A DNA stretch of 49,958 nt from Thioploca sp. (GTDB taxonomy: Bacteria; Pseudomonadota; Gammaproteobacteria; Beggiatoales; Beggiatoaceae), in contig JAAUSR010000037.1 of NCBI GenBank assembly GCA_012032555.1, positions 1 through 49,958 on the forward strand, given 5' to 3'. The translations under genes were made by a program, and so were the position numbers. Within the stretch, counting starts at the first letter, position 1. Each line of letters starts with the position of its first letter. Shown here in pieces: positions 1 to 49,958 of this stretch. The notes below the pieces were generated by a model that searched no databases, was not told the DNA's origin, and saw only the letters and a program-made list of their open reading frames with translations.

Positions 1-2
1 GA

Positions 3-98
3 ACACTTGTCAATAAAATTAGATTTCATACAATTGATTTATATGATGAAATAATTGGTGTCTGTGCTGGACTATGGAATTTTTACTTAGCTAATTGA
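3..98 (+). pseudogene. C-terminal end of a transposase (IS630-like), cut by the window edge
   Basis: A reading frame open from the window edge encodes about 31 residues ending ...IDLYDEIIGVCAGLWNFYLAN before TGA at 96-98. The acidic-aromatic pattern (YDEII...C..LWN) resembles the extreme C terminus of IS630/Tc1-type DDE transposases. It lies 7 bp from the point where the convergent cas1 fragment ends, so it is probably the edge of an insertion sequence that interrupted cas1. Only the tail is visible, so the family call is tentative. Confidence 0.45.
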
Positions 99-105
99 TT
101 GGTTT

Positions 106-375
106 TTAACGTGATACAACTCTATTGGGTAATAATTGAATACTCTCCCCACGGCGGCGACGACCTGGCAAGAGGATAATACCAACACCACTGTCCTGAC
201 AACTCCGTAATAAAGCACTCGACAAGCTGATATCACCTTGGATAACAATTCGACGCAAGGCATCTAAACCCACGCGGTGTTGTGAACCATCGGGATAAGT
301 CAAACATAAGACATGGGCACGAGTAAGATTCACTTTGGTTCCCCGTTGATCCAGTACTAAAGTCATTGCACCCAT
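106..375 (-). pseudogene. cas1: Cas1 N-terminal fragment, truncated beside a transposase end
   Basis: 89 codons match the beta-strand N-terminal domain of Cas1, the CRISPR integrase: LVLDQRG near the start, a VGLDALRRIVIQGD strand, SLSSALLRSC, and GVGIILLPGRRRRGES. Family members are about 300-340 residues. The all-helical catalytic domain with its Glu/His/Asp metal site is entirely absent, because the frame stops shortly after LLPN and a transposase tail follows on the other strand. The start is the ATG at 375, with AGGAG 7 nt upstream inside the end of the Cas2-like gene, so the two genes are tightly coupled. As it stands it cannot integrate spacers, unless the remainder lies beyond the IS or another cas1 exists. 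Confidence 0.8.
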
Positions 376-377
376 GA

Positions 378-1097
378 TTATCTCCTAATCCAATTAAGAA
401 AGCGTTGCCAACCCGTCGGTTTAGTGGTGATGTCAGCTTCCGAGGGTTGCTTTTGTAATAACACCGGCCGATCATGGCTGAGAAACCACAGATCTTGCGC
501 GCCCGATAAACTATAAATACGTAAATCGTCATCTGCTTCCATCAGTTCATAAACCCGGCTGACTAATTCTAACAAGCCTTTACCCTGGTACAAATAAACC
601 GAACGTTGCAAATACAAAGTATATTGAGCAGTCGTTCGTTGGATACGTTGTAGACGATGCGCTTCCCGGACGTCATAACAAAACAAATACCAACCATATC
701 CTAACTGTCTCGGTACCCCAATAGGACGCGGTTTACCCATTAGCGGCACTTTATTTTGATTAATGCTCACCTGATAAATGGGATGACATTGGTGTTGAGC
801 CAGCCGACCCACGATTAAGCTATCTTGTTTGCGGTCGATTAGATTTAATAATTCTACCGATAGATCGCGTACTTGTGGGGGACGCAACCAAGTTTCGTGA
901 ACGGAATATTGTCCATCGACCCGCCAACGTTGCAATGTTTTAAAAACATGGTTACGACGATTATCGTTAATAATATCATAGGCAAATAGATAAGGATATT
1001 CACCAACACGCACCGTTGGCAGAATCTCTGGCGGAGAGAGGGGAGTTAATTCCGCTGTTGGCGCAATATCCGGATGAAGGATTATTTCATTACTCAT
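378..1097 (-). CDS. Tandem Cas2-Cas2 fusion protein
   Basis: 239 residues with two Cas2-like ferredoxin-fold units. Unit 1 (about 36-103) has YLFAYDIINDNRRNHVF, with the expected first-strand Asp at 41 and a later SVHETWL strand. Unit 2 (about 136-207) has WYLFCYDVREAHRLQRI, with Asp at 142, and SVYLYQGKG. Canonical Cas2 is about 90-100 residues and acts as a homodimer bridging two Cas1 dimers, so a covalent pseudo-dimer is a reasonable inference. A ~32-residue N-terminal extension rich in Pro and a basic C-terminal tail are extra. The gene lies between an RT and cas1 in one operon. Its ATG overlaps (ATGA) the stop of an alternative-frame RT tail. The family call rests on motif pattern only. 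Confidence 0.75.
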   Translation of the reverse strand: MSNEIILHPDIAPTAELTPLSPPEILPTVRVGEYPYLFAYDIINDNRRNHVFKTLQRWRVDGQYSVHETWLRPPQVRDLSVELLNLIDRKQDSLIVGRLAQHQCHPIYQVSINQNKVPLMGKPRPIGVPRQLGYGWYLFCYDVREAHRLQRIQRTTAQYTLYLQRSVYLYQGKGLLELVSRVYELMEADDDLRIYSLSGAQDLWFLSHDRPVLLQKQPSEADITTKPTGWQRFLNWIRR

Positions 1098-1130
1098 GGT
1101 TCAAACCTCGGTTTGCTATCCGGTAAACGT

Positions 1131-1940
1131 TTACCTAAAATAATAATGCGGAGAAGATCGAATCACTCGCGTTTTATCATGGTTTAGTGCTAGACCTAAT
1201 TTATTTAATTGCGATTCAGCCAGTTGCAGTGCTTGATTAGCCGCTGATTCGTTTTGGGCTAACAAGACAAAATCATCAGCAAAACGAACAAAAGGAATGT
1301 GATGACTTTGGAGTTTACAATCGAGATCGTGTAAGTGCAGGTTGCATAAAAACGGTGATAACACCATGCCCTGGGGCAATCCGCGACTTTGACCATTAAG
1401 GCGAAATTGTCCCGGCATACTCTCGATGCTGTCTTTCACCACCGCAATTAACTGTTTATCACCACACATTTTATATAAGCGTTTTAAAACTTGTTGATAA
1501 GGAATAGTATCAAAACACGCTTTGATATCCGCATCGCCTAACCAAATATAGCCTTTACGTACCCATTCTCGGACTTTAGCAAGTGCCATATCTAAGTTAT
1601 ATTTCGGGCGAAAACCGCAACTAGCTTCATGAAAAATCGCCTCACCGAGAGGTTCTATGACACTTAAGATAGCGCGTTGCACCAACTTATCTCGCACTGC
1701 GGCGGCACAAATCAAGCGTTTCTTGCCATCCGCTTTGTCAATTTCAAAACAATTCATCGCTTCGGGATGATATTGGCCATTGAGCAATTGTTGAGATAAT
1801 TCACCAACATGTTGAATTAAATGGCGTTGCATCTCTGGTGTCGCTAAACCACGGCACCATAACCCACGGTCATGACGTAGATATTGCCAAGCGTGATTTA
1901 ACACCCGTGGAGAGGCAGCTTGATTAAGATATTTACCCAT
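1131..1940 (-). CDS. CRISPR-associated reverse transcriptase (group II intron-like)
   Basis: 269 residues carrying reverse transcriptase blocks in order: KADGKKRLICAAAVRDKLVQRAIL (RT2), GDADIKACFDTI (RT3, first catalytic Asp), SRGLPQGMVLSPFLCNL (RT4), FVRFADDFVLL (RT5, catalytic FADD near 220-223) and NHDKTRV (RT6/7). Group II intron maturase domain X and any endonuclease are missing, as in CRISPR-linked RTs. The position upstream of Cas2-Cas2 and cas1 suggests spacer acquisition from RNA. The frame stops at 1131. In the neighbouring frame the sequence continues LGKRLPDSKPRFEP and ends in a TGA that overlaps the next ATG (1094-1097). Removing one T from the TTTT run near 1140 restores that reading, so the C terminus is probably frameshifted. 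Confidence 0.85.
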   Translation of the reverse strand: MGKYLNQAASPRVLNHAWQYLRHDRGLWCRGLATPEMQRHLIQHVGELSQQLLNGQYHPEAMNCFEIDKADGKKRLICAAAVRDKLVQRAILSVIEPLGEAIFHEASCGFRPKYNLDMALAKVREWVRKGYIWLGDADIKACFDTIPYQQVLKRLYKMCGDKQLIAVVKDSIESMPGQFRLNGQSRGLPQGMVLSPFLCNLHLHDLDCKLQSHHIPFVRFADDFVLLAQNESAANQALQLAESQLNKLGLALNHDKTRVIRSSPHYYFR

Positions 1941-2424
1941 AATGAGTTCTCCAATTTCAAGTATCGAGCGGTAGTATCTCTGACTTGACCAGTACCGGCT
2001 GAAAATGGCAAATTTGCCGAAAAAAAATTAACTTGGAAAAAAATGGCTAAAAAGGTCTCATTAGGTAGTAAAAAAGGTTTGCAATTTATTTTTAAGTATG
2101 ATTTAATTAACTAACTCTGAATTGCAGTTATGAGTGTTTAGACTAAAATTTGAGAAAATCGTCCTATTTAAACAAGCGAATTAAAGTTGATTTCTAAAGT
2201 AGGTTAAGAAAGGTTTTGCTTTATAAAACCAAGCGATCAGCTAACTTTTCGGGGTTGCTCGGGAAGGGGGTGATAATTAAAACATGAGTTATGTAACTCA
2301 TTGTTCTTTAAGAATAAAAAATGCGCAAGAAAGATGCCGGTGCAGCTAACTTTTGACCACTTTTTTAGTGTCAGAAATAAGGCTGGTAATCGATTGAAAA
2401 ATTTAGAGAAATTTTTAGGGTTAG
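1941..2424. promoter_or_regulatory. Divergent intergenic region: RT promoter side and probable CRISPR leader
   Basis: 484 AT-rich bases separate the RT start from the first CRISPR repeat. No convincing gene is present; a 69-codon frame here runs into the repeats and is not credible. The part nearest the array (about 2300-2424) is the likely leader, because the array reads away from it. A short imperfect hairpin GACCACT/AGTGTC lies near 2355-2372. The sequence CAGCTAACTTTT occurs twice, near 2237 and 2344. No clear -35/-10 pair could be fixed. Confidence 0.4.
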
Positions 2425-2740
2425 GTCCTGATGATTTAACCGTTTATAGGTTATTGAGACTATTGGTTCCAAAAAGAACCCAACCGTCGGCATCAGTCCT
2501 GATGATTTAACCGTTTATAGGTTATTGAGACTAAGATCCAATGCTGGATCATAAACAGAAAAGCTCTGTCCTGATGATTTAACCGTTTATAGGTTATTGA
2601 GACAATATTTTCTGGTCCGCAAAAATTACAGCCTCTGTCCTGATGATTTAACCGTTTATAGGTTATTGAGACTAGCGATGATTTGAGTCTTAGTAAACAT
2701 TAGAGTCCTGATGATTTAACCGTTTATAGGTTATTGAGAC
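2425..2740 (+). CRISPR. CRISPR array, five 36-bp repeats and four spacers
   Basis: Five identical 36-bp repeats start at 2425, 2496, 2568, 2637 and 2705. Each begins GTCCTGATG and ends GGTTATTGAGAC, with an internal TAACC/GGTTA stem. Spacers are 35, 36, 33 and 32 bp (2461-2495, 2532-2567, 2604-2636, 2673-2704). The plus strand ends in ATTGAGAC, close to the classic ATTGAAAC crRNA 5-prime handle, and a decayed repeat lies at the far right. Both facts suggest transcription left to right with the leader at 2300-2424, divergent from the RT/Cas2/Cas1 operon. No effector genes (cas10, csm, cmr, cas3) occur in the window, so the type is undetermined; the RT link favours type III. Confidence 0.95.
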
Positions 2741-2750
2741 TCGGCGACAA

Positions 2751-3042
2751 CAGCCGGGTAGGGTGGGCATCGCCCACCCGTACAATTACTTGTACAGGTT
2801 AAATTCCCATTGGGTAACGAGTGTAGGCAATCGGCGGGATAAGGATTCCCGCCCTACAAGCTCAAAAGCCGGGTAGGGTGGGCAATGCCCACCCTACTTG
2901 TGCAGCAATCAACTTATCCAACGTATCAGCCGGGTAGGGTGGGCATCGCCCACCCGTACAATTACTTGTACAGGTTAAATTCCAATTGGGTAACGAGTGT
3001 AGGCAATCGGCGGGAAAGGATTCCCGCCCTACAAGCTCAAAA
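2751..3042. repeat. Duplicated palindromic dispersed element splitting the CRISPR array
   Basis: Two near-identical copies of a ~115-bp unit (about 2751-2871 and 2929-3042) are separated by a shorter related piece. Each unit holds the imperfect palindrome GGGTGGGCATCGCCCACCC and a second one, GGCGGGATAAGGATTCCCGCC. The middle piece carries GGTGGGCAATGCCCACC. The same family recurs near 18165, 20440 and 23210. It sits between the last intact CRISPR repeat and a decayed one, so it probably invaded the array. There is no coding capacity. Confidence 0.8.
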
Positions 3043-3072
3043 GTTCTGATAATTTAACCGTTTATAGGTTAT
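3043..3072 (+). repeat. Decayed terminal CRISPR repeat
   Basis: About 30 bp match the CRISPR repeat from its first base through TTTATAGGTTAT, with two mismatches (GTTCTGATAA against GTCCTGATGA) and a lost 3-prime end. It lies about 300 bp beyond the last intact repeat, behind the dispersed palindromic element. It marks the old trailer end of the array. Confidence 0.8.
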
Positions 3073-3484
3073 CTCTCGTTCCCACGCTAATGATCTAATC
3101 GACAAAATCAATTCGCTATAAAATAATAAAAATTGTTGTATAACAATTTGATATGATCAATACGCGAACTTTATACGGAAATTTGATCTCATCACCAAGC
3201 TCTGCTAATGCCTATCAGCCAAGCTCAGCTGGGTAGCAAGAAAGGGAGAGGGAACCAAAATTACTTAACTTAATGGCATTGGGGTTAAAGATAAGGATCA
3301 AATGGGCTTGATCATTGAACTTTTTCCTTCACTCCAGCCCTTTCCCAAAGGGAGAGTGAGGCTCAAAGCTAAAAAAAACGAGGACCGAGAAGAAAGTTAC
3401 TGGTGAAAGGCTATGGCTTTAAATTAAACCGACAGTTTCTCTGCGAAAAGACTTTTAATAATTTTTTTAATAGAAGATAAAATA
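3073..3484. other. Intergenic stretch with palindromes and repeat debris
   Basis: No gene is visible. A perfect palindrome with 8-bp arms, AAATTGTT-gtat-AACAATTT, lies at 3130-3149 and could be an operator. Further right, repeat debris includes a CCCTTTCCC/GGGAGAG inverted pair near 3340 and a segment TTAACTTAATGGCA that recurs near 44480. No terminator with a clean T-run was seen for the helicase that ends at 3485. Confidence 0.4.
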
Positions 3485-6400
3485 TTAGCGCAAAAAATGG
3501 TTATCCACTGGTTGAAACAATCGGTCTAAATCTTCTGGTGAAAGTTGTATTTTACTGTGATTGTTATCACTGAAAATGGCATCGATTAATTGCTGCTTGC
3601 GTAATTGTAGCTCTTGAATTTTCTCTTCGACGGTACCGGCGGTTAGCAGTTTGTAAACAAACACCGGCTTATCTTGTCCAATTCGATGGGCTCGATCAGT
3701 CGCTTGCATTTCTACGGCGGGATTCCACCACGGATCATAGTGAATCACCGTGTCAGCGGCAGTTAAATTTAAACCGGTACCCCCTGCTTTTAAGCTAATT
3801 AAAAAAATAGGTACTTCTCCGCTTTGAAAACAGTCGATTACTTGAGATCGATTTTGAGTTTGCCCGGTCAATTTAACATAAGCCAATTTATATTTTTTGA
3901 ATTCTGTCGCAATCAGATCTAACATCGTGGTAAATTGAGAAAAAAGTAAAATTTTCCGTCCTTCTGCTATCATTTCTGGCACCAAATCCATAAGTAATCT
4001 TAATTTAGCCGATTGATGAACAGATTGAACTGATTCTAATTTGAGTAAGCGTGGATCACAGCAAAGTTGTCGCAATTTTAACAAAGCATCAAGAATAATG
4101 ATTTGGCTACGAGCCATGCCTTTTTCTGCTACTTCTTTACACACTTTTTCATGTAAACTTAAACGAATCGTTTCATATAGGTCTCGTTGTTCACTTTCTA
4201 ATTCCACTAGTCGAATAATCTCATTTTTGGGCGGTAGTTCTTGAATGACGATTTCTTTAGTACGACGTAATAAAAATGGTTTAATTCGCTGTGATAAAAT
4301 AGTACGTCGGGTGGAGTCCCCTTCTTTTTCTATTGGCGTTCTAAAGACACGGTGAAAATGATGGTACTCTCCCAGTAAGCCCGGAATGAGAAAGTGGAAT
4401 AATGACCATAATTCTCTTAAATTATTTTCTAAGGGGGTACCGGTTAAACATAAACGGTGGTTAGTGCGAATCTGATATACGATCTGAGTGATTTGTGCGC
4501 GTGGATTTTTAATGTTTTGTGCTTCATCTAAAATTAATAAATGATATTGATGGGAAAGTAATATTTCTCGGTCACGGTGCAATAAAGCATAGGTGGTTAA
4601 TATCAAATCAGCGTTAGCAATTTGTTCAAATTCCTTTTGTCGATGGGGACCTTGCAAAGCTAATACTTTTAAATCGGGTGCAAACCGCTGTGCTTCCCGT
4701 TGCCAATTGAGCACGAGACTGGTTGGTGTAATAACTAAAGCCGGTTGAGTTAATCGTCCTTGCGTTTTTTCCGTTAAAATATGCGCTAAAGTTTGTATCG
4801 TTTTGCCCAATCCCATATCGTCTGCTAAAATACCTGCTAGCCCGTATTCACGAAGAAATTGGAGCCAATTAAGACCTTCTTGTTGATAGCCACGTAATGT
4901 CGTTTTAAACTGCGGCGGAATGGTAATGGCTGTTATCGTATTAACATAATTTAGTTTACGTCCTAATTCGCGTAGTTTCTCGCCACCCCACCATTGTAAT
5001 GGTAAACCTATAGCCGCTTCTAGTTCTGGTAGCTGAGCTGCTCGCACCCTTCCCAAACGTAGTTGATCCTGTTGATCGAGTGGGTTCTTATCGACCAATT
5101 CTAATAACACTTGAAGAATATTTCGGACCCGACTTACGGGTATAGGTAAAATCCGACCGTCTTCCAAACGCAATTTCAACAAAGTATCTTCGGGTAATTG
5201 GGTCAGTTTGCTTAGTTGGTGAGCCTGAGCCATTTCTCGTAGTAATTGTACTAATAATGGTAATAAATTAATGGTTTGTCCTTCAACTCGAATGCCTAAT
5301 TCGAGACCAAACCAATTTACACCGCTGTGCTCATCAATTTTGGCGTACCATTCTTCGATAAATTCGGGTTCAATCACGCGGAATGAATAATTTGGCGCCA
5401 TTTCTACTTGCCAACCCATCGCACGTAATTTAGGGATTTCGTCTAAACTAAAATTTAACAAAGTTTGCTCGATTGAATAGGGATCAGTGTCTGGTGCTAA
5501 AAATAGCATTTTTTGATGTTCTTCTGCGGGTTCAATATGATGGTACCAATGATGTTCGGTTAATAACTTGAATCCGGTTGTGGTTAAAAAATTCTTAGCC
5601 GATTGTTCTAATTGCAGATCGCGTTCAATTTGAATTAATTTATTTTCCTTTTCATCAAAAACGTTTAATACTGGTAATGTTTGCGCATAAGCATTAACTA
5701 TTCTGCTTTCATAAGCAAAAGCTAGGTGGGCAATGGAGATTTCGAGGTTATCAGAGTAATGTTCCCAACGATGTTGCCGCACAACGGAAAAAGCCTGATT
5801 AAATAAATAAAGGTGGATAGTGGGTTTGATTCCCTGATGATACGTTTGTTGGAAACAGTGTGGTTGAGGAATGTAGGGAAGATACTTAGCTAATTGATGT
5901 CCTACTATTTCAGCTTGTAAAGGTTTAATGGGTGGTGCTTCAAGTAGAGTACTCGCTAAGTGACACGGCAGTCCCGTTTCCAGTGGTCCACACAAATTGC
6001 TTTGAGTATCAATATACCAAGGTGGAGATAACGGTAAAATAACATCAGCACCTTCGGTTACTTTATAGAGTAGATATTGAATTCCTTCTTCATTCACTTC
6101 CCAAACCGGACGTGCAGTACGACTTGGACCCAACGTAAGGGAAGGTTGATCTTTATCTTGCCAGTGACAACGACCCGTTGCTAAAATTTGTTTTAAGGTA
6201 TCATGGGTTAGATTTTGTAATTGATAGGTTAACTGATAAGGGCGATTTATTTTGAACGGTTCAAGCGTAGTTAATAAAGATTTATCAATGGGTAGTACAT
6301 AATCAGCCGTGGTTGAGCGTAAGTAATAAGTTTTCCCATAATGACCATTTCTTAGTTGTCGAGCCAAAACAACTTCTAATTGTAAAGATTGTTTTTCACC

Positions 6401-7015
6401 TTTTTTTTTAAGATCGAATAAATATAAAATGCGTTGTTTAATATGTTCAGGATAAGTATTGGGTAAGGTTGTTTCTAGAACAGCTTGAGTTAAACGCGTC
6501 AACCAACCCTTTAACGAAGAATCAAGATAGGATTGGGGATCAGCAGTGAGTGGTCGTTGATGAGCATGGTTGGTGTTATGGGAGGTTTTTCTACTAGGGG
6601 CAATATCGGCTACTTTATTACTGAATGATTGAGAATAAAGAAGATTACTTTTATTATTTAAAACATAAAACAACACGGCTGCCATGTGTGCACAGTGAAT
6701 ACCTTCTAAGCAACTGCAACAACCTTCAAATTGGACCTGCCCTTGATCATCTAGACTAATCTTGATGCTCACATCATAACGATGGTGTTTTATACCCCTC
6801 ACTTTAGCGGTTAAAAGATCAAAGCCTTGTTTATCCGTTTTCGCATTGATTTCGAGAATGTCTCCCTGTAACCAATAAGTGAAACCGAGCCTAAAAGCAT
6901 TTTCAACCATTGCTTGGCGGATATCGGCTTGTGTAAATGCTATCAAGGTGATATCACCTCCACTTTTAGGCTTACAACCTAAATGATGGGTTGGTACATT
7001 GCTTTGCATCATCAT
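3485..7015 (-). CDS. SWIM zinc-finger SNF2-family helicase
   Basis: 1176 residues. Near residue 97-112 is a SWIM-type zinc-binding motif (CSCLEGIHCAH, CxCxnCxH). A long poorly conserved middle follows. From about 700 there is a SNF2 ATPase: GILADDMGLGKTIQTL (motif I), LILDEAQNIKNP (DEAQ, motif II), LTGTPLENNLRELWSL (motif III). The C-terminal helicase lobe has ILLFSQFTTML, then GGTGLNLTAADTVIHYDPWWNP and a DRAHRIGQ arginine-finger motif. Such bacterial enzymes translocate on DNA and remodel protein-DNA or polymerase complexes; the exact substrate of this subfamily is not known. Length and domain order match the family. It stands alone on the minus strand. Confidence 0.9.
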   Translation of the reverse strand: MMMQSNVPTHHLGCKPKSGGDITLIAFTQADIRQAMVENAFRLGFTYWLQGDILEINAKTDKQGFDLLTAKVRGIKHHRYDVSIKISLDDQGQVQFEGCCSCLEGIHCAHMAAVLFYVLNNKSNLLYSQSFSNKVADIAPSRKTSHNTNHAHQRPLTADPQSYLDSSLKGWLTRLTQAVLETTLPNTYPEHIKQRILYLFDLKKKGEKQSLQLEVVLARQLRNGHYGKTYYLRSTTADYVLPIDKSLLTTLEPFKINRPYQLTYQLQNLTHDTLKQILATGRCHWQDKDQPSLTLGPSRTARPVWEVNEEGIQYLLYKVTEGADVILPLSPPWYIDTQSNLCGPLETGLPCHLASTLLEAPPIKPLQAEIVGHQLAKYLPYIPQPHCFQQTYHQGIKPTIHLYLFNQAFSVVRQHRWEHYSDNLEISIAHLAFAYESRIVNAYAQTLPVLNVFDEKENKLIQIERDLQLEQSAKNFLTTTGFKLLTEHHWYHHIEPAEEHQKMLFLAPDTDPYSIEQTLLNFSLDEIPKLRAMGWQVEMAPNYSFRVIEPEFIEEWYAKIDEHSGVNWFGLELGIRVEGQTINLLPLLVQLLREMAQAHQLSKLTQLPEDTLLKLRLEDGRILPIPVSRVRNILQVLLELVDKNPLDQQDQLRLGRVRAAQLPELEAAIGLPLQWWGGEKLRELGRKLNYVNTITAITIPPQFKTTLRGYQQEGLNWLQFLREYGLAGILADDMGLGKTIQTLAHILTEKTQGRLTQPALVITPTSLVLNWQREAQRFAPDLKVLALQGPHRQKEFEQIANADLILTTYALLHRDREILLSHQYHLLILDEAQNIKNPRAQITQIVYQIRTNHRLCLTGTPLENNLRELWSLFHFLIPGLLGEYHHFHRVFRTPIEKEGDSTRRTILSQRIKPFLLRRTKEIVIQELPPKNEIIRLVELESEQRDLYETIRLSLHEKVCKEVAEKGMARSQIIILDALLKLRQLCCDPRLLKLESVQSVHQSAKLRLLMDLVPEMIAEGRKILLFSQFTTMLDLIATEFKKYKLAYVKLTGQTQNRSQVIDCFQSGEVPIFLISLKAGGTGLNLTAADTVIHYDPWWNPAVEMQATDRAHRIGQDKPVFVYKLLTAGTVEEKIQELQLRKQQLIDAIFSDNNHSKIQLSPEDLDRLFQPVDNHFLR

Positions 7016-7255
7016 TATTTTGCTCTTTTTTCATAACACCACATGAGGAATAGGCAGGAGATGTACCAATCTGATAAAATAAAATAAATGTATTTAAGGT
7101 GGTATCAATTTATTTTAGTAAGGCTAATTTTAGAAAATTAAAGACTGTGGGTATTTGCGAGATGCTTCGCAAAATGCAATATTTTTGCAATTTGCAAATA
7201 AGCAGTGGATAATTATGTTAAAATACTTTTCTTCCAGTGATGTACTTTCAGGTTA

Positions 7256-7782
7256 ATGACGATGTTTAGAATACTTAATAAAATCCGTAAGATTGGGATT
7301 GTGACCGAACCTAAGGAACCGTTACCGGAACCGTTTGGAACACCAGTGCAACCAGAAGTAACCTGTTGTTTTGCTAAAAGTCTAGCGGTTCGCCAAGTGG
7401 ATGCCGGATCTTGTAATGGTTGTGAATTAGAAATTCACGCATTAAATAATCCTTATTATGATATTGAACGCTTTGGTATTCATTTCGTTGCTTCACCTCG
7501 CATGCCGATATGTTATTAGTCACTGGTCCCGTATCGCGGCATATGCAGGCTGCATTACAGCGTACTTATGAAGCCACACCTCATCCGAAATTAGTTGTGG
7601 CTATGGGAGATTGCGCGGTGGATGGCGGTGAATTTGGGCAATCTTATGCCAGCTGTGGTGCAGTTAATCAAGTGATTCCAGTTGATGCGACTATAAAAGG
7701 TTGTCCGCCAACCCCATTAGAGTTAATGAACGGTATCCTGAGTCTGTTACGACAAAAAATGAATCCTGAGAAAATGGCGTAA
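7256..7782 (+). pseudogene. Hydrogenase small-subunit/NuoB-like iron-sulfur protein, frameshifted
   Basis: Two overlapping frames (7256-7519 and 7510-7782) together encode one protein of the NuoB/HycG/HyfI family, which carries a proximal [4Fe-4S] cluster. The first part holds DAGSCNGCELEIHALNNP, the second GDCAVDGGEFGQSYASCG and GCPPTPLELMNGI; together these supply the expected cysteines. The join needs one base restored: CCTCGCATGCC at about 7498-7508 reads correctly as ...PRHADMLLVTG... if the C after CGC is doubled. The motif spacing is closer to formate-hydrogenlyase subunit 7 than to true NuoB. No other complex subunits are nearby, so it may be an orphan or a remnant. A single-base sequencing error is equally possible. 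Confidence 0.8.
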
Positions 7783-7861
7783 AGTAAAGAGAAGGTTTAG
7801 GTTAAGTTGAAATAATCAAGGATTTACTTTAGGAGTCTATTTCTCGTTAAGAAAACCAACG

Positions 7862-9154
7862 ATGAACCCTTTCATTCAAAAGTTAGTTGATGACTTAAAA
7901 GCCTTTTCTTCAGAATTACTTTCACCGGGTTTACATACAACTCAACAGGTTTCTAGTGGAATGGGAACTGTGGCGAGTACAGCAGCGTTATTAAAAGCCA
8001 TTGATTTTCTAACCATATTAATACCACAATTGGTATTTGAACTACAAACCACAGATACTACCCGTAAAACGGTAGTACATTATACCCCTTCTCCCAAACG
8101 AGCTACTTTTTCACGTCGTGCGAGTGATTATCAACAAGATTCAACCAAGCGACTATTATTGCCAGCGCATTGGGTAAGTGTACTATCCGTTTCAGAAATC
8201 GATATTCGTCCGCTGCGTTGGTTAATGTATTTATTGAATTTACAACAAACCGCACTTAAAAAGGTTCGTACTCGTACCCTTAAATATATTGACGATTCGC
8301 TGCTGGTACAGCAGGGTAATACAACTTATGCCCAAAATGATAGAGCAACTCTATTAAGTATGCGTCTCCATCTGGATGAAGCGAATGCTAAATTAGAGCA
8401 TGCTCGGGCAACTTTGTTACGTTTGGTACCATTGAAATTAGCACCTTCTCCTAATTTTCCTTATCCTTATCCTCGGTCTAGCGCTTGGTTGCGATTAAGG
8501 CGTTTTGCTCAACAACTGATTCAGCCAGAAGAATATTTACCTAATTTTTTGCATAATTTTTTCCATAGCACTGTAGAGATTGCTGATACACCTTACCTTT
8601 ATCAGCGTTGGTGTGGTATTAAATTACTATCTGTGTTTGAGTCATTGGGTTGGATTTGGCATGATGATCCGACCGGTGCTTTATTTTTAGGCGGTGAAAT
8701 ACGGCTTTATAAAGCAGATGTTCAAATTAGCATTTGGATAGAACCGCGGTTTTCTCGACGTAAGGCTCACCTCAGTGGTTTCATTTGTCATGAGGTGACC
8801 GAAACGCATCCTGACTACATGATAGTCACACCCGGTCCCAGTGGAATAGATGCATTTATTTTAGATCCAACTACTACGGCTGATCCGGAAATTCGTCAGA
8901 GAAAATCAAAGTATATCAATACGATAGAATCAATTGGTATGGCAAGTGTTGCGGGTATTCCAGTGGTACGCAATCCATTACGAGCTTGGTCAGCCGCACC
9001 CTTACACACTGCTTATTGTGAGCTAGAAGATTCTGAAGGACGTACTGGTACAATTCCGATGCACCCTTTAAATTGGTCACCACAACCCCTCACTGAATGG
9101 GTTAAGGACATAGATGGATATGCCATCGCTTGGGGGCGAAATGTCATTTTTTAA
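7862..9154 (+). CDS. Unknown protein, possible DUF2357/PD-(D/E)XK-like
   Basis: 430 residues, not confidently recognised. The layout is an N-terminal helical part, a middle region with LRWLMYLLNLQQTALKK and a heptad-like helix (about 150-200). A segment YLYQRWCGIKLLSVFESLGW (about 247-266) resembles the helix before the catalytic core in DUF2357-type nucleases. The next part has HPDYMIV, then DAFILDPTTT, and a KSKYI helix (about 317-360). This spacing suggests a PD-(D/E)XK fold, but the expected Lys after the second acidic strand is absent, so it may be inactive or a different fold. It has its own start after AGGAG-like bases near 7830 and no operon partner. Function is not assigned. Confidence 0.4.
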   Translation: MNPFIQKLVDDLKAFSSELLSPGLHTTQQVSSGMGTVASTAALLKAIDFLTILIPQLVFELQTTDTTRKTVVHYTPSPKRATFSRRASDYQQDSTKRLLLPAHWVSVLSVSEIDIRPLRWLMYLLNLQQTALKKVRTRTLKYIDDSLLVQQGNTTYAQNDRATLLSMRLHLDEANAKLEHARATLLRLVPLKLAPSPNFPYPYPRSSAWLRLRRFAQQLIQPEEYLPNFLHNFFHSTVEIADTPYLYQRWCGIKLLSVFESLGWIWHDDPTGALFLGGEIRLYKADVQISIWIEPRFSRRKAHLSGFICHEVTETHPDYMIVTPGPSGIDAFILDPTTTADPEIRQRKSKYINTIESIGMASVAGIPVVRNPLRAWSAAPLHTAYCELEDSEGRTGTIPMHPLNWSPQPLTEWVKDIDGYAIAWGRNVIF

Positions 9155-9369
9155 GCGACAAACCATCATAAAAGCATGACTACTTCTTCTTATAAATTTT
9201 ATTTTTTAATGATAATTAAAATTAACATTTATACCCCTTTCATACCTTAGTCAGGTGTTATACTATTGCGTTAACATTTTTTGTGCGATGCAATGAACAA
9301 GAAGCGCTTTTGTTCAACAGCATTTGGCCTGATTAATCAGTAGAGGACATCTAACGACTAGGGGTATTT

Positions 9370-10551
9370 ATGGAAAATGTGGTTATTGTAGCAGCCGCTC
9401 GCACGGCAGTAGGTAATTTTAATGGCCAGTTAGCTGACATCCCAGCCAGTACTTTAGGTGCTAAAGTCATTACCTATTTGTTACAACAAACCGGTTTGCA
9501 GCCGGATCAAATTGATGAAGTCATATTGGGTCAAGTATTAACGGCTGGGGTGGGCCAAAATCCAGCACGTCAATCTGCAATAGCCGCTGGTTTAGCGATA
9601 GCAGTACCGGCGATGACAATTAATAAAGTCTGTGGCAGTGGTTTAAAAGCAATTCATCTTGCTACTCAAGCCATTCGTTGTCAAGATGCGGAAATTATCA
9701 TTGCCGGTGGACAAGAAAATATGAGTTTGGCACCCCATGTTTTACCTAAATCTCGCCAGGGAATGCGTATGGGCGAGTGGGTTATGTCTGATAGTATGGT
9801 TACTGATGGTCTGTGGGATGTTTTCAATAATTATCATATGGGTTGTACTGCGGAAAATATTGTCGAAAAATACGGTTTTACTCGAACAGAACAAGATGAA
9901 TTTGCAGCCCTATCACAACGTAAAGCCGCAGCAGCTCAACAAGCTGGTTATTTTGATAAGCAAATTGTTCCGATTGAAATTCCGCAACGTAAAGGGGAGC
10001 CACTATTATTTCAAGTTGACGAATTTCCTCGTCCGGGTACGACAGTTGACTCACTCGCTAAATTACGTCCCGCTTTTAATCCTGCTGGTACCGTAACCGC
10101 CGGTAATGCTTCTGGTATTAATGATGGTGCAGCAGCGGTTATAGTTATGAGTGAAAGTAGAGCTAGGGCATTAGGATTAACCCCCATGGCTCGTATTGTT
10201 GCTTATGCTAATGCGGGAGTTGATCCGAAAATCATGGGCACTGGACCGATTCCCGCTACCCGTAAATGTCTCCAAAAAGCGGGATGGCAAATAGATGAGT
10301 TGGATTTAATTGAAGCCAATGAAGCTTTCGCTGCTCAAGCTATGGCGGTTAATCGAGAATTAGGTTGGGATTTGGCCAAAGTTAATGTGAATGGTGGTGC
10401 GATTGCGTTAGGTCACCCTATTGGTGCTTCTGGTGCACGGATATTAGTTACACTATTACATGAAATGGTGCGTCGTAATGCTCACAAAGGCTTAGCTACT
10501 TTGTGCATTGGGGGAGGACAAGGAGTCGCTTTAGCGGTAGCAAGAGAATAA
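9370..10551 (+). CDS. phaA: Acetyl-CoA acetyltransferase (beta-ketothiolase)
   Basis: 393 residues, the standard length. It condenses two acetyl-CoA to acetoacetyl-CoA, the first step of polyhydroxybutyrate synthesis. Visible catalytic residues are the nucleophile Cys88 in NKVCGSG, His349 in [10 protein letters not shown] and Cys379 in LCIGGGQG. The N terminus [16 protein letters not shown] and the signature [12 protein letters not shown] are typical. It is the first gene of a phaA-phaR-phaB-phasin cluster, which supports the biosynthetic reading over fatty-acid degradation. No phaC synthase is in the window. Confidence 0.93.
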
Positions 10552-10605
10552 TCAGTTAACTGTTAGTTGATACCTCTGACTGCTTATCAAACGGAGGTCT
10601 CCTAA

Positions 10606-11109
10606 TTGAATTCATTTGTCGACATCATGAACAAAAATGAACCTAGAATTATTAAGAAATATCCTAATCGTCGCTTGTATGACACCGCTATTAGTAGTTA
10701 TATTACTTTAGAAGATGTTAGACAATTGGTTAAACAGCATGTGATATTTCATATTCAAGATGCTAAAACCGGAGAGGATATTACCCGTAATATTCTACTC
10801 CAGATTATTTTGGAACAAGAACAAGCCGGTGAACCGATTTTTAGCAGCGAAGTACTTAGCCAACTCATTTGTTTTTATGGAGATACTTTACAGAGTATTA
10901 TAGCAAGCTATTTTGAGAGAAGTATTACGCTATTTGCTAAACAACAAGAAGACTTCCATGAAAAAATGTATAATCCCCTGTCTTTTATGACAGAGATAGC
11001 AGAACAAAATATTAAATTGTGGCGAGATCTACAAGAAAAATTTTTTAACCCGACCTTGTTGACTCATTTAACTGCTTCTAAAAAAAGTGACAACCAAGAA
11101 GAAAAGTAG
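10606..11109 (+). CDS. phaR: PHA synthesis repressor PhaR
   Basis: 167 residues. The N-terminal PHB/PHA-accumulation regulator DNA-binding domain is clear: IIKKYPNRRLYDTAISSYITLEDV. The following helical segment ITRNILLQIILEQEQAG belongs to the granule-binding PhaR family. The TTG at 10606 is preferred as start because GGAGG (10593-10597) sits 8 nt upstream; the ATG at 10627 lacks a good site. PhaR binds PHA granules and DNA and releases repression of phasin when polymer forms. Its position between phaA and phaB and upstream of a phasin gene fits that role. Confidence 0.9.
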   Translation: MNSFVDIMNKNEPRIIKKYPNRRLYDTAISSYITLEDVRQLVKQHVIFHIQDAKTGEDITRNILLQIILEQEQAGEPIFSSEVLSQLICFYGDTLQSIIASYFERSITLFAKQQEDFHEKMYNPLSFMTEIAEQNIKLWRDLQEKFFNPTLLTHLTASKKSDNQEEK

Positions 11110-11241
11110 AATAAGCGGGTTATTCTTGATGTCAATTACTAACTAATTTAGTTCGTGGTGGTTTTGATAAAAAGTAATATTTATTCAAGTTATAGTGTTA
11201 TATGAGATTTTTATTAAGTAAACACCAACTGGAGGATAATA

Positions 11242-11982
11242 ATGGCCAATCGAGTAGCATTAGTAACGGGCGGTACTGGTGGAATTGGAACAGAGATTTG
11301 CAAAGCACTCGCTAATATGGGAGGTCGAGTAGCCGCTTCCTGGTTAGCGGGTGTTGATGATGGCGAAACTTGGCAGCAAAATATGCAAGCAGCCGGCTAC
11401 AATTTTACGATTGCTGAAGGAAATGTAGCTGATTTTGAAACCACCACCAAGCTGGTTAAAACCGTTGAAGAAAAATTAGGTCCCATTGAGATCTTGGTGA
11501 ATTGTGCGGGTATGACTAAAGATGGTTTCTTACATAAAATGTCTAAAGAACAGTGGGATGTTGTTATTCGTACTGATTTAGACAGTGTTTTTAATGTCAC
11601 CCGGCAAGTTATCAATGGGATGAGAGACCGTAATTTTGGACGAATTATTAATATCTCTTCTGTTAATGGTCAAAAGGGACAAATTGGACAAACTAACTAT
11701 TCTGCCGCTAAAGCTGGTATGCATGGTTTTACTATGGCGTTAGCTCAAGAATCGGCACGTAAAGGTATTACTGTTAATACTGTTTCTCCTGGTTATATTG
11801 CGACTAATATGGTTGCGGCTATGGGTGAAAAAATAATTAAAGACATGATTACCCAAATTCCAGTTGGACGTTTAGGGACACCAGAAGAGATAGCGCGAGT
11901 TGTTGCCTTTTTAGCGGCAGATGAATCTAGTTTTATTACTGGGGCCAATATTGCCATTAATGGCGGAATGCACATGGGATAA
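11242..11982 (+). CDS. phaB: Acetoacetyl-CoA reductase
   Basis: 246 residues, a short-chain dehydrogenase. The nucleotide-binding motif TGGTGGIG is at 9-16, NCAG follows near 90, and the catalytic Ser and YxxxK are in NISSVNGQKG...TNYSAAKAG. This length and the close match to PhaB-type enzymes indicate NADPH-dependent reduction of acetoacetyl-CoA to (R)-3-hydroxybutyryl-CoA. A strong ribosome site GGAGG lies 7-8 nt before the ATG. It follows phaR by about 130 bp, which could hold its own promoter. Confidence 0.93.
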   Translation: MANRVALVTGGTGGIGTEICKALANMGGRVAASWLAGVDDGETWQQNMQAAGYNFTIAEGNVADFETTTKLVKTVEEKLGPIEILVNCAGMTKDGFLHKMSKEQWDVVIRTDLDSVFNVTRQVINGMRDRNFGRIINISSVNGQKGQIGQTNYSAAKAGMHGFTMALAQESARKGITVNTVSPGYIATNMVAAMGEKIIKDMITQIPVGRLGTPEEIARVVAFLAADESSFITGANIAINGGMHMG

Positions 11983-12036
11983 AAACGTTTTCCCGTTTTG
12001 TTCTTAATTTATCAAGTCTGGTACTGGAGTAAAAAC

Positions 12037-12405
12037 ATGTCAAATGAACTGATTAAACAATGGACTGAATTAAACAAAAATGCCGTAGAAGCCATTAAAG
12101 AATTAGGTGAAATTAATACTTCTACCATGACACGTTTAACTCAACGTCAAATGGAGATGGTAAATCTTTATATGGAAGGTGGCGCTAAACAATTACAGGC
12201 CCTTAGTGAAACGAAGGGGGTCCCAGATATTGTGGCAACACAGACTCAGGTTATGACTGAAGTGAATGAAAAGTTAATGGAAAATGCCCGTCAAACTATG
12301 GAAATTCTTATTGATGCCAAAACACAGTTATCAGCATGGGCAGAAAAAAGCGTAGAAAATGCTACGACTCTATTGGGCAAAAAATCGGCTTCGGGAAAGA
12401 AATAA
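12037..12405 (+). CDS. Phasin-family PHA granule protein
   Basis: 122 residues from ATG 12037, preceded by CTGGAG. The frame is open further upstream, but that part reads unlike a phasin. The protein is almost entirely amphipathic helix: LIKQWTELNKNAVEAIKELGEI, then QMEMVNLYMEGGAKQLQAL and a C-terminal ATTLLGKKSASGKK tail. This is the Phasin_2 pattern. It should coat polyhydroxyalkanoate inclusions and be controlled by PhaR. It closes the pha cluster. Confidence 0.85.
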   Translation: MSNELIKQWTELNKNAVEAIKELGEINTSTMTRLTQRQMEMVNLYMEGGAKQLQALSETKGVPDIVATQTQVMTEVNEKLMENARQTMEILIDAKTQLSAWAEKSVENATTLLGKKSASGKK

Positions 12406-12842
12406 TCGCTTTATTTTTATCATTTTATATAGTTTATAACCCTAAAAAAGAAGCGGTGCGTTGGATATTGCCAACTTATTCTATGATTTAGCGAATGGGG
12501 TTTTAAAAGTAGTGAGTGTAGCCTGGATAAAACGAAATAAAATCGAGGAGAAGGATTATGATCTTTTGAGATTCCGCTACGCTTCATCTAAGCTACACTC
12601 GCTGCTCAATTTGCACTAGAATCGAACCGATCAGACGATTTTTGGATAGATAAAGCAAATGTAATAATTTCTCTGGATTTCGCTATACTTCATTCGGGCT
12701 ACACTCGTTAAGTCCCTATTTATCCGCTCTATCCGAATAATTCGTGTAATCTAGTTCAAACCACTCTACTAATTATTTACTTTTCCAACCATTAATAACA
12801 TAATTATTATCTGGGCTTAATTAACACGAGGTAGGGACAATT
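12406..12842. repeat. Intergenic region with degenerate inverted repeats
   Basis: 437 bases without a gene. GAGTGTAGCCTGGATAAAACG near 12515 is answered by an inverted relative, ATTCCGCTACGCTTCATC followed by TAAGCTACACTCGCT, near 12570-12604. A third copy, TTTCGCTATACTTCATTCGG followed by GCTACACTCG, lies near 12677-12709. These look like decayed dispersed repeats. The promoter of vgrG should lie in the last 100 bases. Confidence 0.5.
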
Positions 12843-14707
12843 ATGTCCGCTGATTACACTCAAGAGAGATTACTATTTACTGTCTTAACCCCACTAGGCC
12901 AAGATAAACTCTTATTTAAAAGCTTACAGGGTGAGGAACAACTGTCGGGATTATTTCACTTTCAAGTTGAAATGCTTTCCCAGTCGAGCACGATTGATTT
13001 TAACAATATCATTGACCAAGCGATTACTATTCAAGTTCAATTCGCACCACAACACGTTCGCTATTTTAATGGTATCGTCACGCGGTTCACTCAAGTAGGT
13101 TCCGATGCGCGCTTCACGATTTATTATGCCGAAATTCGTCCGTGGTTGTGGCAACTAACGCTGACTAAAAATTGCCGCATCTTCCAAAACCTAACGGTTC
13201 CCAAAATTATCCAGCAAGTCTTTGATGACCTTGGTTTTAGCAATTATCGGTTTTCACTGACTTTTTTTTATGAACCCCGTATTTATTGTGTGCAATACGA
13301 AGAAACCGCTTTCGATTTCGTCTCGCGGTTGATGGAAGATGAAGGTCTGTTTTACTTTTTTGAACATACTGAAGATAAACATGTTTTAGTCATCGCTGAC
13401 GATTTAGGCGTACACCGACCTTGCCCCGGAATTGATAGAGTTCGCTACTGGCAAATCCGTAATGAAACTCAACCCGAAGACGTTATTACCCACTGTCAAT
13501 TTTCTCAGCAAATGACCACCGGCAGATATGCCATAGATGACTTCAATTTTAAGATTCCACGAGTGGATTTAAAGAATTCTATCGAAGCTTTACCTTTCCA
13601 AAAGGGCAGTGATTTGCGAATTTACGAATACCCCGCCGGTTTTGAACAACTCACTCAGGGTCAACGCAAAGTCACCAAACGGATTGAATCGCATGCGATT
13701 AACTATCAAGTCCTGGAAGGACAGGGTCATGTGTTTAGCTTTACCAGTGGTTATCAATTTACTTTAACTGATCATTCGCGCCGTGAATTCAATGCTAAAT
13801 ATGTGTTACGTTGGGTGTCTCATTCGCTATCACTAACGCATTATAGTAATGCATTTCAGGCTTTTCCGGCGCATTTTTCTTTTCGGGCACCCCTCACCAC
13901 CCCGAAACCTAAAATTATTAGTCCACAAACCGCTATCGTCACCGGACCACCTGGTGAAGAAATTTATAGTGATCAATATGGTCGAATTAAGGTGCAATTT
14001 CATTGGGATCAAGAAGGACAATATGATGATAAAAGTTCTTGCTGGGTACGAGTAAATCAAGGATGGGCTGGAAAAGGTTGGGGACATATCACTATTCCAC
14101 GGATTGGACAAGAAGTGATTGTGAGTTTTCTAATGGTGATCCAGACCAACCTATCGTTACGGGAGCAGTTTACAATGGGCAACAGCCGGTGCCTTACTCG
14201 TTACCCGCAGAGCAGACCAAAAGTACTTGGAAAAGCAATTCCAGTAAAGATGGCGTACCTTCCACTAATTACAACGAAATTCGGTTTGAAGACCAAGCGG
14301 GAAGTGAAGAACTGTACATCCAAGCGGAGAAAGATCGTAATGAATTGGTCAAAAATAATATGTCCACGCAGGTTAAAGCGAATCAATTTTTGACAGTAGG
14401 TCAAAACCAAACGGAAACGGTAGGAATGAATAAAGCGGAAACCATTGGAATTGCGAAAGCCTTAACTACCGGAGCGGCTTATCAAGTGACTGTGGGAGCG
14501 GTGATGAATACGACCGTGGCACTTAGTCAGTCTGAAGAAGTCGGGCTAGTGAAGAAGGTCATTGTCGGAGATAAGTTTGAATTAATCTGTGGCAAGGGCA
14601 AAATCACTGTTGAGAAAAGCGGTAAAGTGACGATTGAGGGCACTGAGTTTTTGTTTACCGCCTCGGGTGATGTCAAAATCAACGGTAAAGTCATTGACTT
14701 AAATTAA
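12843..14707 (+). CDS. vgrG: VgrG type VI secretion tip protein, frameshifted near 14132
   Basis: The gene reads as two frames, 12843 to about 14132 and then on to 14707, about 620 residues in total. The first has the gp27-like region (FHFQVEMLS, VPKIIQQVFDDLG, EETAFDFVSRLMEDEGLFYFFEH) and the gp5 OB-fold with GRIKVQFHWD, SCWVRVNQGWAGKGWG and IPRIGQEVIV. The second resumes NGDPDQPIVTGAVYNGQQPVPYSLP and a repetitive beta-prism-like tail (VGQNQTETVG...). TTTCTAATGG needs one more A to join ...SFLNGDPDQP. VgrG trimers form the puncturing tip of the type VI machine and carry cargo; the next genes look like that cargo. No T6SS structural genes are in the window. Confidence 0.9.
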
Positions 14708-14711
14708 AATT

Positions 14712-15725
14712 ATGTTATTTCGCAACTTTACACCTTTTCCGCCACTACAATTTGAAAGCCGTGATGAGCAGCGGCGTGATTTTGGTGTAGTGGTGTTACG
14801 TGGTACCTTTGAAATTCGCAATTACCAAACCTTGTTTTTGCTCCAAGAACAAGAACCTTTAATCATGGCAGATGTTTACCATGGTGAACCGGGCAAATCC
14901 AGTTTATGGAAAGAAGGCAATTTAGCGCCTTATAAACCCAAAACCGACATTCACATCAACGCGATTGCTCATGCCCCCGAGGGTAAACCTTTACCTCAAT
15001 GGAACGTTGCGGTCAAAGTAGGCAAAATCCAAAAACAGTTGTTAGTGATGGGACCACGCTATTGGTATCAAGAACGGGGTTGGCGCTTGACCGAACCCCA
15101 ACCGTGTTTACAGGTACCCATTCGTTATGAACAAGCGTATGGCGGGATATACCAACAAGCGGTCTATCAAGAAAATCCCGTTGGTTTGGGTTATATTCCG
15201 TCAAAAACGGTTGAGATGACAACCTCAACACCGCTTCCCGCACCCCAAATTATGTCCCCGGATGAACCGATTACGGAATGGGGAAAAATTTATAAACCCG
15301 AAGGATTGGGTCCACTAGCACCGGCATGGCAGCCGCGCGTAGCTTATGCTGGGACGTTTAATGCGGTGTGGGAAAAAACGCGGTGGCCGGATTTACCGGA
15401 AGATTTTCGGTTTGATTTTTATAACAGCGCGCATCCCGATTTGATTTATCCTGGGTTTGTGGAGGGCGATGAGACAATCGAGTTGAGGAATCTCAGTGCA
15501 ACGGAACGCTTGCAATTTAAGTTGCCGGGGTTCACGTTAGGATTGTTGGTGCGTTGGGAAGATGGGGAGATAGCGCCAATGCCGGTGCGGTTGGATACGA
15601 TTCATATTGAGGTGCCGGAGATGAGGGTGTATTTGACTTGGCGGGGGATTTTTCCGGTGGAGGAGGCGATTCGGGTGTTGGAGGTGAGGATGAGGAGAAC
15701 AGGAGAGGTGGAAGATGGGAGATAA
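14712..15725 (+). CDS. DUF2169 family type VI effector adaptor
   Basis: 337 residues starting 5 bp after vgrG. The N terminus (FTPFPPLQFESRD, FGVVVLRGTFEI), the GKSSLWKEGNLAPYKPKTDI block and the AYGGIY motif are typical of DUF2169. Proteins of this family are found beside vgrG and are thought to help load specific effectors. It overlaps the start of the downstream effector gene by 11 bp, which implies translational coupling. From about 15440 the coding strand becomes strikingly purine- and G-rich, unlike the neighbours. Confidence 0.85.
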   Translation: MLFRNFTPFPPLQFESRDEQRRDFGVVVLRGTFEIRNYQTLFLLQEQEPLIMADVYHGEPGKSSLWKEGNLAPYKPKTDIHINAIAHAPEGKPLPQWNVAVKVGKIQKQLLVMGPRYWYQERGWRLTEPQPCLQVPIRYEQAYGGIYQQAVYQENPVGLGYIPSKTVEMTTSTPLPAPQIMSPDEPITEWGKIYKPEGLGPLAPAWQPRVAYAGTFNAVWEKTRWPDLPEDFRFDFYNSAHPDLIYPGFVEGDETIELRNLSATERLQFKLPGFTLGLLVRWEDGEIAPMPVRLDTIHIEVPEMRVYLTWRGIFPVEEAIRVLEVRMRRTGEVEDGR

Positions 15726-16812
15726 AGTACCGGCTGGAAAAAGCTGTCAAGTGCCTATTTCTTCAAAACCAACACAAACTTTTTGCCCAATAACAAAACC
15801 AACAAAAAATGAAGAAACTGAAAAAAAGGTGGAGTGTTACTTAACGGAAGAACAACTCAAGAAAATTATGCCATATGCTACTGATATTAATATAAAAAAA
15901 TATCTAACTCCTATTAATTATACACTAAAAAAATATGAAATTAATACTCCATTAAGAGTAGCTCACTTCTTAGCGCAGCTTGCTCATGAAAGTGGAAGTC
16001 TAAACTATGTTAGGGAAATTGCCAATGGTACAGCTTATGAAGGACGCAAAGATCTAGGCAATACTGAACCAGGAGATGGTCCTAGATTTAAAGGACGAGG
16101 ATTGATTCAGCTTACGGGACGCGCAAACTATAAAAAATATGGGGATTCTATTAATGCTGATTTAGTAAGTAATCCAGAAAACCTTGAAAACCCCGATCTA
16201 GCTACTGATGTAGCAGGTTGGTTTTGGAATGAACGCAAACTGAATCCGCTAGCAGACCAAGATGATATTGAAGGAATTACAAGAAAGATTAACGGTGGAA
16301 CTAATGGATTAAAAGATCGAGAAGAATATTTAAAGAAAGCAAAGAATGCAAAACTGTGTGAGGAAAAAAATAGCACAAATGGAATAACTGTGACAAGATT
16401 TAATGCTGGTGAACTCTGTAAGAGTGGATGCTCTTATTATCAAAAACGTCATGATGATTATGTTTTCCGCCATAGTTGTTGTGAATCTAAGTCTTCTCCA
16501 CCAGATTACTACCTAGATTACGGACTAAAGTATTGTGAAAAATTCACTCGGGAAACTTATCCTAAATTATCTCCAGAAGGGCAACAATGGTTAAAAAAAG
16601 CTCGCTGTAATTTACAAATTATGATGGAAAAAGGTCTCCAAAATAAACCCGAATTAGAGTCAAGTTCTGAAAAGTTTAGAAAATTTGCCTTTAATACTCA
16701 TCCAAAAGCTTATTTAGATGCTGGCTTAGCAGACTTAAGTCCTAAAGATTGGTTTTACATTTCAACTACGCCGGAATTAAAAGAATGGTTAAAACTAGAG
16801 ACCTGGCAATAA
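15715..16812 (+). CDS. GH19 chitinase/lysozyme-like putative type VI effector
   Basis: 365 residues. Residues about 45-215 are a glycoside hydrolase 19 domain: HFLAQLAHESGSLNYV with the general-acid Glu, AYEGRKDLGN, then KGRGLIQLTGRANYKKYG and the WFWNERKLNPLAD block. Many such phage and secretion-linked enzymes cut peptidoglycan. A separate Cys-rich C-terminal region starts at RFNAGELCKSGCSYYQ (about 228) and ends in an all-helical part. There is no signal peptide, which fits delivery by VgrG. The frame stops at TAA 16810-16812, but the same frame continues for 39 sensible codons (EWTEEQAKDFQNWLRNIF) to TGA 16930-16932. A nonsense mutation may thus have shortened it. Confidence 0.8.
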   Translation: MGDKVPAGKSCQVPISSKPTQTFCPITKPTKNEETEKKVECYLTEEQLKKIMPYATDINIKKYLTPINYTLKKYEINTPLRVAHFLAQLAHESGSLNYVREIANGTAYEGRKDLGNTEPGDGPRFKGRGLIQLTGRANYKKYGDSINADLVSNPENLENPDLATDVAGWFWNERKLNPLADQDDIEGITRKINGGTNGLKDREEYLKKAKNAKLCEEKNSTNGITVTRFNAGELCKSGCSYYQKRHDDYVFRHSCCESKSSPPDYYLDYGLKYCEKFTRETYPKLSPEGQQWLKKARCNLQIMMEKGLQNKPELESSSEKFRKFAFNTHPKAYLDAGLADLSPKDWFYISTTPELKEWLKLETWQ

Positions 16813-16941
16813 GCTATAGAAGCAGGAACGGGGGTTGCTGGGGAGAAAATAAAGGATTTATCTGAATGGACGGAAGAACAAGCAAAAGATTTCCAAAACT
16901 GGTTAAGGAATATCTTTGATAAAGAAAACTGAAAAATCAAG

Positions 16942-18012
16942 ATGACTATAAATAATTATAAAATATTATTTATAATAATCAGTTTGAGTATTTTAATAGG
17001 AATCGCAAAACATATGGGCAATATTTCATATAAATGGGAAATACTGGATACATTTGATAATGAAATTTTGAGTCTTGAATTTATTTCGCCTTCTAAAGGG
17101 TGGATGTCGGCACTTTTGATGGATAAAACCAGTGAACCGGAAATGTGGCAGGAATATAAAAAAGGTATCAATCGTATTACAGTAACTGAAGACGGCGGAA
17201 AAACTTGGGAAATCGTTTATGAATCCCCGGGGAATTTTATAGAACAACTTCAATACATGGATACGACCAAATGGTTACTTGGCGTTAAAAGTACCTATCA
17301 GGAAGGGAAAGGTCATCCAGATTTTATGTTATACAAAAGTATAGATGAGGGACATCACTGGGAAATATTTTGTCAACTTCCAGTACCTCATTCCATAGAA
17401 GGCTTTTACTTTTTTGACGACTACAAAGGCTATGTATGGACCTTAGAAAAGCTTTTTGCAACTTCAGACCGAGGTAAAACGTGGAGTCTAATTGCTTTGA
17501 TTGACGTACCTTATAAAACCGGAAAGATATATCGTATTGGGCCAGCAAATTTCTTTTATTTTATTGACAATAACGAAATAAAGAAAGTTAATCCTTGGAA
17601 AAATGTTAATTTTTCTCTAACTTTACCCGTAAATTTTAAAGCGAAAGATATTTTTTCAAATCCTTCACAATCAAAAGTATATATACTAGGCCAGACTCCT
17701 TCAAAATGGCTTCTTCTAGTATACGAAAATGATCAATTAATTTCTACTGAAGTGATACCTATTAAGGAGAAGCAATTTGAGTTAGAAGCTTTTTTTTGTG
17801 GAAAAAATACTTTTCAAGTAATTGGTTCAACGCTTTCATTTTTTAAGCCCTATCACTTTTATATTAAAAATTTAACTGATTGGCATAAAGAATCTCTTTC
17901 TGGAAAGAAAAATTTTGAATACTTTGCTTTTTGGGAAAACCATACTTGGGCAGTTAGAATCGCTTTATTTAAAGGAAATAGAGAATTATTACATCGTGAA
18001 ATCACACAATAA
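16942..18012 (+). CDS. Membrane-anchored BNR-repeat protein, candidate immunity protein
   Basis: 356 residues. One N-terminal membrane segment (ILFIIISLSILIGIA, about 8-22) is followed by an extracytoplasmic domain with at least three Asp-box/BNR motifs: TVTEDGGKTWEIV, SIDEGHHWEIF and TSDRGKTWSLI. These indicate a beta-propeller. It begins 9 bp after the extended stop of the GH19 effector. An immunity protein against a periplasmic wall hydrolase would need exactly this topology, so immunity is the leading inference. No immunity family with this fold is recognised here. AT content is higher than in vgrG. Confidence 0.5.
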   Translation: MTINNYKILFIIISLSILIGIAKHMGNISYKWEILDTFDNEILSLEFISPSKGWMSALLMDKTSEPEMWQEYKKGINRITVTEDGGKTWEIVYESPGNFIEQLQYMDTTKWLLGVKSTYQEGKGHPDFMLYKSIDEGHHWEIFCQLPVPHSIEGFYFFDDYKGYVWTLEKLFATSDRGKTWSLIALIDVPYKTGKIYRIGPANFFYFIDNNEIKKVNPWKNVNFSLTLPVNFKAKDIFSNPSQSKVYILGQTPSKWLLLVYENDQLISTEVIPIKEKQFELEAFFCGKNTFQVIGSTLSFFKPYHFYIKNLTDWHKESLSGKKNFEYFAFWENHTWAVRIALFKGNRELLHREITQ

Positions 18013-18586
18013 AAACTAAGAGCGTAGGTCGGCAATCCTTTGCCGACATTGTTCATTGTTGTCAGGACTTACGCAAAACTGAGAAATTGACAATAGGCCG
18101 GAAAATCATTACCTTCACCACATGAGACCGAGAAAAGGTTCATTGTTGGAAATATTTTATTGGGAATGGCGGGAAGGGATTCCCGCCCTACAATTGAGCG
18201 AGCGTAGTGATAAACCTACACCATTTAATGCTGGGGAACTTTGTAAAAGTGGATGCTTGGGACGGGGTTTGTAACCCCGTCCCAAGCGTTTTGGGTTTTG
18301 AAGGAAAAAACGTTTGGGAACCGGTTACAAACCGGTTCCCGCATAATAAAACGTTTGGGAACCGGTTACAAACCGGTTCCTGCAGGTTCCCGCAGCCAGC
18401 GACCGTAGGTCGGCAATCCGTTGCCGACATGGTTCATTGTTGGAAATATTTTATCGTCAATGGCGGGAAGGGATTCCCGCCCTACAATCGAGCGTAACTA
18501 TTCCACAATTTAGTCACTCAGCAAGCGTAGGTCGGCAATCCGTTGCCGACATGGTTCATTGTTGGAAATACTGGAGATACCATAAT
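18013..18586. repeat. Palindromic repeat cluster between toxin-island cassettes
   Basis: Contents in order: a unit GTAGGTCGGCAATCC...GCCGAC at 18025-18047, repeated near 18406 and 18528; a ~75-bp insert beginning CAGGACTTACGCAAAAC (18063) with GTTCATTGTTG on both sides; GGCGGGAAGGGATTCCCGCC at 18168 and 18461; a 14-bp-arm palindrome CTTGGGACGGGGTT/AACCCCGTCCCAAG (18256-18286); then two ~41-bp tandem units containing GGGAACCGGTT/AACCGGTTCCC (18310-18380). The same block returns at 20158-20340. No gene is credible here apart from the short effector-motif remnant listed separately. Confidence 0.8.
18221..18256 (+). pseudogene. Remnant of an effector C-terminal motif
   Basis: Reads PFNAGELCKSGC, matching RFNAGELCKSGC of the GH19 effector (16396-16431). 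Over the 33 bases coding FNAGELCKSGC there are three differences from the effector gene, and all are third-position silent changes (GGT/GGG, CTC/CTT, AAG/AAA). The match ends where the palindrome at 18256 begins. It appears to be the stub of a related effector cassette truncated by the repeat. Confidence 0.65.
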
Positions 18587-18994
18587 ATGAAATTCGCAAC
18601 ATTTCCATCTTTTCGGCAAAATGGTTCGATAATACAGCTAGCTGACTTCCTGTCTAAGATTCCTGAGAACGGGTGGATTTGGACAGTATTAGATTTTTAC
18701 GGTATTGGCAATGCACCAAATGATTTGTCTATGGAAGAATTTGAGGTTCTAGTACGGTCAAAATCTAAAGGCTTCATAATGAAGTGGTCGGAGTTAAGAA
18801 CTTTTTCCAATTCGCTGATTCAAACTTTTGATTGTTTGATTGTTGCGGCAAAATCTGTTCAGGATATTTCCACGAATAAATTAGCAAAGGAAAACTTTAG
18901 TAATTGTGAGATTGTTATTGAGGCATTCGATAGAACAGAATGGTTAGTTTGGGCACGTGATCCTAATGTGATGGCTAGCATGCTTACAATCTAG
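18587..18994 (+). CDS. Small protein of unknown family, possible orphan immunity protein
   Basis: 135 residues from ATG 18587, with GGAG 10 nt upstream (18573-18576). A longer upstream frame only runs through repeats. The protein has no signal peptide or membrane segment. The C-terminal part, CEIVIEAFDRTEWLVWARDPNV, resembles the tail of several small immunity proteins, but no family is assigned. It lies between palindromic repeats, after a stub of an effector motif and before an RHS fragment, which suggests an immunity gene left over from a displaced toxin. Confidence 0.5.
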   Translation: MKFATFPSFRQNGSIIQLADFLSKIPENGWIWTVLDFYGIGNAPNDLSMEEFEVLVRSKSKGFIMKWSELRTFSNSLIQTFDCLIVAAKSVQDISTNKLAKENFSNCEIVIEAFDRTEWLVWARDPNVMASMLTI

Positions 18995-19032
18995 CGAGCT
19001 AGCGTAGGTTGGTAATCCTTTACCAACATTCA

Positions 19033-20134
19033 TTCCGCTATGAATACGATACTCGCCATAAATTAAGTCGTTTACAAGATAAATCTCGCCTCGAAAAACG
19101 CTTTGCGTATGACCCCAGCGGGACGGTTGCGCCAAGTGAATTATGCCAACAACTTCGTGGAACAGTTCGCTTATGATCCTGCCGGTAATTTACTCAATCA
19201 GGAAGCACGTTATGACCAGGGCAATCGGTTGTTGCGTTTTAATGGTTATGCGTATGAGCATGACGCTCGCGGTAATTTAATTCGGAAGACTTCCGCAGCC
19301 GGCACGGTTGAGTATCGCTACAATATTTTCAATCAGCTCATTGCGGCGCAAACGCCTCAGTATGGGTTAGTGGAGTTTCAGTATGATGCGTTAGGACGAC
19401 GGATTGTGAAGAAATCTCAGCATCGGGAAGTGCGTTATTATTGGAATCAGTTAGAGTTGTTTGGGGAAGTGGAAGCAGATGAGCCGATTGAGTATGTGTT
19501 TCATAATTTTGCCCCCGTGGCGACTTTGCGGAAGGGTCAAATTTATTATTATCATACGGATCATTTAGGTACGCCGATGGAGATGACCGATGAGCGAGGA
19601 CGGTTGGTGTGGAAGGGAGATTATGTGACGTTGGGGCGTTGTCGGGGACAGGGAGAGGTGGTGAATCGGCTGCGGTTTCCGGGGCAATGGGAGGATGAGG
19701 AGACGGGGCTGCATTTTAATGTGTTTCGGTATTATGATGCGGAGGTGGGGCGGTATGTGACGGCGGATCCGATTGGGTATAGTGGAGGGGATTGGAATTT
19801 GTATCGGTATGTGCGGAACAATTTTATAAATCATATTGATATAGTTGGTTTAAAATATGATATCCATATCCATATCCATAACGATGGTATCAAATTCGAT
19901 GGGAACAAATTTGTAGATCAAATAATACAACTATTTAAACAATCACCTGTTGAATCTAAATCTCCTACGCCTACTGAATCCAAATCTCCTACACCAAGGT
20001 GCGCTGATCCTCAAAAAAAGCAACCAGAACTTTATTATGATCTTAAGACAGGTACTTGTAGCGATAGATTGTTGCCAGCTACTTTTTATGGTACACAGAT
20101 CCTTTGTGGTGGAAAAATAGTGGAGGCGAGGTAA
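19033..20134 (+). pseudogene. RHS-repeat protein, C-terminal part with variable tail
   Basis: Typical RHS/YD repeats (FAYDPAGNLL, YEHDARGNLIRKT, FQYDALGRRIVKK), then the RHS core (YYYHTDHLGTPMEMTDERGRLVWKG, FPGQWEDEETGLHFNVFRYYD, GRYVTADPIGYSGGDWNLYRYV). A variable tail of about 100 residues follows, with HIHIHN, a repeated ESKSPTP and three Cys; it is the presumed toxin tip and is unrecognised. The N-terminal thousand or so residues are missing, because the frame starts right after a palindromic repeat. The first 29 codons (FRYEYDTRHKLSRL...) are in another frame; dropping one G from GGG at 19120-19122 joins them. Most likely a displaced RHS tip rather than a working gene. Confidence 0.8.
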
Positions 20135-20524
20135 TCCCCACGAGGTAATCCCCACGCGGGACGGGGTTTGTAACCCCGTCCCAAGCGTTTTGGGTTTTGA
20201 AGGAATAAAAACGTTTGGGAACCGGTTACAAACCGGTTCCCGCATAATAAAACGTTTGGGAACCGGTTACAAACCGGTTCCCGCATAATAAAACGTTTGG
20301 GAACCGGTTACAAACCGGTTCCTGCAGGTTCCCGCAGCCAGGTAGGGTGCATTCCATGCACCCTAAACCACGTTGGATACGACAATGATTTTTGGTGCGT
20401 AAAACGCACCCTACTGGAATCGAGCCAGGTAGCCAGGTAGGGTGGGCAATGCCCACCCTACAATTACTACAATTGCAGCAAGTCAGCATTGTGCTGTGCC
20501 CAACTGTAGAAATCTGTCTTGTAA
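20135..20524. repeat. Second copy of the palindromic repeat block
   Basis: 20158-20340 repeats the block at 18259-18400, but with three instead of two copies of the ~41-bp unit containing GGGAACCGGTT/AACCGGTTCCC. The same GTTCCCGCAGCCAG end is present. It is followed by TAGGGTGCATTCCATGCACC, a GTGCGTAAAACGCACC palindrome and a TAGGGTGGGCAATGCCCACC unit (20434-20459) of the family seen in the CRISPR region. CGAGGTAATCCCCA is duplicated at 20127-20154. No gene is seen. Confidence 0.8.
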
Positions 20525-23122
20525 TCAATGGATTTGTTCATGAGTTATTACCTTATTAAATTGCATCTTTCCCGCTTGCCAATCCACCGCAATGAGATCC
20601 CCTGGTACAAACTGACCCGCTAAAATTGCCTGTGCTAATGGGTTAGCTAAAACTTGTTGAATAGCCCGTTTTAGTGGACGAGCACCATAGACCGGGTCAA
20701 AACCTGCCGCACCAATTTGATCGATAGCGGCATCACTAACACGGAGACCCAAATTTTGAGCTTGTAACCGTTGACGTAAATAGTTAATTTGCAAATGTGC
20801 AATGGCCCGAATTTGCGCTTTATCTAACGGATGGAATACCACAATTTCATCAATACGGTTAATCAATTCCGGGCGAAAATATTGGCCAACAATTTCCATC
20901 ACCGCAGCTTTCATCGCTAAGTAGTTTTCTTCACCACTCTGCTCTTGAATCAATTGTGAACCTAAGTTAGAAGTCATGATAATAACGGTATTGCGAAAGT
21001 CAACGGTTCGTCCCTGTCCGTCGGTTAAACGCCCGTCATCCAGTACTTGGAGAAGTACCCCAAAGACTTCTGGATGCGCTTTTTCAATTTCATCTAATAA
21101 CACCACAGCATAAGGTCGCCGCCGAATGGCTTCCGTTAAATAGCCCCCTTCTTCGTAGCCAACATAACCCGGCGGTGCACCAATCAGCCGAGCTACTGAG
21201 TGTTTTTCCATAAATTCAGACATATCAATGCGTATCATCGCCTCGTCGGTGTCGAATAGAAATCCAGCTAAGGCTTTGGCTAATTCTGTTTTACCAACCC
21301 CGGTGGGACCCAGAAATAAAAATGAGCCATTCGGACGGTGGGGATCCGCTAAACCCGAACGCGCGCGGCGAATGGCATTGGCTACCATTTGCACCGCTTC
21401 CTCTTGACCAACTACCCGTTGATGTAATGACTCTTCCAGGTGGAGTAACTTTTCCCGCTCGCCGGCTAACATTTTAGTAATGGGAATTCCGGTCCATTTA
21501 GAAACAATTTCGGCAATTTCTTCCTCAGTCACCGCATTGCGTAATAATTGCATACTTTGTGGTTCGGCTTGACTGGCGACCGTGAGTTGTTTTTCCAGTG
21601 ACGGAATGCGTTCATATTGTAATTGCGCCATTCTTTCTAAATCACTAGCACGACGTGCGGCTTCTAGCGCTAAGCGCGCTTGTTCTAATTCTTCTTTAAG
21701 TTGGTGTGCGCCGTGGACACTAGATTTCTCGGTGCGCCACACTTGATTGAGTTCCGCCAGTTCTTTTTCTAACAGGTTGATTTCTTCGTTGAGCTTATCT
21801 AACCGTTTTTTAGAAGCTTCATCCTTTTCTTTTTTCAAGGCTTCGCGTTCAATTTTAAGCTGAATCAAGCGCCGATCCAATCGATCAATTTTTTCGGGTT
21901 TCGAATCAATTTCCATGCGAATCCGACTCGCCGCTTCATCTACTAAATCAATCGCTTTGTCTGGTAATTGTCGATCGGTGATATAACGATAAGAAAGCGT
22001 AGCGGCTGCCACAATCGCTGGGTCAGTAATGTCAACGCCGTGATGAACTTCATAGCGTTCTTTTAAACCGCGCAAAATAGCGATGGTATCTTCAACCGAG
22101 GGTTCGTTAACCAATACCTTTTGAAACCGCCGTTCTAAAGCTGCATCTTTTTCAATAAATTGACGATACTCATTTAAAGTCGTAGCACCAACACAATGTA
22201 ATTCACCGCGTGCTAAGGCGGGTTTAAGCATATTGCCGGCGTCCATAGCGCCTTCAGCTTTACCCGCACCGACCATGGTATGTAATTCATCAATAAAAAG
22301 AATAATTTGCCCTTCCTGTTTGGCTAGATCATTCAATACTGCTTTTAATCGTTCTTCGAATTCTCCTCGATATTTAGCACCGGCAATCAAAGCACCCATA
22401 TCTAATGAGAGTAAACGTTTGTTTTTTAACCCCTCTGGTACTTCGCCATTAATAATGCGTTGCGCCAGACCCTCGACAATGGCACTTTTACCGACACCCG
22501 CTTCCCCGATTAAAACCGGGTTATTTTTAGTGCGACGCTGCAACACTTGGACAACACGACGAATTTCATCATCCCGTCCAATAACCGGATCTAATTTACC
22601 CTGCATGGCGCGTTCGGTTAAATCGATGGTATATTTGTTTAAAGCTTGACGAAGTTCTTCGGTATTAGGATCGTTAACTGGTTGCCCGCCACGTAATTGT
22701 TCAATTGCCTTTTCTAATAATGCCGGGTTAGCACCAGCCTTTCTCAGTAACTGACCTATTGCGCCTTCATCGGCTACCGCCGCTAGTAAAAATAATTCGC
22801 TAGCTAGATATTGGTCATGGCGTTGCTGGGCGAGTTTATCCGTCACGTTAAGTAGGCGAATCAGATCATTGGATAAATGAACCTCACCTTGTCGATTTTT
22901 CACTTTATCAATCCGTTCTAAAGCTTCAATTAAACCGGAACGGATTTGGTTAACATTGGCACCGGCACCCGCTAATAAGGGATAAATATGACTATCTCTT
23001 TGGTTCAATATGGATAGTAATAAATGGGCAGGTTCAATAAAACGGTGATCCTGACCCGCAGCCAGACTTTGCGCTTCGGCTAAAGCTTGTTGGAATTTAA
23101 TCGTTAATTTTTCGGGATTCAT
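20525..23122 (-). CDS. clpB: ATP-dependent disaggregase ClpB
   Basis: About 865 residues from ATG 23122, with AAGGAT about 10 nt upstream; a TTG six bases earlier is less likely. The Clp-N repeats come first ([16 protein letters not shown]). The first AAA+ module has [15 protein letters not shown] and the Walker [13 protein letters not shown]. The long coiled M-domain covers about 400-530, and the second AAA+ module has [16 protein letters not shown] and [14 protein letters not shown]. The M-domain and length separate it from ClpA, ClpC and T6SS ClpV. It cooperates with DnaK to rescue aggregated proteins in the cytoplasm. In many gammaproteobacteria clpB lies near bamD-rluD, as here, though yfiH is missing. 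Confidence 0.97.
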
Positions 23123-23128
23123 TAGCAA

Positions 23129-23530
23129 TTATCCTTATCATGTTGTTGCTTAATCTCACATGTAAGGATGAATTGAGGAGAATCAAGGCTACTATTAAAA
23201 TACTACGAGTAGGGTGGGCAAAAGCGAAGCGTTGCCCCCCTTTTCCTGAGCAAAGATGCCGGCGTGCCGAACGCTTAGCGGCACAATTAAAAGCACTGGG
23301 GATTGAACCTCAATAATCGTATCACTAAATCTTCATAGATCCCGATGACACCGTAAGATTGTCGGGTTACGCTTCGCTAATCTGACCGACTTAGCTACCG
23401 GGGAAAGGGTGAGCAATGTTTCGCTTTTACCCACCCTACTTGGCTGGTGCTGCGGATGTAGGATGCGATTTGCTTCTGGCGAACCGCATCATCAATCGAG
23501 AGAGTAACTAATGGCTCATTATAATTTATT
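23129..23530. repeat. Intergenic region with an inverted repeat pair around a gene remnant
   Basis: GTAGGGTGGGCAAAAGCGAA near 23210 is mirrored by TTCGCTTTTACCCACCCTAC near 23421-23440, giving a ~230-bp foldback element. Between the arms lies the Uma2-like tail listed separately and TTGTCGGGTTACGCTTCGC. The left arm is degenerate after GTTGCCC. No intact gene is seen. Confidence 0.6.
23248..23316 (+). pseudogene. C-terminal tail of a Uma2/DUF820-like protein
   Basis: 22 codons ending in TAA read EQRCRRAERLAAQLKALGIEP plus Gln. This is the familiar arginine/alanine coiled tail of Uma2 family (DUF820) putative nucleases. The rest of the gene is gone, and the piece sits inside the foldback repeat at 23210-23440. 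The identification is by pattern only; such tails are short and low-complexity. Confidence 0.45.
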
Positions 23531-24310
23531 TCATTTTACGACCACTCTTTCTACTTCCTTAATACCTTTATGATCCGGGTAATTTAATTTTAATACACTT
23601 AAGGCATTGGCCGATAAGTCATCTAATTCCATAATTTTATAAGCCTTAGCTAGAATAACCAAAGCTGCGGCTACAGCGGGAGTTTGCTGGTAGGATTCAA
23701 TGACAGTTTTAGCCCGATTAGCGGCAGCGATATAAGCACCGCGTTGCAAGTAAAATCGAGCTACATGCAGTTCATATTCTGCTAAGATATTTCGCAAATA
23801 GACCATCCGTTGTTTAGCATCTTCACTATATTTACTTTGAGGAAATTGTTTGACTAAGTCGGCAAAATCATAAAATGATTGTAAAGCCGCACCTTGATCG
23901 CGTTGGGAACGATCGAGAGGTAAAATTCGTGCTAAAATGCCTTGATTACGTTCAAAATTAACTAAACCCTTGAGATAGTAAGCATAGTCAACATAAGGAT
24001 GGCGTGGGTATAATTTAATAAAGCGATCGGCTGCCACTATCGCGGATTCTGGTTCTTCAAACTTATAATAAGCATAAATAACCTCTAACTGGGCTTGTTG
24101 AGCATATTTACCAAAAGGATCACGCGCTTCTAGTTGTTCATAATATTTAATAGCCGTTTCATAGATGCCACTATCTAATGCTTCTTTTGCTTCTGAATAA
24201 AGGCGTTCTAAGCTCCAACTCTTGGTTTCATCTCGAGTATCACCTAATAAACTGCATCCCCATAATGATGATAAACTATATAATATGATGCTTAATTTAA
24301 TCCATTTCAT
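23531..24310 (-). CDS. bamD: Outer-membrane assembly lipoprotein BamD
   Basis: 259 residues. A lipoprotein signal ends in LSSLWGCS, with the lipobox Cys near 19. TPR-like repeats follow: YSEAKEALDSGIYETAIKYYEQLEARDPFG, ESAIVAADRFIKLYPRHPYVDYAYYLKG and a QSKYSEDAKQRM block. This is the BamD/ComL pattern. It anchors to the inner leaflet of the outer membrane and works with BamA to insert beta-barrels. It is divergent from rluD with 53 bp between starts, a gammaproteobacterial arrangement. Confidence 0.95.
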   Translation of the reverse strand: MKWIKLSIILYSLSSLWGCSLLGDTRDETKSWSLERLYSEAKEALDSGIYETAIKYYEQLEARDPFGKYAQQAQLEVIYAYYKFEEPESAIVAADRFIKLYPRHPYVDYAYYLKGLVNFERNQGILARILPLDRSQRDQGAALQSFYDFADLVKQFPQSKYSEDAKQRMVYLRNILAEYELHVARFYLQRGAYIAAANRAKTVIESYQQTPAVAAALVILAKAYKIMELDDLSANALSVLKLNYPDHKGIKEVERVVVK

Positions 24311-24363
24311 TTGGTTATCCTAAAAAAGCTAGCAAAAGTGAGTAAGGTATTCAGTAATCAACC

Positions 24364-25332
24364 ATGTCAATAACGAATCATTTTAACACAATCATACCTG
24401 CTCATATGGCCGGGTATCGTCTCGATAAAGCTTTGGCAGAGTTATTTCCTGCTTATTCTCGGGCACGGTTGCAACAGTGGCTCAGTGAAGGGCAGGTATT
24501 GATTGATACGATGCCGCGACGCCGTGGTAAAGAGAAAGTGCAAGGTGGTGAAAAAGTACAACTCACTGCTCAACTGGAGGAACAAGTCAGTTGGCAAGCA
24601 CAATCTCTACCATTGAATTTGCTGTATGAAGATGAAGCCATTCTCGTGGTCAATAAGCCCGCCGGGATGATAGTGCATCCGGGTGCTGGTAATCCGGATG
24701 AAACTTTAGTTAATGCGTTACTCCATTATGCCCCAGAATTAGCTCAATTACCGCGAGCCGGAATTATTCACCGTTTAGATAAAGATACCAGTGGTATTTT
24801 AGCCATTGCGCGGTCGTTACCGGCACATACCCATTTAGTGGCACAATTACAAGCACATCGATTTAAACGTGAATATCAAGCGGTCGTTACCGGTGTATTC
24901 GTTGCGGGTGGAATGATAGATGCCCCTATTGGACGCCATCCAACGCATCGTACTCATATGGCGGTAGTCACACATGGCAAACCAGCGGTTACTCACTACC
25001 GAATCATCCAACGTTACCGTGCGCATACCCACATTCGAGTGCAATTAGAAACCGGTCGAACTCACCAAATCCGAGTTCATATGGCTTATCAGCGTTATCC
25101 ATTAGTGGGTGATCGGGTCTATGGTGGGCGATTACATTTTCCGGCTGGAAGTAGTGAATCATTAAAACAAACTTTACGTACTTTTCCCAGGCAAGCTTTA
25201 CATGCTGAAACCTTAGGTCTCTTGCATCCCTATAGTGATCAGTGGCTGCAATGGACCGTGCCTTTACCGCAAGATATGCAAAATTTATTGAAGGAACTGG
25301 AACAGGATAAAATTGCTCAAAATGCCAATTAG
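24364..25332 (+). CDS. rluD: 23S rRNA pseudouridine synthase RluD
   Basis: 322 residues. An N-terminal S4 RNA-binding domain (YRLDKALAELFPAYSRARLQQWLSEGQV) precedes the RluA-family catalytic domain: VVNKPAGMIVHPG, IIHRLDKDTSGILAIAR with the catalytic Asp, and ETGRTHQIRVHMAYQRYPLVGD. Substrate specificity (helix 69 uridines of 23S rRNA) is inferred from the S4 domain and the bamD neighbour. Usually yfiH follows; here a symporter follows instead. Confidence 0.93.
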   Translation: MSITNHFNTIIPAHMAGYRLDKALAELFPAYSRARLQQWLSEGQVLIDTMPRRRGKEKVQGGEKVQLTAQLEEQVSWQAQSLPLNLLYEDEAILVVNKPAGMIVHPGAGNPDETLVNALLHYAPELAQLPRAGIIHRLDKDTSGILAIARSLPAHTHLVAQLQAHRFKREYQAVVTGVFVAGGMIDAPIGRHPTHRTHMAVVTHGKPAVTHYRIIQRYRAHTHIRVQLETGRTHQIRVHMAYQRYPLVGDRVYGGRLHFPAGSSESLKQTLRTFPRQALHAETLGLLHPYSDQWLQWTVPLPQDMQNLLKELEQDKIAQNAN

Positions 25333-25473
25333 ATATGGCACATTCTATTGGGGATCAACTAATACACGGTTACTTCCAAACTGCCAATAGAGTCGGAATT
25401 TTTCTGGCCATGCTGACCAGCAACGAATTGCCGGTCGACATTTATTCTTGAACACCATTGAGTACGAGTTGAT

Positions 25474-27222
25474 ATGAAACTACAACTACTTGATATATCA
25501 ATTATTATTACTTTTTTGTTATTGACCTTAGCTATCGGCTTGTTTTTCACCAAACCGGCCAGTAAGAATGTGGAAAATTTCTTCCTAGGTGGCAGAAAAT
25601 TACCGTGGTGGCTTGCTGGTACTTCTATGGTGGCAACTACTTTTGCAGCGGATACACCTTTATTAGTGACCGAATTGGTGGCTCAATATGGTATCAGTGG
25701 TAATTGGTTATGGTGGAATGGGTTAATCGGTGGCATGTTAACAGCTTTCTTATTTGCGCAATTCTGGCGTAGGGCTCAGGTCATAACCGATGTGGAGTTC
25801 ACTGAATTACGTTATTCTGGTAAACCAGCCGCTTTTTTACGGGGATTTAAAGCGATTTATTTAGGTATTTTCATGAATGCCGTGATCATGGCCTGGGTTA
25901 ATGTTGCTCTCGGTTCGTTATTACAAATTTTTTTAGGTATCCCCGACAGTCAGCTGATTTTTTACTTAGCTGGTGCCATGCTGGTTGTAGTGATTTATTC
26001 TAGTTTGTCGGGATTATTAGGTATTGCTGCTACCGATTTCATTCAGTTTATTATTGCGATGGTAGGTTGTATTGTATTAGCGGTGGTGGTAGTCAATTCA
26101 GAAGCGATTGGTGGTATTAGCGGGTTACAAGCCAAACTACCCCCAGAAACATTGAACTTTTTCCCAACGATTAGCTGGGCGCATATTGGTGAAACCAGTC
26201 AGATGTTAACCATTAGCTTAGCGACTTTCTTCGCTTTTGTCGGCATACAATGGTGGGCCAGTTGGTACCCAGGTGCAGAACCTGGTGGCGGTGGTTATGT
26301 TGCCCAGCGAATGATGAGTGCTAAAAATGAAAAACAAGCGCTGAAAGCCACCTTGTTTTTCCAAATAGCACATTATGCGTTACGTCCTTGGCCATGGATT
26401 TTAGTGGGATTATGTACCTTGATTTTATATCCGCATTTAGCAGCAACTGATAAAAAATTAGGTTACGTTTTAGCTATGCAAGATTTTTTACCGACTGGCT
26501 TAAAAGGTTTATTACTAGTTACTTTTTTAGCAGCCTATATGAGTACGATTTCTACGCAATTAAATTGGGGTACGAGCTATATTATCAACGATTTTTATCA
26601 TCGCTTTCTCAAACCCCATGCCACTCAATCACAGTTAATTAGAGCTTCACGTCTCAATACCTTGTTGTTAATGCTAGTCGCTTTGGGTGTTACTTCACAA
26701 ATTCAAACGCTAGAAAATGCTTTTCATTTTATGATTGAATGTGGTGCTGGCTTAGGTGCCGTATTGATATTACGTTGGTATTGGTGGCGCATTAACGCTT
26801 GGAGTGAAATTGTCGCCACCATAGCACCTTTTATGGCCTATACTTTTACCCAGTTTTACCTGCAATGGTCATTTCCTAACAGCTTATTTATTACTGTGGG
26901 TTTTACGACACTCGCATGGTTAACCGCTACTTTATTGACTAAACCCACTGATTGGCCGGTACTCGTTAATTTTTATCAACGTATTCAACCTCTAGGCTGG
27001 TGGCAACCGGTAACCCATTGTTTAGGTTACCCAACCCCAAAGTCTATTTTACCTCAGCTGATAGTGATTTGGTTATTCAGTGTAGGATTAGGTTATAGCT
27101 GTTTATTTGGGTTAGGTAAACTGATTTTTGCTGATTGGCAAGGTGTAAGCGTTTATGGAATGATAATTATTCTTTGCACCATTAGTATTCAACAACTTTT
27201 AAAGCGAATTGAAATGAAATAA
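25474..27222 (+). CDS. Sodium:solute symporter family transporter
   Basis: 582 residues with about 13-14 hydrophobic segments. SSS-family features are ENFFLGGRKLPWWLAGTSMVATTFAADTPLLVT near the N terminus (unwound first helix of the LeuT fold), TAFLFAQFWRRAQVITDVEFTELRYSG, the central WWASWYPGAEPGGGGYVAQRMMSAKNEKQA loop and AAYMSTISTQLNWGTSYIINDFY. It lies in the inner membrane. The substrate cannot be read from sequence. It stands alone, with only a weak ribosome site visible before ATG 25474. Confidence 0.9.
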   Translation: MKLQLLDISIIITFLLLTLAIGLFFTKPASKNVENFFLGGRKLPWWLAGTSMVATTFAADTPLLVTELVAQYGISGNWLWWNGLIGGMLTAFLFAQFWRRAQVITDVEFTELRYSGKPAAFLRGFKAIYLGIFMNAVIMAWVNVALGSLLQIFLGIPDSQLIFYLAGAMLVVVIYSSLSGLLGIAATDFIQFIIAMVGCIVLAVVVVNSEAIGGISGLQAKLPPETLNFFPTISWAHIGETSQMLTISLATFFAFVGIQWWASWYPGAEPGGGGYVAQRMMSAKNEKQALKATLFFQIAHYALRPWPWILVGLCTLILYPHLAATDKKLGYVLAMQDFLPTGLKGLLLVTFLAAYMSTISTQLNWGTSYIINDFYHRFLKPHATQSQLIRASRLNTLLLMLVALGVTSQIQTLENAFHFMIECGAGLGAVLILRWYWWRINAWSEIVATIAPFMAYTFTQFYLQWSFPNSLFITVGFTTLAWLTATLLTKPTDWPVLVNFYQRIQPLGWWQPVTHCLGYPTPKSILPQLIVIWLFSVGLGYSCLFGLGKLIFADWQGVSVYGMIIILCTISIQQLLKRIEMK

Positions 27223-27299
27223 CGGTTGATCAGCTATAACTTCTTGGATCGATTCATCACGGCAGTTCAATATTTTAACAACACCTTGATTAATACAAA

Positions 27300-28265
27300 A
27301 TGCTTATGAATAATGCCCAATCGGGTACCTTATTGATTGTTGATGACACGCCTCATAACATTAAGTTATTATTTGAATTCCTAAACAGTTATGGTTTTGA
27401 AATTTTGGTTGCCGAGGATGGTAAAGATGCTCTCGAAATTGCCCAAGAAGAACAACCGAATTTAATTTTATTAGATGTGCTGATGCCCGGTATGGATGGT
27501 TTTGAAACCTGTCGCTATTTAAAAGGTAATCCTAACACCCATCATATCCCGGTGATTTTTATGACCGCATTATCCGATACTTTAAATAAAGTTAAAGCTT
27601 TTAAACTCGGTGCCGTAGATTACATTACTAAGCCATTTCAACAAGAAGAAGTTTTAGCCAGAATAAATACTCACCTCACGATTCGCTATTTACAAAAAGA
27701 ATTAGAAACCCAAAAAGAAGTGCTCCAAAAAGTGAATCAAGAATTACAACGTTTGGCGACGTTGGATAGTTTAACTCAACTGGCTAACCGCCGACGACTA
27801 GATGAATATCTTCAGCGAGAATGGCGTCGTGCTTCACGAGAACAAATCCCCTTATCGCTCATTTTATGTGATATTGATTACTTCAAACTATATAATGATA
27901 CCTATGGTCATCAAGCTGGTGATGATTGTTTACAACAAGTTGCTGAAGCTATTAACCATGCTGTTAGTCGACCGGGAGATTTAGCGGCACGTTATGGTGG
28001 CGAAGAATTTACAGTAATTTTACCGAACACACCGAGTGAGGGTGCAATGCGAGTAGCATATCTTATCCAAAACCATTTACAATCCCTTAAATTAATTCAT
28101 CCTCATTCTGAAATTAGCCCTTATGTCACTTTGAGTATGGGCGTGTCAAGTACGATTCCCACCACCACGAGTTCTCCTGATATACTTATTCAAATTGCTG
28201 ACCGTGCACTTTATGAAGCTAAAGAACAAGGTAGAAATCAGATTATTTTTAAAGTAGGGCGTTAA
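27300..28265 (+). CDS. Response regulator with GGDEF diguanylate cyclase output
   Basis: 321 residues. The receiver domain (about 10-125) has LLIVDDTP, the phospho-acceptor Asp in LILLDVLMPGMDGFE, Thr in MTALSD and KPF. After a coiled linker (ELETQKEVLQKVNQELQRL) the GGDEF domain starts at LATLDSLTQLANRR, has the substrate Asp in LILCDIDYFKLYNDTYGH, and the active site ARYGGEEF. It should make c-di-GMP when phosphorylated. No inhibitory RxxD site is obvious just before GGEEF. ATG 27300 or 27306 may be the start. No cognate kinase is adjacent. Confidence 0.92.
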   Translation: MLMNNAQSGTLLIVDDTPHNIKLLFEFLNSYGFEILVAEDGKDALEIAQEEQPNLILLDVLMPGMDGFETCRYLKGNPNTHHIPVIFMTALSDTLNKVKAFKLGAVDYITKPFQQEEVLARINTHLTIRYLQKELETQKEVLQKVNQELQRLATLDSLTQLANRRRLDEYLQREWRRASREQIPLSLILCDIDYFKLYNDTYGHQAGDDCLQQVAEAINHAVSRPGDLAARYGGEEFTVILPNTPSEGAMRVAYLIQNHLQSLKLIHPHSEISPYVTLSMGVSSTIPTTTSSPDILIQIADRALYEAKEQGRNQIIFKVGR

Positions 28266-28439
28266 AATTTCTGGCTAACTAAAAACCAATAACGTCACGT
28301 CAAGATTGACAAACCAACTCTAGATAATCGTTGTTAAAATGACGATAATGAGAACGATGAATGTGGATAATAATCGTCATCATAAAATATCAGCCATTAA
28401 CCGGTACGTTATCTCAAACTCCAATTAAGTCCTAATAAT
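28266..28439. other. Gap between convergent genes with an inverted repeat
   Basis: ATGACGAT near 28340 is repeated in inverse as ATCGTCAT near 28375, separated by about 26 bp. It lies between two convergent gene ends and could be a weak bidirectional terminator, though no T-run follows. Confidence 0.3.
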
Positions 28440-29612
28440 TTAGGTAAATCGCCATCGTAGCGCAAAGTAACCACCGATAAAAAATAGAACACTAGCGCTC
28501 CCGAGATAAAATAAAGGAGGCCATCGATATCCCACTTCAAAATTTCCCCACTTCCGTGGTTGAAAAAAAGAATTTACCAACGAACTGTTGATAGCTCGTA
28601 CTAAATCTAATTCCCCACGTCCTTTCGGATTGACTTGTAATTTTAAAATGCCACCTTTGGCATAAATGTCTGTTGTTAAAATCGCTTCAAATGCCCAACG
28701 TTGAATAGTTAAAGCACTTAAGGTATTGGTTACCATGAGCCAATTATTAGTTGGCGCAATATCAGCGGGGGGGCGTAATAAGCCACCAAACAATAATTGT
28801 GGTATCATTAATAAAGGAACGAGGGTGAGTGCCACTCGATAACTGGTGACCATACAAGAAATAAATAAGCCAAGTGTGGCCGCCGCCGCCGCCGTTATCC
28901 ATAAAATTAAACTAATCCATCCGGTATGAAACCACGATAATTTTAATAATAGTGGCACGACCATCATCGCTAACAAACCCGTTTGTACGCCTAAAATGAG
29001 CAAGAGTACCCAAAATTTAGCCGCTAAATAAGGAAAAATAAATAAATAAGAGCGAATTTCTCTTTTTAAAATGGGTTGTTCAGTAACGACCTCTTTACAG
29101 GAAGCCATGATACCAAACCAGATACTCGCGGCAACCAATAGAAAATAAATGCTTCCTCGTCTTATACTAGCTAAATCGCTAATCGGGAGTGGAGAAGTTG
29201 ATTGATGGAAGGGGATGACAATAGGGGGTAACGTGACACTTTTAGCGGAAAAATAAGGACTGATTTGCTGGTTAATATAATCCATTTTTAAATCTTCGTC
29301 CGTTTCTTGGGCTAGAAATTGAGCATACTTATACAGTTTATCAATATTAACTGCTTTATCAGCTTGTTCTAACGGTGCTTTTAATAAATCGAAATAATAT
29401 ACTACCCGGGCGGCTTCATCGAAGATATGTTTATCCCGATCAAACTGATAAAATGCGCCAATAATTAGCATAGCAATGAGTGGTACTTGCAAAATGGTTA
29501 AAGCTAAATTGAGCTTATCTGCTAGAAAAACTTGAAAATTACGTTGTACTAACACGTTCCATTGTGATAAGAGTATTTTTAAACTAGCTTGAGGAAGCGA
29601 TTGACGAGGCAT
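28440..29612 (-). CDS. ABC-2 type membrane permease without its ATPase
   Basis: 390 residues. One membrane segment near the N terminus (LALTILQVPLIAMLIIGAFY) is followed by an exported loop of about 100 residues. A cluster of five or six helices comes after (SIYFLLVAASIWFGIMASCKEVV, VLLLILGVQTGLLAMMVVPLLL, then ISLILWITAAAAATLGLFISC). The KEVVTEQPILKRE loop is typical of ABCG/white-type permeases, which in bacteria are often the C-terminal half of an FHA-ATPase-permease fusion. Here a stop lies just upstream and no ATPase is adjacent, so it works with a remote ATPase or is a split or truncated fusion. Confidence 0.8.
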   Translation of the reverse strand: MPRQSLPQASLKILLSQWNVLVQRNFQVFLADKLNLALTILQVPLIAMLIIGAFYQFDRDKHIFDEAARVVYYFDLLKAPLEQADKAVNIDKLYKYAQFLAQETDEDLKMDYINQQISPYFSAKSVTLPPIVIPFHQSTSPLPISDLASIRRGSIYFLLVAASIWFGIMASCKEVVTEQPILKREIRSYLFIFPYLAAKFWVLLLILGVQTGLLAMMVVPLLLKLSWFHTGWISLILWITAAAAATLGLFISCMVTSYRVALTLVPLLMIPQLLFGGLLRPPADIAPTNNWLMVTNTLSALTIQRWAFEAILTTDIYAKGGILKLQVNPKGRGELDLVRAINSSLVNSFFQPRKWGNFEVGYRWPPLFYLGSASVLFFIGGYFALRWRFT

Positions 29613-30202
29613 CTGGTGTTAAATCCAAAATGAAAAATCTCAACATTTTTATTCAGTAAGAAATTTATATCATTGTCAATTAATTATATTAAATTTAGTA
29701 AAATTATTTAGTTAAACTGGTTCACTCAGTGATTTATCATAGGAATATAGATAGGTGAATACGAGTGATTATTAATAAAGGCTTTATAAAAATAACCATT
29801 TGCTGTACTAGCTCAGGTTTAATTCGAATAGAACAAAGAAGAGGGGTTAAAACTAAAAATAAGAAAATTACTGATAGGAAGTTAGTTTTTTTAGCCTTCC
29901 TTTATTACATAATTACATTATAATATTCTTAATAACCAACACAATGACATCTTCCTTTATTTCTTCATTTTTAGACAAGACCATTGTGCATTATTGCTTT
30001 GAATGGTAATTCTTCAATCTTATCTATACTCCCGGTTGGTTTAAATACAAATTAAATTATTTACCAGTACATTATCCAAGCCCATATGAATCATATCATG
30101 TTACGATTTTTTCTGATTGTAAAATCAATACTTAATCTTTACTGAGTGAACTTAAGCAATATGTTATTATTATAATATCTATTACGAGATGGAAGAACAA
30201 CT
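29613..30202. other. AT-rich intergenic region with no gene seen
   Basis: 590 bases between divergent genes. No coding frame, hairpin terminator or known repeat stands out. A TATAAT hexamer at 30171-30176 lies 27 bp before the receiver gene and may be its -10 box, but no good -35 is present at the usual spacing. Confidence 0.35.
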
Positions 30203-30589
30203 ATGAGCGATAAAACTACTATTTTAATTGTTGATGATGAAATCGTTTCCCGTTATACCATAGAAGCGCTCTTAGAATCAGAAGATTATACTTTAGTCTT
30301 TGCTGAAAATGGTGAGCAAGGATTAGAAAAAGCGGAGTTGCTCACCCCCAACTTAATTTTGTTAGATGTCATGATGCCAGGTATAAATGGTTTTGAGGTC
30401 TGTCGACGTCTACGAGTCAACCCACAGTTGGCTCATTTGCCCGTGGTCATGGTAACAGCCTGGGATGATCCAACTGCACGTTCACGCTGTCTAGAAATTG
30501 GTGCCAATGAGGTCATTTGTAAACCGTTTAATCGTAAAGATTTACACGCCGTTATTAGTAAATTGCTTCAATTTCACTCTAATAATTAA
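30203..30589 (+). CDS. Single-domain response regulator
   Basis: 128 residues, a lone receiver. It has the acidic pair in ILIVDDE, phospho-acceptor Asp in LILLDVMMPGINGFEVC, Thr in VMVTAWDD and Lys in CKPFNRKDL. There is no output domain. It closely resembles the receiver of the next gene (DDEIVSR/DDEIISR, GFEVC), indicating duplication. A hairpin with a T-rich tail separates the two. It probably acts by phosphotransfer or as a binding module in the c-di-GMP circuit. Confidence 0.9.
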   Translation: MSDKTTILIVDDEIVSRYTIEALLESEDYTLVFAENGEQGLEKAELLTPNLILLDVMMPGINGFEVCRRLRVNPQLAHLPVVMVTAWDDPTARSRCLEIGANEVICKPFNRKDLHAVISKLLQFHSNN

Positions 30590-30608
30590 AAAAAAAGTAA
30601 TAAGTCTG

Positions 30609-30638
30609 GGTTCTCATTAAGAACCTTCATTTTATTTT
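30609..30638 (+). terminator. Probable rho-independent terminator
   Basis: GGTTCT-catta-AGAACC (30609-30625) forms a 6-bp hairpin and is followed by TTCATTTTATTTT. It lies 20 bp after the single-domain receiver and about 30 bp before the RR-GGDEF-EAL gene. The T-run is interrupted, so read-through is likely. Confidence 0.5.
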
Positions 30639-30667
30639 GATTATTCATTCGTGGAAGACCAACCACT

Positions 30668-32416
30668 ATGCCTGAAAAAAGTCTTATCTTAATTGTGGAT
30701 GATGAGATTATTTCGCGTTCTACGATTGAAATCTTACTAGCATCAGAAGGATATGAATTAATCTTTGTAGATAACGGAGAAACGGCTTTACGGAAGGCTA
30801 TTGAATTAATACCAGACTTAATGTTATTGGATATCATGATGCCAGGTATGAACGGGTTTGAAGTTTGTCAACAACTCCGAGCTAATCCGCGCACCACGAA
30901 ATTACCGGTGGTGATGATAACGGCTCTGGATGACCGAGAATCGCGGTTACGTGGTCTCGAAGTGGGTGCAGATGATTTCATGAGCAAACCCTTTGATCGA
31001 GCTGAATTACGTGCTCGTATTCGTACTATAACCCGTCTTAATCGTTATCGTCGCTTAGTTGAAACGGAAGAACAACTGGTTTACTTAGCTAATTACGATA
31101 CATTGACTGGTTTACCTAACCGTAATCTATTAATGGAACGGTTGCAACAGTCTCTCGGACGTGCTCGTCGCACTCATCAGAATGTTGCGGTCTTAGTAGT
31201 CGATGTAGATAGTTTCCGAATTATTAATGATTCCTTTGGGCATGATTGTGCGGATAATTTGTTATGTGAAGTCGCACATCGTCTAACTCAAACCGTGTCT
31301 GAGATTGAAGCTACTGTAGCACGCGTGAATGGTGATGAATTTGTCATTTTGTTTGATACGGATAATCTCCTCGTTAAAGACGTGAGTGGGATAGCACAAC
31401 GATTACTAAATAACATCAGCCAACCACTCATACTTAATAAACATGAGATTATTGTGACAGCGAGTGTCGGTATTAGTGTTTATCCGAGTGATGGTGAAGA
31501 AGCAGCCGCTTTACTTAAAAATGCTAATGTTGCTGTGTCGCGTGCCAAAGCAACGGGTAAAAATACTTATCAATTCTTCACGACTAAAATGAATCAAGCG
31601 GCTTTCAAACGTCTCATTTTAGAAAACCAACTGCGTCGAGTACTGGAACGCAAGGAGTTGTGTCTATTTTATCAACCCCAAATTGCTTTGAGTACCGGAC
31701 AGTTAGTTGGAATGGAAGCGTTGTTGCGTTGGCAACACCCAGAATCAGGCTTGCTTTCACCGAGTCAATTTGTTTCAGTTGCTGAAGAAATGAATCTAAT
31801 CATTCCCATTGGCGAATGGGTATTACGAACTGCTTGCTATCAAACTCAAGCTTGGCAAGCTGCCGGATTACCGCCAGTCTGTATCTCTATTAATGTATCT
31901 AGCCGACAATTTAAACCCGTTTATTGGTTACAAACTATTAAAAATGTTTTACAGGAAAGTCAGTTAGCACCAAATTACTTAGAATTAGAATTGACCGAAA
32001 GTGTACTGATGGAAGAACATAATGATAATAACAACAGTATTGTTGCGGTGTTAACTGAATTACGCGCCATGGGCGTACGAATTGCGATTGACGATTTTGG
32101 TACCGGTTATTCTTCGTTAAGCTATTTAAAAAGATTACCGGTCAACACCTTAAAAATTGATCGTTCCTTCATTCAAGATATTAATTCTAACCGTGATGAT
32201 GCAGCCATTATTACTGCGATTATTGCCCTAGCGCATAGTTTGCATCTCTCAGTGGTTGCCGAAGGCGTAGAAAATAAAGAACAACTTACTTTTTTACAAA
32301 GTCGACAGTGTGAAATTGTACAAGGTTATTTATTGAGTAAGCCATTATCGCAAGAAGAAATGACTAAACTATTACAACGTATCGACAAGCAACCACTTTG
32401 CTTATTACCGATTTAA
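30668..32416 (+). CDS. Response regulator with GGDEF and EAL domains
   Basis: 582 residues. The receiver (about 5-120) has LILIVDDE and LMLLDIMMPGMNGFE. The GGDEF domain (about 140-305) starts YDTLTGLPNRN, but its active site is VNGDEFVILF, with Asn in place of the first Gly, and VDVDSF replaces the usual signature, so cyclase activity is doubtful. The EAL domain (about 315-570) keeps GMEALLRWQHP, ELTESVL, AIDDFGTGYSSL, LKIDRSF and VVAEGVE, so phosphodiesterase activity looks intact. It is likely a c-di-GMP hydrolase tuned by phosphorylation and GTP binding. Confidence 0.92.
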   Translation: MPEKSLILIVDDEIISRSTIEILLASEGYELIFVDNGETALRKAIELIPDLMLLDIMMPGMNGFEVCQQLRANPRTTKLPVVMITALDDRESRLRGLEVGADDFMSKPFDRAELRARIRTITRLNRYRRLVETEEQLVYLANYDTLTGLPNRNLLMERLQQSLGRARRTHQNVAVLVVDVDSFRIINDSFGHDCADNLLCEVAHRLTQTVSEIEATVARVNGDEFVILFDTDNLLVKDVSGIAQRLLNNISQPLILNKHEIIVTASVGISVYPSDGEEAAALLKNANVAVSRAKATGKNTYQFFTTKMNQAAFKRLILENQLRRVLERKELCLFYQPQIALSTGQLVGMEALLRWQHPESGLLSPSQFVSVAEEMNLIIPIGEWVLRTACYQTQAWQAAGLPPVCISINVSSRQFKPVYWLQTIKNVLQESQLAPNYLELELTESVLMEEHNDNNNSIVAVLTELRAMGVRIAIDDFGTGYSSLSYLKRLPVNTLKIDRSFIQDINSNRDDAAIITAIIALAHSLHLSVVAEGVENKEQLTFLQSRQCEIVQGYLLSKPLSQEEMTKLLQRIDKQPLCLLPI

Positions 32417-32498
32417 GAACATCAGGCTTAATTCTTGCTGGCAAAATCTAAACCTCATTTTTTTATTCATTATCTTCAATTGAGTACGTCATGGCTTT

Positions 32499-34085
32499 AT
32501 GAAGCAGAATTTAATATCCACAACAATTATCCTCAGTAGTATTTTAAGCTTGTTAGCTGATAACACGATTACTCAAGCTAATTCTGAAGCGATTGTTGAG
32601 AAGACAACCGTAGATAAGCCTAATCAAACGGTTACACCAACTCACCAACCCTTATTAGATAAATCTTTAACCAGTGAATCCATTAACATCACACCCTCTT
32701 TACCTTCAATTGCACCACCAAACTCATCTTCTAAACCCTCAATTCATCCTCAATCGAATCTGAATAACGCTAAAATTAACCATATCCAACAAGAAATCGA
32801 ATGGCTAAAATTACAAAATGCGGCTTTATCTCTCCATAATCTAATTCAAACCGAAAAATATTCTCAAGAATTATCGGAATTACAACAAGATAAAGATAAA
32901 TTGCTGTTACAGAATGAATTAGCGGTTGAAAAAAGACGTCAGGAATTAGCCCAATTACAAGCTGAAAAAGAGAAAATATTACTGGAAAATGAATTACAAT
33001 TAGCGCGCCAAACGCAATTATTGACGCAACTGGAAACGACAAAACGTCAACTAGAACTAGAAAACGACATTCATGATCAAGAAAAAAGGCAGTTACTGAC
33101 TGAATTAGCCAATGAAAAAGATCGATTAGCTTTGTTAAACGCGATACAAGAAGAAAAAAATAAACAACAAGAATTGCAAATTCAGCTGGAAACCGCCAAA
33201 CTTAATTTAGCAATGACTCAGGTTGAATTTGAAAAAAACCAACGTGGTCTAAATTTAGAAGAATTAACTCAAAAAATTTCGGCACGAGAACAGCGTGAAA
33301 TTTGGGAAAGTCAGGTTAATGATCCCCAAGAATATTTGCCGGAACCTTTTGTTGATGGTCATTTAATCATCAGTGATCGTAAAATTGATCTCGATACCAT
33401 TATCGTGTCGGGAACAGCAGAGTACGTCAACGAGCGAATTCACTATTATAATAATAAAAATACTCAATACCCCATTTTCTTAATAATCGATCGTTGTTAC
33501 GGTGGTTCAGTTATGGAAGGTTCAAAAATTTTGGAAGTTATGCATAATAGCCGTGCGCCGGTCTATGTGGTCGTAAAAACATTAGCAGCGAGTATGGCCG
33601 CTGTGATCACGGCTTTAGCAAAACGTTCTTATGCCTATCCCAATGCGATTTTAGTTCATCATCAAATGTTGAGTTTTGCTTTTGGTAATGAAAGACAAAT
33701 AGCTGAACAGATGGAAATTGCTCAAGAATGGACTAAACGTGTTATGTACCCGGTTGCTAAAAAGATGGGTATCACGATGGCAGAGTTCACTAAGAAAATG
33801 TATGAGCAGGATTCTGATGGGAATTGGCGAGAATTCGCTGATAAAGCTACCCAATTAAAATGGGTGGATCAAGTGATTAGCGATATAAGAGATGCCTCTA
33901 TTACCAACAAGCCGATTGACATTCTTGAAGAAGCTGAAACTCAATCAACGGAAGAGGAACCCACTTTCCATCAGCAAACTTTCACTGAAAAAACGGATGT
34001 TCGAGGTCAACGTTATGTAGAATTACCTCAGCTTATTCCATTGGATTTTTATTATTTGTATAATCCTCATAACTACTATAGATAG
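32499..34085 (+). CDS. Exported coiled-coil protein with a ClpP/SDH-type serine protease domain
   Basis: 528 residues. A signal-like N terminus (about 1-27) leads to a Ser/Thr/Pro-rich linker (30-90), then a long charged coiled coil (about 95-270, ELSELQQDKDKLLLQNELAVE and similar heptads). From about 280 a ClpP-fold domain follows: IIVSGTAEYVNERIHYYNN, IIDRCYGGSVMEGSKIL, VVKTLAASMAAVITALA with nucleophile Ser near 365, ILVHHQM with His near 387, and YEQDSDG with a likely Asp. The active-site pattern matches ClpP and SDH proteases, but ClpP is cytosolic and lacks a coiled coil. The partner and target are unknown. The C terminus is Pro/Tyr-rich. Confidence 0.75.
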   Translation: MKQNLISTTIILSSILSLLADNTITQANSEAIVEKTTVDKPNQTVTPTHQPLLDKSLTSESINITPSLPSIAPPNSSSKPSIHPQSNLNNAKINHIQQEIEWLKLQNAALSLHNLIQTEKYSQELSELQQDKDKLLLQNELAVEKRRQELAQLQAEKEKILLENELQLARQTQLLTQLETTKRQLELENDIHDQEKRQLLTELANEKDRLALLNAIQEEKNKQQELQIQLETAKLNLAMTQVEFEKNQRGLNLEELTQKISAREQREIWESQVNDPQEYLPEPFVDGHLIISDRKIDLDTIIVSGTAEYVNERIHYYNNKNTQYPIFLIIDRCYGGSVMEGSKILEVMHNSRAPVYVVVKTLAASMAAVITALAKRSYAYPNAILVHHQMLSFAFGNERQIAEQMEIAQEWTKRVMYPVAKKMGITMAEFTKKMYEQDSDGNWREFADKATQLKWVDQVISDIRDASITNKPIDILEEAETQSTEEEPTFHQQTFTEKTDVRGQRYVELPQLIPLDFYYLYNPHNYYR

Positions 34086-34503
34086 TGCCAATTAAGTGCC
34101 CATATCTCTAACTGATTGAGAAATAAGCTTGTATTATTTCGCTTTGCGCTACCTGACCTACTAAGGATTTAAGTTTTTAATTGGCATAGCTAGTCTTAGC
34201 TTAACCTAGTAACTAATCATCAAGTAAAAAATAATGGCCTGACCTTGATAATGATTAACTCATCTGACACATAACCACTTCCAGCACAACCTGGCTAAGG
34301 TGGGAATACACACTATCCAATTTATCGGATATAGCTCCCCATTTTAACTAAGCGAAACCGGAGGTAGTTGAATCAACGGTGTATCAGGTAAGTTATTCAA
34401 TTAAATATTAAGCTTAACTGTTTTAGTTTACCCCTTACCAATCTATTATAAGCAAACAACGATTACTCAATAGCCACTATTCCAGGATAATCAAGTATTA
34501 AGT
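34086..34503. other. Intergenic region with no feature seen
   Basis: 418 bases between co-directional genes. Several short reading frames are closed by stops. No hairpin plus T-run, tRNA-like fold or dispersed palindrome of the families seen elsewhere was found. The prmB promoter should lie here. Confidence 0.3.
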
Positions 34504-35412
34504 ATGGAACATCCCCTTGATGAATTACATACCATCAGTGATTTTATTCGCTGGGGTGCAACTCAATTCAACAAAGCCCAGTTATTTTTTGGGCATGGTA
34601 CTGACAATGCGGTAGATGAAGCCGCTACATTGGTTTTATATGCTTTGCATCTCGCACCAGAGATTCCTGCTATTTTATGGCAAGCTCAACTCACTCACTC
34701 AGAAAAACAGGTCATTGTTGAACTGCTTAGTCGGCGAATACAAGAACGCATTCCTATTCCTTACCTAACCCACGAAGCTTGGTTTGCTCACTTGCGTTTT
34801 TATGTCGATAGGCGCGTATTAATTCCTCGCTCTCCAATAGCCGAATTAATAGAACAACGCTTTGAACCTTGGGTTCAAGTTGAACGGATTGAACGGATGT
34901 TAGATCTCTGTACGGGCAGCGGTTGTATTGCGATTGCAAGTGCAATGTTAGCTTTTCCACAAGCAGAAATAGATGCGGTCGATATCTCTAGTGACGCCCT
35001 CGAAGTAGCACGAAAAAACGTTAAAAATTATGGACTTGAACACCGAGTTCACCCCTTATTTTCGGATTTGTTTGCTAGCCTCAGTGGTAAGCAGTATGAT
35101 TTAATTGTCTGCAATCCACCTTATGCGGATGCACAAGAACTTCAAAATATGCCAGAAGAATATCACTATGAACCTCAAGTCGGTTTAGCCGCTGGACAAG
35201 ATGGACTATTGTTCGTTAAACGGATTTTGCGGCAAGCCTCGTCCTATTTAACTTCTAATGGCGTGCTTATTGTTGAAGTTGGTTTGAGCCAAAACAGTTT
35301 AATAGCAGAATATCCAGATGTGCCTTTTATGTGGTTAGAATTTCAACGTGGTGGTGAAGGTGTATTTTTGTTAACTGCAGAACAATTACGTCTTTATGCT
35401 CTTGCTTTCTAA
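34504..35412 (+). CDS. prmB: Ribosomal protein L3 glutamine methyltransferase
   Basis: 302 residues. The N-terminal helical part (ELHTISDFIRWGATQFNKAQLFFGHGTDNAVDEA) is characteristic of PrmB rather than PrmC. The methyltransferase core has MLDLCTGSGCIAIASA (AdoMet-binding), DAVDISSDALEVA and the catalytic NPPY in IVCNPPYADAQEL. It modifies a glutamine of ribosomal protein uL3 in the cytoplasm. It stands alone after a long untranslated gap. Confidence 0.92.
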   Translation: MEHPLDELHTISDFIRWGATQFNKAQLFFGHGTDNAVDEAATLVLYALHLAPEIPAILWQAQLTHSEKQVIVELLSRRIQERIPIPYLTHEAWFAHLRFYVDRRVLIPRSPIAELIEQRFEPWVQVERIERMLDLCTGSGCIAIASAMLAFPQAEIDAVDISSDALEVARKNVKNYGLEHRVHPLFSDLFASLSGKQYDLIVCNPPYADAQELQNMPEEYHYEPQVGLAAGQDGLLFVKRILRQASSYLTSNGVLIVEVGLSQNSLIAEYPDVPFMWLEFQRGGEGVFLLTAEQLRLYALAF

Positions 35413-35561
35413 AACACTATCAATTTAGCACGACTACTAATTAAAGTATAAAAAAAGTCTGATTCAGTTTTATTTTATGTAGAGAAAGCCCCTATCAGAT
35501 TAGAAACGCTGCTAAACTTAAAATAATTAGGCGTGTGAATTTGAGTAAGGAATTAAAGTCA

Positions 35562-35912
35562 ATGAATAATATCATTTATTTAACAATGGCATTAAGCTTA
35601 ATAATAGCTATAGTGATAATAGTGGCAATAAGCCGGTACCAGCGTATGTCAGGGAACAATCATAGCAGCTGGAATTACTTGGCTAGTTTTTTTATGACTT
35701 TCATATTATTATTGAGTGTCACTTCTACCCACTTAGGAGCAGCAAACGTGAAAGAATCCATCACTGGTAAAAAAGAATCAATTTCTGGAAAAAACACCAA
35801 CACGGAAAAATCGAAAAAATCCGGCGATAAACAAACCAATGAAGAGCAAACTAACACCAATGACACGCCCAAGATTGATACGCCTCAACACCGGATTTAT
35901 AAAAATAAATAA
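35562..35912 (+). CDS. Small membrane protein with a Lys-rich tail
   Basis: 116 residues from ATG 35562 (AAGGAA about 11 nt upstream); a GTG nine codons earlier is possible. Two hydrophobic helices (IIYLTMALSLIIAIVIIVAI and YLASFFMTFILLLSVTS) are followed by a hydrophilic tail with an imperfect repeat, KESITGK/KESISGK, and many Thr, Asn and Lys. No family is recognised. It lies about 110 bp before the TIR gene in the same direction and could be an accessory membrane partner; that is only positional. Confidence 0.6.
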   Translation: MNNIIYLTMALSLIIAIVIIVAISRYQRMSGNNHSSWNYLASFFMTFILLLSVTSTHLGAANVKESITGKKESISGKNTNTEKSKKSGDKQTNEEQTNTNDTPKIDTPQHRIYKNK

Positions 35913-36023
35913 CTAGACAAATAAATAACTTGGCTCACTGTTGACCGAGAAAAGAGTGTGTTACTCTATATAAACTAATCGTCAAGTCACTCTAAATAGC
36001 TATAGAAAATAAACCGAGTTGCT

Positions 36024-37541
36024 ATGCTAAGTCATGTTCCTAAAGTCTATGTTCCTTATTATAAAAATGATATTTTTGTAAGCTATGCTCGTGTTGATGA
36101 TGAACCATTCGCTGGGGCAGATAAAGGTTGGGTAACGACATTAATAACCGGTTTAAAAATTTTATTGGGAAAAAAACTCGGTAGTCCAGAGTTATTTTCA
36201 TTGTGGATGGATCATGAATTACGAGGTAATACGCCAGCTACCCCCCATATTTGTAAACAGCTAGAAACTTCTGCCCTCTTTGTGTTGATTCTGTCGCCAG
36301 CTTATCAGGTATCTCAATGGTGTCAGTTCGAGTTGAACACGTTGTTGGCCATTGCCGGAACCGACTCCGGACGAATTTTTGTCGTTGAACACGATATCGT
36401 TGAAGAACGATCAGCCAGTTTAAGTGATCTATTGGGGTATAGATTTTGGGTACGCAATGAATTTGGGCAACCTCGGACCTTAGCTATTCCTAAACCCAAT
36501 CCCGAAGAATTTGAATATTACCAAAGACTGGATGATCTCGCTCGACAATTAGTCGAAAAATTGAAAGAACTAAAACAAGAAGCTCAAGCAAAATTAGCTA
36601 CAACACCAACATTACCCCCAGATTATGCTGATCTCATAGCGACAACCACCACCTTAACGACTCAGTTGCTTCCTGACGAAGTTGCTCCAACCCCAACTAC
36701 CACCTCTCTATCTTCAACCACTGTTTTTTTAGCTAAAGTTAGTGAAGATTTAGAAAAACATCGCCAAGAAGTTAAAAGTTATCTGGAACAACAAGGTGTA
36801 CGAATATTGCCGACGAAAGAATATGCACTCACCACTTTACAACAATCGCTTGATCAAGATCTAAAGGAATGTCAGTTATTTGTTCAATTATTAAATGATA
36901 ATAATGGTGGTTTTATTAACTATCCTTTATTTCAATATCAGCGTGCTCAAGCCGCATCATTACCCATTTTGCAATGGCGTGATCCCCGATTGGATTTAAC
37001 GACGGTTACTGATTCAGTTCAGAGTACGCTCTTGGAAGCCAATACCGTTATGGCGGTGCATTTATTTGAATTTCAAACCCATATTATTAAATACTTAACT
37101 CCAACACCGGTTGAAACATTTAAACCAACTACCACCGGGGATATATTAGTATTTATCAATGCTGCACCAGAAGATATGACGTTAGCCTATCGCATTAAAG
37201 ACATTTTAGATGCGCATGGTATTGGTTATAGTTTACCCCTCGATATTTCGATGAGCACTAAAGCAGCAGAAATACGTAACTATTTAGAGCAAAACTTACT
37301 TTATTGTGATTCTATCATCGTCATTTACGATAATACCTCGGTGGTTTGGGTTAATGAACAACTTTTATATTGTCGACGTATGCAAAGGAAACGAGATCAG
37401 CCCTTGAAAATTATTGCGGTGTATAGTACCCCTTCTCCTAACAAACCGCCTTTGAATATTAAATTACCTAATATGCAAATTTTAAATTGTCCGGCCACTC
37501 AAGTAGAAAGTTGTTTACCTCTATTTTTGCAGTCATTATAA
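36024..37541 (+). CDS. Protein with three tandem TIR-like domains
   Basis: 505 residues. TIR 1 (about 14-150) has YKNDIFVSYARVDDEPF, LILSPAYQVSQWCQFELNTLLA with a Glu (103) at the NADase catalytic position (WCxxE), and a RFW strand. After a Pro/Thr-rich linker, TIR-like 2 (about 232-330) begins VFLAKVSEDLEKHRQEV and lacks the Glu. TIR-like 3 (about 371-500) begins DILVFINAAPEDMTLAYRIKDILDAHG and has WVNEQ at the matching place (Glu near 444). TIR domains cleave NAD+ or make cyclic signals, or act as adaptors. The next gene starts 3 bp after its stop, so the two are co-translated. Confidence 0.85.
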   Translation: MLSHVPKVYVPYYKNDIFVSYARVDDEPFAGADKGWVTTLITGLKILLGKKLGSPELFSLWMDHELRGNTPATPHICKQLETSALFVLILSPAYQVSQWCQFELNTLLAIAGTDSGRIFVVEHDIVEERSASLSDLLGYRFWVRNEFGQPRTLAIPKPNPEEFEYYQRLDDLARQLVEKLKELKQEAQAKLATTPTLPPDYADLIATTTTLTTQLLPDEVAPTPTTTSLSSTTVFLAKVSEDLEKHRQEVKSYLEQQGVRILPTKEYALTTLQQSLDQDLKECQLFVQLLNDNNGGFINYPLFQYQRAQAASLPILQWRDPRLDLTTVTDSVQSTLLEANTVMAVHLFEFQTHIIKYLTPTPVETFKPTTTGDILVFINAAPEDMTLAYRIKDILDAHGIGYSLPLDISMSTKAAEIRNYLEQNLLYCDSIIVIYDNTSVVWVNEQLLYCRRMQRKRDQPLKIIAVYSTPSPNKPPLNIKLPNMQILNCPATQVESCLPLFLQSL

Positions 37542-37544
37542 ATT

Positions 37545-40500
37545 ATGAGTGATTTTCCTTATCCTGGCTTACGCCCGTTTCACCGCCATGAAACGGATAT
37601 TTTTTTCGGACGTGAAGAAGCCACTGATCAACTTATCGAAAAATTAGGCCAAACTCGCTTTATGGCTGTGGTTGGTCCGTCAGGATGTGGTAAATCTTCA
37701 TTGGTACGTACCGGCTTGTTGGCGGGTTTAGAAGCCGGATTTTTAGCCACAGCGGGTGTCCATTGGCGAATTGCAGAATTACGCCCCGGTAATCACCCGT
37801 TTGCGCGCTTAGCTGAAGCTTTATTAGTCGATAAAGCCATCGGTACTGAATATACTTCACCTTTTACCGAACTCGCTGAGGCTATGGCCTTCCTTCATGC
37901 GCAATTACGGCGAGGACCACTGAGTTTAGTGGAAGTTCTCCGCGAAACCACTTTACCAAAACAGACTAATCTGCTACTGGTGGTTGATCAATTTGAAGAA
38001 ATTTTTCGCTACTATTATCAAGGTGCCGCTAATGAAGCGGCTGCTTTTGTTGCCTTACTGTTAACGAGTAGCCAACTATCAGCACAGCACATTCAAGTGT
38101 ATGTCATTATCACTATGCGTTCTGATTTTATTGGCGACTGTGCTTTATTTTACGATTTACCTGAAGCGATCAACCAAGGATTATTTCTTACTCCACGATT
38201 AACACGCGAACAATTACGTGAAGCCATTGAAGCACCAGCCAATGTTTTCGATGGCGAAATTGAACCCATTTTAATTAACCGGTTACTTAATGATGCCGGC
38301 AATGATCCGGATCAATTACCATTATTACAACATGCTCTCATGCGTATGTGGCACCTCGCTCAGGCTGAAAAATCCCCCAATAAAATGTTGACAACTCAAC
38401 ATTATGAAGCCATTGGTGGTTTAGCTGAAGCGCTGTCTCGGCATGCAGACGAAGCTTATGCTGAATTAAATCCACTTGAGCAAAAAATAGCTGAAATCCT
38501 GTTTTGTAATTTAACCGACCGCAGTAAAGGACTTCAATATACGCGTCGCCCAATCCCATTAGAAGCCGTCGCGCTCCAAGCCAATGTTTCCTGGCAACAA
38601 CTGGCTCAAGTGGTAGAGATTTTTCGCCAACCCGGCCGAAATTTCTTAACCCCGGTCGTGGGTAACCCGTTAACGCCAGAAAGTATATTAGATATCAGTC
38701 ATGAAAGCCTCATTCGTCAATGGCAACGCTTAAATCAATGGACTAAAATCGAAGCCGAAACGGCTGAACTTTATCAACGTTTAGAAGACAGTGCCCGTCG
38801 TTGGCAGGAGCACCGAGCGGAATTATGGTCTGGGATTGAACTCGAAATTGCGTTAACTTGGCGTCAACAACATCAACCCACCGCTAACTGGGCTAAACGT
38901 TACGGTGAAGCCGCTGGCCAATATTTTGACTTAGCCATGCAGTTTTTAGATAACAGCCAAGCTAAACAACAAGAAGAGCTTAAACAGGCAGAATTAGCCC
39001 AACAACGGCAAGCTAAACAAGAACTTCACCAAGCTAAACTAAAAGCCAAAGCGCTGTTAGCCGGTAAAACTGCAACTTGGGCAATATTGGGACTTATTAT
39101 CACTACCACACTCGCTTTATGGGGTTACTGGGAACGAAATAAAGCCTTATTAGCTAGGCAACAAGCAGCACAATCTGAAAGTGCTCGTACTCATAGCCTG
39201 TTCGAATTACAGTTAACCCATGCAGCTTTATTAGCACGCGATGAAGATTACGCAGCGGCGAAAGTTATTTTAAAAGCGACTCGGGAACTCGATAATCAAA
39301 TTCCAACCGGTCGTCGTTACGCACGTAATTTAGTGGCTTGGTTTTGTGAGCTACGTGGTGAAGCACCGCAACAAATCTATGCCGGTGCTGGTGCACAACT
39401 CCTTACGGTAGCGATTAGCCCGAATGGACAAACTTTAGCCGCCGCTGGTGAGAAAGGGACTCTAGTCTTATTTGATGTGGCGACGGGTCATCCACTTCAA
39501 CATTTACAACGGCATAGCGAACATGTCTTAGCGGCCCTATTTCACCCGCAGCAACCCTGGCTTATCAGTGCGGGTAAAGATCAACGAATCATCATTTGGT
39601 CACTGACGACAGGCAAACCCATTTTAGAATGGCAAGCACCTTATCAAGTTAATGCTTTAGCTTTAAGTCCGGATGGGACACAATTGGCCAGTGGTGGAAC
39701 CGATAATCATATCATTTTGTGGGATCCACGAACTGGGCAAAGCTTAAAAACTTTCAAAGCGATTGAGGGAAAAGAAGTAGCCATTAACGATTTAGCTTTT
39801 GATCCACAAGGTCACTGGTTAGTTAGCGCAACCAGTGATAATACTGCCACTTTATGGAATTTAGTTAAACGTAAGAAAATACGTACTTTTATTGGACATA
39901 CTGGAGAAATCTGGGGTGTGACCTTTAACCCTCAAGGTAATTTATTGGCTACGAGTAGTGATGATAAAAGCGTTAGATTATGGGATGTGGCAACCGGAGA
40001 AACATTACGGGTATTACGTGGTCATCAAAATGCAGTTTTCAGCGCTTATTTTATCGATAATGGCCATTATTTGGTTTCAGCTAGTCAAGACCGTACTTTA
40101 CGCATATGGGATACCGACAGTGGTACCAGTTTAAGGGTTTTACAAGGACATACCGCTGGGGTTACTGGGTTAACCATTTGGAAAAAATCTATTTTCAGTG
40201 CCAGCTATGACGGGCAAATTATGCGTTGGCAAGCGGTATTACCTTATCAAACCCTGGTCAAATTACCTCATGAGCCAGCTTCAACTGCTATTGCACCAGA
40301 TGGTAAACATGTTGCGGTTGGTTTTGCCAATGGCACGCTGCGATGGTATTCCTTACCAACGGTTCAATTACAATGGGAAAATAAACAAGCCCATACCAAA
40401 GATATTCAACGGCTCAATTTTAATGCCACCGGCAATTTATTAGCTTCAGCTAGCTTTGATAATACCGCTAAACTCTGGCAAGTCAGAGAAAATCAGTTAA

Positions 40501-41162
40501 CTGAACAACAAGTCTTTGAAGGACATCAAGGTGCTATTTATGCGCTAGATTTTTCTCCTGATAGTCGTATTTTGGCTACAGCTAGTTATGATAGTCAGTT
40601 TGGCTTATTTACTGTTGGTAGTCATCAACAACGCTTTCATAAGGCACATAATGGACTGACTTATTCGGTTAATTTTGATCGCAGTGGGACTCGTTTATTA
40701 ACGGCTGGAGAAGATGGCTATACCCGATTGTGGAATATTGATAAAGAACCGCCGATATTGTTACAAACTTTTCCTAAAGCTCAAGATCAAGTGATGTGGG
40801 CCAACTTCAGCCCCGATAACCAACAAGTTGCTACTGTCGGCCGAGACTGGTTAGTTCATGTTTATTCAGTCAAAGATAATCAAGCTCGTCATCGTCTCGT
40901 TGGACATGAACAAACCATTCTACGAGCCAGTTTCACCCCAGATGCTCAACAAATGGTAACAGTAGGCGGCGATGCCACGGTACGTTTCTGGGACTTAATT
41001 AATGACAGAGAATTGTTTACTTTATTCCTACCCACTTCAGTTGAAGAAGGCTCACCATTATGGGATTTTGATTTCCGATGTATTGGTCAAGATTGTTGGG
41101 TAGCTGTTCCACTAACACAAGGTAAATTAGTGCTTTATCAATTAAAAGCCATTTATAAATAA
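37545..41162 (+). CDS. STAND NTPase with membrane segment and 14 WD40 repeats
   Basis: 1205 residues. The N terminus YPGLRPFHRHETDIFFGRE is the hallmark of nSTAND1 modules, followed by Walker A GPSGCGKSS (about 44-52) and Walker B LLLVVDQFEEIF. A winged-helix/helical region ends in LDISHESLIRQWQRL. A charged coiled segment precedes one membrane helix (about 508-528, WAILGLIITTTLALWGYW). Then about 14 WD40 repeats run from 620 to the end (for example LLATSSDDKSVRLWDV), enough for two seven-bladed propellers. STAND proteins oligomerise on ligand recognition by the repeats. Coupled to a TIR gene, it fits a receptor of an NLR-like conflict system. Confidence 0.9.
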   Translation: MSDFPYPGLRPFHRHETDIFFGREEATDQLIEKLGQTRFMAVVGPSGCGKSSLVRTGLLAGLEAGFLATAGVHWRIAELRPGNHPFARLAEALLVDKAIGTEYTSPFTELAEAMAFLHAQLRRGPLSLVEVLRETTLPKQTNLLLVVDQFEEIFRYYYQGAANEAAAFVALLLTSSQLSAQHIQVYVIITMRSDFIGDCALFYDLPEAINQGLFLTPRLTREQLREAIEAPANVFDGEIEPILINRLLNDAGNDPDQLPLLQHALMRMWHLAQAEKSPNKMLTTQHYEAIGGLAEALSRHADEAYAELNPLEQKIAEILFCNLTDRSKGLQYTRRPIPLEAVALQANVSWQQLAQVVEIFRQPGRNFLTPVVGNPLTPESILDISHESLIRQWQRLNQWTKIEAETAELYQRLEDSARRWQEHRAELWSGIELEIALTWRQQHQPTANWAKRYGEAAGQYFDLAMQFLDNSQAKQQEELKQAELAQQRQAKQELHQAKLKAKALLAGKTATWAILGLIITTTLALWGYWERNKALLARQQAAQSESARTHSLFELQLTHAALLARDEDYAAAKVILKATRELDNQIPTGRRYARNLVAWFCELRGEAPQQIYAGAGAQLLTVAISPNGQTLAAAGEKGTLVLFDVATGHPLQHLQRHSEHVLAALFHPQQPWLISAGKDQRIIIWSLTTGKPILEWQAPYQVNALALSPDGTQLASGGTDNHIILWDPRTGQSLKTFKAIEGKEVAINDLAFDPQGHWLVSATSDNTATLWNLVKRKKIRTFIGHTGEIWGVTFNPQGNLLATSSDDKSVRLWDVATGETLRVLRGHQNAVFSAYFIDNGHYLVSASQDRTLRIWDTDSGTSLRVLQGHTAGVTGLTIWKKSIFSASYDGQIMRWQAVLPYQTLVKLPHEPASTAIAPDGKHVAVGFANGTLRWYSLPTVQLQWENKQAHTKDIQRLNFNATGNLLASASFDNTAKLWQVRENQLTEQQVFEGHQGAIYALDFSPDSRILATASYDSQFGLFTVGSHQQRFHKAHNGLTYSVNFDRSGTRLLTAGEDGYTRLWNIDKEPPILLQTFPKAQDQVMWANFSPDNQQVATVGRDWLVHVYSVKDNQARHRLVGHEQTILRASFTPDAQQMVTVGGDATVRFWDLINDRELFTLFLPTSVEEGSPLWDFDFRCIGQDCWVAVPLTQGKLVLYQLKAIYK

Positions 41163-41288
41163 TGTATTAATCAATTTGAGCCGGTATACGTTAAGGAGAA
41201 ACCTTAAGGCGTAAATCCTCGTTATTTAAACTAGCTTAAGTTATTTCTGGTTGTTGAAACGCTTTACTGTTATTGGGAGAGAAATAAT

Positions 41289-41834
41289 ATGCGTCATGCT
41301 ATTTTACTGATATTAATTATGAGCAATCTGTTGGGGAGTAGGAGTTATGCAGCATTGTCGCTGGATATTATTAATCATATTGATATTAAAGCGATTAAAA
41401 GTATTAATCTGCAAAAAGTTAATAATGAATTTAAAGCGGAGGTGGTGGTTCAATTTAGTACTTCTGCTGAAGCGGCGGTTAAATTTAAACAAGCTGATTT
41501 TGTTATTACTTTTACTAATGGCAAAGATCAAAAAATTCATTTGGGTACCACTCAACCCGCAGAAATTCTTTTTCCAGCAAGTGATTCTGGTCATGAAGAA
41601 CTGACCGAAACAAAATTAGAGGTTTTAGTCGGTGAAGACAACCTTGAAACAATTAATCGTTTAGTGAAATTGTTTAATCTGATTGGTAATCCCAATTCAG
41701 AATTTGCCATGATACTGACCGGAAGTACTGAAGTTGGCGTAAAAGCTAAACGTGGTTGGATATATCAAGGACGAGTTCAATTGGAAGATTTTACTTTTCA
41801 CCCGACTATTCAGCGGGAAGTGTTGTTTAAGTAG
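41289..41834 (+). CDS. Exported LEA/WHy-like protein
   Basis: 181 residues. The N terminus HAILLILIMSNLLGSRSYAA is a signal peptide with cleavage near SYA-A. The mature part is a single beta-rich domain (INLQKVNNEFKAEVVVQF, KQADFVITFTNG, then IHLGTTQPAEI) like the water-stress WHy/LEA14 fold. The family call is by pattern only. A GGGAGAG sequence 6-8 nt before the ATG is a good ribosome site. It lies 126 bp after the STAND gene, and it is unclear whether it belongs to that unit. Confidence 0.55.
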   Translation: MRHAILLILIMSNLLGSRSYAALSLDIINHIDIKAIKSINLQKVNNEFKAEVVVQFSTSAEAAVKFKQADFVITFTNGKDQKIHLGTTQPAEILFPASDSGHEELTETKLEVLVGEDNLETINRLVKLFNLIGNPNSEFAMILTGSTEVGVKAKRGWIYQGRVQLEDFTFHPTIQREVLFK

Positions 41835-41839
41835 CTTAA

Positions 41840-42021
41840 CTCATTCACTTGACGCAGAGAATGACACTTTTAAACAAGATTAAAGGGATTAAAAGATGAT
41901 CAGTATTCCCTAATCGATCTGGCTTAGATAGCTCGGTTTCCAACCCCTTCTAAAACCTAATCTATCTGGGCCATCCGGATAACCCATTTAATCTTGTTCA
42001 AAACGCTGTGCGTCAAATGAG
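41840..42021. repeat. Foldback element between convergent genes
   Basis: The arms match in interrupted blocks. CTCATT, TTGACGCA and AACAAGATTAAA (41840-41884) are answered by TTTAATCTTGTT, TGCGTCAA and ATGAG (41987-42021). The middle holds two related pieces, CTAATCGATCTGG and CTAATCTATCTGG. There is no coding capacity. It resembles a decayed miniature inverted-repeat element and could also terminate both convergent genes. Confidence 0.6.
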
Positions 42022-42067
42022 CCATTTCGTTTTCGATCACTCTACTTAGAAGAAATCAACAACGAGT

Positions 42068-43113
42068 TTATTCAATTACCCCAGTTGCCAACACATTGAC
42101 TATGCCGCTATCGGCATCTAATTGTGCCGTAACACCAATTGGTAGCGTCAGTTGTTCTGAAGTATGACCAATAGTTAAGCCATACAAAACCGGGATATTT
42201 AAATCACTTAAAATGCTATCGAGAACTTCTCCCAAAGAATAATCCCAAGTATAACCACTTGAATTGCAATCATTACATTCACCAATAATAATGCCGGCCG
42301 CTTGGCTTAATTTTCCAGCGAGGTGTAATTGCGTTAACATCCGATCAATTCGATAAGGTTGTTCTCCGGTTTCTTCTAAGAATAGTATTTTTCCCTTAGT
42401 ATCAATTTCATAAGGTGTTCCCATTAAGCTAGCTACTAAAGAGAGATTGCCGCCAATCAGTTCGCCTTGGGCTTTGCCGGAAGTAATGGTACGAAGCGGA
42501 TGTTTAGGCTTAATGTCTTGTTCATCGGTTGAATTAGTTAACGCTCCTAAGGGTGCCGTTGCAAAAATCGCTTTTTGAAAATACTCAACCGTATAACCTT
42601 TAAATGGCGAAAGTAAAACGGGGCCATGAAAAGTTACTAGCCCAGTATACTTATGAATAGCGAGATGTAATGCAGTTATATCACTGAATCCAAAGAAAAT
42701 CTTAGGATTTTGTTTGATTAAATCATAATTAATATGATCGAGTAACTGAATAGAACCATAGCCACCACGTAACTCAAAAATAGCTTTTACTTCTGAATCA
42801 GTAAACATTTCATGTAGATTAGCTAATCTTTCTTTAACACTTCGCGTTTTATAGCCACTCCCCTGATTGACATATTTACCTAATTTCATTTTTAGATTGA
42901 AATAATTTAAAATACGTTGAGCTTCTAAAATGCGATCCGGATCCGGAACTGCCGTTCCTGAAGCAATAACACCAACGGTATCTCCTTTAGATAACACTTT
43001 AGGACGAATTATTGGAGTAGGTGAAGTGGTTTGTGCATAACTCAATTGAGCCGGCAAAAAGGCGAAGCCAAAGCCATTTTCAAGGTAGTAGAAACAAAAT
43101 TTCTTCTTTGCAT
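42068..43113 (-). CDS. ldcA: LD-carboxypeptidase (peptidase S66) with frameshifted Tat signal
   Basis: The open frame from 43057 gives 329 residues: KGDTVGVIASGTAVPDPDRI, FELRGGYGSIQLLD, FFGFSDITALHLAIH with the nucleophile Ser, FLEETGEQPYRIDRML with Glu, and TIGHTSEQLTLPIG with His. This is the S66 Ser-Glu-His triad that trims tetrapeptides of murein. Upstream in another frame an ATG at 43113 encodes MQRRNFVSTTLKMALA. Restoring one base near 43064 joins it to FAFLPAQLSYAQTT, a complete twin-arginine signal with an AxA-like site. The enzyme is therefore probably periplasmic by Tat, unusual because classic LdcA is cytoplasmic. The indel may be an error. Confidence 0.85.
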
Positions 43114-43240
43114 GCTAAATCCTCTTTCTGGTTATTAGCCGATTTCAAGAGTTGAACTTGATAAAATTAAATTAATATAACATACTAACTGGTATTAGTA
43201 ACTTATTACCTAAAAGTGATAAAAGTATAACTGACACAAG

Positions 43241-43348
43241 ATGATTAGAATGATTTTCGTATTTCATTTCACACTTTGGCAACTGGAGTGGCGATTTATT
43301 GCTAATCCAGTTGTTTCTGTCTGTGGAGAAGAAATAGTTAATCATTAG
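43241..43348 (+). CDS. Leader peptide of an attenuator, aromatic-rich
   Basis: 35 codons from ATG 43241 to TAG 43346-43348. The peptide starts MIRMIFVFHF, has TLWQLEWRF in its middle (Trp codons at 43277 and 43289) and SVCGEE near its end. Aromatic content is high (Phe at 6, 8, 10 and 19; Trp at 13 and 17). The codons overlap the two upstream hairpin strands of the attenuator described next, the arrangement seen in amino-acid biosynthesis leaders. The ribosome site is weak, and an ATG at 43250 is an alternative start. Too short for homology. Confidence 0.55.
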   Translation: MIRMIFVFHFTLWQLEWRFIANPVVSVCGEEIVNH

Positions 43349-43413
43349 TTAATCAATTTCATTTTCATATTTTCTTATTAAGGCCACAGACACCCAGTCA
43401 GTGGCCTTTTTTT
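43280..43413 (+). promoter_or_regulatory. Transcription attenuator upstream of a DMT exporter
   Basis: Hairpin A: CAACTGGA (43280-43287) with TCCAGTTG (43306-43313), 8 bp perfect. Antiterminator: TGTCTGTGG (43318-43326) with CCACAGACA (43384-43392), 9 bp perfect. Terminator: AGGCCAC (43381-43387) with GTGGCCT (43401-43407), extended inward by GAC/GTC after an A-A mismatch. The antiterminator and terminator share 43384-43392, so they exclude each other. The leader ORF covers hairpin A and the left antiterminator arm. A ribosome stalled near the Trp codons would free that arm; one reaching the stop would cover it. The exporter ATG is only 24 bp past the T-run. Confidence 0.7.
43381..43413 (+). 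terminator. Rho-independent terminator of the attenuator
   Basis: Stem AGGCCAC/GTGGCCT, inner GAC/GTC pair, five-base loop ACCCA, then seven T (43407-43413). It directly precedes the ribosome site (TAGGAAC) of the DMT gene and follows no complete gene on this strand, so it acts on the leader transcript. Confidence 0.85.
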
Positions 43414-43436
43414 ATGATCTTTAGGAACAGAAAAAA

Positions 43437-44321
43437 ATGTTTATACCACTGGCTTATATTAGCGTTATCATGATTTGGTCGACCACACCATTGGCCATTA
43501 AATGGAGTGGCGAAAACGGCAGTTTTTTATTTGGTGTTAGTGGGCGTATGGCATTAGGTGCTTTGTTAACGCTACTAATTATTGCTCTAAGACGGATAGA
43601 GTTTCCTTGGCATACTACCGCTCGTCGTTGTTACTTGATAGTGAGTTTATCTCTTTATGGTTCGATGATGTCGACTTATTGGGCAGCCCAATTTATTCCT
43701 TCTGGCTTGATCTCCGTTTTATTTGGAATTTCGCCGATTATAACTAGCATACTCACGGTCATGCTATCCAGAGAACGCCATTTCAGTCTTAATAGATGGA
43801 TTGGTATGTTACTTGGCGTCATTGGACTCGTTTTAATTTTTAACACCGAATTAAGTTTAAATAAAGAAAGTATCAAAGGGTTATTAGCTATTTTATTCGC
43901 GGTATTTTTACATTCACTCAGTGCCGTTCTTATCAAACAAACGAACACGGTTCTTTCACCTTTAGTCATGACGGCCGGCGGTTTATTAATGGCTTCATTA
44001 TTTTATGGGATAACTTGGTTATGTCTTGGAGAAACGATACCCCATTCCTTATCCTGGCGGGCGATTTTAGCCGTGATTTACTTAGGTCTATTTGGTTCAG
44101 TGATCGGGTTTATACTTTATTACTCGCTATTGAAGCAAATTGAGGCGACTAAAGTCGCACTAATTACTTTAATTACGCCCATTATGGCACTATTATTAGG
44201 GCAAAGCTTGAATAATGAGATTATTCACCCAACGATGTGGATAGGTACCAGTATTGTTATAAGTGGATTAGCATTATACCAATGGGGTGAACGTATCAGA
44301 AAGTATACTCACTTCCATTAA
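43437..44321 (+). CDS. DMT-superfamily (EamA) exporter
   Basis: 294 residues with ten predicted membrane helices in two EamA halves: VIMIWSTTPLAIKWSGE at the start, FIPSGLISVLFGISPIITSILT, IGMLLGVIGLVLIF, then the second half with YYSLLKQIEATKVALITLITPIMALLLG and WIGTSIVISGLALY. Members export amino acids or metabolites; YddG of this superfamily exports aromatic amino acids. The upstream leader with Phe and Trp codons makes an aromatic substrate a testable guess. The ATG follows TAGGAAC by 9-10 bp. Confidence 0.88.
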   Translation: MFIPLAYISVIMIWSTTPLAIKWSGENGSFLFGVSGRMALGALLTLLIIALRRIEFPWHTTARRCYLIVSLSLYGSMMSTYWAAQFIPSGLISVLFGISPIITSILTVMLSRERHFSLNRWIGMLLGVIGLVLIFNTELSLNKESIKGLLAILFAVFLHSLSAVLIKQTNTVLSPLVMTAGGLLMASLFYGITWLCLGETIPHSLSWRAILAVIYLGLFGSVIGFILYYSLLKQIEATKVALITLITPIMALLLGQSLNNEIIHPTMWIGTSIVISGLALYQWGERIRKYTHFH

Positions 44322-44633
44322 GACTAGAGTAGTGGTAGAGTGGGCATTGCTTCAATGCCATAGGGATCATTCCCCCTCCTTAAGAAGGCGGAGGTTAGAG
44401 TGTGGTTAAAAAAATTCTACCGAATTGAGTGACTTCAAAACCACCCCCCCGGCCCCCTCCTTAGTAAGGCGGGGGAGGTAAACGGCTTAACTTAATGGCA
44501 GTGGGACATTGCTTACCCGGCTATCTGATTTGATGGCATTGAGGTTAAAGGCTAAAGTGGAATTAAAATTAACAATAGTTTACCTCGCTAATAAATCGTA
44601 GCGATATAGTTGCTCTGAGAGTAGTAGCTATTC
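44322..44633. repeat. Intergenic dispersed-repeat debris
   Basis: 312 bases with no gene. CCCCCTCCTTAAGAAGGCGG (44372) and CCCCCTCCTTAGTAAGGCGG (44453) are two copies of one palindromic unit. TTAACTTAATGGCA also occurs near 3265. ATGGCATTGAGGTTAAAGGC is another shared piece. No terminator is clear for either flanking gene. Confidence 0.55.
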
Positions 44634-45725
44634 TTACAAATTTTGAGCGAGGTGGAGAATTTCCTCAATTTCAAAATTTTGCACCAGAATGCTAATTTTT
44701 TTCACTAAAGTAGGACAACAATCCTGCTTTTCTAGTTCTTGGGTCAGTTTTTTAATAGCCATAATATCGCCACTCTTGGCAAAGTGTAGTTGTGTTGCTT
44801 GTTCTGGTGATAAACGCCATTCCGCTTGTGGTGTGATCTCACTATGGGTTGTTTTTGCACACCTCCACGTTAATGGCAACAGTTGACCTAACGTATCTCG
44901 TAATTCATCGAGAGATACGGGTTTAGCAAGATGAGCATTGCAACCCACTGCTTGGCTCTGCTCACGGTCTTGGGCAAATACGGCAGCGGAAATAGCGACA
45001 ATCGGTATATCCTGAAAACCGGGTAAAGCACGCAAAACACGGGTGGTCTCTAAACCATCCATTTCTGGCATCCGCAAGTCCATCAGAATCAAATCGGGTT
45101 GCCAAGTCGTCACTATTTCTAAACAATGCTGACCACTGTTTGCTTCTATTAATACAAATCCCAGTGGTTCCAATAATCCACATAACACTTGCCGGTTACT
45201 GGCCACATCATCGGTAATGAGCACACGGAACGCGCCTTTGCCTCGGGTGCGGTAATAACCGGTGACAACAGTTGATTCATTGGGCTGTAGTGGCCTTTCA
45301 GTCAGCGTAGTAACAACTTCCACTGGAATTTCCACGCGGAAAATGCTGCCGGTACCGAGTGTACTTACCACAGTTAATTGACCCGCCATTGCGTCTACTA
45401 AACGGCGGGAAATCGATAACCCTAAACCAGTGCCCGGCAGCTTGTACTTATTCTCGCTAGTTTGTTGGAAGGGTTCAAAAATTTTGTCTATCTTTGGGGG
45501 TGAAATTCCGATCCCAGTATCCGCTATTTCAAGACATAACTGACCCGTTTTAAAGTTAGTACGTAAGACAACCTCACCCTTTTCAGTGAATTTGACCGCG
45601 TTGCTCAGCAGATTCATTGCAATCTGCCGCAGACGCTTACTATCACAGTACAAAGTATAAGGCAATGCTGCCAAGGTTTCGTAGCGGAAAAATAAGCCTT
45701 TTTGCGCAGCATGGATACGGAACAT
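44634..45725 (-). CDS. Hybrid histidine kinase lacking its N-terminal part
   Basis: 363 residues. The first 120 are the HATPase domain: YCDSKRLRQIAMNLLSNAVKFT (N box), LEIADTGIGIS (G1) and GTGLGLSISRRLV (G2). A receiver follows (about 168-285) with VLITDDVASNRQVL, phospho-Asp in LILMDLRMPEMDGLE, ISAAVF and AKPVSLDEL. The C-terminal tail is helical. The sensor and the HisKA dimerisation helix with its phospho-His are missing. An in-frame TAG lies about ten codons upstream (before QYKRELSE), where the text still looks like kinase. It is probably a 5-prime-truncated remnant and cannot autophosphorylate. Confidence 0.8.
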   Translation of the reverse strand: MFRIHAAQKGLFFRYETLAALPYTLYCDSKRLRQIAMNLLSNAVKFTEKGEVVLRTNFKTGQLCLEIADTGIGISPPKIDKIFEPFQQTSENKYKLPGTGLGLSISRRLVDAMAGQLTVVSTLGTGSIFRVEIPVEVVTTLTERPLQPNESTVVTGYYRTRGKGAFRVLITDDVASNRQVLCGLLEPLGFVLIEANSGQHCLEIVTTWQPDLILMDLRMPEMDGLETTRVLRALPGFQDIPIVAISAAVFAQDREQSQAVGCNAHLAKPVSLDELRDTLGQLLPLTWRCAKTTHSEITPQAEWRLSPEQATQLHFAKSGDIMAIKKLTQELEKQDCCPTLVKKISILVQNFEIEEILHLAQNL

Positions 45726-45883
45726 TTCGCTCAGCTCCCTTTTATATTGCCTTTGCTATAATAACTTGGTTATTACAACAACATTTTAACAATTGTGCTA
45801 TCTAGGCAGAAAGAGCCGAGTTAGGTCAATTACCACGTTCGCCTAAAACGCTCGACGTGAACTTGCGGCTAAGCCTTATTTGG

Positions 45884-46009
45884 TCATGAAATTGATAGGA
45901 CTTTGACGAGGCCTGGTGCATGGCGTATTCCTCTTGCCTTTCGTTTATCTGTTATGCTCTTTTCTAGTTTTTCTCTTAGTTTCTTGGCCTGGGCGGCTTT
46001 GACTTTCAT
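45884..46009 (-). pseudogene. N-terminal stub of a transposase (ISAs1-like)
   Basis: 42 codons from ATG 46009 to TGA 45884 include AQAKKLREKLEKSITDKRKARGIRH and LVKVLSIS. The RKARGIRH pattern followed by a hydrophobic stretch resembles the N terminus of ISAs1/H-repeat DDE transposases. ACTTTGACGAGGC occurs at both edges (45900 and 46067), a possible direct repeat from the event. The surrounding 45726-46242 has no intact gene. The identification is weak. Confidence 0.3.
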
Positions 46010-46149
46010 TCTTCCTTTTTCCGGTTCGTTTGGATTACTTTGGTTGTTTTATCTGAGTTAAGGTTACTTTGACGAGGCACTGCAGCAGATTGTCAAGTAA
46101 TACTAACTTCTAATTGAACTAACCCATAAAATAATGATTACAAATTGCA

Positions 46150-46242
46150 GATAGTCAGTAGGTTGGGCTAACGACAGGAAGCCCAACACTCGCTTTGAAC
46201 GGTGTTGGGTTTCGCAAGCTCAGCACAACCGCTCGATTAAAC
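46150..46242. repeat. Short dispersed palindrome
   Basis: AGGTTGGGCTAACGACAGGA runs into AGCCCAACACTCGCTTTGAA and GTGTTGGGTTTCGC, giving an inverted GTTGGGCT/AGCCCAAC pair. It adjoins the end of the DUF6519 gene and resembles the element at 49838-49926 in layout (TGGGTTTCG with CTAACG). Confidence 0.5.
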
Positions 46243-47664
46243 TTATTTCCAGAGTTGTTTAAACCTGCGCCGTAGATCAACTGACTCATCAACTTTACCA
46301 TCTGCATTGACGTTGATAAGTGCAAGCGGCGCATAACGATGTCCATGGTCAAGCGGTTCTTGAGCAAGTGGTTCATTTCCATCACGCGGCCATTCTACAT
46401 CACCGGTAGCTGTCCGAGCTGGAATCCACCACCAGTCACCGCTTCGGAACCAAACTTTACCTTTCTCCTGAACAAATTGAATCTGTATACCATCTTCTAG
46501 TTCAAGATCTTTTCCCGCTTCTACCTTTAATGCACCGCCACACTTTTCGTCACCCTGATGATCCCAACGACGCAAAAAAGGATGCTTTGACGAATTTCTT
46601 TCAAATTCAGAAGTACCAGATAGGGTTACTTTCATATTAACAGGGTCAACAGAAATCACTTGCAATAAATCTTGCGTTTTGCCTTGAAGTTCATAGTCAT
46701 CATCCACGAATTCTACCCAGTCACCTTCTTTCAGTCCGCAGCGAGCATCCCGACCGAGATGTTCCAATGTCACCATTGCCTTGCTCACAGAAAGAATTGG
46801 AAAAACGACCGAACCATTTTCACGTGACCATTTGAAGGTAGCCTCTCCATACCCACCAGATTTATGAATTTCCACCCGATAAAGTTGGTTCTCCGCCCCA
46901 CGGTAACGGTTTTGTGGAGAGATCAGACAGGGTTTATCTGTCTTATCCACCATCATTGCTTGTGCTTTGAGCAAGCCAGTGCTTTTCTTTACATCATTCT
47001 TTAACTTTTCCAATAAAGTTTCAAAGATCCGGTAATTCGTTTTTATGGGTAAGTATCGTTTTTCTGCACTTTGCCAATCTGATAGATCTAATGTCTCAGT
47101 TCGTATCGGTTGTTCAACAGATTTTTTAGGAACTACTTCTTCAAATATGGTGTCACTCAATGGAATAACTTTCACCTGCCACACAGTTTTTATCCGCGTA
47201 GCCGTATCCGCCCCGTTTAGTGCCACTTCGCGGATAGAATCGTCTTGCACATTCGTTATGTGCCGAAACCAGACATGGAGGTAAACCAAATAATTGGTGT
47301 TACCTTGTTTTATTCCCTCGCCCTCTGGTATTGGATAATCTTTTTGATTAGTAAAAGCGCAATCTTCATCGTTTTCACACATGATGCCACCGACATAATA
47401 GCGCCCACTTCGAATTATAAAATCACGTGGAATAGTCTCCTCAGTATTGCTGCTATCTTGGTTTGGACGTGGTTCTATTAAAAAATCGTCATTTGGCCCA
47501 CCATGCTCACCTATCAAATTTTCAACCAGCTTTTGCAAATTGGACCATTGGATCATAGCCTGCTCGTTCCAATCCGCATCCAATTGGACTCTCCCTTGTT
47601 GCATGAGTACAAGAGAATAGTGGTTGCGTTCATGATATGACATACGTGAAAAATCGCCTTTCAT
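46243..47664 (-). CDS. DUF6519-type tail protein of a contractile injection system
   Basis: 473 residues from ATG 47664, 6 nt after AGGAGA; a longer upstream frame runs back into the neighbouring gene and is spurious. The N terminus KGDFSRMSYHERNHYSLVLM followed by QQGRVQLDADWNEQ is the DUF6519 signature found in extracellular contractile injection and phage-tail-like clusters. Later segments include GRYYVGGIMCEND, FKWSRENGSVVFPI and a C-terminal part with HGHRYAPLALINV. It is likely a baseplate or fibre-associated protein. It is transcribed together with the gene upstream (10-bp gap). Confidence 0.75.
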   Translation of the reverse strand: MKGDFSRMSYHERNHYSLVLMQQGRVQLDADWNEQAMIQWSNLQKLVENLIGEHGGPNDDFLIEPRPNQDSSNTEETIPRDFIIRSGRYYVGGIMCENDEDCAFTNQKDYPIPEGEGIKQGNTNYLVYLHVWFRHITNVQDDSIREVALNGADTATRIKTVWQVKVIPLSDTIFEEVVPKKSVEQPIRTETLDLSDWQSAEKRYLPIKTNYRIFETLLEKLKNDVKKSTGLLKAQAMMVDKTDKPCLISPQNRYRGAENQLYRVEIHKSGGYGEATFKWSRENGSVVFPILSVSKAMVTLEHLGRDARCGLKEGDWVEFVDDDYELQGKTQDLLQVISVDPVNMKVTLSGTSEFERNSSKHPFLRRWDHQGDEKCGGALKVEAGKDLELEDGIQIQFVQEKGKVWFRSGDWWWIPARTATGDVEWPRDGNEPLAQEPLDHGHRYAPLALINVNADGKVDESVDLRRRFKQLWK

Positions 47665-47674
47665 CTTCATTCTC

Positions 47675-49813
47675 CTAACTTGCGTAAATGATTCCAGTTT
47701 CCATTCCAGCGGGGGTATATTCTTCAAGACGAGTTTGTAAATTAGCTTCCCGCTGCGGTTGAAACAAATGATGAAAAACCCCCATTTCTGATTCATCCTC
47801 TGCACCGCGTTTGATTTCTTCTGCGCAGCACCTTGCTAATTGACAGTAGGCCGGTGTACCGTAATGGACACTGTTAAATTGAGGAACAACTCGTGATTGC
47901 TCACGTTGTTGGGCATCAGTCAGTTTATTTTGATCCACTGCAGCAGTGACTTCCTTAGCTTGCTCTATGACGAGATCGGGCTGACAACGATAACGACGTG
48001 GTGTGCGCGATCCAGGCGTCACATAACAAAAGCGCAAGCAACCTCGTTGGCGGCGGGCAACTTGAATTAAACCCATGAAAATGCTATTTTCAGCCAGATC
48101 GATGGCGTGTGTATGAATCTGCCCAAACACGGTACTGCACTTGAGCGTGACGACAGCGTGCGCAAAAACCGAGGAGGAACGAGGTGGTGCGCTGAGTGCG
48201 TGATGATTAGGGTGAGTCGCATCCAAGATGCTGTCACTGATAGAGATAGCAACTGGATCGGTGTTAACCTCATCTTGGCTCACTTGGATAGCCCCTATAA
48301 TACTTTGTTCAATTCGGATGCGCGCTTCGGTATTTATAAGCTTAAGGCTGGGTTCAACGGGTTGACAGGGTTTGCAATCAGAAGAGATCTCCCAACCAGG
48401 GACCAGTGTAGTGTGACGAATAACCACCTCAACCATTTTACCTTCAATCCGAATCCCCCGCCCGCTAATCAACAAACCATCCAAAATAAAACAACTTCCC
48501 GTTGCACCAGTAATCCTTAAGTCGTCCAGTCCGCTGGTTTTCCAATCCAATAAACGGATGACTGGACGAGTACGATTAGCAGCGCGGAGTTGCAGGGTTT
48601 GATTTTCTTTTAGCTTGATATTGATCGGTTCTACATAGACACCGCTATCAATAATCTCAATGATGGCATGATCTTTCTGATCCACTTGCCATTGTTTAAG
48701 TGCTTCAGTGATATTTGGTATTGTCTCTTTTTCGCCCACCCGGTAGATGCGGACATCAGCCGGTTGCGGGAGAGAACGTTGATATTCGCCACCTCCAATG
48801 TTGGCGCTGAACCCATAATGATAATAAACCCAGACATTCTGTTTTGGGGGAGCTGTAGACGGAAAGGCAATACGTCCTAATTCGGGATCGATGGCCACTT
48901 GATTTTTAGTAGGTAAATATTGCCAGTTGCTTAGATCAGCGACAATGATATTTTCTGGTAGTATTGGTTGCTCTGCACTATCAATCCAAATCTGTAAGCT
49001 CTTATCTTCTCCATAATAATCCGTCTTATACAATTCAAAAGCCCGCCGCCGGATGGGTGTAGGGACATTCAATTCGCTGGCTATCTCCGTTGGATCCCCT
49101 TCAGGCTTAGGATGCGTATAAAGTGGGGTGTCATTGCTCAACACACTGAAACTATAGCAATGTTCTCCAATGGATTCTAAGCAGTAAGCCGGTGTTTGGG
49201 TGACAGAATAAGATTTTAAACGCCAAACAAATAGACCGACATTGGGAATATTGTAGTCACCTGGGGTATGATGAGAAGTGATATGGCGCACGTTGACCGT
49301 GTGTGCTAACTCATCAAAAGGACCGTTCAAACGATCCAGCGCATCCCCATAACGTAAATCGACGGTACGGCCACGCATGAGTCGCACATGATTGACGTGT
49401 TGAGTGAATCCTAACAATCGGTAAAACTCTACAACGCGGGCTGGCCAACCAGCAACATCCTTAGCAAGCAGTTCTAATACAGCTAAGGTGCCCTTGCGTT
49501 GCCGATAACGAATCGTATTGGCGACTTCGCGACGTGGAATAAGAATTTTATGATGTACTGTGGTACGCTCTTCTGATTCTTCTCCTTCGTGAATGGGCGT
49601 ATAACCAACCAAGTCCCCAATATAAGGTACAACCCAATCTTGACAAGTTTCAATGAACCAATTTTCGTAGAGTTGTGCGATATCAGATTCCACTACGTTG
49701 ACTTGTTCGGTGATGATTTGCAACAAGGCTCGTAGTGGTTGACCTTGTTCAGCATCACGCTGACGATAAATAACTGGCAGGAGTTCGTATAACCGATCTA
49801 ATGAATCATTCAT
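47675..49813 (-). CDS. Baseplate/tail protein with P2 gpI-like N terminus and beta-helix
   Basis: 712 residues. The N terminus LYELLPVIYRQRDAEQGQPL plus VVPYIGDLVGYTP resembles P2 gpI-type baseplate wedge proteins, followed by TIRYRQRKGTLAVLELLAKDVAGWPARVVEFY. From about 370 a parallel beta-helix-like region appears (IIEIIDSGVYVEPINIKL, FILDGLLISGRGIRIEG, AISISDSIL and a Cys-rich YCQLARCCAEE end). This architecture belongs to extracellular contractile injection systems. It starts the visible operon with DUF6519; the sheath, tube and spike genes would lie to the right of the window. Confidence 0.8.
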   Translation of the reverse strand: MNDSLDRLYELLPVIYRQRDAEQGQPLRALLQIITEQVNVVESDIAQLYENWFIETCQDWVVPYIGDLVGYTPIHEGEESEERTTVHHKILIPRREVANTIRYRQRKGTLAVLELLAKDVAGWPARVVEFYRLLGFTQHVNHVRLMRGRTVDLRYGDALDRLNGPFDELAHTVNVRHITSHHTPGDYNIPNVGLFVWRLKSYSVTQTPAYCLESIGEHCYSFSVLSNDTPLYTHPKPEGDPTEIASELNVPTPIRRRAFELYKTDYYGEDKSLQIWIDSAEQPILPENIIVADLSNWQYLPTKNQVAIDPELGRIAFPSTAPPKQNVWVYYHYGFSANIGGGEYQRSLPQPADVRIYRVGEKETIPNITEALKQWQVDQKDHAIIEIIDSGVYVEPINIKLKENQTLQLRAANRTRPVIRLLDWKTSGLDDLRITGATGSCFILDGLLISGRGIRIEGKMVEVVIRHTTLVPGWEISSDCKPCQPVEPSLKLINTEARIRIEQSIIGAIQVSQDEVNTDPVAISISDSILDATHPNHHALSAPPRSSSVFAHAVVTLKCSTVFGQIHTHAIDLAENSIFMGLIQVARRQRGCLRFCYVTPGSRTPRRYRCQPDLVIEQAKEVTAAVDQNKLTDAQQREQSRVVPQFNSVHYGTPAYCQLARCCAEEIKRGAEDESEMGVFHHLFQPQREANLQTRLEEYTPAGMETGIIYAS

Positions 49814-49837
49814 AAGGTTAGCTCCTTATAGTGAGGT

Positions 49838-49926
49838 AGGATGGGTAGAACGCAGTGAAACCCATCATATCATCGGGTAACGTCAGATTTCTTTGATGGG
49901 TTTCGGCTAACGCCTCTACCCATCCT
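49838..49926. repeat. Inverted repeat element at the right edge
   Basis: AGGATGGGTAG (49838-49848) pairs with CTACCCATCCT (49916-49926). Inside, AAACCCATCA pairs with TGATGGGTTT. It forms one long hairpin of about 89 bp upstream of the tail gene. No gene is seen between it and the window end. Confidence 0.8.
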
Positions 49927-49958
49927 GACTACTACTACAATCTACTATTAATGAATCA

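Follow-up and report, generated by a model that had tools for sequence, protein, structure and literature searches.

In Corynebacterium and Streptomyces, trp leaders have been described that carry two or three consecutive Trp codons (PMC1262725), and sensitivity is described as falling when the share of regulatory codons is low (PMC1183508). The rnTrpL transcript of Sinorhizobium meliloti is reported to begin at the ATG of its leader open reading frame (ORF) (PMC7298713). For TnaC, the residues W12, D16 and P24 are given as required (PMC3902921), and in Bacillus subtilis the translation of ycbK, described as encoding a 'putative efflux protein', is stated to be blocked by tryptophan-bound TRAP (PMC3971595, PMC11255114). 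Among open-licence papers, seen partly as top-ranked matches, no earlier report was found that places a Trp attenuator in front of an EamA/DMT gene. The ycbK product is an EamA-type protein, and its gene lies in an operon with a T-box.

The stretch of DNA analysed here (the window) comprises 49,958 nucleotides of a Thioploca sp. contig (JAAUSR010000037.1). It carries the gene of an EamA/DMT transporter (43437..44321, + strand, 294 aa) with two EamA domains (PF00892, E 5.1e-33, two stretches). Upstream of this gene, on the same strand, lies what we consider, at a probability of roughly 85%, to be a ribosome-mediated transcription attenuator with Trp as the control codon, usually in the form of one UGG. 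The assignment was made from sequence and folding models: it draws on a conserved leader, a conserved UGG, alternative pairings and the placement of the UGG relative to a modelled switch point. An earlier note had proposed a leader-peptide attenuator at this place, and conservation in two gene sets together with the folding model bears the proposal out.

The transporter reached no NCBIfam equivalog cut-off (TIGR00950: 92 bits, cut-off 230.2), and a search for PDB relatives by sequence gave none at E<=0.01. Against the model of YddG, the aromatic amino-acid exporter, it scored far below the NCBIfam cut-off (32.2 bits, cut-off 300). The divergent neighbour of the transporter gene encodes an LD-carboxypeptidase. 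Neighbours were surveyed at 80 loci (with full 10-kb flanks for part of these), and inspection by eye of the 25 neighbour clusters that recur most often revealed no trp genes. Elsewhere, the window encodes an nSTAND1 NTPase of 1205 aa with WD40 repeats (37545-41162), and a DUF6519 protein beside a protein without Pfam match (46243-49813), which we take to resemble part of a phage-tail-like injection system.

The leader ORF (MIFVFHFTLWQLEWRFIANPVVSVCGEEIVNH) was placed at 43250..43348 (32 codons + stop; this and all other features of the leader region are on the + strand). The note had started it at 43241; that ATG is a CTG in the sister genome (G001), whereas the ATG at 43250 is kept there and the ORF has counterparts in relatives, so the shorter frame was used. 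Codon 10 (43277..43279) is the putative control codon, UGG, and codon 14 (43289..43291) is a second Trp codon. The three stems claimed for this region were all found at the expected places. Hairpin A (43280..43313; arms 43280-43287/43306-43313, 8 bp) is located between the control codon and segment 2. The antiterminator is a perfect helix of 9 bp between segment 2 (TGTCTGTGG, 43318..43326), its 5' arm, and segment 3 (43384..43392), its 3' arm. Segment 3 overlaps the 5' arm of the intrinsic terminator (43380..43413), which has an 8+3 bp stem (43380-43387/43401-43408, 8 bp, and GAC/GTC at 43389-43391/43397-43399) and seven T (43407-43413); the antiterminator and the terminator (43380-43408) are mutually exclusive. 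In the minimum free energy (MFE) fold of the ribosome-free RNA, segment 1 (43267..43274) is partially paired to 43323-43329, which covers the end of segment 2 and the bases 3' of it. The transporter gene starts with the ATG at 43437, 23 nt 3' of the T run, and is preceded by a Shine-Dalgarno-like AGGA (43423..43426).

The folding energy of the region 43241-43420 is -58.3 kcal/mol; that of shuffled sequences is -31.8 on average (sd 3.45; z -7.7; 0/200 equally stable). A simple consensus terminator scan with a loop limit of 3-8 nt left this terminator unlisted because of that limit, and gave a poorer candidate at 43272-43290. The Rfam covariance models gave 0 matches at gathering in the window, and at 17 related loci the 12 Rfam matches at E<=1 included no Trp leader and no T-box; the matches to leader regions were below gathering, and those in L009, L011 and L015 seem to fall on the terminators. 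In the sister genome, the UGG codon, the arm 43318-43326, the terminator stem and the T run are all identical to the window and the arms of hairpin A differ. In the alignment of Beggiatoaceae, nine of the ten rows show hardly any variation in the segment 2:3 pairing and the remaining row (L014) is misaligned there, so covariation within this family says little. The leader was found at one place in the window's own genome (G000) and at one in the sister genome; a search of other relatives gave six further matches (E 5e-4 to 0.008), one of which (G023) falls at the leader already known there. Near the leader start (43250-43279), several Beggiatoaceae share ATTTTCGTA with Escherichia coli trpL (AATTTTCGTACTGAAAGGTTGG); this likeness may reflect chance, convergence or common origin.

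These features suggest the following switch. When Trp-tRNA is ample, the ribosome would pass the UGG and cover segment 2, and with segment 2 covered the terminator would form and the transporter gene would be off. When charged tRNA-Trp is scarce, the ribosome would pause at the UGG and leave segment 2 free to pair with segment 3, and RNA polymerase would then proceed into the transporter gene. We infer from this arrangement that the ORF is translated, that the signal is charged tRNA-Trp and that the response runs in this direction.

The distribution of the leader was followed in two sets of orthologs. An ortholog was found at E<=1e-20 in 20/57 genomes (the window's own included), and a scan of GTDB contigs confirmed 584 stretches, of which the best 80 were used. 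The titles of these best 80 name Gammaproteobacteria, Mariprofundus, Gallionella/Sideroxydans and one Desulfuromonadales MAG, and the closest named relatives among them are Parabeggiatoa, Marithrix, Thiomargarita and Thiotrichaceae MAGs. The first set consisted of 92 distinct loci, after eight duplicates were taken out. ORFs were picked by promoter score, without regard to codon content. A terminator with an ORF was present at 78/92 loci, of which 72 were retained (promoter score >=8/12, <45 codons); six were dropped (L005, L044, L055, L074, L081, L083), and in five of these the called ORF contains W. No leader was called at 14 loci (L037 has no upstream DNA); five leaders missed by the detector were seen by eye (L023, L030, L047, L049, L085), and at the remaining loci without a call none was recognised by eye. 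For the second set, matches at E<=1e-40 were found in 111/369 genomes of the window's class (112 places), and 103 upstream regions were checked, leaving out the window, three first-set genes and five fragments. A leader was detected in 74/103 regions, 56 of them new relative to the first set, so that 128 leaders (72 + 56) with peptides of about 31 codons were pooled. The leader tracks the core of the subfamily: it is present in 62/74 regions with profile scores from about 340 bits upwards and in 12/29 with lower ones. Judged from these sequences, the element is real and widely conserved.

An in-frame UGG is present in 71/72 leaders of the first set and in 51/56 new leaders of the second (122/128 in total). 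In the other two frames after the start codon, UGG was found in 38/72 and 17/72 leaders of the first set and in 32/56 and 12/56 of the second (69/128 and 29/128 pooled). Most leaders contain a single Trp (one in 90, two in 30, three in 2, none in 6), and the 6/128 without W compare with 37.2 expected from W frequency (p ~2e-12). When one representative was taken per 60%-identity cluster (single linkage; one cluster contains 47 leaders), 1/65 lacked W (17.6 expected). The six leaders without W (L097, L145, L179, L196, L203, L219) count against the attenuator, as does the single UGG, which is few compared with trp leaders that have two or three. In L145, an Arg stands in place of the W of its close relative L067; the control codon may have been lost naturally, or the draft genome may be in error. 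The note had left the choice between Phe and Trp control open: Trp was upheld, and Phe was rejected, being absent from 40/128 leaders with 40.0 expected. The next most evenly spread residue is His (21/128 without, 37.8 expected, p 4e-4). His occurs in 107/128 leaders with a peak at codons 6-7 (41 of 154 His), and its evenness is perhaps a by-product of the pairing sequences.

The peptide itself drifts. Across 59 pairs of leaders, codon positions 1/2/3 had 368/351/394 substitutions, with no excess at the third position, and 27/79 internal indels were multiples of three; it follows that the codon is kept and the peptide, as far as these sequences tell, is not. This absence of a coding signature counts against the attenuator and would suit an RNA-only element, in which the ORF arises by chance, the UGG is retained for pairing, and regulation lies with the terminator alone or with a ligand. 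We regard such an element as very improbable, since UGG is in frame with the promoter-proximal ATG far more often than it occurs in the other two frames, the window has no Rfam match at gathering, and the ORF ends 21-84 nt before the terminator in 72/72 first-set leaders (for the second set, this spacing was a selection filter).

Most leaders appear to be so placed that they begin the transcript. The ATG lies 6-9 nt 3' of the -10 hexamer in 119/128 leaders and 6-7 nt in 99/128; the distance was preset to 2-14 nt (first set) or 4-10 nt (second), so that the informative part is the peak at 6-7 nt. AGGA, GGAG or GAGG occurs within -14 to -4 of the leader ATG in 2/128. From this spacing and the near-absence of Shine-Dalgarno motifs, leaderless mRNAs are predicted for most leaders, less clearly for the window and its sister genome. 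There, the candidate promoter (43158..43186; TTGATA-17-CATACT, with CATAAT in the sister genome) is a weak consensus match (9/12), sites of this quality numbering 3 in the region against 1.7 expected, and with it the 5' UTR could be about 57 nt long in both genomes; a second -10-like sequence, TATAAC, lies at 43226-43231. The weak promoter and the possible UTR of about 57 nt count against the attenuator.

The switch was modelled by folding the RNA 3' of a ribosome placed at each codon, once segment 3 was made and segment 4 was not yet. In the first set (n=71), the probability of segment 3 being paired with upstream RNA was 0.67-0.74 for ribosomes before the UGG, 0.71 when the UGG occupied the A site and 0.34 when the ribosome was five codons farther on; the second set (n=51) gave 0.65-0.68, 0.63 and 0.24, respectively. 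The positive control, E. coli trpL, gave 0.50 through the Trp pair and 0.02 within three codons after it in the same model. The pairing exceeded that of dinucleotide shuffles (0.71 vs 0.47 in the first set, 0.63 vs 0.45 in the second), and singly 29/71 and 14/51 leaders did so at the 5% level. The switch point was taken as the most downstream codon at which a stalled ribosome keeps the antiterminator arm exposed. The UGG lies at or before it in 71/71 leaders (53.5 expected for a random codon) and 50/51 (39.8), and 0-4 codons before it in 34/71 (11.3 expected) and 25/51 (8.2). Three results count against the attenuator: the segment 1:2 pairing, which in attenuators of the trpL kind brings about termination when translation is absent, is weak across the family (4/71 at the 5% level), the modelled value without a ribosome averages 0.53 in the first set (n=71) and 0.56 in the second (the window has 0.22, and the relatives L028 and L029 have 0.03), and the switch point shows no correlation with the position of the UGG across leaders (Spearman 0.05).

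The same model bears on a TnaC-like arrest, raised in the note, by which a Trp-bearing nascent peptide would sense high free tryptophan and open a tryptophan exporter. In its favour, the peptides have, like TnaC, one conserved Trp each, and an exporter that opens at excess Trp would be sensible, but D at +4 occurs in 1/122 leaders, P at +12 in 3/122 and both in 0/122, and a ribosome 12 codons past the W would hide segment 2 and promote termination (0.21 and 0.23 in the model), which leaves this explanation a very small chance. EamA proteins include drug exporters, and the macrolide-type arrest motif is basic-X-basic/Trp. An antibiotic-sensing leader that arrests at such a motif and opens a drug exporter would fit with these facts and with the Lys/Arg found two residues before the W in 31/122 leaders (25%, 17% background), but the basic residue is absent from three quarters of the leaders and in the first set W is the only residue that dominates a leader position, and we think it highly unlikely.

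With the Trp attenuator as the preferred reading, the sign of the response is that of starvation control. The note objected that an exporter of the amino acid in question would need the opposite sign; the point stands, and the transporter is most likely, judging by its leader, not a tryptophan exporter. Its simplest predicted role is the uptake of tryptophan or a precursor, followed by efflux of a compound blocking the charging of tRNA-Trp. The paradox would ease once the label 'exporter' were given up; of the ways out that the note offered, a different substrate and an importer survive, and TnaC-like arrest found no support. Genomes with the transporter make tryptophan: trpB was found in 109/111 of them and in 221/258 without it. 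In the window's own genome (G000:C21:18473-19621, outside the window), TrpB lies in an open frame of 627 codons (616 in G024), which exceeds most of those listed by about 200 codons and is possibly a fusion. Mtr/TyrP-type permeases (PF03222) co-occur with the transporter in 2 genomes (15.9 expected) and in 1 family (10.8 expected; the family total of 178 is approximate). These counts, confounded by ancestry and genome size, lean towards replacement of such permeases by the transporter.

As a tentative proposal, possible but on balance doubtful, the EamA subfamily (111/369 genomes) would be an inward transporter of tryptophan or a precursor, switched on under tRNA-Trp starvation by a mostly leaderless, mostly one-codon attenuator, replacing Mtr/TyrP-type permeases and forming a convergent counterpart of ycbK. 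With the leader, an uncharacterised transporter subfamily gains a testable physiological signal, and the usual exporter reading of EamA proteins is put in question. A minimal attenuator may need a promoter beside the AUG, one in-frame UGG and one alternative helix. The peptides are hardly alike and no Rfam family matched; the element was revealed by one codon that is spread evenly among otherwise divergent leaders.

Like E. coli trpL and other trp attenuators, the element has a leader ORF with UGG, an antiterminator/terminator switch and a similar drop in the model. It differs in having mostly one UGG (90/128; WW in 4/122), in being mostly leaderless, in controlling a transporter gene and not tryptophan biosynthesis genes, and in having no Rfam match. 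The best trpE-like genes of 20 genomes (the window's included) showed no WW leader and one terminator-like match (L107), in a survey that sought WW and not single-W leaders before genes below the NCBIfam trpE cut-off, some with uncertain starts and one (L113) with almost no upstream DNA. Most leaders share with S. meliloti rnTrpL/peTrpL a transcript start at the leader ATG, which is predicted here; that leader has several consecutive Trp codons and precedes trpE(G). TnaC (tnaCAB) is likewise a short peptide with one key Trp, but its Asp and Pro determinants are missing here and the sign is opposite. B. subtilis ycbK, as far as its descriptions cited above go, is similarly a putative efflux gene that is off when tryptophan is plentiful. 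It is controlled by TRAP, with a T-box on the operon, and not by a leader peptide of this kind, and the likeness drawn here is one of regulation.
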